From positions 1,736,001 through 1,800,000 of the forward strand of contig NW_004457737.1 of NCBI RefSeq assembly GCF_000203815.1: a stretch of 64,000 nucleotides of DNA. Reading direction: 5' to 3'. Shown here in pieces: positions 1 to 64,000 of the stretch. The notes under the pieces are model-generated. The model was not told where the DNA came from. It saw only the letters and a list, made by a program, of their open reading frames with translations, and made no database searches. A program made the position numbers and the translations under genes. This DNA is from Cavenderia fasciculata. Lineage: Eukaryota; Evosea; Eumycetozoa; Acytosteliales; Cavenderiaceae. The number at the start of each line of letters is the position of its first letter. Position 1 is the stretch's first letter.

Positions 1-431
1 TACCATTCACTACAAATGCCCATGCATGTCTTGTACGAAGACCATCCTTGGCAGATGCAACTACAATTTGAACGATACCATGAATTATTACCAATACTCC
101 AATAAAGAAACATAAACTTGCCAATGCTAAAAATATGAAATAGAAAATAATTAATTAATTAATTAAGATATGGATTGAAAGTAAAACTTTTGATTTTTGG
201 TTCCAAATATTTATTACCTTTAAAGAATGTTGATTGGTGTTGTTGATCTTGTTTTTTAAAAAGAGACATTTTTTTGGATGCTGGTTTGGAGGACGAGGAT
301 GATTCGTCTTGGTTGTGGTGAGCAGAAGACGATGATGGTTCTGGGTGAATTGGACTTGGTTGAGGTTCCTTGATTTCAACAAATTCATCACCATTTGATG
401 ATGGTTGGTGTTCATGTACTGATTCAGACAT
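1..431 (-). CDS. N-terminal part of a predicted membrane protein (runs off left edge)
   Basis: The start codon is at 431-429. Exon 1 (431-218) encodes a hydrophilic, Ser/His/Gln-rich head of about 71 residues ending in STFFK. A GTAATAAAT donor at 217 and an acceptor ending at 127 remove a 91-nt intron. Exon 2 (126 to beyond 1) continues in frame with a hydrophobic stretch (LASLCFFIGVLVIIHGIV), a likely transmembrane helix, then VASAKDGLRTRHAWAF. The upstream bases are A/T-rich, as usual for dictyostelid starts. I do not recognise the family. The cytosolic low-complexity head followed by a helix suggests a small multispanning membrane protein, but the rest lies outside the window. Confidence 0.6.
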
Positions 432-1504
432 TGTTGTTGTTGTAGTTGTTTTTTTGAATAAATTAATTAATTATTAAACAAAAAAAAATAGAATAGAATA
501 TTTAAAATAAACAAACAATTATATTAAAATAAAATGAATTATTATTAGTGACTGTCACTACTACAAATACACTCTTATTTTTAATCATCATTGCAATTAT
601 ATAATATATATAATAAATAGCATTTAAACATTTTGGTATCATTATCTATTCATACCCATGCTTTTTTTAAGAAAAAGAGAGGGGTTTAAAGATGTAATGA
701 AAAGAGACAAAGAGACTTCTACCTCTGGTTTCTTTTGGATATAGAGAGTACTCTCACATACCATAATAATTATATCCATGATAACACCAACATACATATT
801 ATCTATAGATTTTTGGAGGACAATTTGAGATATCTTTGTACCCCCCCTATTAAAAATAAATAAATAATAACAACAACGATAACAGCCAACGTTGGACAAA
901 CAACATTGAATAATATTACTACTTGGTTAACATTATTATTATGTCATACTTTTATTAAAGGTGTTTGAAAAAAAAAATATCATACATGGATACAGATTAA
1001 ATATTAAAATTAAACAACCAAAAGGGAAGGAAATTTCCAAGTGTAATACTTTGTTTGATGGGTATGGTTGAAACTTGGAAGCTGGAATATATGATTGATT
1101 GCAACTATAATATTTTATATTCTCTATCATAAATTCGCTATGGTAGTCTCCGAAATTGAAAAAAAGCAAAGTCAGGTGAAGTCGGAGAACACATAAAAAA
1201 AGCATATTAAAAATAGAGTTAGAGTTGCTGACCACCTATTACTTTTTGTTTGTTTAAAGAGATAAAGAGATAGAGAGAGAAGAGAGACATAACAACGAGA
1301 AAGAGAAAAGAGGAGAGAAACAAAGTTTAGTAACAATTACAACAAACTTCAAAAAAAGTTATCACCTCTTTTTGAATTCATTCATCATTCATTATTATTA
1401 TTATATAGTTTACTGGTCATCTATATATTGTTAATATAAATTATATATATATATATATAGATAAGAAAATAGTAGTTAAAAAGTGTTAGATAAAGATACA
1501 GGAT
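432..1504. other. Intergenic spacer between divergent genes
   Basis: About 1.07 kb of AT-rich DNA separates the left-edge membrane protein (minus strand) from the SK-like channel gene (plus strand). Minus-strand open stretches around 642-899 and 939-1235 have no convincing starts, splice partners or recognisable protein. AT dinucleotide runs near 1441-1462 sit just upstream of the channel start. Both promoters should lie here. I see no RNA gene. Confidence 0.5.
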
Positions 1505-3605
1505 ATGTCTAGAAGGAAGTTATTAATTAATCTTCATCGGATGAAAGATGAAGAACTTCACTTTAAAATATTACCTTCGACTACAATTGCATTGAATGCT
1601 TTCCACAAGTATGTGTGATATCTATCTATCTATATATCTACTACTACTGATCTATGAATACATTCATATTTACATTTTGTTTTTCTTTCTTTCTTTTCTT
1701 TTTAAAATAAGTGATTTAAATGATGTTCATGCAGATAGATTATTGAGAAATAGATATCTTTATATCTTTTTAAATGGATTGCTTGGTATAGCATTTATGA
1801 TTGTGGAATTACAAGTTTCATGGGATGGCAAAGCTATTGTCATTGATAAATCAACCAAAACCTTTAGAATATTAATCTTTTTCTCTACTTTGATTCTTCG
1901 TATGTATTGATTGAGAAAGATATAGAAATAACACTGGTAATCATAATAATAATACTGGTAAATATATATTAATATTTTTTTTAGTTTGTCAATTAATGGA
2001 TTACTATAGACTTTTATTATCACATACAACACATGGATGGTTGACAAAAAGAGCAAGAGGGTTTAGAGTAACACCTCTCAATGTGGTGAGATCAACTACT
2101 TTGGCACCACTCTTTTGGGCAGAGGTTGCCATTTGTATATTGCAGCCCATTCCATTTGCATCGGGTGACCTTGCTATATGGAACGATCCAAAATGGGGTC
2201 TCTTTATGTGGCTCAGAGTTTATATGTTTGGTAGAGTCTATAGAGATTTTAGTCATGTTTATAAAATTAGACAAAGTATTATTAGAAAGTAAGAAAGAAA
2301 ACAAATTAAGATAATATTATATCAATGTATTGACAATTTGTCTCTTTTTTTTCTTTTTTTATAGGTATAGAGATAGAATGGAGATTCCACCAAAATTTAA
2401 TTGGGCATTAAGTTTTAAATCACTTTTATTCCAACAACCATTGACTACATTTATACCATTTACATTGTTTATTATATTTATTTGTTCTCATATTATCTAT
2501 GTCTTTGAAAGAGAAGCTAATCCCGAGGGATTCACATATCCAGTATCACTGTTTATTTCATTCCTTAGTATGTTTACAGGTTGGCCAACTGATACCTATG
2601 ATGAACATAATCCTGCAACTATTTTTGGTAGATTTGGTGCCATTGTAAGATAAGAAGAAAACTTATTCCTCAATCAGACGGAAAGATACTTACTTATTCT
2701 TTTTTTCTTTTCCATTTTTAGTTATCATGTGTATTAGGTTTATTCTGTTTATCATGTTTAATTGAAAACTTTAGTAATTTAACTCATCCAACTCCACATC
2801 AAAGACCAATCTTGAATTATATTACATTATTGGAAACTCAAGAAAAAGAAAGAGATTCTGCTGCTAGAGTAACTATAGAAATAAGAAATAAGAAATAATA
2901 TTAATATTAATATTAATATTCTTTTTTTAGTTAATTCAAACAGTTTGGAGAAGATATAGATGGCAACATTCAAATAGTTTTGCAGATAATCATACAGTTT
3001 TTAATACTCAGGAAGCATACTTTTGTATGAAATATATTGAGGGGGCAAAGAACTTTGGTCGTTGTAGAAGATATCGTAAACAGATTGAATCAATTGTCAA
3101 TGATGGCAAGGGTAAAGAAGAAAAGGAGGACAAGAAACAAATAGAAACATTGCTCAAAAACTATGAGATTGAAAAACAGGTACGATTCTCTGTTGAACAA
3201 CGTGTCTCAACGATGGAAGAACACCAAGAGTTTATGATCCGACAAATGAACATACTTTTACACAACCAGCAACAACTCTTACAAGTACTTGGTCAAAACA
3301 ATATCCCTCTTCCTATCCTTCAACCTCCTCTTCCTCCTCCAGCTGTTAATATGCCAACTCATCATTCAGTTCAAGTTGAGCCATTGTTCCATCCCCAACA
3401 ACAACAACAACAATCTACCAGTAGTAGCGTAGGAACAGGTTCTAGTTCTCAACAACAAGGTTATTCTGAACAACAAGACCAACAGCAACAACAACAACAA
3501 CAACCATTTTACCAACAACCGTCATCGCAACATTCCTATGAAAATAGAAGTGAACCATTTGGTCATTTCTCGACATCAACATCAAGCAACGATAATAGCT
3601 TATAA
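1505..3605 (+). CDS. SK-type (small-conductance Ca2+-activated K+) channel homologue with a non-canonical pore
   Basis: Six exons join in frame: 1505-1608, 1712-1899, 1985-2288, 2365-2644, 2722-2868 and 2931-3605, giving about 565 residues. The order follows SK/KCNN channels: several transmembrane segments, an S3/S4-like part with LRVYMFGRVYRDFSHVY (SK2 has LRLYLIARV), a linker KFNWALSFKSLL, then S5, pore, S6 and a calmodulin-binding-type helix SAARLIQTVWRRYR near residues 335-350. A coiled coil follows (about 395-460), then a Gln/Ser/Pro-rich tail. The family opens K+ pores when calmodulin bound to this helix binds Ca2+. The oddity is the filter: where SK has FLSIGYGD, this protein reads FLSMFTGWPTDTYDE (about residues 264-278), so GYG is absent and a few residues are inserted. 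It is a confident SK relative. K+ selectivity, or conduction at all, is doubtful. Confidence 0.8.
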
Positions 3606-6013
3606 AAAATATCAATTAAAACCAATCAATTTCTTTTTTTTCCCCGACCGACCTCCAACACAATTCAATGACACCCCGTTAAAAATTAAAAATATTTTTT
3701 TAAAATTTCATTTTCGCTCTCCCAGACTCTCCGATGCGAGGCGACACACCCTTTTAAAAAGTTGAGTAGAGTGTTTTTTTTTTGTTGTTTGTTTTCTTTC
3801 ATCATCCCAGTCAAACTAATATTAGAAGAAGGTGAGAATTATTTATACAGTACCATCCCCCTCATTCATCTAAAGTAGTAGTAGGAATAATTATAATAAT
3901 AATAGTTTGAAACATTAAAAAAAAGTATACTTTTTTTACTTTATCGGTCGTTGTATACAAGTTGTTTATCATAATAATAATAATCGTCATAATAATATTA
4001 ACGAGAAAAAGAATTATTTCTCGTTTTTCAAAGATTGAACTTCCATTCATAATAATATGTGTATATCGGAACTACAAAGCATTTATATGTGGCTCAACAA
4101 GATTATCTATTCATTCAACCGACTTTGTAGAAGGCATAAAGGTGGAAGTTCATAAAACAAAAAAAAAATCAATTACTTTTAAAGGTCGTTCAATACGTAT
4201 TCAATTTACAAAACATACAAATTTATTTATTGCTGGTCAGAGAGAGAAACAAAAACAACGAGTCGTTTATTTGTGAATCTTTAAAGAACTAGAACTTAGG
4301 AAATAGAAAAAAAACATTTTAGAATCAATTTAGATTATTACTTTTTTTTTTTTCTTTCAGCTTTAAAAATTGTAAGAAAGAATAGATAATTGGATCGTTT
4401 TGTTGTTCATCATCAAATCAATCATCATTATTCCTCTTCCTCTCCCTTCACCAATACATTTATTATTAATATTTATTTTCATTGGGTGGGAATAAATTAA
4501 TTTATTCCATGGTTATGAAAAAAGAGGGAAAAAAAAGGTATCCAATATCAATTATATGTGGACAATCAGATAATAATAATAATCGTAAATAGTAATAATA
4601 ATAATAATAATAATATTTAATAATAATTATTACAATTATAATAATTGTTTCACTCTACTATTCACTTTTGAAATTCATTTTCCTCCTCATCATCATCATC
4701 ATCAACATCATCATCGTCGTGTTTTTGTCGAATATAGTATAGGATAGGATAGGATAGAAAAAGTAGGTAGTACCAATACAATGTTGTCATCGGTGATCAC
4801 AACAATGGCAAACAATAGAGGAGGATATAAATGGAATATATAACATATATAAATTGGATATGTGGATAGATAGGTTTTGTGGAAATGTACCGTTGAACAG
4901 ATTGCCGGCAACAAAGAGGCAAATCCACCATATTATTTATGATGATTGCACCAACTCACAACAAGACGATTACGATATTCTTCTTCATCCTCTGAAAGTC
5001 TAATAATCAATAGCAACAATGTATTATTATTGTTGTTGTTATATTCTCAAAATAAGAGGAAGAGAAGAGGAGTAGTAGTAGTAGTATAACAACAGGAATT
5101 CCTACTATCCAATCGATTTGCATGCAGAAATACAATAGTTACAAAAACTATCATTGTTGTAAAAATGTTTCGAGATTGTAGACATACCACCCACTCACCA
5201 CATATATACTCACTCACTCACTCACACCTACCAACAACCACACCCCTCCCTCAATTGAGTGTCGAGGTGACAAATTATTGCTGCTGTCTGTCTTTTTCTT
5301 GTTTTTTTTTTTTGTCTGTCTCTTGAATGAGCGAGATAGCAGAGCAGCTGTAACAACTAGATTGGTAACAGATAAACATAAAGATGATTTTTATGATGAT
5401 TTTTTATATTTAAACAAAAAACACCCACAACCAACCATTAACAACAACTAATTGTTGCCTCCATTCAACATTGTTCCTCCTCTTTTCCTTTTACAAACAA
5501 CCAAAATATTTATAAATGTTTTGATAAAACTCTATAAAACACCAACAAAAACAAAAAAGAGCATTGAAAAATTCAAACTTTTTTTAAGAGTTAGATTTAA
5601 CATACATCACAAATAATACTATTATATTATATTTTTTTTGTTTAAACAAATATATTCGAATTGGTATGTTTCAATGTTAATAGTAGTAATAATAGTGATA
5701 GTGATATCTATAATTGGCGAATATTTTGAAAATTGATCCAAGTGATCACATCTGCAAAAAAACATGTTTTTTTTTTATCGTCTTGTGTTTTTTTTTAATT
5801 TAAAACAATATTAATCATTCACAAACAAAAAGTATTAATTCCTTTTATTTTTTTTATTTCTATTCTATTTTAGAGACTTTTTTTCTAAAGTTTTTCAACT
5901 ATAATTCTTTTTTATTATTATTTTATTCTTGCAAGTATCCAACAAAAAAAGAATAATAATTTACTTTGTTATTGTATTATTACAACGACAATATATATAT
6001 AAAAGAAGAAGAA
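3606..6013. other. Long intergenic spacer with simple repeats
   Basis: About 2.4 kb of AT-rich DNA between the channel gene and the FSH hydrolase gene. It contains ATA/ATT trinucleotide runs (around 3885-3905, 3970-4000 and 4575-4640), a CACT repeat near 5205-5230 and GTA repeats near 5070-5085. An open plus-strand stretch at 3962-4276 has no ATG in frame at its start and no recognisable domain. I see no tRNA or other RNA gene. Confidence 0.5.
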
Positions 6014-7086
6014 ATGATGGAAATAATGATGGAATCACACCACCACTCTGGTATATCACACCACAACTCTAATGGTTCTAGTACTTCGACCACAATCGAC
6101 TCGTTGTCACCATCCCTATCGATCTCCAACTCTTCAACACCACCATTATACAACAGTGGCGATAAGAAACGACTCAGAATTTTGTGTTTGCATGGATACA
6201 AACAAAACGCAAATTTGTTCAAGAGCAAGACCGCTGTACTTAGAAAATCTTTAGATGATATTGCAGAGTTTGGTATGTCAAGAAATCAAAGATGAACTCT
6301 CTCAATCAATCAAGAAGGAAAGAAGGAGAAGAAGTTGATTCTAACTTTTTTTTTTTTTAAAACAAAAAAAACAAATCCATCATCTACCCTACCCAACCTA
6401 CCTACTATATATATTTTACATAATATTTTAATATATTATATAGTTTACGTTGATGCTCCACATACAATTGATGAAGCTAAAGGTACAGCCTCTTGGTGGA
6501 GAGCTAGTGGTGATGGAAAAGAGTATCGTGGTTGGGAAACTACTCTTGATTATCTTAAAAATATTTTTATTAAAAAGGTAAATTATAATTTTTCAACATT
6601 TCTTTTTGTCACTTTCTTTATTTATATTAAACATTTGTTTATTTCTTTTAGGGACCATTTGATGGAATTATTGGATTTTCTCAAGGTGCCATTTTATCAA
6701 GTTTAATTAGTTCAATCTCATCTCTCAATCAAGAGAGTGATAATTATTTTACTGGATACAAGGAAATTTCGATCAAATTTAGTTTGTTGTTTAGTGGTTT
6801 CCAAAGCAGAGCCACTGTTCACCAATCTCTCTATCCTTCCAACGACAATGAAAGCAATCAAGGATCATACCCACTCTCCAAGATTGCTACCCCTTCTCTA
6901 CACGTCTGGGGCAAGGCTGACGAATTGGTATCCGCCTCCAATTGCGAAAGTCTCTCACTCCAATTCTCTGAACCACATATTTATATTCACGAACAAGGTC
7001 ATCTCATTCCTCTCTCCAAGAAAGATATCGAACACTATAGAAACTTTCTTCAACAATTTTTAAATAACGAAGAAGGGTTGGAATAA
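6014..7086 (+). CDS. FSH-family serine hydrolase (alpha/beta fold)
   Basis: Three exons, 6014-6272, 6444-6577 and 6652-7086, give about 275 residues. The first ATG after an A-rich leader (6014) precedes a His/Ser-rich head of about 50 residues that is not part of the fold. The conserved domain starts at KRLRILCLHGYKQN, the family's oxyanion-side strand. It continues with VYVDAPH, the nucleophile elbow GFSQGA (Ser, 6673-6690), the Asp region WGKADELV and the His region EQGHLIP, so the Ser-Asp-His triad is complete. FSH1/OVCA2-type enzymes are small cytosolic serine esterases, and human OVCA2 prefers long-chain esters. The substrate here is unknown. The gene converges with NCA2 across a 168-bp spacer of ATA repeats. 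Confidence 0.88.
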
Positions 7087-7254
7087 CCTTGCTACCTCTA
7101 ACAACACTGTATAGAGGATTCTTTAATAATAATAATAATAATAGTAATAATAGTAATAATTTTTTTTTAATTAATAAATTTAAAATTTCTTAACATTTAT
7201 AAGTATAATAATTATAAATATTATATTATTTATTTCTAATATTTTTATTTCTAT

Positions 7255-8752
7255 TTATTTTTTTAAAAAAGAATAAGTAGAAAACATTCTTTGAATGGTT
7301 AATAATTTTTCATTGTTTCCTAAATGCTCGGATTCTAGGTCTTGAAGGTCTTGATGAATCCATTCTCTTTCTTGACTATTCTTGTTGTTGTTTAGGTGTT
7401 TGGCATAGTGTTTCATTCTTTCGATTAGAATGAGTAATTGACCATACTCTTCAAATGGTTTCTTTTGTTGTTCCAATAATGTCTTTTCATCATCGTTGAT
7501 CAAAGGTGGTTGATAGAGACTAATTCGATAAAAGGTTGAAGCTACTCTTGTGGTAATGGGAACAATTTGATCTGGTAGACTTGTATGTTTGGTGATTGTT
7601 AGTCTACGATGAATCGAACGAAGTGTTGATAGGATTGATTTTTGGGCATTGACTGTATTCTTTGATTCCTTGACAGAGAAAGAGTCATTGATTTTCCAAA
7701 TAACAGTCCAAACAATGAGAACCGATGGAATGGCAGCTAGTAATTGGAAATTGAGTTCATTGCTTTGAAGCAACTTGTCAATTGCCAACATGGCTCTATC
7801 AACATCGACCTTTTCCTTTTGTACTTGGATCAATGCCAAACGCAAAAAGTCACCAAAGAGAGCAGACTTTATGGGAGCTCTAATGTTTAGTTCATAGGGT
7901 TTCATAATGTCACTTAGGTCTCCAAGTGCTACTCGATGTACCAACGAATCAATTTCGGCTTGACTCATATTGGATTGTGTCTCTTTGCAGAAATCAGTCA
8001 CCATACGAGTAAGAGAGTCTAGTGAAGATTGAAGTGCCGCAGGATCAGTGACATTCATTGATTTCTGGTCATATCGAATGACATTCCAAATATTCAACAA
8101 TGGAGTTTCAATATGTTCTCTTGAGAATCTTCTCCAGGCTTGATAGTTTTCCATGACCGACGTTTTAAATTCTTGACGATGTGAATAAGCATAACGAGCA
8201 CCAAAGACAGTCAAACTAGTGCCAATTAAAATCTTTGACCAATTACGAACCATCCAACTTGGTGGTCTTTCATCTCTAATTGCATCTTGACCTCTTAGCA
8301 CCATTGATTGTATTGAAATTGTATTTTCTTTTAATAGATTAAATAAATCTTTTTGATGTTCTTCTAATAAAGATTCATTTAATTTATCAATGCTACTAGA
8401 TTGTGAATAATCACATTTCTTTTTCCATTCTTGATATGATTTTGCAAATGAATCTTCTTCTTCTTGTTGTTGTTGATTTTCATCTTGATCTTTAAATAAT
8501 AATTCACAAGTATCTTTAATTAATAATAAAGATTGATTTATACCAATAATATAATCTGATAGTCCAATGGAATTAGTATTATTATTGGTTTCACCATTTT
8601 CAAATAAACTTAATGAATAAGTTAATCTTCCAATGGCAATTGATAGATTTGAAGAGATTGTAGTAAGAGTCTTAATTCTTTTTGTTAATTCTTTAATTGG
8701 ATGAAGTATTGATTCTCTTTTAATTTTTGTTGTAGTTGAAGTGTTATCTTGA

Positions 8753-8786
<34 letters not shown>

Positions 8787-9663
8787 GATTTTGTTGATTA
8801 TCATTATTTTCTTCATCACTAATAAATTCTTCATCACTTGGATTATCATTTAATTCTTGTTGTTGTTGAGTATTGTTGTTGTTGTTATCATCTCTTTTAA
8901 AAATAGTTTTTTTAATATAGTTGGTTGCCTTTTTTTGGTATTGATTAAATGTAACAATTGAAGAATTGAAACCAATACTTTTGTGAAGAGTCTTTTCAAA
9001 AGATAATTTACTATTCCAAAGACTATAGTAATATTGTACCCAAAAGAATGGAGTTTTTTCAAATAGATACCAATAACGTGAGTCGGTTCTCTTTGTCCAA
9101 TAATCTTGAGCCGATGTAATCTCTGATTCAACCATCAACAACAAATCTACCAATAAAACCAATTGATCAACCACCAAATTTGAAAGTAATAGTTGTTTTC
9201 CAGTCTTGTAAGTGATTGTCGGGTTAAGTTCAGCTCTTTTGTTTGTACCAGGTTTTAAAAGGTCACCTTCACCAATCATACCATCATTACCATACAAATT
9301 TTCAAATGATTCAAGTTGATTTTTAAATGATTCAATCTTTTGTAATAATGGTTGAAAGAATTGTTGTTGACCTATTAAATTTAATATATATCTATTTCTT
9401 TTTTGTTCATGTTGATGTTGATGATGATGATGATGATCTGATTGTTGTTGTTGTTGAGTATTTGAAGTATAAATTGAAGAAGAAGTAGTTGAAGTTGAAT
9501 AAGATTCATTGACTATACTTGTAATAGCATTCAATAGTTTAATATCCAATTGATGATCAATGTGATCATGTTCAACATGTAAACAATCCCATTTCTTGAT
9601 TGATGTTGAATCTAAAAGATTCTTTTTAACTTGTTTTGCTTTCTTGTGAATAAATGATGTCAT
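7255..9663 (-). CDS. NCA2: NCA2-like mitochondrial protein
   Basis: A single-exon frame of 802 residues. The C-terminal half carries the NCA2 family signature: RPPSWMVRNWSKILIGTSL (hydrophobic segment), HIETPLLNIWNVIRYD, then APIKSALFGDFLRLALIQVQ and KVDVDRAMLAIDKLLQSNEL, followed by a second membrane segment AAIPSVLIVWTVIW. In yeast Nca2 is a mitochondrial membrane protein needed, with Nca3, for expression of the mitochondrial ATP6/ATP8 genes, and later work links it to the outer membrane. The N-terminal half has Gln, His and Asn runs typical of dictyostelids and only weak family similarity. The start MTSFIHKKAK follows a T/A-rich leader. It lies 148 bp downstream of CCDC93 on the same strand, with no sign of co-transcription. 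Confidence 0.88.
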
Positions 9664-9811
9664 AAGTAATCTAAATTATTTGTTTGTTTGAAAGATTACA
9701 ATGCGAATGATCATTCTTACCTCATATCGATTTTTTTTTTTGTGAACTTCTTCTTCTTTTATTTAGTTTTGAAAAATTTTATACATTTATTTATTATTTA
9801 TTACTTTTATT

Positions 9812-11820
9812 TTATTGAGCAGTTAATTCAGATAAAGTTGATTGTAATACTTCATTCTTACGACATTCTTCTTGGAATTCCTTTGTATATTTATAATAGT
9901 TTCTTTCTTGTTCGACAAGGGTAATGTATTGATCAGAGAGCGAGGTATGTTTAGACTTTTCGTGTGCACGTTTACCTTCACTCTTGCTCAAAACCTCTTG
10001 GATACCGGCGATGATATTGTCCATTGATTTGATAAACATTTCCTTGTTGGTTTTGGAAGACATGGCAACATTGTATTTGGTTTGGATCGATTGGAGGATG
10101 GAAAGTTCATTGTCGAGAAGCTGGCGCTTGTCATCCAATGTATTGTAGGTGGTATAGTATTGACGAGTCTCTGTGAGTTTGGCGTCGGATTGCTCAGACA
10201 ACTCGATAAATTGTCTCTGGTATTGAAGGAGTTCGGCACGCGATGGCAATTCATCGAGATAACGTTGGAGTAGTGAAATGTCACGATTCTTTTTGTTGAG
10301 TAGTTGTTTGAGTTTCTTGAACTTTTCGAGGTCGGCCTCGAACGCCTCTTCTATCTGTTGGCGACGTTCGGCATCGTCTTCGTCTTCGGCGCTACCGCCA
10401 CCACCCTTGACCAGCTCCTCAATCTTGGCCTTGTACTCGAGCATCTGCTTCTTGCAGCTGTCCTTGAACATTTGCTCTTGTGCCACCAACGTCTCGTTGA
10501 GCAGGACCAACGAACGCAGTGCTTGGAGCATCTTTGTGTTTTCGGGTGTTTCGAGAGCATCCAATTTCTCAGTCTCTGCAATGATACGCGCGTTAAAGGC
10601 TTGGCGCTTGGCAAGATCGTTTTGGAGTTGGTCGACACGCTCTTGCAACTCTTGACGAAGCTTGGCAATACGCTTGAGCTCTTCTTGGCGCTGGCTGATT
10701 TGTTTGTCGAGTGCTGCCACCTTTTGACGATGTAATTTCTCGCCCATCGCTTTTCCAGACGGACCGTCAACATCCATCTCTGAATAACGATGTGCGAGAT
10801 CGTTGATTTCGTCGGTCGCCACCACCGACTTTAAAATGCCACCACTAATCTTGTTGATCTTTTGACTGTCCACTCCACTCATACTCTTCATCATCTTTTG
10901 AATACGCTTCTCTTCTTCATCGGCTTCACCAGAGCCATGGCCACCATCCTTGTCTTGACCAAGTGCTTGTTCGAGTTTGGCAGCTGCAGCCGACTTGTCA
11001 CCACTTGAAGGTGTGACTCTACTTAATCTGTGCAGTTTACCATACTCTAACAATGTTTCTTGGGGTGTGGCTGTACTGCCAGTGGTGGCAGCCGCCTTTC
11101 TAAATTTACGTGATGGTTTGTATCTGTTTTCAACCTGATGAACAAATGCACACGAGGCATCTAAATTGGTCTTGGTTTCCTTGTCTGTGGGTGTTTGGAA
11201 CCCCTTGTTAAACATACTCTCTGAATAGATACGAAGAAGATCTCCAGTCTCTTCTCTTGTCTCTATAACCTTTGCAATCAACCATCTAATAATTGGGAAT
11301 AGATTTGGATAATTTAAACCTTGAATTTGTTGTGCTTGTAATGGGAATGGACATTTCATTCTTCTCAATGATTTAATTAATTCTTCTGACAATGCACTAG
11401 AAGATTTGAAGATTCGAGAGTCAGTATTTAACTCTTACAAACTACTAAATATATATATCTATCTAATATACATTACATTTTTTGTCTAATATTTGAATTT
11501 TCTTGAAAGAATAAATCACCATCTACATCTACATTGGAGGCAGTGATTGACCAAGCCATACCACCTACTACCTTGTCAAATGGAGATAGACCTTGAATAC
11601 GAGCACGAAAGTAACCACCAGTCACCAATAGTTCAATAATCTCTTGATACTTTTGTTCAGAGTCTGTATCCTCCATCTGAGACAATTCACCTTCTCTTGC
11701 ATTGGCAGGTGCCTTGACCGTTGATCTCTTTGTAAAACTACTTAGATCATTTGAACTTGTATTTGCATCATCTGCAAAGAATATACTCTTTTTCTTTGCT
11801 TGTTTTAATGTATCTTCCAT
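9812..11820 (-). CDS. ccdc93: CCDC93, subunit of the CCC/Commander endosomal recycling complex
   Basis: Two exons, 11820-11477 and 11396-9812, join in frame (QKIALSEEL spans the junction, as in human QKIALSEKI) for about 642 residues. The N-terminal calponin-homology-like module is clear: [32 protein letters not shown] and DLFFQENS. Next come [22 protein letters not shown] and long coiled coils ending in [33 protein letters not shown] and [16 protein letters not shown], all matching the human protein in order. CCDC93 works with CCDC22, COMMD proteins and Retriever to return cargo from endosomes to the plasma membrane. The coding sequence is markedly richer in G and C at third positions than its neighbours. 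It shares a 237-bp divergent promoter region with COQ9. Confidence 0.93.
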
Positions 11821-12057
11821 CCTCTAAATATATATAAAGTACAAATAGAAAGACAGATAGAGAAATTAATTTAATAGTAGATCTTGTTTAAGTGAAGAGT
11901 TGAGTGTCTCTTGCAAAGAGCCTGGCTCATAAAAAAAAAATCATCAAATTCGAAAGGTTTTGTGATTATTCTTTCATTGCTCTGATGATCTTTTAATTTC
12001 CGACATAGGCGAATGATCATTAGATACTAAGGAAGTAGAAAGAAAGGAAGGAAGGAA
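11821..12057. promoter_or_regulatory. Divergent promoter region CCDC93 / COQ9
   Basis: 237 bp between two start codons on opposite strands, so both basal promoters must lie here. It contains an A-run (11931-11940) and the usual A/T-rich stretches. A CTGATGA-like string near 11982 superficially resembles a C-box, but no paired terminal stem or convincing D box is evident. Confidence 0.5.
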
Positions 12058-13195
12058 ATGATCAACATTAGAAGATTATTAAATAATAGAAATACTACTA
12101 AACTATGTAGTATTCAATCTACTTTTAAAAGTAGTAACTATAGTCGATCATTTACAACTATTTACAAATACCAATCTTCATCATCTCTATCATCATATGA
12201 AACATCTCTATCATCTTCACTAATCAATAATAATAATAATAATAAGAATAGATATTATTCAACTGAAATCAACAATAATAACGATAATAAGGATAATCAA
12301 AAACAACAACAACAAGAAGAACAAGAAGAATCTGAAGAAGTTCATGGTATTGATAATGTAAAAGAGATCATTTTAGAGAAAGCATTAAAGAACGTATCAT
12401 TGTATGGATGGAGTGATACATCAATATCGATGGCATGTACTGAACTTGGTTACTCTAATATTACACATGGTCTATTTGAAAATGGAGGATATGATTTGGC
12501 TTACTACTTTGTCACTCGATGCAACAATCAACTCAAGGAGAAATTGTCATCAGACATTTTGATGGGCCTTACACCAAGAGAACGTATCAAAATGGTGATC
12601 AAGATTCGTTTGTCAATGCTCATTCCATACATTCATCGTTGGTCTGAAGCCATGCAATTATTGGCTCATCCAAAGAACCTAATCAATAGTGCACCATCAA
12701 TGGCCAACCTTGTAGATGAGGTTTGGCATCTTGTTGATGATCGTTCATCTGATGTAAGTAGACTAATAATAATAATAATAATAATAATAATATTTATATT
12801 TATATTAAATTCATTCTTTTTCTTTCAATTTAGTTTGAATGGTATTCAAAGAGAGCATTATTGGCAGCATTGTATACATCATCGGAATTATTTATGATTA
12901 CAGATACATCACCAGAATATAAAAATACTTGGAGATTTGTTGATGATCGTGTTGATGATTTAATATCCATTATCAAATTTAAAAGAGATGTAAGTAGATA
13001 GATGAATAATTATTAAACAACAATATTATTTTGTAATCGGACCAACCAACCAACCAACCGACTGATTGACTGACCAACCAACTAACCAAACAACCCATTA
13101 TTAACTTAAATTTTCACTTTTAGGTTGGTGAATCACTCTCAATGACGACTGGTGTTGTTATGAATATGATCAACAATACATTCAACAAAAAATAA
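12058..13195 (+). CDS. coq9: COQ9, ubiquinone biosynthesis lipid-binding protein
   Basis: Three exons, 12058-12753, 12834-12989 and 13124-13195, give about 307 residues. The first about 80 residues are Arg/Ser/Asn-rich with few acids, compatible with a mitochondrial targeting sequence. The COQ9 domain begins at VKEIILEKALKNVSLYGWSD and includes RIKMVIKIRLSMLIPYIHRW and a FEWYSKRALLAALY segment split by intron 1. It ends with WRFVDDRVDDL, the C-terminal helix region that in human COQ9 binds membrane and lipid. COQ9 presents polyprenylated CoQ intermediates to COQ7 on the inner mitochondrial membrane. The TetR-like fold is a family property that I did not verify. Intron 2 contains a CCAA/CTGA-type repeat (13030-13090). 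Confidence 0.92.
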
Positions 13196-13537
13196 AAGTA
13201 CCCCATCCATCAACTTTGTTTGGCAGAATTGGAATATTGTAACATCACAGAGTAATTGATATTCATCATGGTGTGTGAACTACGTTGACGTTCAAGTTCA
13301 TACTCATTTCTTGATCAGATAGTTGTGGTAATCATTTCCATACCATATTTGGTTATTTAATATTTAATACAGTTTACCAACTGATCGATAAACCAACACC
13401 TACCATTATTCATTTCAATTCAATTCAATTCAATTCATTCATTATTTATATTTAATTATTTACTTTTTATTTTATTTAGTTTCTATATACATTTAAACAC
13501 ATTCAATGTGTTTCATATTTATATTCATATTTTTTTT
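13196..13537. other. Convergent intergenic spacer with a pentanucleotide repeat
   Basis: 342 bp between the 3' ends of COQ9 and the next minus-strand gene. It holds a short AATTC tandem repeat (about 13408-13437) and T/A-rich presumptive polyadenylation regions. No RNA gene is seen. Confidence 0.5.
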
Positions 13538-15246
13538 TTACCTATCCTGTATTAAAGCTGTAATGGACATTGACGACTTTGATTGTTGATGTTGTATAGA
13601 TGGTAATAATTTTGGAGGTTGGAAGGTAGGTGGAGATGAAGAAGATGAAGACGATGATGAACAGACAGATTCCAAACTTAGTTGGGAGGGTGGTGGAGAT
13701 GAAAAAACAGATATAGTGGATGTTTGACTATCTCCACTTATTGACGAGCTGCTAGGCATTGGTCCCATTGTAGGTGTGGCAAGATTTAATGGGGAACAAG
13801 ATTGTTGAGAGTATTGTTTTGGTGATCCCCCTCCTCCTCCATCACCTTCACAATTGTCCATTGAATTTAATTTGTCAAAAGTCTCTTCAATTTGGTGATA
13901 GGTAGCAACTAAATGATTCCATTCTTCTCCAGATGTTGTCTTTCCTGTTGTTGTTGTTGTTGTAGTTTTTTTTGAAGGAGATGATGATAATGGACTTGGT
14001 AATAATTCATTATTACTATGATTATTATTATTATTATTATGATTAACTAAAGATTTATGTTTTTCAATTAATCCATTAAAATGATGTAACAATGTTTTCA
14101 AATCCTCAACAGAATGTAATAATTTCTCTTTTTCACAATGCAATTCTAAAAAAACAAAAAAAGAAAGAGTTAATTATTTTTTTTTCCTTCTTCTTCTTCT
14201 TCTTTTTTTAATCTATCTCTTTCTTACGATGAGAAGGAATTTCTAGATCCCAAGATTCATTATTACTTGATTCTTTAATTTTTTTTCTTTTTTCACCTCG
14301 ACCTGGGATTGAAGATTTCCTGGATACCTTTTCTTTTTTCATTTCCCATGGATCATTATCTTGTTTTAATTTCCAATAACCATTCTGTCTGAAATGGTCC
14401 ATTCCACTTTCAAACAAGTCCTTGCTATGACTGAGCATATCTTGAATTTGTTTTTTCCAATTGTCAGACCCTTTGGAATTGGATTATTAGCTATCCTACT
14501 ATTTTTTTTACCTTGAAATTGAAATAGTACATACTTTTTCTATTGATACAAAGATTTTGCCAATGCGAGGTCATAAATCCATATACTTCTGTCTTGAGAT
14601 TAAAATAATCCTTTTTTGGCTCGTTTACCTTGAGACAATAAAAAACTACCCTCATCACACACGCCCAAGTAGGATTTCGTATGAGAATGGTGGGACTCCC
14701 ATCTTTACACATTCGACATGATTTTAGAGTACAAGGATGATTTTCTTTTTTGCCATTGTTGGTGGTGCTAGTGTTTGGATGCAAGGCTGGGGTCAATGGT
14801 GGACTAAGTGGATATGGAATAAGGGTAGGAGTATTTGGACAACTCTGAGACAGATTTCTATGGTTTTGACTGTGTGGATGAAGTGAGTTGACATGATTCA
14901 TTGATGGTGATGGTGGGGGGGCAACTGGATTTCTATGTGGCAATGGACTTGTTTCCCTTTTTGGTGACATTGATGGTGTTGAATCTGTACTATTTATTGA
15001 ATTGATTGGTGGTGATTGGAATGGATTTACCATTATATTTACAGGCTTATGATTTGGTGACGGAATTGGAAAAATATTATTATTATTATTATAGGTTTGT
15101 CCATTATTATTAGTAATATTAGTAGGATGGAATTGATTATTGTTGGGAAGAATTGGAATAATAGGTCTATTTGTTGGAGAATGAGGAGGGGGAGGATTTG
15201 ATTGTTTATTATTATAGGAATTAAATATCATTTTGGTTGATTGCAT
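13538..15246 (-). CDS. Unrecognised Pro/Ser/Asn-rich protein with a Trp/Cys-containing central module
   Basis: Three exons, 15246-14535, 14470-14228 and 14145-13538, give about 520 residues. Intron 1 (64 nt) is fixed by a GTATGT donor, an internal CTAAT branch-like site and frame. The start chosen is MQSTKM after a 12-A leader. Residues 1-165 are Pro/Asn/Ser-rich low complexity. The centre (about 165-300) is conserved-looking: CTLKSCRMCKDGSP, RNPTWACVMRVVFYCLK, YGFMTSHWQNLC, then SDNWKKQIQDML and FRQNGYWKLK, followed by a basic patch GRGEKRKKIK that could be a nuclear signal. The tail has a short coiled coil (HCEKEKLLHSVEDLKTLL) and Ser-rich runs. The spacing of aromatic residues and the basic patch would suit a DNA-binding regulator, but that is only a guess; I do not recognise the family. 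Confidence 0.65.
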
Positions 15247-15945
15247 TTTTTTTTTTTTAAAAAAAGGAAATAAATCCTTTAAATCTAAAAACAATAATAT
15301 TTTTTTGATTAGAATGTTTTAAATAATTCAAAAAGTAAAAGATAGGATTTAAATGTGTAGAGAAAGTGTAAGATGTGTGTATGATGAAGGGGTATATATA
15401 AATATATATATTTCAACCAAATGTGGTTAATTAAAAATAAAATATCAATCCGTTAAACGTTATTAATAATTTCGATTAATTGTTTGATCACAAGATCTTT
15501 AAAAAAATAATAAAAGATTAAACTATTTTTTTTTAATTTGAAGATGTGTTGGAGGTTAGTAGATAAAAAAAATTGGTAACTATATTTTGGTGATTTGAAC
15601 AACAACAACAAATGTTAATATGTACATCTACATTATCAAGGAGGTGGACAGATGAATGAAGATTTTTACAGCTGCTAGATATTTAATTATTAATTTTAAA
15701 TGCAAGCAAGCCATAAAGGGATAAGGGATTTAGTTGTGTTGTTGTTGATAAATCTAAAAAAAAATGATTAATATGATTGCTGGCTGACATGATCCATGTG
15801 TTTTTAATTAATTTTTATTGTTGGATGGAAATCTACATACAAAGGAGGTGGAGCAGGAGGAGGAGGAGGAGGAGGATAGATTAGATAAATAGTTTTTCCC
15901 ACGATACAATGTAGGAAGAGATTGTATTGTTGATGATTGCTCGAT

Positions 15946-16032
15946 AAAGATGATGATGATGATGAAGATGATGATGAAAGATGATGATGATGATGAAGAT
16001 GATGATGAAAGATGATGATGATGATGAAGATG
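15946..16032. repeat. 31-bp GAT/GAA tandem repeat, about 2.7 copies
   Basis: The marker AAAG recurs at 15946, 15977 and 16008, exactly 31 bp apart. Each unit is built of GATGATGAT and GAAGATGATGATG pieces. Copies one and two are identical over the visible unit. This is a higher-order minisatellite on a trinucleotide background. Confidence 0.85.
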
Positions 16033-16454
16033 GTTGATCAAGCACAGCTGCTGCTAGTTGCAGCTGGTGAAACAGCCAACAGCAAAAATAAGCATACCTG
16101 GAAATTGATTTTTAATTAATTAGATAAGTTAGAGAAGCAGTACATCATCACCTTTCGGATGGGTAGCCAGAACAACAACAGCAACAAATGATATATTTAT
16201 TATTTTTTAAAAAGCACAAAAAAAGTGTCCACCATTTACTCAAAATACCCACTACCATCAGGAGGGATGGTATCCCATCTCGTTTGCACTCCTCATAATT
16301 TAATTGAGACATACTACTTAGAGAGAGACAGAGATTAAATTAAATTAAATTGTTGTTGCCTGCCATGCATGCATGGAGGGAAAATGAACATCAACGATTT
16401 ATTTTATTTATTATTATCACAAAAAACCACAAACACAGTGATAGATACAGCAAC

Positions 16455-16660
16455 AACAGAAACAACAACAACAGCAACAGCAACAGCAACAATAACAACA
16501 CAACACAACACAACACAACATCACAACCAGTTTGGAATCAAACTACTTCTACTCCATCAACCATCACAAAAAATGTTATTTTATTAATGTTGAACAAAAA
16601 GTTGTTGTTGTTGTTGTTGCTGTTGCTGTTGCTGCGTTGTGTTGTGTTGTGTTGTTATTG
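16455..16660. repeat. Imperfect palindrome of CAA/CAG and CTG/TTG repeats
   Basis: The left arm 16490-16514 and right arm 16636-16660 are perfect reverse complements over 25 bp (an ACAAC-repeat arm), separated by about 121 bp. Just outside the left arm lie CAGCAA repeats, and just inside the right arm lie TTGCTG repeats, so longer imperfect pairing is possible. Confidence 0.85.
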
Positions 16661-17390
16661 GTGCCACAAAAAAAAATCACTATACCTGTTCATATTCTCT
16701 ATAGTGATCATACGATGGTTTATGATTATTTTAATGGGGGTGGTGAAAACTAAACACAACTACCATCTTTTGTGTTGGGATAATATTTTTACTGTAGAGG
16801 ATGGGTGTTGTGTCTAAATAAATAAACACACCACCTCTTTCTATATGTAATTCCATGGTGATGCCCATTGAATCTTTCACCAAATCATCATTCATTATTG
16901 TAGAATGACATGGGTGATGAGTGATTTCCCAAACGACGATAGTTGGTGTTGGCAATGACAATTTTTAAAAGCATAACAAGAGAAGAGATAGTTTTTGTAT
17001 TGTTTGTTGAACGCATAAAGAGACAGATATCAATAATCAATCAATCAGTAGGGTGTGGAAAAATTAGCCGTTAACTTAAATAAATAAAACGATGGTTACA
17101 ACAACAACAACAAGAAAACAAAATATACTTTATAAAGTCGGTATGTAATACTGACACTTAAATCAATGATGATGATCATTTTATCAAAAGAGAGCTCGCT
17201 TCAATCAACAGATCCACACTTTACTTGGTGTCATCCACACTTTACTCTTGTTGTTGTTTGTTAAACTAGTTGAATTTAACAACACAACAAGAAGTACAAA
17301 GTTGTTTTATTAATACATTGGTATTGGTTGGTGATTTTGGAAAAAAAAAACAACAATTGTTTTTTATACCTGGTAACGATTTAAAGATTA

Positions 17391-20300
17391 TCAATTACTA
17401 TTACTTTGATGATGAGTATTTCCAATTTGATATTGGTGAACAAGGTTTTCAATGCCAAAGAAATTCTTCATTTCATCGACAAAGGAAGTGATCTGTTCAA
17501 TACTTAATAATTGTTCATCTTCCAATGAAAGTATATGTGTAACAAATGTATCAATTTCAAATGATGGATGTGATTGATTTGGTATATGATTTGGTTTCAA
17601 TAAACTAAAAGGAAAGATAAAGTAAAAATAAATAAATATTATAAACATTCATTCATTCATTCATTCAATCATTTTTGTGTTACTATACCTTAATAGAGAA
17701 TCCAAAAATAATTTAAATTCTTGATAATTAATTTGTTCATCATGATCTATATCATACATATCAAAAACAAACTAAAAAAAAAAAAAAAATATTTAGTTAT
17801 TTTTTGTTTTTTTTTTTTCTTTTTTTTCTTTGTTTTTATATTTACATCTAATTCTTTCATTAATATTTCCTTTTGTAGTAATAGCAGTCATATAAACAAA
17901 TTCATCACCAATGATAAAATCATCCATATCATCATCTAATAATTTAAATAATCTATGATGTAATTCCACTTGATTTTTCCAGGCACCTGGTAAAACATCT
18001 TTACAAATTTCCATAAATTTGTTTCTACCAATTCCCAATTTACTTGTACTTAATGATACATAAGATTGGAATAAATCATAAATAATTTCTAAATCATTTC
18101 TTGTTACTAAAAATAGAAAAAAAAAGAAAAAAAGTTAATATTATATGTTTATATTTTTTTTCTATTTTTTTTCTATTATTTACAATTTTTATATCTTTCA
18201 CTCCAATCTCTAATTTTTGATTTTTTAGTTGTTATTTGTACATTTTTAATTGCCATGAATTTGTTTGAAGATCTAATTTGTTCGATTTTGTCTTGTTGGA
18301 TATCATCAAAAGTTTCCAAAACACAATTAAAAATGAGGTCAACGTTATAGTTTTTAGTTTTAAAAACCTTCATCACCTCTTCTTCACTTTTACAAGCCAA
18401 TAGTTGATTTTCCTTTGATTTACAACAAGACAGCGCAGCTTGAAGGAGGAAATTTGAACCTTCATAAAAGAAACAATCCAAAATACGTAAACTTGCTTCC
18501 ATCTGAACGTGTCCGATAAAGAGACACAAAAGCCATGGCAAAATGATCATTGACAATGAACAATTGAGTTTTTTGATGTGTTGATCGAGTTCTGGTAGGT
18601 AGATCTCTACCAAATGTTCAAATGTTTTACCGTCGGCTATACTTCCAACCATACCAGTTTGATGATAATAATCCTCTACATAGTCTTCACAAATAGCCGA
18701 TAGAACCCAAAATGCCTCCTCTTCATTCATGTACAATAGTAGAATGGCACCAATAATATTCATTGATTGACAATAACCAATCGATTGGTTACGAAGTGAA
18801 TAGGCAATTAAAATGTTTCGAAGTGAATCGATTCCTTGTTCGGTTTGGTAGTAAGGATGTTCTGGGAATGACCGCTTCAAATCCTTTTCAATATCATTTT
18901 TAAATGTCGATGGTGTTTCTGTTGCATGAAGATCCAACAATTGAGTATAATAGTTGGGATGTTGACAATAGGATTTGTAAATGGCACCAGAGGTTAATAA
19001 CCATAGTGTACGTCTATAGTCATCTGGAATAGTTCCACGAATCATCATCTTCAAATCATTTCTATTGATCATTGCAATTCCATCTCCATTTACTTCAAAA
19101 TATTGATTCCAAATATGAGTTTGTTCTCTTTGAATCTTTTCAAAATCACTTGAAAAATATTTCAAATCTTTAAACATTGATTCACAAAGTCCAACTCTTT
19201 GATATTCTGAATTAAAAATTGATAATGACGACCCAATAGTTGAACCAGTTGATGTTGATCCAGTTTCTAACCATAAATGTCTTAATAAATCATATGTATT
19301 TTCAACTTGATTTGTTAATAAATAAAACTAAAAATTAAAAAAATAAATAAGTATATTTGTTTCTTTTTTTTCTATCTTTTGTTTCTTTTTACCTTTTGAA
19401 TATTTTGAACAGTAATTTTAATAATTCTTTTGTTTGAATCATCAGTAGTTAAAAATGATATTTCTTGAATGGGAATGATAAAATTTAAATCTGTTGAACC
19501 AAAACAAACAAAGTTTGTTGAAATGTATAACTTTCCTGGTACCTCTTGTTTGGTACGTCCATGATAAAGTAATAGTGTTGATTGAAACTCCTCGATTAGG
19601 AATTCTTGTGAAGGAAGATTGAAAAGTGATTGGAAATCTTGATTTTTAATTTGTTCTTTAAGTATTTCTTTTACATTTACTATTGTTTGATGACTATGAC
19701 GATGTTGTTGATGACTATTATGTTGTTGTTGTTGTTGTTGTTGTGATTGTTGGTGATGACGATATAAATGAATACCAGTTGGAGTTTTACCAAAACTCAT
19801 TCCACCAAAACTTTGAGAAAGTAGTGTGTTGGTTGAAGGACTGTGGATAGCCGACGACGAAGATGATAGTGGAGTCTGTGATCCAAAACTTGGGTTGACA
19901 CTAGTTGGTGAATCCCAATAATTGGTGGTAGATGCACTTAGTGAAGGAGGAGCTGTTGCCAATGGTGAACTGGAATAGTAACAGCTGTTATTGCCACCCG
20001 TTGTAATGTGACTTCCACCACCACCACCACCGGTAAATGGAGTTGTATAACTACTTGAAGCCGCTGCTCCAAGAGAAGATGATAGAGAACCATATGGCTC
20101 ACCAGGTGGTGACAATGAAATATAAGGGGATGGTTGCCAACTTGACGATGCAATATTATGAATACCACCATCAATCGATTGAGCTGCACCAACTCCAATA
20201 GGTGCTTGAAAATATCCACCCGATGCCTTTAACGAATTGAATTGGGAGGATATTGGTATTGGTATAGTAGGCATTCCCATTTGTTTGTTGTTTGAACTAT

Positions 20301-21402
20301 TTGATACAACCGTAGTTGTAGCCGTTTGAATCATATGTTGTTTATCTGCATTGACAATCATTCTATTCATTGCCAGTTTACGAATCTGATCCAATATTTG
20401 AAAGGTTTCATCAATCTTGAAAAAAGTATGGAATATGTATTCCTTGGCCTCGGTTTGTATCTTGATCGTATCGGTAATCGACGACAAGAATCGAAATGAA
20501 TTGGAATGTGTACATTTCTTTAATTCCAATATTTCATTAAACATAATCTTGATCTTTGTCGGTATAATCCTACTATAAAAACATATATAATTCTCTGATA
20601 TATACATACAACCATGTCTTTGTATTTTATCCATTAATGAACATGAATATTCTTAAATTGATAATTAAAAAAAATATTAATATTTATCTTTCTTCTTTTC
20701 TTTTCTATCTTTTAGCTTACGAGTAACTAAAGATTCATTTGTATTAAAATTAAATCTTTTTTTAAAAGCTCTTTCTTTTTTCTTGAAATCTTTATCTTTT
20801 TGTTCTCTTTCACGTTCTTGTTCTTTGTTGTTTTCGTCGTGTATGCCAAGACATGTGAATTTGAGTGATAGGAATTCAAATATTTCGTTGCTATTGTTAT
20901 TCATCTTTTGAACCGATGGTATAATATTGTCTTTGATCCATTGCCACATTGATTGAATTTCAACAAGATCATTTGATATTCCAATACATTGATATGCCTT
21001 ATTTTTTAATGCTATTTTATATTCTTGTTGATTTAAATTTGAAGATGAAGAGGATGGTGGCTGTTGTAATCCTTGTGATTGTTTTAAACTTGAAGAAGAT
21101 GCGGGAGGAGGAGGAGTACTATTAACAGTAGTAACAATAGTATTTATATATTCATCAGAATAATAACTATTTAAATAATCCAAATTACTATTTCCATTCA
21201 TATTGTAGGTATTTCCACGATCTAGGTTTGGATTTGATAATATCTCTTGTGACGATCCAACACCCTGTGGGATCATTGAAACGAAATCCTGTATAATCAA
21301 CGAAGGTGTGATACATTTCTTTAACAATGCAAAGTATTCATCTTCTTCAAGTACTGCCCATGCCTTTTTAAAGGTAATTGATTTTGGTTTGATCCATCCC
21401 AT
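17391..21402 (-). CDS. TBC1D8/9-type Rab GAP (two GRAM domains, TBC, EF-hand)
   Basis: Six exons: 21402-20721, 20651-19393, 19327-18184, 18106-17846, 17771-17689 and 17604-17391; about 1,210 residues. The N-terminus MGWIKPKSITFKKAWAVLEE resembles the TBC1D9 start. A first GRAM domain (about 229-315, YSCSLMDKIQRHGCMYISEN) and a second (about 570-647, PGKLYISTNFVCFGS) are separated by Ser/Gly/Gln low complexity. The TBC domain (about 745-955) has RGTIPDDYRRTLWLL, the Arg-finger motif IEKDLKR and the Gln-finger SIGYCQSMN, so catalysis on a Rab-GTP is expected. The C-terminus carries EF-hand-like FDMYDIDHDEQINYQEF. One problem: exon 4 ends one base into a codon while exon 5 is open only when read from its first base, a one-base discord at the junction (see findings). 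Confidence 0.88.
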
Positions 21403-22438
21403 AGTTTTAATCTTTCTTCATATCCAACCAAGGTAAAGAAGACTTTTCTTTAAATATAAATGAAAAAAAGGTTGATTAAATTGATTAAATTGATTAGTTG
21501 TTGTTTGAATATGGAGTTATATTAATGTTGTGTATGTAATTACTTGTCAATGATGGTATCTTTTAGAAAATGGAATGAGGATGATGGATGGAGGAGAAGG
21601 GTGGAGGGTATGAGTATGAGTATGATAAGATTAAATCAAATCGACTTTGTTGCTAATTAATTAAAAGAGACACCTGTTTACTAACTACTACTACTACTGC
21701 TTTCTAATTGGTTAACAAACTACAAAACTTATTGAAAGAATTATCAATCAATCAATGATGATTAATATGATTAATTGTGTGTATGAATGAATGAAATAAT
21801 GATGGTTTGGTTGATATAATAATAAAACAAGAGAGTGGAGTGGAGGTGGTTGTTGTGGTGTGTGATTGATTATTATTATTAATTATGAGGGGGGAGAGGA
21901 TAAAGTTGTGGGATGATCCGTTCTTTTAAATAACTCTATTAATACATCCAGTGCAATTGAATTGGTCAGTTGCAAATATAAAATAAATGATATGTATATA
22001 CAAATATTATATTATTATTATTATATGGTTGATCGTCTTTTTGTCTCTTTTTATTATTGTGATGATGATGATGATGATGAGTTTGTTTTCATTCTCTTTC
22101 TCTCTCTCTTTTGATGTTTCTGCTGTTAGTGGTAGCTCTCTTTGAAACAACGAGAGGAGGAGAAGTATTTAAAAATGAACTATGGTAAAAAATCACACTC
22201 TCTCTCTTCGATGGAAAAACAATTATCTGAACGGTGAGATCGAGATCTGAGTGTTTTGTGCCAAGTAAAAAACCATGGTTGTCATTACTTTTTTTAGGTT
22301 GCCACTGTTGTATGCAAGTTCTTGATCATCAGATCGATTCTTTCTCTAATAAAATAAATTGAATTATTTATTATTAAAAATCCTTATTATATTTGTTTGT
22401 TTGTTAGTTGTTTCCTATCTATTATCTTTTTTGTTTAA
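21403..22438. other. Intergenic spacer upstream of the TBC gene
   Basis: About 1.04 kb of AT-rich DNA between the TBC gene start and the SMCHD1-like stop, with ATG/GAT microsatellites (22060-22080), TC-rich stretches (22095-22110) and ATT runs. It must hold the TBC gene promoter. No coding or RNA feature is supported. Confidence 0.5.
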
Positions 22439-25400
22439 TTAACGATGTTGACTATTTTGTTGAGAACTTGAATGATTTTGTTGTTGTGAACTTGAATGAT
22501 TTTGTTGAGAAAATTTAGGTTCCAATTTTTGAAGTAAAGCAATAGTATTTGATTGTTCTTGTTCCTTTTGTTGAATTTGACCTTTAAGTTCTATACCACG
22601 TTGAATTTCTTCTTGTAAAACACGATCAACCTCTTTTCTAAACAAATAAGAGTTGTGTTTTGATTTTTTGTATTCTTCCAATAGATTCTTTCTTCTGTAC
22701 AACTCAATGTATTCTGCTGTTTCTGTGACTGGAAGTTGACCCAAAAGATATTCATCGCGACCATGATCCTTTTTGCCAACAGTTACAAAACCAGAACCTT
22801 CAATGATTTCTTCGTCTTGCAGTGTAATGATGGTTGGACAAGGTTTGTTTCTCTTGGAGAGGTAGTGTCTATACTCTAGAGCATCCTTGACAGTGTTAAA
22901 CACCAAAGTATCTCTAAACAATGTCCATCCCAACGTAGCTCTATATTGTTCATGTTTCTCTCTAAATTGTACTCGATTCACCAAATGTCCAACATATCCA
23001 TTAGATGGTGCTCCTGGGAATGGATTTAATTGTAATTTACCACCTTGTTGCGATTGTTGTTGTTGATGACCATTTTGTCCATTTTGTTGTTGATTATTAC
23101 TATAAAAAGCTTGAATTAAACTAATAGCAATAAAAGAAACACTACTACGACTATCTTTGTAACGGTTCATATAGGTTTGAAGTTTATCGTGAGTTGTGAA
23201 AATGACAGCTTCCATACGTTTGCCAAGGACACGAGCAATCAATTTAGATTCTGTTGGGTTGTCACAACATATAATCTCCATGACTAAACCAATGATACCA
23301 GTATCTTCGCCACCCGATCTTGCCAAATCTGACATTTCTCTAGAGATTTGATTGTTGGGTGTTGGGGCGCGTCGACGGTCCGTACGATTCTTTAATTCTT
23401 CCAAACGAACCGAATCTTCATTGATAAATCTCTTTACTTCCTCTGGATTGTTGGATTGTTTGCTAAAATCGGGAATGTATTTTTCGAGTTTGGCAAGTAA
23501 ATCTTCAGATTGATCACGCATTTGTTCTTTTTTGGTTCGAGATATTTGCATGTTGAGGGCAGTTTCCTCTTGCATTTTACGGAGATCGGCAATCTCTTTG
23601 CCCAGAGCGACACGACGCATTTCAAGTTGTGACTTTTTGTCAATGTCTTCTTTGAGGTTGCGGAAAAAGAATTCCTGTGATCGAATGGGTGGAATCTTGC
23701 CTCCAGACGCTTCAAAGACGAGTTGGTACGCTTCAGAGAGACCAATGTTTTCTTTGAGGGCGATTTTGGGAAAAGTGGCGTATCCAGTGGCCAAATCAAA
23801 CGATGATAGGTATTCTTGAGCCAAGACGGGCATGTTTTGGCTCTGACTGTCGGAACGAGAGGCAACGAGTTTGATTCTGACGGCACCCTTCATACTGGCC
23901 GATATTTTGTTGTCATAACGATCAGTGGCGTATATTTTGAGGTCGGTTGCGAGGACAGACGATGTTTCTCCGCTAATCTGTCCTTCGATGGCCATCTTGG
24001 CAGGTGGGTCGGGCATGATGAGAAGAGTGGCACCCAATTCAATCTTGAGACCACTGGCAGTTTGATACACGAATCGAAGAGGATGTTCACCAGCCTTTCT
24101 AAAGGACTTGGCACCGGCAAACACATAGACTGATCCATCTTCATCGGTCTTTTCACAATCGATTGTCTTGTGGTTCATCACCAAATGAACATTCTCCTTG
24201 GCGACAATCATTCTCATACGTTCGGCATTGAGAAGGGCTATACGGATCGGTGGCAGATCCATGTTGGGTTGAATGACCATTGGATCTTCATTGTAGAGGT
24301 AGATAGACATACCTCCCTTTACCGTGATTTTCACAGTGGCCGGTTTGATGGTAGGTAATTGTGTTCGTACTGTCATCTCGTACACTCCATCTACACTTGT
24401 TAGAGCTACATTCTTTGTTGATATCAGTCCTTGACCTCCCTTGATGATAGTTTTACGTTTCACTACAAAGGGAGTTTCACGAGAATCTGCCCATTCACAA
24501 ATGAGTTCGACACCATTGATGGTTGGTACTGTATTGCCTAGAGTGTCACAAATGGTGACTTGGAAGTCCTCAATGTTTTCTCCATGACAACAATTAACCG
24601 ATACCAAAGATAGACCATTGATTTTGACTGCCGATGCCGATCCTTCAATCATTGTGAATCGTAATGTATATTCTGATATATTTTTGTTACGATCAAGTAC
24701 TGTCAGCGCCAAATCACCATAACCAACCATCACCAATTTACAAGGATACATTTGTTTGTCGGGGTCAAATTCTCCGATATGGGTACTCTTGATTTCCATT
24801 TGAGAGTGTGGTTTGTTGGCAGCATCGGGTTGTGCAGCCAGTTCAAACACTGGTTCAATGACAAATTGTCCACGAGAGTCGGCTGGTGTAACCGTGTTGC
24901 CACGTTTGTCGTGTAGACGTAATTCCAAAAACACCTCTGAATCACATCTAATCTTGGTGGTGGTACCACGACCAAAGGTTGCGAAAAACGATGATGGAGT
25001 GCCACCAGTAGTCTGAACTGAAAAGTCACACTTTAATTCTGCCGTTTTCTTGGTCTTGCTAGATGGTACTGCGGTGGCTGCTGTAATGGGTAGGGCAGCA
25101 GTAACAGAATAGATAAACGATCGTGTCATCTTGTCTGTGATCAGCTTTGGTAGAGTAAACATATTGTTTAGATTCATTTCCATATCTTTAGATGATTTGG
25201 GGTCCCATGATGCTGTGATCTTTCCATCGAGACCACTCAATTCAAAAGGACCACGACCACCACCACCTGCACTATACACTTTGAGTCCAAACAATAGTGT
25301 TGATCCTGCCATGGTACGGAACGATCCATCGTCCATGGTGATTGCTAGATTGGTTTCACCTGCGCTAATTGGTTCGATACGCAAACATGCTGGTTTGGGT

Positions 25401-28197
25401 GATGGCAAAATCTTTAGATGCTTTTCACAATAGAATATTTCCTTTTTGTCAAAATAGTAGGTAAATTGAACGATTGAAGTAGAGTGAACGTCAATATCCA
25501 TTGGTTGTGGAGCTAGTTCGAATGGGAGGACAACCTTTTCTCGAATAAACAATGCTTTACTGTCACCAAATGTAAAGTCACCTGTCACTGCATCACCAAC
25601 CACCATAATATCTTCATCCAAAACTGCACTAGTTACGTGAATGTAGCTCGATGGTGGTTGATTTGCATTTTGTTTGACACGAGATGACCTTTTGCTTCGT
25701 TGTGATGATACCGATGTATCATTCTTTTCACCACCAGACCCTGGCACAAAAATATTTCCACTCTTGTCCTTGAGGAATACCTGGAACGATGGAACATAGG
25801 AAAGGTTCTGATAAGGTGTTGGGAATGGATCATCATAAAATGACATGGTAACTGGTGGACCAGAAGTAACACGGATTGGATCCAACATACAAGTATAAGT
25901 TGTCAAACCATCAGTACTTGGTATTTCTACAAACAATATGATTCTTTCTTCTGACTCTTCACCCAAATCTCCTTGCATAATCTTGATATCTTTTAATATT
26001 AATCTACCATCTTGATCAATTAATATTGATATTGGTCCTGATATCACAACTCCTGGTAATTTCTTTCTAATCATCTTATTATTATTATTATTTTGATTAT
26101 CTTGACTATTATTATTATTATTATCATCAATTAAAACTTCAGCAGAATATTTTAAAGATTTTGGATTTGGAGTGTTGGAAAAGGGGACTGAATTTTTTTG
26201 TTCATCAAGTAGAGTGATGACAACAAGTGGAAATGGTGATTCTAGACAAATTGAAAGATCTTTTTTCTGTTGTTCTTTTGTCAAGTCAAATGAAGCAATG
26301 GCACCACATTCCTTGCCATGAATGACTTTGGCATAATGAACGGCTGGAGAAAGTCCAGGATAGTTTGATGTAAACGTAAACTCGTATGTACCAGCACGTT
26401 TAAATTCGTCAATATCTTTGAATGACATTCTACCACCTTGATAAAATAGAGATGACTCTCTTGTGAATAGTAGTTGCTCGGGACCACCCTGAGGATTCTT
26501 GTATTTGATGGTGAGGGTAATTAGAATCTTTTCAGAATCAATCATACGCTTCTCTACCTCTTTGGGTGGTTGTTGGCTATCGAGCAACTGAATCGACAAC
26601 CATTTAATATATTCTCCAGAATTGTATTCTCTTTTGGGGAGTGGTGCACCATCACCTTCATAAATCTTAATCTTTGATGGGAGTTTGGATTTTGCAGTAT
26701 CGAGTAGCTTTTTAAATTCGGCTGGTTTGAGTTTTACTTTGATACGACCACAAAGATGTTGTTCAAGAGGCATTGGTTTAAAGTGAAGTTTTTCATATTC
26801 CATGAAAAAGTCGCCGGTACGTTGTTCGAGAGTACCTGGGAAATAAATGGATTTGATGGTTCCATGAGAGGTTGGTTTGGTTGTCAGTGTGACATGTTCT
26901 TCATTATAATAAGTAACACCATTAAATGAGATGGATTTACAATAGGTACGATTAAAACCAGAATCATAACGTAAAAATTCAAATTGAAAATCTTGATCCA
27001 TTTTGTGACATCGCTTGAGCCACTTTTTCCACTCTGTATTGTTTTGACGTGTTCCTGCCTTTTCCAAATTTGAAAAGATTTGATGTTCCTTGATAATATG
27101 CATCTTGTTGTGTGTCACTGGGAATGAAGATCCTAAAAAGATGGCACCTTTTACACGTTGTACCCACTTTTCCTCGAGTCTTTCACCATCTACAATACCA
27201 ATCGTCATGAAACCAAGACGATCAATATGAGCCTCTGAAATGAGTCTACCATTCCAAAACACTTCAAATCCAGGTTTTCTAAGTGTCAGAGGGAATGTTT
27301 CCAATTCTTCAATAGGATGTTCTCTTTGAATGTGATAGGGAATGGGAAGTGTTTCACGTTCATTAATGTAGGGAAAGTAACGTAAATGAACCATTACCAT
27401 CGAACTTTCACCATCTACAGTTGGAACACGCAATTCAAATGTTTTTAATCGATGTCCAAATTCCAAATACAAAGATTCCATATCACCTTCTACCTTTCCA
27501 AGATCGACATTGTTTAGTGAAATATGGTAATCCATAGGCTTGACTATTTTGGCTGGTTTTGGACTATCTTCATTATCCTCTTCACCACTTGATTCACCTC
27601 CACTATCATCCATATCTTGTGTTCCTAAATTGGGTGATGATTGTTTCTTTTTCTTTTTCTTTGCTGCCGCCGCAGCAGCAACTTCATCATCGTCAAACGA
27701 ATAGTGAGAGGTGCTGGCAGGATCAGCATGTAAATAATAATAGTAAATATGAGCCAAATCTCTTTGTAAATTGATCATGGTATCGGCAAATGAGGCGTCG
27801 CTAAACATTGAAACATCGGATATTGTCACTTGTGTGAATTGAGGGTGAGCCAACTCTTCGTAGGATGCCTCACGCACTGTGATTGGAATTTTCCATTCCT
27901 GATCTCCAGTGGCACTAAGAATATCCAAAGAAATCTTGGCCTGATTCACCAATTTACTACCTTGTACTTTGGTAATAACTGTAATCTCTTGACCCAAATA
28001 AAAAGCAGACTTTTTTGCTCCAACTCCAAATCTTGAAATCAATCCAGTAGTTGCTGCTGAACTAGGTGTTGACGATGACGTTTTCGTCACAATTTGATTC
28101 ATATCTATTGAATTTGCTTGACTCATACCCATTGTTGCCCATCTTTGTAATTCTTCTTTATTCATTCCTGATCCATTATCCCAAATTATTATACTCT

Positions 28198-28233
<36 letters not shown>

Positions 28234-29313
28234 GAAAATTAATAAAATCAAAAAAGATGATGAAAATAAAAAAAATTTAGATAGATACATACAGAAATAT
28301 TATTATGATCAGGTTTTTTAATTGTAATTTTAATATGTTTATCTGAAAAATCATTATTTCTAGTTGCTTGAATACTATTATCTATAAATTCTGCTACAGC
28401 ATTTGGTAAACTAAAAAATAAAAAAGTTAATATTAAAATATAGTGGTGATTAAAAATTAATTTAATGATCTATATTTACTTGTATTCAGAAGTACCAGCT
28501 TTTAATAAAATATTTTTTGAAGGTGTAACATCAACCATAATCTCTTCTGGTGTTTCTAAAGGATTCTCACCATCTGTATACAAGATTAACATATTGTTTT
28601 GAGTGGTTAAGAATTTCTGGTATGATGACTCATCCTGTACAAGATGATTTGATAAGTCACAAAAATACATTGGATCCTAGAAAAAAAAAGAATAAATATT
28701 AGTAAATTTGAATCAAAAAGGAGAGAGAACTATAAAATATTCTTTAATACTTACTGATGAATCAATTAATTCTAAATTTTGAACTACTACTTTTAGTTCA
28801 TTAAATGTTGGAGGCGTTTTAAATGAATAATGTTCTCCTTTTCTTGATATGACAACTAATAGAGAAATAAAAAGTTAATTTCATTGTCTGTATCTATCTA
28901 TATCTATATCTATTCCTATTCTTACTTGATTCAGGTGTATTTTTAATTACCAATTCTGAAGGATTGTATTGTTGTTTACCAGATCCACTACCACTACTAC
29001 TACTGCTACTACCACTACTTTTATTACTTTTAGGGATATTGGTTCTTTGTTTCTTGATGACTATGGGAGGAGGTTGTTGTGAAGCTGTTGATATTGTACT
29101 TGATTGACTTGTATTATTGTTGTTGTTGAAGTTGTTTGTAGTTGCTTGGGAAGGTTGAGATGGTGGTAATACGACGGTATCTCCGAAATCGAGTCCATCT
29201 ATATCTATATCATCTTCTTCTTCTTGTTGTTTTTTTCTTTTATGCTTTCCATTTGAACTGCTACTACTTTTCTTTGAACTACTACTGCTACTTGAACTAC
29301 TATTCTTTGTCAT
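22439..29313 (-). CDS. SMCHD1-like protein: GHKL ATPase plus SMC hinge
   Basis: Five exons, 29313-28926, 28855-28755, 28676-28480, 28410-28293 and 28195-22439, all in phase, give about 2,186 residues. A Ser/Asn/Lys head is followed by a segment that may be ubiquitin-like (about 131-200). The GHKL ATPase follows with all three boxes: NAVAEFIDNSIQAT (N box, about 232-245), IIIWDNGSGMN (DxGxG, about 270-280) and SRFGVGAKKSAF (GVG, about 322-333). A very long beta-rich middle region follows, then a predicted coiled coil, then a hinge-like domain (about 1896-2070; GLVMEIICCDN, VGHLVNRVQF, LGWTLFRDTLVF) and a terminal coiled coil with Gln/Ser tail. Vertebrate SMCHD1 is a non-canonical SMC protein acting in gene silencing. 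Its length and domain order match. The role in an amoeba is unknown, but nuclear chromatin is the natural inference. Confidence 0.9.
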
Positions 29314-29555
29314 TGATTAAATAATATTGTTGATTGGTATTGATTATTAACAATGGTGAAACTTCATATAGATATATTATATAGAGAGATATAGATATTA
29401 TAATGTATATCAAATTTGAGGAAATGAAACGAAAATGAATGTAATAATAGGTATCTCTTCACCCCTCTTTCGTTTTTTGAAATTTGTATTTTTTGTCTCT
29501 GAGTAGATTTTTTCTAGGAAACCTTTAGTTTATTTATTTTTTTATTATTATGATT

Positions 29556-30197
29556 TCAAATATATAAATCTACTATTCTTTTAATTTCAATGTTTAAAAG
29601 TGTATTTGATACTTGAAATAATTCTAATATTCCAATTTGTACTGGTTCAATACTAGTATTGTCTCTGTCTTGTTGTTGTTGTTGTTGAACCAAACAAGTA
29701 AATTCATCAATTTGAGGATCAATATTCCAATTTTGATCATATTCCAACAACACTTGGTTTTTGTTCTTCTCTTTATCTTTCTTTTTGATTATTAAAAATA
29801 AATTGGATAGAAATCTAAATGTATTAATCTCTATTTGTAAAAGATAGATTGAATACTCTGCAATGATATATAGATGATTGATATTATAATTTCTTAACAT
29901 TTGAACCAATTTTAAAGTTGAATGAAAGAATTGTTTTGATATTTTGACAACCTCTTCTATAAACTCTATTGTATCTAACAATACCAAATCTCTACTTGAT
30001 TGATTTCTATTAATACAATTTTCAATATCAAATTTACTAAAATAATGTTTGACATCTATCATTGTATTTGCCAATTTATTTACATCTATTCTAAATGATC
30101 TAATTGTTTTAACATGGAATAGATCAAATGGTATTTCACCAACTAATTGATCCAATAGAGAAAATAATCTTTTTGTATCAATATCTTCTCTTGACAT
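29556..30197 (-). CDS. Hypothetical 213-residue helical protein
   Basis: A single-exon frame starts at MSREDIDTKRLFSLLDQLV with an A/T-rich leader. It is Leu/Ile/Lys/Asn-rich and predicted mostly helical by eye, with a hydrophobic stretch INHLYIIAEYSIYLLQIEI (about 104-122) and a short Gln run. I recognise no domain. It lies 242 bp downstream of the SMCHD1-like start, on the same strand. Composition and codon use look like neighbouring real genes, so I regard it as a genuine lineage-restricted gene. Confidence 0.6.
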   Translation of the reverse strand: MSREDIDTKRLFSLLDQLVGEIPFDLFHVKTIRSFRIDVNKLANTMIDVKHYFSKFDIENCINRNQSSRDLVLLDTIEFIEEVVKISKQFFHSTLKLVQMLRNYNINHLYIIAEYSIYLLQIEINTFRFLSNLFLIIKKKDKEKNKNQVLLEYDQNWNIDPQIDEFTCLVQQQQQQDRDNTSIEPVQIGILELFQVSNTLLNIEIKRIVDLYI

Positions 30198-31024
30198 TAT
30201 TTTCTTTCCAAAATTAATTAATTAAATAATTAAATAAAAAGAAGAATAAGTAGTTGAGGTGGAGTCCTTCTCTACCTTCTTCCCTTTCTTCCTTTTTTCA
30301 TTTATATTTTAATTATTAATAATTTAAATTATAGTAGTTAGAGATGATTAATAATATTTTTTTAATTTCTTATTTGTTGTTTTTGTTGATTTTTTGGTTG
30401 GTGTTGTAGTTATTTTTCGAATCTTTAATTAAAAGACTGGCATCATATGCCTATCTTTCAAGGTGTCAAAGCTGAGAAGGGTAGGGACAGGACATGTGAT
30501 GGATTGCCGAAAGGGAAGGGGGTTAATATTCCTCCGCCAGTTAATGGGTTACATAGTGGGTAACCTAACGTCTTTGGTTTATCTAATTGCGTCCAAGGAA
30601 GAGTTATTCTTTTTCTTCATTTTCATTTTCTAATGTATCAATTTCTTGAAAGATAAATAATTATCATTATCATAAGGGTCATCATCCAAGGCAAGATAAT
30701 GTTGGAGTATATTAACTTGTCTAGATTGAATGATTGATAGTGCATGTTCACGAGGTGTATGTCAACTTGGTCAAAGTGTATACATCTAGATCTGTGATGC
30801 AGATCTGATATGTAGATCTATCATCATCTTCATCTACTGCAAATACTAGTATACCAATATTATGAACATTTCTCTCTAAATAATTCTAACTGTATTCATT
30901 TTATATTTTTCGATGAAACCGAGAATGACTTGTGAGAAGATGACCAATCCAGAATAAAAAAGATATTAAAAAAAAAAGGATTTTACTTTATCTTTTTTTG
31001 CTTGAACAAATAAAGAGAGATAGA
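30198..31024. other. Divergent intergenic spacer carrying an rRNA fragment
   Basis: 827 bp between two divergent genes. The middle is the rRNA-derived block described separately. From 30640 to 30990 there is AT-rich sequence with several AGATCT hexamers (about 30789, 30803 and 30816) and no gene. Confidence 0.5.
30437..30622 (+). pseudogene. Fragment of large-subunit (26S) rRNA
   Basis: A sharply less AT-rich block reads like nuclear LSU rRNA. GATTGCCGAAAGGGAAGGGG and GGGTTAATATTCC correspond to the conserved CGAAAGGGAA...GGTTAAGATTCC segment of yeast 25S rRNA. About 90-100 nt later GGAAGAGTTATTCTTTTTCTTC matches the conserved yeast GGAGGAGTTATCTTTTCTTC. Both anchors are in the right order and spacing, with a divergent expansion segment between (TAATGGGTTACATAGTGGG). 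Only about 180 nt of the several-kilobase gene is present, so this is an inserted fragment. The identification rests on remembered conserved rRNA segments, not on an alignment. Confidence 0.8.
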
Positions 31025-33553
31025 ATGAATAGTTTAAAAGAATTCTTCTCATTTTTAACTACTACATCTAATAACAAAAAAGAGGAAGAAGAAACTATCA
31101 TTATAAAAAAGGATAATGATTTTCATCAACTATTACTTCAAGATATCATTCAAAAATCTATAACCCATCATAATAGTGATAACTCTAAAACAACAAATAA
31201 TAATAATAATAATAGTAATAGTAATAATAATAATATAACTTTTACAAATGATATTTTAATAAGATTAATAATTCATAATAGAGTAATATTTTTAAAGATA
31301 TTTTCAAATGTTTATATGTTGTCTCGTTATTATACAAGATGTATAAAAGATGCAAACCTTCCTATTATAAACAACTATCATCAAATGACTGATGTTTCTT
31401 GGATGATTGATAATGGTTATGTAGGAGTGTTACACTCTAAATTGGATAGAAATGAATTTCTACAGATGGAAGGTGAAATTGGACTTGATACTGCACCACT
31501 AGAGAAACTATTCCGAACCAAAGACTATGGTCTCATTGAAAAGTTGGTCAAGAAATATAGAATGCACTTTTACACTGAAAATTCTATCGATTTGGCTTGT
31601 TGTAGTGGTCGTTTGGATGTCGTTCAACTGATCATATCCATTCATGATCCACAAAACCTACCAATTACAAAAAATGCAATTTTAAATGCAATGAAAGCTG
31701 GATCTTTAGAATTGGTTCAATTCTTGGACACCACTTTTGATTCTTGTAATATTGCCATAACTATGATAGGATCGATATCTAAAAACTCGGACGTCATCTC
31801 TTACTATCTAGGCAAGATTTCAATTGGTGGTGGAAGAGTTGATGGATTAATGATTTTATCTAGTATGGATATAAATCTAATCAAGAACCATTTTCACTCT
31901 ACAACAACCTTTATAAATGCAACTACAATGTTGGATTTTATAAAAAAGGCTACTCTCTTTTCACCATCATCATATCATTTTGAATTGAATGGTTTTCCAA
32001 AAAATTTAAAACAATTGGAAGGAAATGAAAGATTAATGGATAATATAGATAATATATTATTAGAGAGTCAAGAATATTTTAAAAAGTTTAATCAATTGAT
32101 ACCTCTTTTATTTAAACAACAACAACAAAATGATGAAAAGATAAATATAAATATTTCAAAATTAATGAATAATATTAATCAAAATAATAATCCAACAATA
32201 TATCAACCATTATTTAATATATTATTGGTATATGAATATATAAATTTGGATTCAATATTACAAAAACATATTGATACTATTCATAGAATTGTTTTTAGAG
32301 CCATTACAATTCTTGGTTTGGTTGATAAAACTATTTTTAGTTTTATTATTGATCGACTAAAAGAAGTAAATAATTTATCAATGGATGAATATTTTAATCA
32401 AATTATTGGTAATTGGACAAATATTGATCAATTAAATTTAATTTTGGAAATTGATCCATCATTGTATCAATTTAAATTTATAAATTTAAATAGTACTAGG
32501 ATAACTATACGTTTTCAAGAAGAAGTTTTGGAAAGGTTAATGGAAATTGGTATTATTCAAGAAGATGTACTTTTAACAGATTGGAGATTACGTGTTGTTG
32601 ATGATTTGGCAACTGTAAAATATATTTTATCACGCAATACTGCTAAACAAAATTGTTCTATGGTTTGGGATGTATCACGTTTTAAATTTGGTCCACTCTC
32701 TAAAAAATACCATGATGAAACTGCAAAATTACTCATAGAAGCTGGTTTCTTACCACAATATGTAGATTCAATGCATGGACTCGTATATCTATGTACCAAT
32801 CATTCGACAACATCCAACTTTTTAATCAAATATTTGGTAGAGTCATGTCTAACCTATGACGTTTATGCTTTAATGGGTGCCATTCAATCACAAAATTGGG
32901 ATTTATTTGATTATATTATCAAGGTTGAAAATGTTAGAGAATATCCATTTTTCGAATCTGAATATTATTCAAAAGAATTTTTAAAACCAATCAAATATTT
33001 GATAGCAATCAATGATTTTGATAGATGTATAGAATTTATTAAACGTTTAAATAACAAGTCGATTTTATCGCTGGTACCAAATCTATGTGTTGGCAATATT
33101 CAATTCTTTTCACAATTTGTCAATCAATACCCACAATCATTAAATTTACAAAAAATGGTCGAAAGAACCATCTATGATTGTCATGTACCATTTATGCTCT
33201 TTCTCATCGATCAATACCCAACCTTTTTCCAACAACAAGCAGATTTAATCGATCTTTTTGGTAAAGCATGTTCAGTTGGATCTTTATCAATTATGAAAAT
33301 ATTATTTGACCACTATGGATGTTTAATTGACAATAGTTTTGTCGGTTTACAATATATTTTAGTGGCTATTAATCGTGGTCATGTAAATTGTTTGGCCTAT
33401 TTAGATTCTTTAAAAAAATTTCAACCACCACTAGATTCACATAAACATATTCATTATTCTAGGTTTGGTTATCAATTAATGGATATATTTTTAAATAGAC
33501 AAGCAGAAAAGGAGAAAATTTTAAATAATTATGGAAATGAACTTTTATTTTAA
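31025..33553 (+). CDS. Ankyrin-type repeat protein of a dictyostelid expanded family
   Basis: A single exon from ATG 31025 (MNSLKEFF) gives about 842 residues. After a Lys/Glu/Asn-rich head comes a block (about 75-125) of the type that precedes degenerate ankyrin repeats in many dictyostelid proteins. Repeats of the form SIDLACCSGRLDVVQLI and NAILNAMKAGSLELVQFL appear at about 178-240 and recur weakly to the end (GKACSVGSLSIMKILF, ILVAINRGHVNCLAYL). This is a protein-interaction scaffold with no enzymatic motif. A relative with the same layout but far more regular repeats starts at 62508. Confidence 0.75.
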   Translation: MNSLKEFFSFLTTTSNNKKEEEETIIIKKDNDFHQLLLQDIIQKSITHHNSDNSKTTNNNNNNSNSNNNNITFTNDILIRLIIHNRVIFLKIFSNVYMLSRYYTRCIKDANLPIINNYHQMTDVSWMIDNGYVGVLHSKLDRNEFLQMEGEIGLDTAPLEKLFRTKDYGLIEKLVKKYRMHFYTENSIDLACCSGRLDVVQLIISIHDPQNLPITKNAILNAMKAGSLELVQFLDTTFDSCNIAITMIGSISKNSDVISYYLGKISIGGGRVDGLMILSSMDINLIKNHFHSTTTFINATTMLDFIKKATLFSPSSYHFELNGFPKNLKQLEGNERLMDNIDNILLESQEYFKKFNQLIPLLFKQQQQNDEKININISKLMNNINQNNNPTIYQPLFNILLVYEYINLDSILQKHIDTIHRIVFRAITILGLVDKTIFSFIIDRLKEVNNLSMDEYFNQIIGNWTNIDQLNLILEIDPSLYQFKFINLNSTRITIRFQEEVLERLMEIGIIQEDVLLTDWRLRVVDDLATVKYILSRNTAKQNCSMVWDVSRFKFGPLSKKYHDETAKLLIEAGFLPQYVDSMHGLVYLCTNHSTTSNFLIKYLVESCLTYDVYALMGAIQSQNWDLFDYIIKVENVREYPFFESEYYSKEFLKPIKYLIAINDFDRCIEFIKRLNNKSILSLVPNLCVGNIQFFSQFVNQYPQSLNLQKMVERTIYDCHVPFMLFLIDQYPTFFQQQADLIDLFGKACSVGSLSIMKILFDHYGCLIDNSFVGLQYILVAINRGHVNCLAYLDSLKKFQPPLDSHKHIHYSRFGYQLMDIFLNRQAEKEKILNNYGNELLF

Positions 33554-33745
33554 AAGGAGGAAAATTTTTTATGGAAATAGACAATATTTTCAAACCCCCC
33601 GAAAGTTTTTGTGTGTGTGAAGTTACAAAAAACAAAAAAAAACAAAAAGTCTGGATTATCCGTCCAAGGATAATATATAATTCAAACAATATAAAAAAAA
33701 TAATCAAATCCATATAATTATATTATTTATTTATTTAATGTTAAA

Positions 33746-34824
33746 ATGTCAATAATTGGAAAAAGTGTAGAATTTAATCAATGTGGAGATTGGAAACAAT
33801 TAAAGGTAGTTTCAAGACCAGTTAGAGAACCAATTGAAAATGAGGTTCGAGTTAAAATGGATTGTGTAGCTTTGAATCGTGCTGAAGAACTTTATCTTCA
33901 TGGTAAATTTGTTGAAACTCCTATTTTCCCTCATGCTGGTATTGGTTATGAAGGTAATTATAAAAAAAATCAAATTTGATTTAAAAAATGATTAATTTAT
34001 TTTTTTTAAAAGGAGCTGGAATTGTTGAAAAGATTGGTAAAGGATGTTCAAAATTTAAAGTTGGTGATAGAGTATCTGTAATGATGAATGTTAAAATGGC
34101 AAAGAATAGTACTCAACATGAATATGCAATCTTTCCCGAAAAGGTATTGGTTAAACATCCAGATAATGTTTCTCAAGTCGAAGCAAGTACAATGTGGATG
34201 GCTTATCAAACTGCCTACTATGCATTGGTAGAAGTGGCAAAGATTAAAAAGGATGATTATGTTGTTGTTACTGCTGCATCGAGTAGTGCTGGTATGGGAA
34301 TGATTCAAGTGGCAAAAGCATTTGGAGCAAAGGTAATGGTAACAAGTAGAACAACAAAAAAGAAACAAGCCATTATGGAGTATGGTGCTGATCATTTTAT
34401 TGCAACCAATGATCAAGATATTGAAGAAGAAATTATGAAATGGACAAATAATAAGGGTGCAAATATCATTATCGATCCTGTTGGCGGACCTTACGTTGAA
34501 AAGTTGGCAAATGCTACCGCCTATCTTGGTACACTCATTCTTTATGGATTGTTGTCACCAGATGTCACACCATTCCCAATCATTCAATGTTGGTCAAAGT
34601 ATATCGAGGTAAAGGGATATATTGTCTTTAGATATGCTGATGACCCAATCCTTCAAGAAAAGGCGGCCAAGTGGATCAATGAAAAGTTTGCTAAAAAGGA
34701 ATTCAAATCGATTGTTGGCAAGGTGTTCAAGGGTATTGATTCGGTCCCTGATGCTTACAAGTATCTTGATGGTCATGACTTGATTGGAAAAGTGGTTATT
34801 GAATTTACAAATAATTGTAATTAA
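33746..34824 (+). CDS. Zinc-less MDR-family oxidoreductase (quinone reductase-like)
   Basis: Two exons, 33746-33953 and 34013-34824, separated by a 59-nt intron, give about 339 residues. The order is the GroES-like N-terminal domain (NEVRVKMDCVALNRAEELY, then HAGIGYEGAGIVEKIG), then the Rossmann domain with AASSSAGMGMIQVAKAFGA (nucleotide-binding turn) and TSRTTKKKQAIMEYGADH. Ser/Arg/Lys after the second strand suggest NADPH preference. The catalytic-zinc Cys and His of alcohol dehydrogenases are absent, placing it with NADPH:quinone oxidoreductase and zeta-crystallin relatives. It is probably a cytosolic reductase of quinones or enals; the substrate is unknown. Confidence 0.88.
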
Positions 34825-34968
34825 CAAGACTCGAATAAATACTATTGTACATCAAATGTCCTTTGTACTTGACCAAAAGATTAAATTCGAATCAAGTGAA
34901 ATAATATTAAATAAGGAATAAGCAATTTAATTGAAATATATTGATTTCTCAGTAACGTCTTCTATAAT

Positions 34969-35074
34969 TTCAGTTACCTACACTGAACACGCCAACCGTA
35001 GAACCGTAACAGCAATGGATGTCGTTTGTGCACTTAAGAAGCAAGGTCGTACCTTATACGGTTTCAATGGTTAA
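34969..35074 (+). pseudogene. Truncated histone H4 (3' fragment)
   Basis: This block encodes only the last 33 residues or so of H4 ([17 protein letters not shown] to GRTLYGFNG) plus stop, followed by the H4 3' flank. It is nearly identical to the intact gene at 37125-37442 but on the opposite strand. Differences include Ala to Thr before YTEH and Tyr to Cys in DVVCALKK. There is no promoter-proximal part or start, so it cannot make H4. Confidence 0.93.
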
Positions 35075-35301
35075 ATCCATTAGCCGTCCAACCTAAATCG
35101 CTTAGACTTCGGTGTCTCAAACTCAAAGGGTGTTTATCAACACCACCCATTCTAAATTAATCATATTCGATTGTTTTTTTTGTCTCTTTCTCTCTCTTCT
35201 ACTACTTCTACTAATTATATTCACTATAGGTATTACTGTTGTACAAACAAATTAATCAATAAATATTCTGCTCCAACATAATTATTATTATTATCCTAAT
35301 C
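34969..35301. repeat. Left arm of histone H4 inverted repeat
   Basis: About 333 bp comprising the H4 3' coding end and 3' flank, matching the reverse complement of 36899-37230 with only a few substitutions and short indels (roughly 97% by eye). Identity ends abruptly at both sides, in TTCAGTT at the coding end and in ATTATCCTAATC at the flank end. Confidence 0.92.
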
Positions 35302-35337
35302 TAAACCCCCAGACTTCACTATTTATCTGATTATTAT

Positions 35338-35563
35338 CACTGTTCTGCCACCAAATCAATATCTTCACCAGCTTCAAATCTTGCTTTTAATTTCTTTAAT
35401 AAAACTGCTCTTGCACATTTGCAATTAAAAAATCTACTGATCTTGATACAATTGATGGTATGTCTGATTGTATAGAGGAAGATGAAGAAGAAGAAGAAGT
35501 GATTGCCTTTAAATCCAATGGTCCCAATCTATAAATTTCATTTACATTGATTTCTTTTACAGA
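35338..35563 (-). pseudogene. Degraded coding remnant, minus strand
   Basis: Reading leftwards from 35563, a frame opens after an in-frame stop (VKEINVNEIYRLGPLDLKAI, a Ser run, then SIVSRSVDFLIANVQEQFY) and hits a stop. An overlapping frame then continues as CARAVLLKKLKARFEAGED to a stop near 35338. A single frameshift would join them. Composition is protein-like and the fragment has no start. I do not recognise the family. Confidence 0.4.
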
Positions 35564-36365
35564 ATTGAATGGTTATAAATTCTCTACATCCAATAAAATA
35601 CTTGACAGTGGTACTGCTCCAATTTAATCACAAATTGATCTATATGCTAATGAAAATGATCCACATCCTCCTGTTTGATTATCTAATGAAATCATTCAAG
35701 ATGCTAGCAGAATCAGCTAAACACATGGCAACCATATCCACCATTTATCAAAGCTGTCTATCCATCATTTACAACCATTGGATTAGTAGCGATGGTACTA
35801 ACTTTGGTGATGACACCAACAATCTAATATTACTTGTAATATTACTTTTGCATCATCATATCAAATTTTGAAATCACCTCTGGTTGAAGGTATCAAACTC
35901 CTTCCGATTTCAATTTCAGTTGAATATGAACATTTAGACCTCATATTTATACATACAAATAATTAAAAAATAAGATTATTCTTTATAGTATGATTTCATA
36001 TTCTGATGCAATACTCTTTTTGAATAGTCTGTGACAATAGATTCGACTCAACTATTCTATTTGGTGGAGAATATGAGACTAAAAAAACTAATGATTGCAA
36101 CACCCAATCCTCCATACATTGGTGCATTCGAATCAAACATTAAATTTATTTGGATATATCAAAGCTTTTGGCAAGGTGTTTCATACAACAATAGCAATAG
36201 TTTTACAAGAAATAATGGTCCATTCAAAGGAACACTAGATCCATATGAATGTGTAGAGACTACAGATCGATCGAGAGTCATCATCGTCTTGATGGTTATC
36301 ATTTTTCCTACTCTCTATTACAATAGTGGGAAATCATTGTATGGAAGGTGGAACCCCAACTAACA
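35560..36365 (+). pseudogene. Degraded IPT/TIG-like surface-protein remnant
   Basis: Short plus-strand pieces in shifting frames read FIKAVYPSFTTIG, then DGTNFGDDTNNL, then NITCNITFASSYQILKSPLV. The combination of a PS-TTIG strand followed by GTNFG-D is typical of IPT/TIG immunoglobulin-like domains abundant in dictyostelid adhesion proteins. Further right, FDSTILFGGEYETKKTND and GPFKGTLDPYECVETTD look protein-like but unplaced. Stops and frame changes every 30-100 bases show it is not functional. The family assignment is tentative. Confidence 0.35.
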
Positions 36366-36639
36366 GACCATAGAGAAACCGTAGAAATGGAACCATTCCA
36401 AATACTAAAGAAAATTATTAATTAAATTAATTATATGGAAACGATACTCGATAATCTTTAATAGATTTGTACGCTGATGAAATTAGAAAGGAAAAAATAT
36501 TAGTTAGGTATTCCTTGTGTTTCATTTATTTACTACTACTTACCCTTCTTGTAGTTTGAAAGAACAGAACACAATCACGGAATCAATTCAAACTCAAATC
36601 TTTCTTATAAAAAATATCAGCCGACCTACAGACAAGATG

Positions 36640-36895
36640 AACCAGCTGACTTGAGAGACTCGACAAGGCACACATGAGCTTGCACTGGATACAGATGAGC
36701 TTACGCTGGACACACAAATCAGCTGACACTGGACACGATAGACGGAATCAGCTGACACTGGACACAGATGACACAGGACACAATAGACGGAATCAAATGA
36801 CACAATCAGATGACACTGGACACAGATGACATAGGCAGGACACACAATTAAGCTGACACGATAGACAGGAATGATACCTGACAGATAGTAATGGA
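36640..36895. repeat. Degenerate minisatellite (GCTGACACTGGACAC core)
   Basis: The core GCTGACACTGGACAC recurs with variations (near 36643, 36680, 36721, 36750, 36810 and 36851), commonly followed by GATAGACGGAATC or AGATGACACAGGACAC. Units are of unequal length (about 29-55 bp). It directly abuts the right arm of the H4 inverted repeat. Confidence 0.8.
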
Positions 36896-36898
36896 TTG

Positions 36899-37230
36899 GA
36901 TTAGGATAATAATAATTATGTTGGAGCAGAATATTTATTGATTATTTTTGTTTGTACAACAGTAATACCTATAGTGAATATAATTAGTAGAAGTAGTAGA
37001 AGAGAGAGAAAGAGACAAAAAAAACAATCGAATATGATTAATTTAGAATGGGTGGTGTTGATAAACACCCTTTGAGTTTGAGACACCGAAAATCTAAGCG
37101 ATTTAGGTTGGACGGCTAATGGATTTAACCATTGAAACCGTATAAGGTACGACCTTGCTTCTTAAGTGCGTAAACGACGTCCATAGCTGTTACGGTTCTA
37201 CGGTTGGCGTGTTCAGTGTAGGCAACTGAA
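36899..37230. repeat. Right arm of histone H4 inverted repeat
   Basis: This is the 3' coding end and 3' flank of the intact H4 gene, the source-like copy of the left arm at 34969-35301. The arms are about 1.6 kb apart and in opposite orientation. Confidence 0.92.
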
Positions 37231-37442
37231 TCACGGATGACATTCTCCAAGAAATGACGGAGGACGTTACGGATCTCTTCATAAATTGGGAACGAGATAC
37301 GCTTGACACCACCACGACGCGCTAAACGACGGATGGCTGGCTTGGTAATACCAAAGATGAAATCCTTCAAGGCCTTTCTATGTCTCTTGGCTCCCTTACC
37401 ACCTTTTCCACCTGTTTTTCCTCTACCAGCAGTTGATGACAT
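37125..37442 (-). CDS. Histone H4
   Basis: Intronless, 105 residues. The tail is [18 protein letters not shown] and the core contains [36 protein letters not shown] and [20 protein letters not shown], so identity is certain. It pairs with H3 in the nucleosome core. It is unusually divergent for H4: DFIFGITK replaces [25 protein letters not shown] replaces ISGLIYEETRGVLKVFL, NRRTV replaces KRKTV (positions 77 and 79 of the animal protein), and the end is YGFNG. Third positions are GC-enriched as expected for a highly expressed gene. The 3' part is duplicated in inverted orientation at 34969. Confidence 0.97.
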
Positions 37443-37861
37443 TGTTTGATTGATTGGTTTGAATTAAGCTTTAAATTTACTGTGAATATTAAAAATATTT
37501 AAGATATTGAATGAATATTAGATTAGTGTGTTGTCCTTTTTGGATCTAAGCTAGCTAATGTTGTAGATTATACCTTTAAAAATTTGATGTCTAAAAGATA
37601 TATTTGTTTTTGTTGTTGTGACTGAACGATTTTGTTGTATATAAACAAACCAAAACAAAAAAAAATTGAAAAAAATGTAAAAATTGGTGGGTGATTTTTT
37701 GACACATTTTAAATTGGGCGCCAAAGTAAAATAATGATTTTTCAATGATGCCAATTTGAAACGAAAAATTTTTTAAAAAAACACCACCAAATTCAAAAAT
37801 TCAAATTTTCACACAACGTACATATTTTTAATTATTTTATTTATTTATGAATATATTTTTT
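37443..37861. promoter_or_regulatory. Histone H4 upstream region
   Basis: 419 bp upstream of H4, reaching the 3' end of the next minus-strand gene. Very AT-rich with A-runs near 37661-37670 and 37771-37780. The H4 promoter must be here. I cannot point to a specific element. Confidence 0.45.
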
Positions 37862-38922
37862 TTAATCTTGAAAATTAGTAGTTTGAATATGATTTTCTTT
37901 CAAGATATCATCGATGATATTGATTTTATCAGACATCCAAGGATAGAGAAAGTTATCACCACTTGGAGGAGAGATTAGATTCTGAGCATTGAAATGCATA
38001 CGAGCATTGAGAAAACTCTTATAGTTGATCAAAGGTGTTGGACCGTTTCGATTGAATATATCTCTAAATATTTCTTCTTGTGCTTGTTTATCTTTTAGAT
38101 AACTGGTAGCTTCAACTGCCAAAAATGGTAAAATTAAATGTGTCAATCCAATTGGATATCTATATGGTAGTATTACTTGGAAAGGAAAATTAAAAAAGGT
38201 TAGAGAGAAAATATATAACATATTTCAGCTGATTTATCTGTATCTATATATATTTACATTTGCTAATAGCAATTAAAGGGAAAAAAGTAAAAGCAAAAGC
38301 TTTTGCATTTGAACTAATCATATCTTGACCAACTTTAAACTTTAGTGTTGTGTTGATAACTTCGATATTGGCATCTTCTTCATCCTTTGTAATTGGTACA
38401 ATTCTAAAATCTTCGATCAATTTCTTTCTTAGTTCCTTGTCGTTGTCAATATCTTTAAATGTTAAATGTTCAATTGTACTTGTATCATTTCTATATCTTG
38501 TCTTTGTTTCTTGATATGTTTCAAGTATCTTTTTATCTCTTTCTCCCAACTATAATAAAAAAGTAAAAAGGAGAATATTAATATATTTATTTATTTACTC
38601 AATCTCTTATTTATTTATTACTTACAGCCCAAGTATGAGGAGTTAGAACGATAGCATATTCATCAGAACCAAATTCCATTTGAGCATCATCGATTGATAG
38701 ATAAAAGTCCCATTTGTTATAGTTGGCATTGTAACCAAACTCTTTACTTTTATTGATAAAGTAATCTAATCGTTCTTTGGGCAACGACTTCATTGGTTTC
38801 TTTTGGTCTTCAACCATTGCTTTGGTACTATATTCAAATGGTGCCTTTGCAAATAATCTTACTCCCATCATTGAAGTATATACAAATAATCCTAATGCTC
38901 CTATCTTTGGTGAAACTACCAT
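37862..38922 (-). CDS. Hypothetical 300-residue protein with an N-terminal hydrophobic segment
   Basis: Three exons, 38922-38626, 38549-38258 and 38175-37862, all in phase, give about 300 residues. The start MVVSPKIGALGLFVYTSMMG looks like a signal anchor. A moderately hydrophobic region (AKAFAFTFFPLIAISK, then LPYRYPIGLTHLILPFLAVE) spans the second intron near residues 182-220. The C-terminal part has YKSFLNARMHFNAQNL and ends HIQTTNFQD. I recognise no family. It could be a mitochondrial or ER membrane protein. Consistent splicing across two introns makes it a real gene. Confidence 0.7.
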
Positions 38923-39118
38923 CTTATAATATTATATAATATATAACTACACACAACTAGTTATCGTAATGATCATATGATATGATTTTCAAAAGAGAAA
39001 AGAGAGATTAATTAAGAAGTTTTTTTTCGTTTAGTGTTCTTGAACATCATCATCATTGTGTGTGTAAAGAGAGTTATATAATATTAATCAATGTTTAACT
39101 TTTTTTTATTTGTTTTAG

Positions 39119-39150
39119 ATATCTATCTATCTATCTATCTATCGATCTAT
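39119..39150. repeat. ATCT tetranucleotide microsatellite
   Basis: About seven to eight ATCT units with one interruption (ATCG), immediately upstream of the ncRNA candidate. Confidence 0.85.
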
Positions 39151-39177
39151 TCATGTCATATGAATTAATTAAAACCC

Positions 39178-39268
39178 AACGGTGCTCCACCAGAGAAACT
39201 ATGATTCACCGAACATTGGGGACAGTGGTGCAAGAGGTGGATGTCACCTCACACCACCGAAGCACGTT
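39178..39268 (+). ncRNA. Candidate structured Pol III-type small RNA (unknown family)
   Basis: A compact, comparatively GC-rich block in AT-rich spacer. Its ends pair: AACGGTGCT (39178-39186) with AGCACGTT (39261-39268), 8 bp with one bulged G. Inside, GAGGTG (39234-39239) pairs with CACCTC (39245-39250) over a 5-nt loop, and CACC (39188-39191) can pair with GGTG (39227-39230), suggesting a three-way junction. A run of 13 T follows at 39272-39284, a fitting Pol III stop for plus-strand transcription. No A or B box of a tRNA is evident, and I could not match it to U1-U6, 5S, SRP, RNase P or class I RNAs from memory. Confidence 0.45.
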
Positions 39269-39388
39269 AAATTTTTTTTTTTTTAAAAAACACAAAAACA
39301 TGATCATTACTTCTTAATCTCTTTTGTTGTTGTTATTTGTATTTGTACATTTTTATACCTGTTTTATATATATATATTAATATTAATA

Positions 39389-40225
39389 ATGAGAGAAGAA
39401 GAAAACGATTATTTATTCAAGAGTATGTTGTTGTTATTATTTTACCCTCTTTTCTCTATTCCCTTTTCTTCTTATCTAATCTTATTCTTCTTTTCTTTAT
39501 AGTTGTAATAATTGGAGATTCAGCAGTAGGTAAATCAAACCTATTAAATAGATTTACAAGAAATGAATTTACAGAAAAGACCAAAGCAACGATTGGTGTA
39601 GATTTTGGAACCAAATCGATAGAGATTGAGGGTAAAGTAATCACTGCTCAATGTTGGGATACAGCAGGACAAGAAAGATTCAGAGCAGTTACAAGTGGTT
39701 ATTATCGTGGAGCACTTGGAGCAATGATTGTATACGATATCACCTCCAAGATTAGTTTTAAAAATGTAACAAGATGGTTAAATGAACTTAGAGAAATGGC
39801 CGAACCAGACATTCTAGTCATGATGGTTGGTAACAAATCTGATCTAGAATCTTCAAGAGAGGTTTCAACAAGAGAAGCTCAATCTTTTGCTGAAGCAAAC
39901 AAAATCTCTTTTCTTGAAACTTCTGCTTTAAATTCTACAAATGTTAATCTTTCTTTTGAAAAATTATTAACTGGTAAGAAATTGTAGAAAAAAATAGAAA
40001 AAAAGAATATAATAATAATATTTCTTTTTTTTATTTTTTTATTTTTTATTTATTTATTTTTTAGATATTTATAATCAATTTGGACAAAAGAAAGCTCAAG
40101 TTGTAATGGACGATGGACAAGAATGGTTAAAACCAACTCAAAGTGGTCAAAAGATTACACCATTAAACGAAGCTCCTGTCAATGTTACTTCTACTCATCA
40201 AGAACCAAAAAAAGGTTGTTGTTAA
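39389..40225 (+). CDS. Rab GTPase, Rab11-like
   Basis: Three exons, 39389-39422, 39503-39973 and 40065-40225, give about 221 residues. All G motifs are intact: [11 protein letters not shown] (P loop), TIGVDFGTK (switch I), WDTAGQERF (switch II with catalytic Gln), NKSDL and ETSAL. The start [18 protein letters not shown] and the FTRNEF segment place it in the Rab11 clade. It ends KKGCC, a double-geranylgeranylation motif. Rab11 proteins run recycling-endosome traffic and, in Dictyostelium, contractile-vacuole traffic. The first exon is only 34 nt, so the true start is easily missed. Confidence 0.92.
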
Positions 40226-40508
40226 AAAAAACATTAACAATCACAAACAAAACAAAACAAAATAATACTATCACTACATTAACCTGTTATAATTATTTAT
40301 ATAAAATCAATATTATTACTTCTCTCTCTCCTCTTGTCACAACCACCATTGCTACTTTTACTAATCCTCTACATTTTTTTTAAAATAATAATAAATGATA
40401 ACCTCTATCATCTTTTGTTTTCCTGAATATGCGATCCAGGAAATAATTCTATAATAATATCTATAATATTTTATTTATTTTAATTTGTATTTACAATTTA
40501 TGTTTTAT
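40226..40508. other. Convergent intergenic spacer with a short hairpin
   Basis: 283 bp between the 3' ends of the Rab and kleisin genes. It contains the inverted repeat TTTCCTG...CAGGAAA (40419-40443, 7-bp stem with an 11-nt loop). Nothing else is recognised. Confidence 0.5.
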
Positions 40509-43273
40509 TTATTTTTTGGTTTGATAGGGAGAATCTAAATCATCATCAAATTCTCTATTAAAATGTAGAGTATTATCAAATGTATTTGTTTTCTTTATAG
40601 AGATATCTTGATAGGGTTCAGTTTGTTCAACTTGAACCAAACCTTTGGTGGTGAGGACAAGTATTTCATAAAAACTACCTGCGACTGCCATTCTTGTTTG
40701 TTTTTTACCTTCAACCATTTTGAAAAAATCAATGGTAGATGTATGATTTACATTGTAGTAATTGTCTAGTACCTTGTGCATCGATGCAGTACGAGGTGTC
40801 CAAGATCCAATACCAGGTGCAAGTGGTGTTTTGCTAGATTGGGGCGTTTGCATTTGTTCAATAGGAGAAAATGGTGGTGGCTCATCAAATCCTCCACCAA
40901 CTCCACCAAAATCACCATCACCAGGATAATCTTCAACTTGTGGAATTTGATTATCATCATTATCATTATTTTTAAAAATGTCAGTTGGAAAGACTAAACT
41001 CTCTTCTGAGGAATGAGAAGATTTGGTTGGTGAACGTTTGAGGGTATTCAAGATTTGATCCCATTCTGAACTAATGTCACCTAGAATTTCATCTTGTTTG
41101 TCTTTGGGTACTGCATCAAATTTACGACGTTTGGTTGGACTAATACCCAATTCCTCTTCAATGTGTCCTTGTACCTTGGAGAGAATCACTTGTTCTTTTA
41201 GATCAAAAGAGTCTAGTGTAATGTTCATGTCACGACTCTTGGGGAGACCCAATCCTTCGCAAACACGATCGTCGGTAAAATTGTTGGTTGCATCTTGACG
41301 ATAGTTTTGGAGGGCCTTGTGGACTTTGGAGGTTTTGAGATAGTCCATCAATTTGGCGTCTTCATCAATCAGTACAACTGGATATTTGGTTTGGATAATG
41401 TCACGGAAATGACTTAGAATCTTGTTGGACATGGTTTGACGAATGGGTGCTAGGAGAGAGTGTTTGAGTCCCTTGGATTGTTGAATTCTAGCTTTGAATG
41501 TTTGTGGTTGACTGGCGAGTTGATCACGACTAGTTACCAAGTCTTGCGGACGTCTACGATGAACACGAATCTTTGTTTCTAATCTTGCCAATCTTAATCT
41601 AGCTGGTGTATTTAGTTGAGCCAAAGTAGTAGTTGTAGTAGTAACAAGTGTTGGATCTAAATGAATAAATGGTACTGCTCCTTTTTTGGTGTTAATGGTG
41701 CATCAATTGGTACTTTTCCATCATCTTCTAGAGTGTCTTGTTCTTGATTTTCTTTTTCTTTTTCCTTTTCTTCATCTTCTTCTTGAAATGAAGGTAAAGG
41801 AATATCATCTTGACCACCAAAACCACCATCATCCATTGGTTGATCTCTTTCACCACCAATTGATTCATCCAAAAATTTGATTGGTTTATCATTATCTTCA
41901 GCCAATAAAAGATCGTCTTCTTCTTCTTGACCTCTTTTGGAAAGTGATTCTTGTTCTTCACTCATGGAATAATCCATATTTTTAAATACAGAGTTTGGAT
42001 CAAACTCTACTTCATCGGCCTTGAAATCAAATGAACTTTGATTAAGAGATGATTCATCGTCCTCTTCTCCTTGTTCTTTTCTTTGGGTATCTTGAAACTT
42101 GCCCATCAAATCACCTATTGATCCATCACTACTATCTTCATCAAGTGACATTGATACATCCTTTACATGTGGTTTTGATTTTCTTGGTGTAACAGATAAT
42201 GCTGGTCTCTCTGCTCCTCTCATTACTACTTCATCTGGATGAAAATCTTTCATCCATACAGAAAATTCAGATTCTTGTGGTGATAATGTACTAATAAAAA
42301 AAATAAAAAAAGAAATAAATTAATAATCTTATTTATATATATATATTTTTTTATATATTTACGCATTAAGTCTAGCAATTTCACCTTCAACTTGTTCATC
42401 TGCATCTTTATCTCTTTCACCATCCATAATAGATGAAGGAGTTAATACTTCTTCTTCTTCTTCCTCTTCTTCATTGACAGTTGGTTCATCCAAAAGAGTA
42501 GAATCTACAGGAGCAGGTTTTTTTCCTTTTACTGGAGTTGGAAAAGCAATCACTGTATCTTGGCCTCCTTGTTTACCCATTTCTTGTTCATAAAGTTCTT
42601 GAAATTTTTTAGATTCATAAAATTTATCAACTACCAAACTAAATAGGAATAGAAATTGATTAATATACATATAGGTATATTTATATTTTACTATATAATT
42701 TTACATACTCATCCAATTTTGTAATACCACGTAGATATTCATCAATTTGTTGAGTGATTGTACTTGGTTTTGGTTGAGCAATAACAAGTGCTTCTTCATC
42801 TTCTTTTGTTTGTGTCAATGTAATACCTGCCGATGCTGATTTCGTTGTTGTAATCTGATAAAAAGAAAAGAGAGAGTGTGAGATTGAGGTTACAATGTTT
42901 ATATATATATATATTTCTATACATACAGTTTTAATTCTAACTACAGCTTCATTACAATCATCAGATAGATATTTAACCTTTTTAGAAAAGATACGAACCA
43001 CACCAAGTAAAAGATGAGATGTCATACGAAGAGCCATTGGAAGATGTGGATGTAGAATTTTATCTTGAAAGAAAGAAATATCACAGAGAGAGAGATTTTA
43101 ATTATTAGTTTGATCATAGTCGAGTCGTTTATACTCTACTTTTACATACAAATAGATCTAGGGATATTAGTTTTAAAGATTGAATTCTTTGTTATTTTCT
43201 TGTCCCAATGACCAGCAAGCCAGATCCTACTCAGAGGACCTCTCTTTTGTAATACAATCTGTGAAAAGAACAT
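40509..43273 (-). CDS. rad21: Rad21/Scc1-type cohesin kleisin (one apparent frameshift)
   Basis: Exons 43273-43150, 43063-42927, 42854-42709, 42638-42363 and 42290-40509, about 819 residues if one base is restored. The N-terminal domain is clear: MFFSQIVLQKRGPLSRIWLA, HWDKKITKNSIF, then MALRMTSHLLLGVVRIFSKK and DDCNEAVVRIK, the part that binds the Smc3 neck. The acidic middle is typical of a kleisin linker. The C-terminal winged helix (TRMAVAGSFYEILVLTTKG, TEPYQDISI) binds the Smc1 head. Rad21/Scc1 closes the cohesin ring and is cut by separase; mitotic versus meiotic (Rec8) identity is not settled. In the last exon the frame shifts by one base at the six-T run 41682-41687 (plus strand), which breaks the frame as given. 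Confidence 0.87.
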
Positions 43274-44518
43274 CTTGACGAGATTCGACTAGTAGTTGAT
43301 AATAATAAATATTTATTACTACACCACCTAACCCAACAACAAACACAGAATAAGAATAACCGTCTATCAGTCTATTTTCTTCTTCTCGTGTTTCGTAGAT
43401 TGTATCTATAGATACAAATATGATGATATAGATATGTAGAAATAGAACTATTACTTTTTTTGAAAATGAATCCGTTGAAGTCTTTATAAAAAAAAAAAAA
43501 AATTTACCACGAACCATTGAAAAAGGCGCCAAACCAAGCTTGTAGTAATCACTAGCGATATATTTTCTTTACTGTTCATTTTATCTTGTCTCTATCTCTA
43601 TATATATATTTATATATATATATAATATATTTTTCATAATTTCACAAAGTTTGAAATCTTCATTTTTACCAGTTTATCTGGATACTGGGTATATATATGT
43701 TTATATATATATATAACCTCCCTTTTGGTGGTTGGGGTATATACAACTAATTTTGATTCATTTTGAACAAGAGGGGCTCCTCCTCCTCCTTTTGAGACTA
43801 CATTATAAAGTTGGCAAGTTCACAACCCTACCAATATTGGTACCCCCACATATATACATATGTCTTGCTGTGTGAAAAAGAATTATTATTTAGTTTAGTT
43901 TGTCTAGACTTATTATTTGATTAATTATCATTTATTTATTTATTTTTCAATCAATGGATACAGAAGCATATTGCATCGTTTTATTATATGTAAGACTATC
44001 AATTCAAAAGGACTGATTCAATCTTTCATCTATCTTGTATTAATATAACACTACCCTCTACCTCTCTCTCTCTCTTTAGTTTGGTTATGTTTTAAGTGTG
44101 ATTTATAATGTTTGTCGTCGTCAAGACTCTTTAAAAGGTTAGAGAGAGATACCAAATAGCGATTCCAAATATTATCTGTTATTTCCCAATTCAATCAATA
44201 AAGGACAGGTTGTTCGTTGCCTTCAATTTGTTTTGGGCAAAAGATTTTTTTTTTACAAAAATTGTTTCAAAGACCCTTTTGATCGCTGAAAACTCTTTAA
44301 TTTGTTTATTCATCAATCCTTTATACACGTCTATTTAATCAATCATTTAACTTTTATATCTTATCTCTTTTATCTCTTTTATTCCCACATACGCACTTTT
44401 TTTTTTAAAAGCAATAGAGAAAGAAAAGAGTTAACACATTTTTTTTTATTTGTTTTTTTTTATTCTACAACAACTACAAATATATATAATACTACTACTA
44501 TACTTATACAATACAACA
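43274..44518. other. Divergent intergenic spacer
   Basis: About 1.25 kb between two start codons. It has a T/A-rich block with TATATA runs (43590-43630, 43690-43715), an A-run (43485-43500) and otherwise no recognisable coding or RNA feature. Both promoters lie here. Confidence 0.5.
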
Positions 44519-45553
44519 ATGGAAACATTAGAAAATAATAAGATGTTATCTTCATCTTCATCTTCATCTTCATCTCCATCATCTTTACCAATAGATGAAA
44601 GAACAAAACAAATAAGTGAAGCATTTCAATTGATTGTTGGAGTATTTAAAGAATGTATTACTAGAATCGATGATGGTAGTGCAAAGGATGTGATTGATCT
44701 TTTCAAAGGTTATGTACCAGATGAAAAGTATGCAACCCTAAAGGAAGAGTACAACAGAGAAAGGTTAGAGATGGAGAATAGACAAGCGGTCAATCAACAG
44801 ATGGCCGAGCACAGTTTTGAGAATTTTCTAACTTCAAATGTGGTGGCTGCCAAGCTTACCAAGATGGTAGCTCGTAAGATTCCAAGTCAAGTACCACCTT
44901 TTTTGGGATTAACAGGTAATCAAGCTGCATCATATGCAACACCTGCTGCATCTAGAGAGTCTGCTGCCAACAATAGCGGTAGCCATGGTGGACAAAAAAA
45001 GAGACACCACCACGAAAAGGATGTATTTGGTATGAATTGGAACTCCATCATCAAGATGGCTTCAACTCTTTCACTCGATCAAGTAAAGTCAATGCTCAAT
45101 ATGTTGGTCATGGTCATTAGTCACATGCCAATCCCTGTCATTCTTCGTGAATTCCAAAAATACAGAATCCTCATCTCTGTCTTTTTCGATCTCATCACTG
45201 CCATTGTCAAATTGGATCCTCGTTACCTCGCCACTTCAATCGTTGTTTCTGTTCTTTCTGTAATGTCTTTTATGAACAAAAAAGATAAGAATTTAAATGC
45301 TGGTAAAGAAAGAAAGAAAGAAAAGAAAGTATTATTTAATTTTATCCTTTTTACTTATTATTATTTTCTTTTTTTAGCATTAAATGTAGCAAAATATTTC
45401 CATGGAGTTGGAGCTAAAAAGAAATTTGCATTATTTAGATTATCAACATTGGTTTTAAATCTTTCATATCTTTTTAAAATTATTAATCCACCTCCAATTA
45501 CTCCAAGTGATTTATATTCTTTAGGTAAAGCTTATTTAACTTCAAAACTTTAA
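44519..45553 (+). CDS. Hypothetical 319-residue protein, possibly membrane-associated
   Basis: Two exons, 44519-45302 and 45378-45553. The start METLENNKML follows an A/C-rich leader and precedes a Ser run. Residues about 25-105 look helical and charged (ERTKQISEAFQLIVGVFKEC, YATLKEEYNRERLEMENRQ). A basic His/Lys patch (KKRHHHEK) precedes hydrophobic helices MLNMLVMVISHMPIPVIL and SIVVSVLSVMSFMN. The C-terminus ALFRLSTLVLNLSYLFKI is amphipathic. I recognise no family. The 75-nt intron is a multiple of three and free of stops, so unspliced mRNA would also encode a full protein. Confidence 0.7.
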   Translation: METLENNKMLSSSSSSSSSPSSLPIDERTKQISEAFQLIVGVFKECITRIDDGSAKDVIDLFKGYVPDEKYATLKEEYNRERLEMENRQAVNQQMAEHSFENFLTSNVVAAKLTKMVARKIPSQVPPFLGLTGNQAASYATPAASRESAANNSGSHGGQKKRHHHEKDVFGMNWNSIIKMASTLSLDQVKSMLNMLVMVISHMPIPVILREFQKYRILISVFFDLITAIVKLDPRYLATSIVVSVLSVMSFMNKKDKNLNAGKERKKEKKVLFNFILFTYYYFLFLALNVAKYFHGVGAKKKFALFRLSTLVLNLSYLFKIINPPPITPSDLYSLGKAYLTSKL

Positions 45554-45647
45554 AATAAACAAATAAAAGTATTATTATTATTATTTTGTTTTAAAAATAT
45601 TATTTATTTGATTGAAAGAGATTTTGTTTAATTTGTGTTAATTTGTG

Positions 45648-48600
45648 TTAATTTGTGATTTTTTTTGATAATTCGATTAAAGTTGATTTGAAACGTTTAG
45701 CCTGATCATTGGTATCAGAGATTTGAGAACTAAATGGTTTTAAAATATCAAAGAGTTGAGAGATTTGAGCAGTGGCATCTGCATTGCCACTCATAATTTC
45801 AATTGATTTGAGTGAATCTGTAAGGTTTGACATATTCTTTTCAATCTCTTCTGTAACATTATTCATTGGTTGTTGTTGTTGTTGTTGGTTTGGATTAAAA
45901 TCTGTCAATGTAGAGTTTAGAGAATTAATACTAGCAATCAAGACGTTGATTTGATCTTCAACGATTCTAATGACACTAGCCAAAACTTGATTTGATTGAT
46001 TGGAGAGGTAATGTTCAATCTCTACAAAGAAACGTTTGACAGTGGCGAAAAAGTCTTGGTGATGCGAAAGAGTATGTGGATTGGTGATGGCAAATAATAC
46101 AACCGATGCCTTTTCTTCATCCTTTAGATGGATTGGGTTCTTTTGAGCCAATTCCACCATGGCAACATAACCACGATCCAATCCAACCGAAATCATCTCT
46201 TTAATCAACTTTAGAATAATGGTGAAACCTTTGTGTTGAACTGGTGGTTGATTGGTGTTTTGCATTGCCAAATCAACAATACCCATCATTTGTCCATAAA
46301 ATTCTTCAAGTTGTAATTGTTGTTGATTTACTCCAACCAATATAATCTCTTGAGAATTTTGACTATTATTATTATTTTGATTATTATTGTTATTTTGATT
46401 TTGTTGTTGTTGTTGTTGTTGACTAATATTTACAGGTTGAGTATTCTTTTTGTTTAGACAATCTGAAAGAATGTTGATCAAACCAATTGGAGATTCCAAT
46501 GCAATAAGGTTAAAGATTTTAACAATATTTGATGCATACATTGGTTGATTTTCAAAGAATTGGAAAAGACTTGTTACAACAAATTTGAGTTGAGGATTGT
46601 TTGGTTCCCAAATTGAAACTTGAACGTCGTCAATCTTCTTTTGTTGTTGAGGTGGTGGTAATTGAACAACATTTTCTTCACCTGCAATACCATCAATTAT
46701 AATTGCATCCTTTGGTGATGATGCTGATTGAGGTGGAGTATTTGTCATCGTCATATTATTATTATTTTGATTATCTTTTCTAACTAAAAATAAAATTCTA
46801 TAGATTAGATCCAACATTTTAATATTGATACTTGGATCATATTGAAGACATTTAGATTTGAGAGATTTGAGAATGGCTTCAATTGGGATCCATGAACTAT
46901 CAGAATTAATACGACAAATATTGAAAAAGAGAGCAGCGTCACGTTTCTTTTGGAGGATGAGCAACATGAGAGGAGCAAGATGGGGAGGATAGTGGGAAAA
47001 GTTGTGGAAGCTGAGACAAGAAGATAGAATCTTGGTCATTTGCTGTGGGTACTTGACGCTAAAGTATTCAGTCATTTCAAAGAGCCAACGGGCCGATTCA
47101 GCATACTCTCCACACTCCAAGTAGATATAGTTGAGTGCCCAACAATAGTTGTTGTGTCCACACACGTTTTGGGCAATCTCTGGTGACACTTTGATCAGTG
47201 TAAACAAGACACGATAGAGATAGGGAAGTGACTTTGCATTGTACAACTTCAAATCCTCCTTTGGTGAAATACTGATGAAATAGTCCATCAATTTGGTGGC
47301 AAATGGGTTGGCGAGGAGGATCTTTAGATTCTCTGGGTGGTCTTGGATCATGGTGGCTACAAAGTGCATCATCTCTTGACGGTTCTTTTCAATGGCTGCA
47401 TTGATCGTGATAAAGACGGAAAGAATCTTGAGTGCATTCTTGCTAATGTCTTTGAAAGTCTCTTTGAGCTCTGGATCATTGAGCAAACAAAATGTCATCA
47501 ATTTGATATAGGATTCGTAGCGGTTGTAGATACGTGATTCCTTGTCGTTGCCAGTGACAACATTCTTGACGTCTTGGAGATTGCTGACCAAACTTTCATA
47601 GAGACGACGGATTTGACCGAGTTGGTTGTCGGTCAATTGTGGATAGATAAAGTCAGAACCACCGGTCGATGTGTAATCCAACTCTGTAAACTCAAACATG
47701 TCTGTCAAGAGATTGAATGCATCGTTTCTAACGTCATACGACTCATTGACCAACCAGTTAAAGGCCCATTCGTCCAAGTTTTGTTTGAACCATTGCTTGA
47801 CCGATGGCTTGCTCGATGCCAAGTCAATGATCGACTTGGTGTAGGTGGCATAGGTACGTTGCTTGGCCATGCTACCGGCATCGTCGAGTAGATTAATGTA
47901 GGCTCTAATGGCACGGTCACAACGTTCGTATTGGAATTCATCGTCGAGTTCAATGAGTACAAACAAGGCGTCGAGTGATGAACGATTGTCAAATTGTTCA
48001 ATGGCGCCAATCAATTGGAGTGAGTAGTCGAGGTCACCATAACAGAGATGGGTAATAATCTCGTTGGTCGACTTTTGTTGGATCTGGTCACGCAATGTCT
48101 TTACGATAAAGGCTGGATTGATCAACATTTCATAGTCGTCGTCGTTTATGTGAATGAGTGGATCATTAAAGCAGGAAATGGCCTTGTCTGCGTCGAGTTG
48201 GCTAGTGTACTTGGTGTGTGCCGAACGACAGAGAATAGAGATGGTCTCTAGCATGCCTGCATACTGTGGTTGTGCATACTTGTCGCCCATCTTTGTCTTT
48301 TTTTGGTGTGGTTCGCGCATTGGTGATTCCTCTCCCATGTAAAAGTCAATCAAGTGCAACAATACATTACGGTTCAACAAAAGAGCACGTTCCTCCCATC
48401 CAACAAGTGAAAAGTCTCTGATAAATCCAAAGTATTGTAAAAAGTTTTTCCAATAATTGGGTGCATCCTTGATAAACTCGAGATAGACATCGAGGAAATG
48501 AGCAACCAATGATTTGGGTATCATATCTTCCTCTTCTTCTTCCTCTTCTTCTTCTTCATCATCACTATTGTTTGGTGACAAATCTCCAATTCTAATACCA

Positions 48601-51600
48601 TCATCCTTTGCAATAATTGATTTTAATGGTTTCTTGTCCAAATCCATTGGTTTTTCTTCTTGCAACTGTTGATTAAAACCTTTTTGACGATGTGCTCCTA
48701 CAACTTGTTGTTGTTGTTGTTGAACTGTTGTTGGTGTAACTATATTATTACTATTATTATTATTTCTAGTTGGTTCAAAATCAAGATATTGATGTCTTTC
48801 GGTTGGGATTAAGACATTTAAAACATGGAAAAGAATCTTGGCGAGTGATTCTCTTGGTTCAGTAGTGATACAAACCAACATGTTTTGTTTAATCCAGGTA
48901 GGATTTTCAATGATGGTACTGAGCAACCATGCACAGGCATCTGGATTGCGTCCGTACATGCGAATGATATGATCGACAAAGTCTGGGAGTGGCTTTCTTT
49001 CCTTGGAATGAGAGATGGTTTCAATGATGAAACGGGTACCCAGCTCGATTGCCATCATTGATTGGTCAAATGGTTGTGACAGGCGAATATTCTTGGGAGT
49101 GGTGGCGATTGGATCAATACGCAACACTTCGGCAATAAAGTTAAAGTAACTCTGGTCAAAGATATTCTTGTCATTGAGGAATTTCATATTCTTTTTCCAC
49201 ACTTGATTGAAAATGTCTTGTGGCACCAACTTGCTCTGTTGGGTGGGAGTGAGGTTTTGGAAGTTTTGCTTGGCTCCCAACGACTCGCTGTATCCAACAC
49301 GTTCATAAAACAACATGTAGGCATTGTTGTAACGTGGAGTGGGACGTCCCATGATACCCTTGTCGTTTGGTTGGTCATAACCACCAAAACATGCCTTGGC
49401 AATATCCTCTGGGTTGAAAATCTCGGTCAATTGATCATTGAATTGAATCCAACGTCTCTGTTGACCAGATGCTGGATGTGGTTCACGTTCCTTGATAAAT
49501 GAATAATAATGACCTGAATCGGCTGTACCAGAATGAACCAAAATACCAGATAATTCATATTGATAATATGATGCTGGTTTCATTTGTGGCAAAGATTTCT
49601 TTTCTTCTTGTAGTTCAGCAGCTGCTGGTTGAGTTGAACCACTTTCACCATTTTCACCATCTTGTTGATTTGATTGTTGTTTTTCTTTTTCCTTTTCAAT
49701 TGCTTCCTTTCTTTCAAGATATTCTTTAGTGTAGGGAGCCATATCGAGGGTCATTGGGAAACGAAGAGCATCATTAATCTTTGTACGACGCATTAAATCC
49801 AAATCAAATTCGAATCTCTTGTTGTGAAGAATAAGAGTGTTTGGAAGTTGTTTGACACAACGTCTCATCAAACACTTTACCTTTTGAGAGCATTGACTAC
49901 AAAAGTACTTATTGTCACCGTCAAGTGTTTCACTTTCAACAAACAATTGCAAACTCTCTAAAATGTCACGTTTGTTCTTTACCTCTACACTGACAGTGTA
50001 GAATGATTCTTCACGTTCCGATACGTGTGGACATTCTTGAGAGATAAACTGGTTGACAGTGCTACCACCGAAAAAGTCATTGAGCAACTTTTCATTTTCA
50101 GTGCCTTTGAGTTGGTTCTCGAGACGGTCAAAGAGCATGTTGAAAAACTCGTCGACATCCATCTGAATGTAGACATTGATGGGTTGGCCGTCATACTTGT
50201 AGGCTGTGCAAAAGTCTTTGGGATCGTGTGATCGCTTTTCAGATTCTTGGAGGTTGGCAAAGATGATCTTGAGTTGTTGGAGCAGACTCTCGTTGGTTGG
50301 GTTGACTTCGTCCGTCTGTAAAATCGAATAACGGAAAGCGGGAATCATAAACAACTGTTGCATCAACGAGTTGATGTAGCAGGTGGCACCCAAGTTCTTG
50401 AGACCGACATAGCCACAGCCAGACTTTTCAGTGCCGGTTGGCTGATAGTTCCAGAGTGCTCTCTTTTCATCTGGCTTGTTTTGGAGGATGAGAAGTTGGA
50501 CAAGACGGGAGTAGTTTTCGGCACAGTCCTTGGCAAGCTCGAGAAGCAACGTAAAACATACATCTCTGCTCTCCTTGGTCTTGCACTTTGGTGGACAGAG
50601 TGGACCGTGATTCTCGGCAGTCGCAATGTCAAACAGGCATTGGTGGAAGATCTCGCCAACCAAATCTTGATTGAATCCAGCTTCCACCTTGAAGGTGTGA
50701 CTGGCACGAACTAGCGTAGTCACCAATTGGATCAATCCAATGATTACTTGGTCGGGTTGAATCAGATTGTTTTGTGTCTCGACGACTGGATGCTCCTTGA
50801 TCCACTTGACCAAGTTGTTGAGTAGACCAGAGTACTGGTCGATAATAACCTGCTCGGGTTGGATTGGGTGTGATGGTTGTGATGATCCACCAGACAACTG
50901 CTGTTGTTGGTGATAGATATGGTTGGGTTGACAGCTATGTGTGAGCAATCTACCAAACAATGTAAAGAATTGCGACGAGGTAAACGAGTGCTTATCCGAT
51001 CCAACAGTCTCTTGCACAATCTCGAGACATTTGCCAAGGAAAAAGCTGTGTGCCTGATCGCTGGTGGAACAGAATTGATCGAGACGGTTAAAGGCGCAGT
51101 CACGAACCGACACGTCCTTGCTCTCTACAAGCAGCAAAAAGATCCACTTGCTAATATTGGGACGCTTGCAAAACATCTCCAACTGGTCAGGCAAAGCCAA
51201 CAACGAGAAGATGAGCCACATGAGGTTTTGAATAACCTCTCCATCATCGGTGAGGAAGTGGTGAAGAGTAAACTGCTCCTCTTCTTCCTTGGTCGTCTCT
51301 TGTGCCTGGTTCCAGGTGAGGTCAAGCAAACGTGACAAAAAGTGAGAGGGTGGTACGCCGAGCAATGTCAAATTGATCATATAGTTTTGGTCATACAACA
51401 TTGGAGTGATGATGGTGAGCAGCAGAGTGAGACATTTCTTGCGCTTGGGTCCCTTGGACTCGTGTTGCAAGTCGACCGTCATGAGGATATTAATCAACTC
51501 CTTGAGACCTCCACTCTCGATAAAGTGGGCACGCCATTCGGCACCCGAGGCAAAGCGATCGATGATCAACAACGTGTACAACAACTTAAAGACAGACTGA

Positions 51601-54600
51601 TGGTCAAGCAACTGCTCCCAGTTGATACCCGAAGCAGCTTCATTGGTAATCGACGACAACACGTCTACAAAGTGACGATTGACTGGCAACAACATCAACA
51701 CCTCCCAAAGAGTAGGTGCAATCGACTCGATCGACAACAATGAAAAGAGTAGTGAGAACTTGCTCTGGTCAAAGTCCAATTGGATTTGATCGTCATTTTG
51801 GGTAAATGCACGTGGTTCGCTCATTTCATTGACCAAAATAGTGTCTTGGTTGCAGACACGGTAATCATCCAACGTCTCCCAGTCGTGGTGCATTGGCTTG
51901 CTCTGATGGAACAGTGCAAGACAACCTGGGTGAACCTTGAGAATGCTACCTAATCGGTTCTTGATTTCACCAACTCGCTCGCTTGCACGAACTTGAAGTG
52001 TTTGTCTCATCTTTTGGTTGCTAAAAGTGACATTGATCGATGGAGCAAAGCATTTACGGAAAGAATCAGATACAGTACCACCATAAAATTCTACATAGAT
52101 TTTCATCAACGATAGAATTCTCATTACCGTACTGTTTCCTTCTCCACTCTTTGCACTTTCCAATGGAATTTCTGATAGTTTTTTCATACAAAATATTAAA
52201 AATTCTTCTTTATGATTTAATGATCGAATCTAAATAAAAAAAAAAATAAAGGAAAAAATTAATAAATATTTTTCTTTTTTCTTTTTTTTTTTTTTCTGTT
52301 CTTCTTACATATTTATACAAATCAATCAAGAATGAATTAGTTTCTTTACCAACTTCTTCATTTTTTGATTCTAATGCCATTCTCCATAAAGTGCCAACAC
52401 CAATCAATTGAGATGTTTCATTGGTAATATTATTATTAACTTGTTTCATACAAGTAATATATAATGATGCACCTGATTGTTCTAAATCAACAAATGAAAT
52501 TTCTTCAAATTTGTTTAAAATATAAGTTAAATGTGATTCCTAAAAAAATAAAAAATAAAAATAAAAAGAAAAGGAAATTAATAACTTTTTTTTTCTTTCT
52601 TTTTCTTTTCGATTTTCAATTTCTTACATTTAAATTATAAAGACATTTTTCAGTCCATTTAAAGAAAGTATCACGATCTTTTGGAGAGATTGGATTAACA
52701 ACAAATACTTGCCAAAGAATATTAAGTTGTTCATTTGTGATTTGATAATTTCCTTGATCGAAAATAAAGTAGAGGAAATTGAGATAATCATTAATTTGTT
52801 CAAAGTGATTATGTTTTCCTTGGAGGACGGTTTCACAGACTGAATGGTCGACTCCATCTACGATCATCATCTTGGAGATGGCAGCCTCACACTCGGACTT
52901 GTAGTAGGTGAGGTGTTGGAAAAAGATGTGAATCAAATGGGTTTGTTCATCGACTTGACGAATACAGTTGGCGGGGATGTCTTGCATGGACGGGGCTTGT
53001 TGGTTACCACCCATCATGACCATGGTCCCAGTGTTGCCACTCTGATATCTCTGTGAACGGAGACGATCACTGTGTGTAATGATGATATTTTGAATGATAC
53101 GAAGCGAGTAGAGAACAGTGGTGTGGTTCTTGATATTGTCGACACACTTTTGAAGATACTCGGTGCGATACGACGAGTGGAAGTTGAGAGTCTCTTGGAG
53201 ATGGTACAAAGCCTGTTGTGCCAACTCTAACGAAACCTCACTGTCATCCTGGATGAGCATCCAAAAGATCTCAAGACCTCTTGATACAATCGTTTGATTT
53301 TGTACCAATGAAGTTGGTGAAGGTGGTTGAGATGATGACTGTTGTTGACCTTGTTGTTGTTGTTGTTGTTGAACAGACGAGGAGGAAGGTGAATAATTGG
53401 GAGAGGACGAAATGTCACTGTCGATGGCATTGATACTGTTGTAGTGGTGAGTACGATGCTGGGTGAGACACGAGATGAGTTGCAGGGTTTGGTTAGTGTA
53501 TTGCGAGAGTGGAATTTCCTTTATCTTTTGGTACAAATACTCGACTTCGCAGAGTGGCAACACCTGCGAGATATTGCCGATGGTTTCATAGATTACATTC
53601 TCGATGGTCTCGTGTTTGCCCTCGGCGGCATTCCACATGAGATCAAGATACTTTCGTTCAAAAACTTTCTTTTCTACAAGGAACTTTAATATATCTGTAC
53701 ATTTTTGTAGTAACTGCATATGCATCGTTTCACCATATAAAATCTCTACAATCTTATTTTCTTTAATCCAATTTACCAATTTCCTAAAGAATCAAAAAAA
53801 AACCAAATAGATTAATATATATTTTCTTTTTGTGTTTTCTATTCTATTTTTTTATACATACTCTTGAGAAATTGTGTTTCCTTGTTTATACATTAAATAA
53901 CCTTCATTGATTTTAGTATACTTGATGATATCATTTAAACCTGCATTTCTCTTTTCGAGTGATGGTGATTTGAAACATTTGAATGCAACATCCAAGCTAA
54001 AGGTTTGAATGATATCTGCAAAACGAGTTTGATTGTCGGTAGTGTTGACAATGATACTATTAAGATACTTTATAATCAGATCCATATCTTTTTTGTTTTC
54101 ATTCTTAAACTCTTCATCACTGGTTCCAAGTACCTTGCTAAATACAAGCTTTACAAATTGTTCAATATCTTGTTCAGTATCTTGTGTTTCCATTTTCTTT
54201 GAATACTAAATAAAAGAAAGAGATGTGAAAAAAATGAGATAGAGAGATAGAGAGAGAAATGATTAATACTATATCTTTCTATCTATCTATCTTTTGTTTG
54301 TTTTTTTTTTTACCTTTTTAATAATATTTAATAATTTCTTTAATGTATCAAAAGAATATTTATGAACTTTGATCTTTTCTTTAATTAATTCAATACCACT
54401 AAGTTGACCAAAATAATGAATTAAATTTTCAGAGATCTAAATATATAAAAAAGATAAGAAAGAAATCAATATTAATATTCTTAAAAAGAACCTGATTGAT
54501 TGTTTTTTTTTCATTACCTTGTTTGGAATGCTCTTTTCATTATTGTATTCATTTGAAAATCGATATTCGGATCTTGTGTATGGTTTTGGTGAAAATAATA

Positions 54601-55290
54601 CAATTATTAATCGAAGGTAATCATTGGATCCCTCTTCCTTTGATAATCTACTAATGGCATAGTCTATACAAATTTTCATAAAGCTTCTAGCTTTAGTTGT
54701 TAATTCACTTGGGCTGACTCTGATATTATAATAGTAGTAATAAGGTAAATGAAATGAAATGAACAAGTAATGAGTAAGATGGTCACCTGATGTCCTTCTC
54801 TTCCTGCTCCTCCTCCTCCTCCTCCTCCTCCTCCTCCTCCTCCTCCTCCTCCTCCTTCTCCTCCTTCTAAAAACTTACAATCTCCACCATAAAGCTTCAA
54901 TCAAATCTGGCAACTTTTCAAGTGTTTTGAAATCTTCTAAATAGACATTTTCATGATTGGGGTCATCGTTGGCGTCTATACGAGCTCCAGCATATTGATT
55001 GAAATAGTCTAATATTTGTCCAATATCTCTAATTTCTTGAGCTAATCAAAGTAAAAATAAATAAAAATATTGATGATAGAGTGAGTAATGATAGAACAGT
55101 TAGTTAAATATATCAATATATCAAGTTATATCTATCTTTAAAAAAGAAGAATAGAATAGAAAAAAAAAAAAAGGCTTTTTTTGTGATTGATTTATCATCG
55201 AACTCTAGTTGGTTGCAAGTTTACAACTTTTAAAGTATACATACCATTTTTGACAAGATCCAAAAAGACCTTTATATCATTAGTGGACAT
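45648..55290 (-). CDS. Giant ubiquitin-specific protease of the USP34/USP9X/USP24 group
   Basis: Eight exons, 55290-55245, 55041-54879, 54719-54518, 54436-54314, 54205-53862, 53783-52628, 52539-52309 and 52229-45648, all in phase, give about 2,948 residues. Long helical, armadillo-like arrays flank a central UCH domain (about 1360-1700). The Cys box is GYVGLKNLGATCYINSLMQQ (catalytic Cys in GATCY), the zinc-ribbon pairs are CSQC and a preceding ECPH, and the His box is VHSGTADSGHYYSFIKE. The upstream segment MWNAAEGKHETIENVIY and the overall layout match USP34/USP9X. The family removes ubiquitin from substrates, in animals in signalling and traffic. Gln/Asn-rich loops are dictyostelid additions. 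Parts of the coding sequence are GC-enriched. It converges with the preceding gene over only 94 bp. Confidence 0.93.
54806..54867. repeat. Intronic (GGA)n microsatellite in the USP gene
   Basis: About 16 near-perfect CTC/GAG units lie within intron 2 (54878-54720) of the giant USP gene. In the sense strand they are GGA/GAG, a purine-rich tract close to the donor. Confidence 0.9.
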
Positions 55291-56252
55291 AATTGATTCA
55301 GTAGCGAATTGAACGGTACCCCCTTAACAGCTACTATTATAGATAGATGATGATGGTGGTGGGTGATGTAAATGATAGAAAAGATAGTATTATATATAAA
55401 AATATAATTAAAAAGAAGGAATGTATATATTGATCGCTGAACTTTAAAGTGATGTTATGTATGTATAGGTATATAATTTGTTGTTGTACTTTTTTATAAA
55501 ATGAATGAATCACAAACACACCAACAAAACAATGGATGATTGTTAGATAAACAACAACAGCAGATAATGGGTGTTGGTTGGATAGATATTATTGTTCTTT
55601 GTTTGTTTTGTTTGTGATTATATTATAATGAATGAATAAAAGTATAAAGTGAGTTTACTTGTGTATACTCTTCTCTCTTCTTCTTCTCTCTCTCTTTAAT
55701 CGACTATATAATAATAATAAACAAAAATATATTAATCTTTTTTTCTCTCTTTTTGTTCAATTTAAATTGTAAAAAATCAACATCACAAAAAAGCTCTCTC
55801 ATTTTTTAAAATTAATTTTTTTTTTTTTTGGAAGGGAGTTCATGGAAGCAAGTCCCATAATTCCATCACCACTCTAAAGATCAATATTATAGTTTTAGAT
55901 TTAACTAAAAATAAAAAATAAAATAAATAAATATTTGATGTAACCTAGCTTTGGGTTATTACAAGTCTCTAGAGTCACAAATTTAAAAATATATAAAAAC
56001 AAAATTAATAAAAGATATAAAAAATTAAATTAAAATTGACACACAGAAACTTATCTCATTTTCTTGAGACATTTTTTAAACCAACAGTTATTATATTATT
56101 ATTTTATTTTATCCAAACAAAAAACAAACAAACAAACAAACAAACATAATATATTATATCTCACAGTAATAATATAGCTAGCTACCCTTTGGTTCTCTTT
56201 CCTAGATTAAAGTTAAATATATAGTAGTCCTAGTAGTACTTTCTTTGATCAT
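55291..56252. other. Divergent intergenic spacer (USP / VPS9 fusion)
   Basis: 962 bp with CAAA tandem repeats (56112-56145), T-runs (55810-55830) and AT-rich DNA. It holds the promoters of both large genes. No RNA gene or reading frame is supported. Confidence 0.5.
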
Positions 56253-59200
56253 ATGCTATTAAGAAGATCGCTCAACAAGAGGAGAACAGCAGAGGATAAC
56301 CACAGCATGCAAGAGGATGAAGATGGTCTATGCATGAGGTTGATCAACAGCATCGATTTCGACAAGACTACATTGGGGGAGGTTGTATCGACACTCTTGT
56401 TGTGGTGCTTTTCAAACAAGGATATAGAAGCTTCCGTCATCACTAAATACCTCAATGCTGCATTCGATCAATACCATCTTACAAACTATCAAATCAATCA
56501 ACTCTTTCAAGCTCATTCTTTATGCAATTATCGGTCCTATACATCTACACCACCTTCTACTCCCCCTCCTCCTCCTCCAACTTCAACTGGCACAACTATT
56601 AATTTTAATGTCAACAAGAAAGATGATGATATTACTGAAACTACAACTACAACCAATACAGTAGCTACTACTACTATTGATACGGAAACAACACCTCCTA
56701 TTCCAACTTCACCAAACAGTAAAGAGTCAATACCTTTATTACCAATTCTTTCATTTGACAAAATCATTGATGATACTAATACTAATAATAATAATAATAA
56801 TAATAATAACTCATTTGTAAATACAACAACAACAACTACAATACAATTTAATAATAATAATACCAAGGATTTATATAATAATATATTTTTGACTAAATTA
56901 AAATCGATTAAAGAATCTGCAACCATTTTAACAAATATAACAAAGTATTCAACACAATTAAAAGATCATATACAAACTATGATTGAAAGTTTTGGTGAAG
57001 AAGAATTGGAACCATACATTATCAAGAAATCATTAGACTATCAAACCAATTTAACAAAGTTTGCAAATCAAATATTTCAAATTTGGCCTCGAGAGGATAG
57101 AAATGCAATATTGGAAGTAATAGAATCAATGATTTTAATTAATATTTATGAATTGTATGTGTTGTATAGATAAATCTTATTGATTTAGATTTGATAATTA
57201 ATTCTTTTTTTTTTTAGATTATTTCCATTTAATATTCAAAAAGATAAAGAGATTAAAGAATCAATTAGATTGATACAAAAACATCCAATTGATTATTTAG
57301 ATACAGACTCTGATAAAGTTAGTGCTGTTGAATGGGAACAAGCCATAGCAGAATTGTCATCGATCAATGTTTTTCAAACACCAAGAGACAAGGTTATGTG
57401 TATATTGAGATTCTCAAGAATCGTATCTCAAGGTCTCCATTCTTCTGGTAAATCATTTGGTGCAGATGAATTTGTAAATTGTATAGTGTATATTTTAATT
57501 AAATCAAATCCTGCTTATCTTTATTCAAATATGAGGTAAATTATAAAATTAATATGTATATATTACTTTGGAAGTGGATTATACTAACATCTTTATTCTG
57601 CAGATATATTGAATTATTTAGATCAAATGATTTATTAGTATCAGAAGCAGAGTATTATTTTGTATCGATATCATCGGCAATGATGTTTATCGAAAGAAAA
57701 TATCAAGAATTAAAAAATGTTGAAATTGATGAATCCTACATTGACAGTTTATCATCATACTCTCAATCTCTTCGTCTCTACAACAACAACAATATCAATG
57801 ATGAAAATGAGACAACTACAAATACTTTAGATTCAACAAATACTTATCCTTCTACTTCATCAACATCACCAACAATGAATGAACTAAAATATTCTTCTTC
57901 TTCTTCAATTGGAATGGAACCATTATTAAATGATGAAAACCCAATTCACAAAGAAGTTATCAAGACTGCAAATGAAATATTGGCCAAACTCTTATCGATT
58001 GCTATATCAGAGGGTTCTTATGACTCGAGAATAAGATCGGCTCTATTGAGGTTGTCAATGATTGTTAGCCCCAAGGAAGAGGATGGTTTACCCTTTTTTG
58101 CCATTGAAATGGCAGTTGGACAGACACTATTTGACGAAAAGGAAAGAAAGCGAATCAACCGAGGTATTCTCAATGTTTTTGAGCGAACCACTTCAAATCA
58201 TCGTGTACTAAAGGTGGCTGTTGCCACTGTAACAGGTGGCATACTCCTTGCAGTGACTGGTGGATTGATAGCTCCTGCCCTCGGTGCACTCCTTCATCTT
58301 ATAGGAGCAAGTGCAACTGTCTTTTCAGCACTGACATATGCAGGTGTTAGCGGACCGACTCTAACCAGTCTACTCTTTGGTACCGTCGGCAGTGTCATGT
58401 CTGCAAATCGTGTCTCCAAATCAACTGCAGGTCTCGAAAGATTCAGAGTCAACAAAATACATGAAACATTTGGTCTTCATGTAGTTCTTGGTGCAATTGG
58501 TTGGATTGAAAATGAACCTCCTACAAATACAACAACAAATACTAATAATATAACAGACAAAAAAACAGATAAAAAGAATAACAAAAAAGAAAAAGAAGAA
58601 GAGAAAAAGAAGAAGAAAAATTGATTGATATTTCAAAATGGGAACAAGATTTATTGACTGGAGTATTATGTCTTGGAGAAGTATTTTCTATTGAATGGGA
58701 AAATAATCATTTATACTCTTTATTTGAATCATTACAAGATTACAAGAAACAAGTCGAGGAAAGTAAACATAGTACATTTACAAGATTCACCACTAAAATG
58801 ATGCATGATGCAATTAGACCATCGGCATCTATTCTCGAGCATGGTTCCATCATTCGAACTAGCTGGGGTATTGTTAAAGATAGAGCTCAAAGGGCAGGAA
58901 AACTCTTGGCAGAGGAAATCTTGGGACAAGCATTTGGTAGACGTCCAATCACCTTGGTCGGTATATCAATGGGTGCTCGATTAATCTATCATTGTCTTTT
59001 GGAATTGGTTGATAAAAAGGCATATGGTATCATTGAAAATGTTATACTCATTGGTGCTCCCATTCCCTCTGATGATATTAATATTTGGTCAAAAATTAGA
59101 GTAACTATAAAAAACATTATAATAACAAATCATATTTATAAATGTTCTAATTGTTTTCTTTCTTTTTAGAAATTAGTTTCTCGAAGATTGGTTAATTGTT

Positions 59201-59677
59201 TTTCACCAAAGGATATTATTTTAAAGATTTGTTATGAAAGTAGTAGTATTACAGATGATGGAATTGTAGCTGCTGGTGCAGGTTATACAGCTATCGGTTC
59301 TAAAAAGACTTCTATTTTTAGTGGTGGATTCTTTACCGATCATCATAAAAAGCTTGGTCAAGAAATTCTCAATAAGAAACAAAGTATGTTTAGACAGAAT
59401 TGTAAAGATCAATTCTACCTTTCAACAAGTAAACTAACCATTTTTTTATTTTGTAGAAAATATAAAAAGTATAGAAAATGTTGATGTTAGTTGTTTGATT
59501 GATTCTCATTTGGATTATAGCAATTCGAACATTAGACGTGCCATTTTACATCATGTTAATATCAATAGTTGTGTTCCATGTAATTCATTTGTAGTCATTG
59601 AAGATGATGACAAAACTGTCCCTTCTCCTACCACCGCCACCAGTACCAGTACCAGTACAAGTACAACTATTAATTAA
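56253..59677 (+). CDS. VPS9 Rab-GEF domain fused to a TMCO4/DUF726 alpha/beta hydrolase
   Basis: Exons 56253-57154, 57218-57535, 57604-59100, 59170-59383 and 59457-59677; about 1,050 residues if one base is restored. The N-terminal about 300 residues include Thr/Asn/Pro-rich linkers. The VPS9 domain (about 325-440) has DKVMCILRFSRIVSQGL, the Asp region GADEFVNCIVYILIKSNPAY and the Tyr region SEAEYYFVSISSAMMFIE, the two conserved catalytic positions of Rabex-5-type Rab5 GEFs. The DUF726 half has paired hydrophobic helices (VAVATVTGGILLAVTGG, about 610-650), then RRPITLVGISMGARLIYHCL with nucleophile Ser, VILIGAPI, and ENVDVSCLIDSHLDY with the His. Exon 3 carries both parts, so the fusion is not an assembly of two loci by splicing. 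A TGA at 58622-58624 after an A-run breaks the frame in a Lys-rich linker. Confidence 0.85.
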
Positions 59678-59855
59678 CTAGTTGGTACAAATATTGTAAA
59701 TAATAAATAAATCAATAATATTACAACTTAATTGAGTATATTTTTCAAAGCTTTTGTTTTAAATTGCCCTTTTTTCATGATCGACCGAGTGTTGATGAAG
59801 ATCATTAATTCATTCTCGAGATATATATACACAGATACAAACAAACAAATAAACG

Positions 59856-60473
59856 ATGAATAGAAGAGGAGGTAATCGTGATGACGATGATGAAGATGAT
59901 GGGAAAAAGGATGAACAAGAGAACACAAAGATACCTAAACCATTATTCCCTCCACGCAAAGATATCCCACCTATCCCAAATCTAGACAATCCAGCATTCG
60001 AACCATCATTTATCTATAAACAAAGATTTAGAATGTCTGTCTATCAACTTAAACCAGTTGAAGTTAAAAAGGGTATGTAAAACAAAAGATCTCTCAGTTT
60101 AATGTTTCTTGTTATTTGTACTAACATTCTTATCTACTTCTACTCCTTAGACAAGATTGATAGATATTCACAATCATTTACATCATCAAGAGATACTGGT
60201 CAAAGTTTAGAGAATTCTTTACCTCTTCATTCTGGTTACTTTCCGACAGAGTTGACGGTAACAAAGAGAAAGAAGAGAAAGTCAATGATGACAAATGTAA
60301 ACAAGACATTGGATGGTCTTCAAAACCTAGAGAATCAAGGTGAAGAAGAAGAGGAAGTAGAAGAAGATGAAGAGGAATCAGATATGGAAGATGAAGAATA
60401 CGCTAGAGGTGAAGATATGGATGATGATGAAGACATATCTGTTAGTGGTGGTGAAGAAGAAGGTACCTTTTAA
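59856..60473 (+). CDS. RNA polymerase III subunit RPC7 (RPC31/POLR3G family)
   Basis: Two exons, 59856-60072 and 60151-60473, give about 179 residues. An Arg/Gly/Asp-rich start is followed by the family core LFPPRKDIPPIPNLDN and YKQRFRMSVYQLKPVEVKK, then a basic patch TKRKKRKS and a long Glu/Asp-rich C-terminal tail, the layout of yeast Rpc31 and human POLR3G. With RPC3 and RPC6 it forms the Pol III subcomplex used in initiation. It starts only 178 bp downstream of the VPS9-fusion stop on the same strand. Confidence 0.85.
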
Positions 60474-60901
60474 ATCTAATCAAATCAAATCGAATCAAAG
60501 AAGAATCTATACAAACACACCGACCGACACAAAAAAGAATAAGAGATAGATCAAATTTAGCAATCAACCAGTCACATACATTCATTTCAATCGAGTATTT
60601 CATCCATCTATCTCTACCGAGAGACTGGCCAATCAAATAATTAACTAATCTTTTTTTGGTATAGAGGTATACCAAAAATAATAATCAAATCATGTTGTGG
60701 AATATTATTTATTATATATAGTGTAAATAGGACATCAACAAATAATAATAATAATTAATAATAATAATAATAGTAATATTACATAAACTAATTCAATCTA
60801 TTTGAATTTAAACAAAAGAAGAATAATATTTATTTACAAATAATTTAAAAGATTTGGTAAATGTACATTTGGTGTTGTGTTTTGTGGCACGATGATAAAA
60901 G
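60474..60901. other. Convergent intergenic spacer
   Basis: 428 bp between two 3' ends, with AATC/AAATC repeats just after the RPC7 stop (60477-60500) and ATA runs (60740-60775). No feature beyond 3' flanks is supported. Confidence 0.5.
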
Positions 60902-61840
60902 TTAGTTGGTAGATTGTTCAATAGTATCAACAATAATGGTTGAAGGATTTAAATTGGCAATGGTTTCATTATTAATCATATTGTTGTTGTTGTTGTTGTT
61001 GTTGTTGGTATTGTTGGTGTTAGTATTAATACTAGTAGTTTTTGGAACCTCCTCCTTTTTGGTCAATCTGTGACAAATGTTATCAATGATTGGAACAAAT
61101 GCAGCATTCCAGATATATTTCTCTGTCTTTGTTCGTGTATATTGTATGCATTGATTGGCATAACCTTTTGCAGTCTTTGTAATGTATGATTTTGCATTAT
61201 CTTGAAGTACCTCTTTTGAGATTGATGATGGTATCTTGACGGTTGGTAGTACTATTGTAGCCACATAAGCTGTGCCTGCATCCATTGCAATTCCAGTGCC
61301 AGCCTCTACAAAGTTATCAACACCACCTTTTTCAGTATAGATCTTTGTTAATGGTTCAATAAGGCCATATGGTGTATACTTTTTGGCATTTGCACTTGAT
61401 ATGCCTGTAACGGTTCCATCATACATGAGGCCCCCAACCACTCCAATATAGGCTCCACCCATCATACCAAATCCGATAACAGCTGATGTACGTGTCGAAG
61501 ATAACATTGCTTCATTGCCCTTTTCTATTTGACCCTTTCCATAATGATAGAGCCCTTTGATATGTCCAATAGCTGGTGTATAGTTGGCTATACCTTCGAT
61601 ACTTTGTTTAAATGATTCTGATTGCACCATTTTACTGAAATCATTTGATAATGATTTAATAGCTTGTTGTGGATTCTTTGAGCTCTCTCCTATATCAAAT
61701 GATAGATATCAACTATCAATATATAATATTCATGTGTTCTATCTAATATAATATAATATATCAGCTCTGTCACAACTAATATCCTTACCTATGTAACCTT
61801 GGGCCAATTTGAATTGAGATGATATATTCTCCCAATTCAT
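60902..61840 (-). CDS. Hypothetical 279-residue protein with glycine-rich hydrophobic segment
   Basis: Two exons, 61840-61789 and 61689-60902, joined in phase. It begins MNWENISSQFKLAQGYIG. A Gly-rich hydrophobic stretch, SAVIGFGMMGGAYIGVVGGL, at about residues 85-104 resembles glycine-zipper membrane segments. A second such region is VEAGTGIAMDAGTAYVATIV. The C-terminus is an Asn/Thr-rich low-complexity tail. I do not recognise the family. The short first exon (17 codons) is supported by a clean GTAAGG donor and TATAG acceptor. Confidence 0.68.
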
Positions 61841-62507
61841 TCTTTAGCGTTATATTTGTATATTTATATATAAATATATATAGATGGAGTAGAGAGGAAA
61901 CAAACTAGTTCAAATTTGAAAAAAAGTTTTCATCACACAAAGTAATATTTAATATTTTTACTCTTCACGAGCTGCTGTCTTCATTCAATTTTAAAACACA
62001 TCATTTTCTCAAATCATAATAATAATATCGTTAATATATAATGATCATTGGTGAATAGAGAAGGATGGCAACAGCAATTTATGTTGTATATCATAATCAA
62101 AGAATGGATATGTCGTAGATGATGAAGATCATACCCACACCGACAATCGTTTACGAAAAACTAACCACCCTTCAAAACTAAACACCCAATCTACTAACCT
62201 GCCAACAGATAATCTATGTTGGTCGTTGGGTGGTGAGGGGGTGTAGACTACTACAAATATTGGGAGTATACTCAACTTGTCCCTCTTGTATTACTATTAT
62301 ATTGAATTGTTTCCGTTCAAACAAGTTATTCATTTAATTTTATGGTGGCGGTAAATATTAAATTAAATTATTATTATTATTTATTATTAGTATTATTATT
62401 ATTATTATGTAGTCAATACTAATATTAATATTTATTTATTTTAGTTCACTATATAAATTATAATTATATAGTTAATTATAATTAACTATTTATATTGAAT
62501 AGAAAAA
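61841..62507. other. Divergent intergenic spacer
   Basis: 667 bp of AT-rich DNA with ATT runs (62370-62410) and a short GC-richer patch around 62220-62245 (GTGGTGAGGGGGTG). It contains the promoters of two divergent genes. No RNA gene is recognised. Confidence 0.5.
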
Positions 62508-64000
62508 ATGGAGACATTATTATTTTTTAATGTTTTCAAGAATCAATTTCTAAGATTTAAATTATTTAAATCAGTTCACGATATTTCAATAATTGAATAC
62601 AACTCTTTTGATTATACAGAGAGTAATCGAATCCAACTCAACCCATTCTCATTCAACAACAACTATTACTTTGCCAATGAAAAGCACCAAGAAGTCAGGA
62701 GACTGGATTTTATCAAGGGTAGAGACTTGATCAAGCAGCACAGTAGTAATAATAATAATGATCAACGATCATTGGAATTGATTGGAAAATATGCAATGCC
62801 ATGGTCATTTATCAAACATTATCTACCATCAAAGGACCGTTTCGACAGCACTACAAGGGAGAAGGCAATCAAGCGATACTGCACCCATCCCAATGCAACA
62901 CTTGGTTGTTTGAGACGGTTGTTGGACTGGTCGCCAGACATTAACGCCGACGCAGAGTTGTTGGCTGATGTTGCCAAGGCTGGACACTTGGATATCCTCA
63001 TGTTTTTACAGGGTCGGTTCCAAGGAATCGAAGTGTCACCCAAAGCAATGGATATTACTGCTTTTCACGGCCATTTGCATATACTAGAGTATTTGCATTC
63101 GAGTGACAATGATTGCACGAAAAATGCAATGGATTGGGCTGCTTTTAATGGTCATTTGGATTGCGTTGCTTTTTTGCATTTCAATCGAACCGAGGGCTGC
63201 AGTCAGCTGGCTCTAGAGTACGCAGCGATCAACGGACACTTGTCCGTAGTGGAATTCCTCGACAAGAACCGTACTGAAGGATGCAACTACGTAAACTCAA
63301 TGGACTATGCAGCAAGCAACGGTCATTTGCCAATCGTCGACTACCTCAACCACAACCGCAGTGAAGGGTGCACTGTGCAAGCCATGGATGGGGCCAGCAA
63401 AAATAACCATATGGATGTAGTCGAATACCTCCATTTCAATCGTACAGAGGGGTGCTCAATAAACGCCTTGGATTCGGCTGCGGAAGGAGGCCATATTGAA
63501 ATAGTATCATTCCTAAATGACCATCGCACAGAAGGGTGTAGTATCCGAGCCATTGATTATACTGCAAGGGTCGGACACCTTTTAATCATCCAATTCCTAT
63601 CTCAACATCGTACAGAAGGATGTACAACCTATGCCATGGATTGGGTAAGTAGTAAAGTAATCCAAAAGTATACAACACAATATGTGAGAAGTCAAAACAA
63701 CTGTGCTGGGTTTTTCGCAACGAGTTTTGATTTTTAACATATGTAACATTACAATCAATCAACCATTCTAACAATCAGAATTCTCTATCTTTATCTATTT
63801 ATTTAGGCATCTGAAGGAGGATATTTACCAATTGTAGAATACTTACATTTCAATAGAAATGAAGGATGTACTCACAATGCTCTAGATAATGCGTCTAAAT
63901 ATGGATTCCTTCCAATTGTCATTTTCTTGAATGAGCATCGAACAGAGGGAGCTACGGTACAGGCTATGGACGAGGCCAGTGCAAACGGCCACATCGAGGT
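62508..64000 (+). CDS. Ankyrin-repeat protein with regular 33-34-residue units (runs off right edge)
   Basis: Exon 1 62508-63644 and exon 2 from 63807 to beyond the window. The head METLLFFNVFKNQFLRFKLF and the block ending AMPWSFIKHYLP match the layout of the gene at 31025. From about residue 145 a repeat of form A-D-AA-NGHL-IV-FLH-NRTEGC recurs at least nine times, for example WAAFNGHLDCVAFLHFNRTE and YAAINGHLSVVEFLDKNRTE. These are ankyrin-type helical pairs and should form a solenoid for protein binding. The intron sits inside one unit (after AMDW). The repeat region is less AT-rich than its surroundings, and adjacent units differ at most synonymous sites, so the array is not a recent tandem expansion. 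Confidence 0.82.

Follow-up and report, generated by a model that had tools for sequence, protein, structure and literature searches.

An SK-type channel gene in Cavenderia fasciculata without the K+ selectivity signature in its pore loop

Although the GYG filter is a hallmark of K+ channels, a gene in the stretch of Cavenderia fasciculata DNA analyzed here (the window: 64,000 nucleotides of contig NW_004457737.1) was described in a preliminary account as encoding an SK-type channel in which the signature GYGD has been replaced. Loss of G-Y-G, whether or not accompanied by an insertion, should prevent formation of the row of carbonyl K+ sites. This locus thus raises the questions of whether its product truly belongs to the SK family, what occupies the place of the filter, and what such a pore might do. 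The assembly that carries the gene comprises 30,995,898 bases in 21 contigs. Its low G+C content, its short introns rich in A and T, and the many homopolymer runs in its proteins are in keeping with a dictyostelid.

As in the preliminary description, six exons (Table 1) can be joined in phase, and splicing yields a 565-residue product that contains no stop and remains open across the pore. All five introns run from GT to AG, are 62-103 bases long and have a G+C content of 11-27%. The accompanying claim that the gene is not a pseudogene artefact holds to the extent of these open frames and regular introns, but no further.

Table 1. Positions of the SK-like gene and its features in the window
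Feature	Position	Strand	Basis
Whole gene, 6 exons	1505-1608, 1712-1899, 1985-2288, 2365-2644, 2722-2868, 2931-3605	+	Splice consensus and frame
S1-S2, residues about 36-105	1712..2007, interrupted by intron 1900-1984	+	Shuffle test, residues 46-110
S3-S4, SK-type P.P and LR.Y...R motifs	2122..2235	+	A1 columns invariant with SK2 and IK; z 2.7-3.6
S5 end and turret, FEREANPEG	2504..2530	+	ER invariant with SK2 and IK (A1)
Predicted pore helix YPVSLFISFLSM	2537..2572	+	A2; covered by helix 58-71 in a low-confidence model of exon 4
Probable insertion FTGW, pore helix/filter junction	2573..2584	+	Gap in 7/7 canonical pores of A2
Filter site TDTYDE, for TVGYGD/SIGYGD	2588..2605	+	Y on Y in 7/7 pairwise comparisons; A2
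S6 start PATIFGR (SK2: PNTYCGK)	2612..2632	+	P, T and G invariant with SK2 and IK (A1)
Intron 4	2645..2721	+	GTAAGA..TAG, 77 bases; splits S6
Calmodulin-binding-type helix SAARLIQTVWRRYRW	2857..2963, split by intron 2869-2930	+	z, A1 invariants

The predicted protein appears to be SK-like by descent, although divergent, and the SK-family ancestry proposed earlier is borne out by two comparisons. When residues 1-461 were searched against the PDB, entries for KCNN2 or KCNN4 took ranks 1-12 of 30 with E values from 1.1e-7 to 0.0032; the top match was a KCNN4/KCNN2 chimera, and the best alignment spanned residues 52-398. The first matches outside the KCNN group were KCNQ5 (E 0.012) and, later, MthK (E 0.16). 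Moreover, residues 46-400 scored z 16.7-20.7 against SK2 and IK (150 shuffles each). Identity to these channels is 23-24% in a three-sequence MAFFT alignment of the predicted protein, SK2 and IK (A1), and the Pfam SK_channel profile (PF03530) gives 22 bits (E 1.8e-4), which is below its cut-off of 31.8. By alignment, the protein shares with KCNN2 and KCNN4 the six-helix plan, the S1-S2 region, the S3-S4 motifs and, probably, the calmodulin-type helix; it differs in carrying TDTYDE with added upstream residues where they have GYGD, and in a diverged S6.

This similarity is unevenly distributed along the protein. The S1-S2 region (residues 46-110) reached z 8.7 against the SK2-type sequence, with none of 400 shuffles scoring equally well, and 3.4 against IK (3 of 400). 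Values were 2.7-3.6 for S3-S4, 1.1-2.1 for the S4-S5 linker and S5, 0.2-1.6 for the pore loop, 0.6-1.3 for S6 and about -1 for the coiled-coil tail, although z scores of such short stretches have little statistical power. In register, identity of the pore loop to SK2 and IK (27-29%) is no lower than that of other regions (18-29%), and SK2 and IK themselves share 50% there. The sole region falling below the rest is S6, with just 12-17% identity compared with 75% between SK2 and IK; the 95% shared by SK2 and IK in the last region is due to the IK tail of the chimera. When only the part from S1 to the S4-S5 linker or only the part from S6 to the tail was searched, an SK or IK entry was on top in each case, with best E values of 0.85 and 0.23, respectively. 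Because the separate parts match so weakly, SK kinship rests on the whole length of the protein.

The preliminary description also held that the calmodulin-type helix is retained. Pairwise comparison agrees, in that residues 314-400 score z 6.0-6.5 against IK-type sequence, with SAAR, Q, W and Y invariant in A1, and the helix includes a partial IQ motif, IQTVWR. However, the Pfam CaMBD profile (PF02888) is not listed for the protein at E values up to 10, a range in which HMMER filters discard most weak matches.

No G-Y-G is left in the pore loop, in agreement with the loss of GYGD in the preliminary description, and TDTYDE stands at the site. A motif of the form G[YFLWIVM]G is absent from all plus-strand frames of positions 1400-3800, and GYG is absent from the two other plus-strand frames of about 2500-2660. 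Hence no exon in that interval can restore the filter, and a hidden or alternative GYG exon, the escape anticipated earlier, was rejected. The quoted string GRFGAIV needs correction, since its final V derives from the intron donor and the spliced protein reads GRFGAIL.

Which residues face the missing filter is less certain. The earlier description had TGWPTDTYDE (2576-2605), with a few extra residues, in place of GYGD. Replacement and addition both stand, but the register is a less likely one, as it is TYDE rather than TGWP that lies opposite GYGD in every alignment made (HMMER, A1, pairwise comparisons and A2, the last an alignment of the predicted pore with seven canonical pores). These seven are SK2, IK, MthK and four pores from the same genome, designated L032 to L035. 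The tyrosine of TDTYDE pairs with that of GYGD in all seven, which makes a register with TGWP on GYGD less likely, although the margins are only 3-10 points, the tyrosine pairing itself raises the score in each comparison, and two of the seven (L033 and L035) score no better than shuffles. Across the pore region, z was 5.4 against L032, -0.4 against L033, 1.8 against L034 and -0.2 against L035; the value of 8.5 against MthK is inflated, because MthK was picked after being the best PDB match of the pore query. A2 gives the same register with a single gap, opposite FTGW, and only the filter tyrosine and the proline that follows it are common to all eight sequences.

The place and size of the insertion depend on the alignment. 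Four added residues are FTGW in A2, in the HMMER alignments with IK and in the pairwise alignments with L032, L033 and MthK, and TGWP in the PDB alignment of the pore query with MthK. Five are added in the pairwise alignment with IK, where the first glycine is matched, and seven, with a five-residue counter-gap, against SK2 (A1 and pairwise); in the best PDB alignment the added residues appear as two single gaps. From the ER at the end of S5 to the filter tyrosine there are 31 residues here, 29 in SK2 and 27 in IK, a net gain of two to four. The earlier equation of FLS (2561-2569) with the FLS of SK channels is found in the two alignments with SK2 but not in A2, which places these residues within the pore helix. 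Pairing the two FLS strings with SK2 costs a seven-residue gap plus the five-residue counter-gap, and A2 costs one four-residue gap. A low-confidence structure model of exon 4, made from the exon alone and from a single sequence (mean pLDDT 64), has a helix at exon residues 58-71, YPVSLFISFLSMFT, which would fit a pore helix ending near the insertion. The likeliest change, as judged from these alignments, is thus from TVGYGD or SIGYGD to TDTYDE, combined with a four-residue insertion at the end of the pore helix; the exact register and insertion are likely rather than certain.

A filter of the Cav type was considered as well, given a visual likeness between SMFTGWP and STFEGWP of Cav1.2 domain III. 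The comparison lent it no support: z was 1.6, with 46 of 500 shuffles scoring equally well. No Cav channel was among the PDB matches of a 65-residue pore query at E values up to 10, where MthK alone was matched. A 30-residue query returned no match of any kind and hence does not discriminate with respect to Cav.

Other K+ channel pores are encoded in this genome. At least four have an intact GYGD (C1:2042872, C3:2700436, C14:3358415 and C18:509060), and these are of the BK/Slo type, with Slo-like RCK/BK domains in the same frame (L035) or no more than about 1.3 kb downstream (L032-L034). One of them, L034 (G000:C14:3358415), has the filter TDGYGD, with an aspartate before the first glycine in place of the usual valine or isoleucine; an aspartate at this place is thus found in an intact pore too. 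The pattern T-x-G-Y/F-G-D/N had 19 matches in the genome compared with 11 in the reversed control, and all 19 were read in frame, three being channel pores by eye. A second filter pattern gave 15 matches compared with 8 in its control; all 15 were read, and four are channel pores, of the BK/Slo type. Among eight matches to PF00520 (Ion_trans), one is the L032 pore, and no SK-like character was seen in the other seven, which were read; T/S-x-G-Y/F-G-D/N was found in none of the five PF00520 loci scanned.

The genome yielded no second SK-like gene in a search of low sensitivity, which proceeded exon by exon, scored only the best candidates and, when queried with human SK, did not recover even the gene at 1505-3605; a divergent partner may have escaped it. 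The genome search with PF02888 had no matches, and neither did its controls, which makes it uninformative. The sole genome match to PF03530, at C13:540871, is weak (E 0.024) and was set aside, as the open frames around it are without channel features by eye. Relatives of the SK-like protein were found neither in viral contigs nor in prokaryote genomes, and among the open-licence Dictyostelium and Amoebozoa papers listed, no title is on a dictyostelid SK channel.

We tentatively favor, as the likeliest of several readings, that this SK-family protein works as a cation channel under the control of Ca2+/calmodulin and without selectivity for K+. We infer that it would assemble as a tetramer of six-helix subunits, be regulated by calmodulin on its C-terminal helix as SK and IK channels are, and conduct cations with little regard for K+. 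The pore loop would no longer form a K+ filter, with TDTYDE in the place of TxGYGD and a few residues, probably FTGW and amounting to about one helical turn, added before it. The two aspartates and the glutamate from each of four subunits might draw cations toward a widened pore mouth. Arguments for this reading are the SK/IK kinship along the whole protein, the filter register, the lack of a GYG exon and the intact frames and introns. In addition, the BK/Slo-type GYGD genes, at least four in number, can provide this genome with Ca2+-activated K+ conduction. Against it stand the poorly kept S6, which could reflect decay of the pore, the subthreshold Pfam SK_channel score and the unlisted CaMBD.

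Channels with altered filters in other organisms offer partial parallels. NirBac1.1 and NirBac1.2, as described, have unrelated pore-loop filters on a K+-channel scaffold and are poorly selective conductors of monovalent cations (PMC4607889). The likeness lies in that combination and provides a precedent for the favored reading, although these proteins are bacterial, of the Kir type and outside the SK family, and the reported failure of NirBac1.2 to pass Ca2+ counts against that reading (PMC4607889). The nearest precedent in sequence is the GYX group of kinetoplastids, which are KCa2/3-like proteins with a broken filter (GYSD, GYSE or GYRD) that their authors consider likely to be non-selective or non-functional (PMC3283738). 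Those proteins are reported to keep GY and to have lost the second glycine (PMC3283738), whereas no G-Y is present in the pore loop here.

Alternatively, the protein may be a non-conducting pseudo-channel, in which an SK-type scaffold serves as a membrane Ca2+/calmodulin sensor and the pore is permanently closed. This is possible, though we think a non-K+-selective cation channel somewhat more likely than a silent protein of this kind; the two are ranked first and second on the grounds that the low-sensitivity search found no GYG-bearing SK partner. G-Y-G is gone, the pore loop and S6 are unremarkable in the comparisons with SK2 and IK while S1-S2 and the calmodulin helix stand out, and a single filter change, Y313A, is reported to have ended TcCAKC activity (PMC6974456). 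However, the pore outside the filter still resembles that of a K+ channel in the comparison with L032, though not with L033-L035, and its identity to SK2 and IK is no lower than elsewhere; a dead pore need not keep such likeness.

A silent or modulatory subunit that depends on a conducting partner is unlikely, and is the weakest of the three roles offered in the preliminary description, the others being conduction of another ion and a non-conducting sensor. TbK1 of T. brucei, a relative of calcium-activated-type K+ channels, lacks the conserved filter by the description in its paper and needs TbK2 for significant currents (PMC6974456), and the GYX genes of Leishmania and T. cruzi are described as lying close to genes for canonical homologues bearing GYG or GFG (PMC3283738). 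In contrast, no partner comparable to TbK2 and no SK-like paralogue was found here, which makes a subunit of a GYG-bearing SK channel less likely within the limited sensitivity of the search, and the four G-Y-G-D pores that were found are of the BK/Slo type.

A decaying gene or an assembly error, to which the diverged S6 might point, is still less probable, given six in-phase exons, no stop and regular introns; moreover, since no plus-strand frame of the region encodes GYG, a simple frame slip fails to explain its loss. Least probable of all is a pore that remains K+-selective through an unusual filter, for although TDTYDE retains a tyrosine and a threonine at the filter start, and TbIRK, which likewise lacks the classical signature, is reported to have a K+/Na+ selectivity above 7 and thus may count against lost selectivity here, TbIRK is of the Kir type and keeps glycines in its GGYVG, the alteration of one of which lowered selectivity (PMC5429665), whereas both GYG glycines are lost here in the favored register.

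An SK scaffold that has its calmodulin end but no filter would offer a test of whether calmodulin gating can be separated from K+ selectivity. Should the protein pass other cations, the cell would be depolarized rather than hyperpolarized by the same Ca2+ signal. In its most specific form, which is a speculative and rather doubtful proposal, the only SK-type gene found in this amoeba would encode a cation channel gated by Ca2+/calmodulin whose filter, FTGW-PTDTYDE, resembles that of neither K+ nor Na+/Ca2+ channels, and which depolarizes where SK channels hyperpolarize, so reversing the sign of Ca2+ feedback. Cases of filter loss are known from kinetoplastids and bacteria, and a social amoeba would be added to these.

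Several other genes were noticed. Elsewhere in the genome, at L041 (G000:C13:188633), one open frame (1381-3375) encodes both a RhoGEF domain (E 6.9e-45) and an Ion_trans-type stretch (E 2.6e-7). It contains an S4-like run of arginines, mostly at every third position (RTARVARIASRLSRVARI), with no pore by eye, and is possibly a voltage-sensor-coupled RhoGEF. On the minus strand of the window, an open frame of 1918 residues (22442-28195) with matches to SMCHD1_S5, HATPase and SMC hinge represents an SMCHD1-like gene. At 45651-53791, also on the minus strand, a large frame for a ubiquitin hydrolase, with UCH, DUF3517 and ubiquitin-like matches, adjoins an ARM frame of the USP9X/UBP24 type, and the two are perhaps one gene. 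The adjacent NCA2-like and CCDC93-like frames at 7258-11434, on the same strand, are ordinary.
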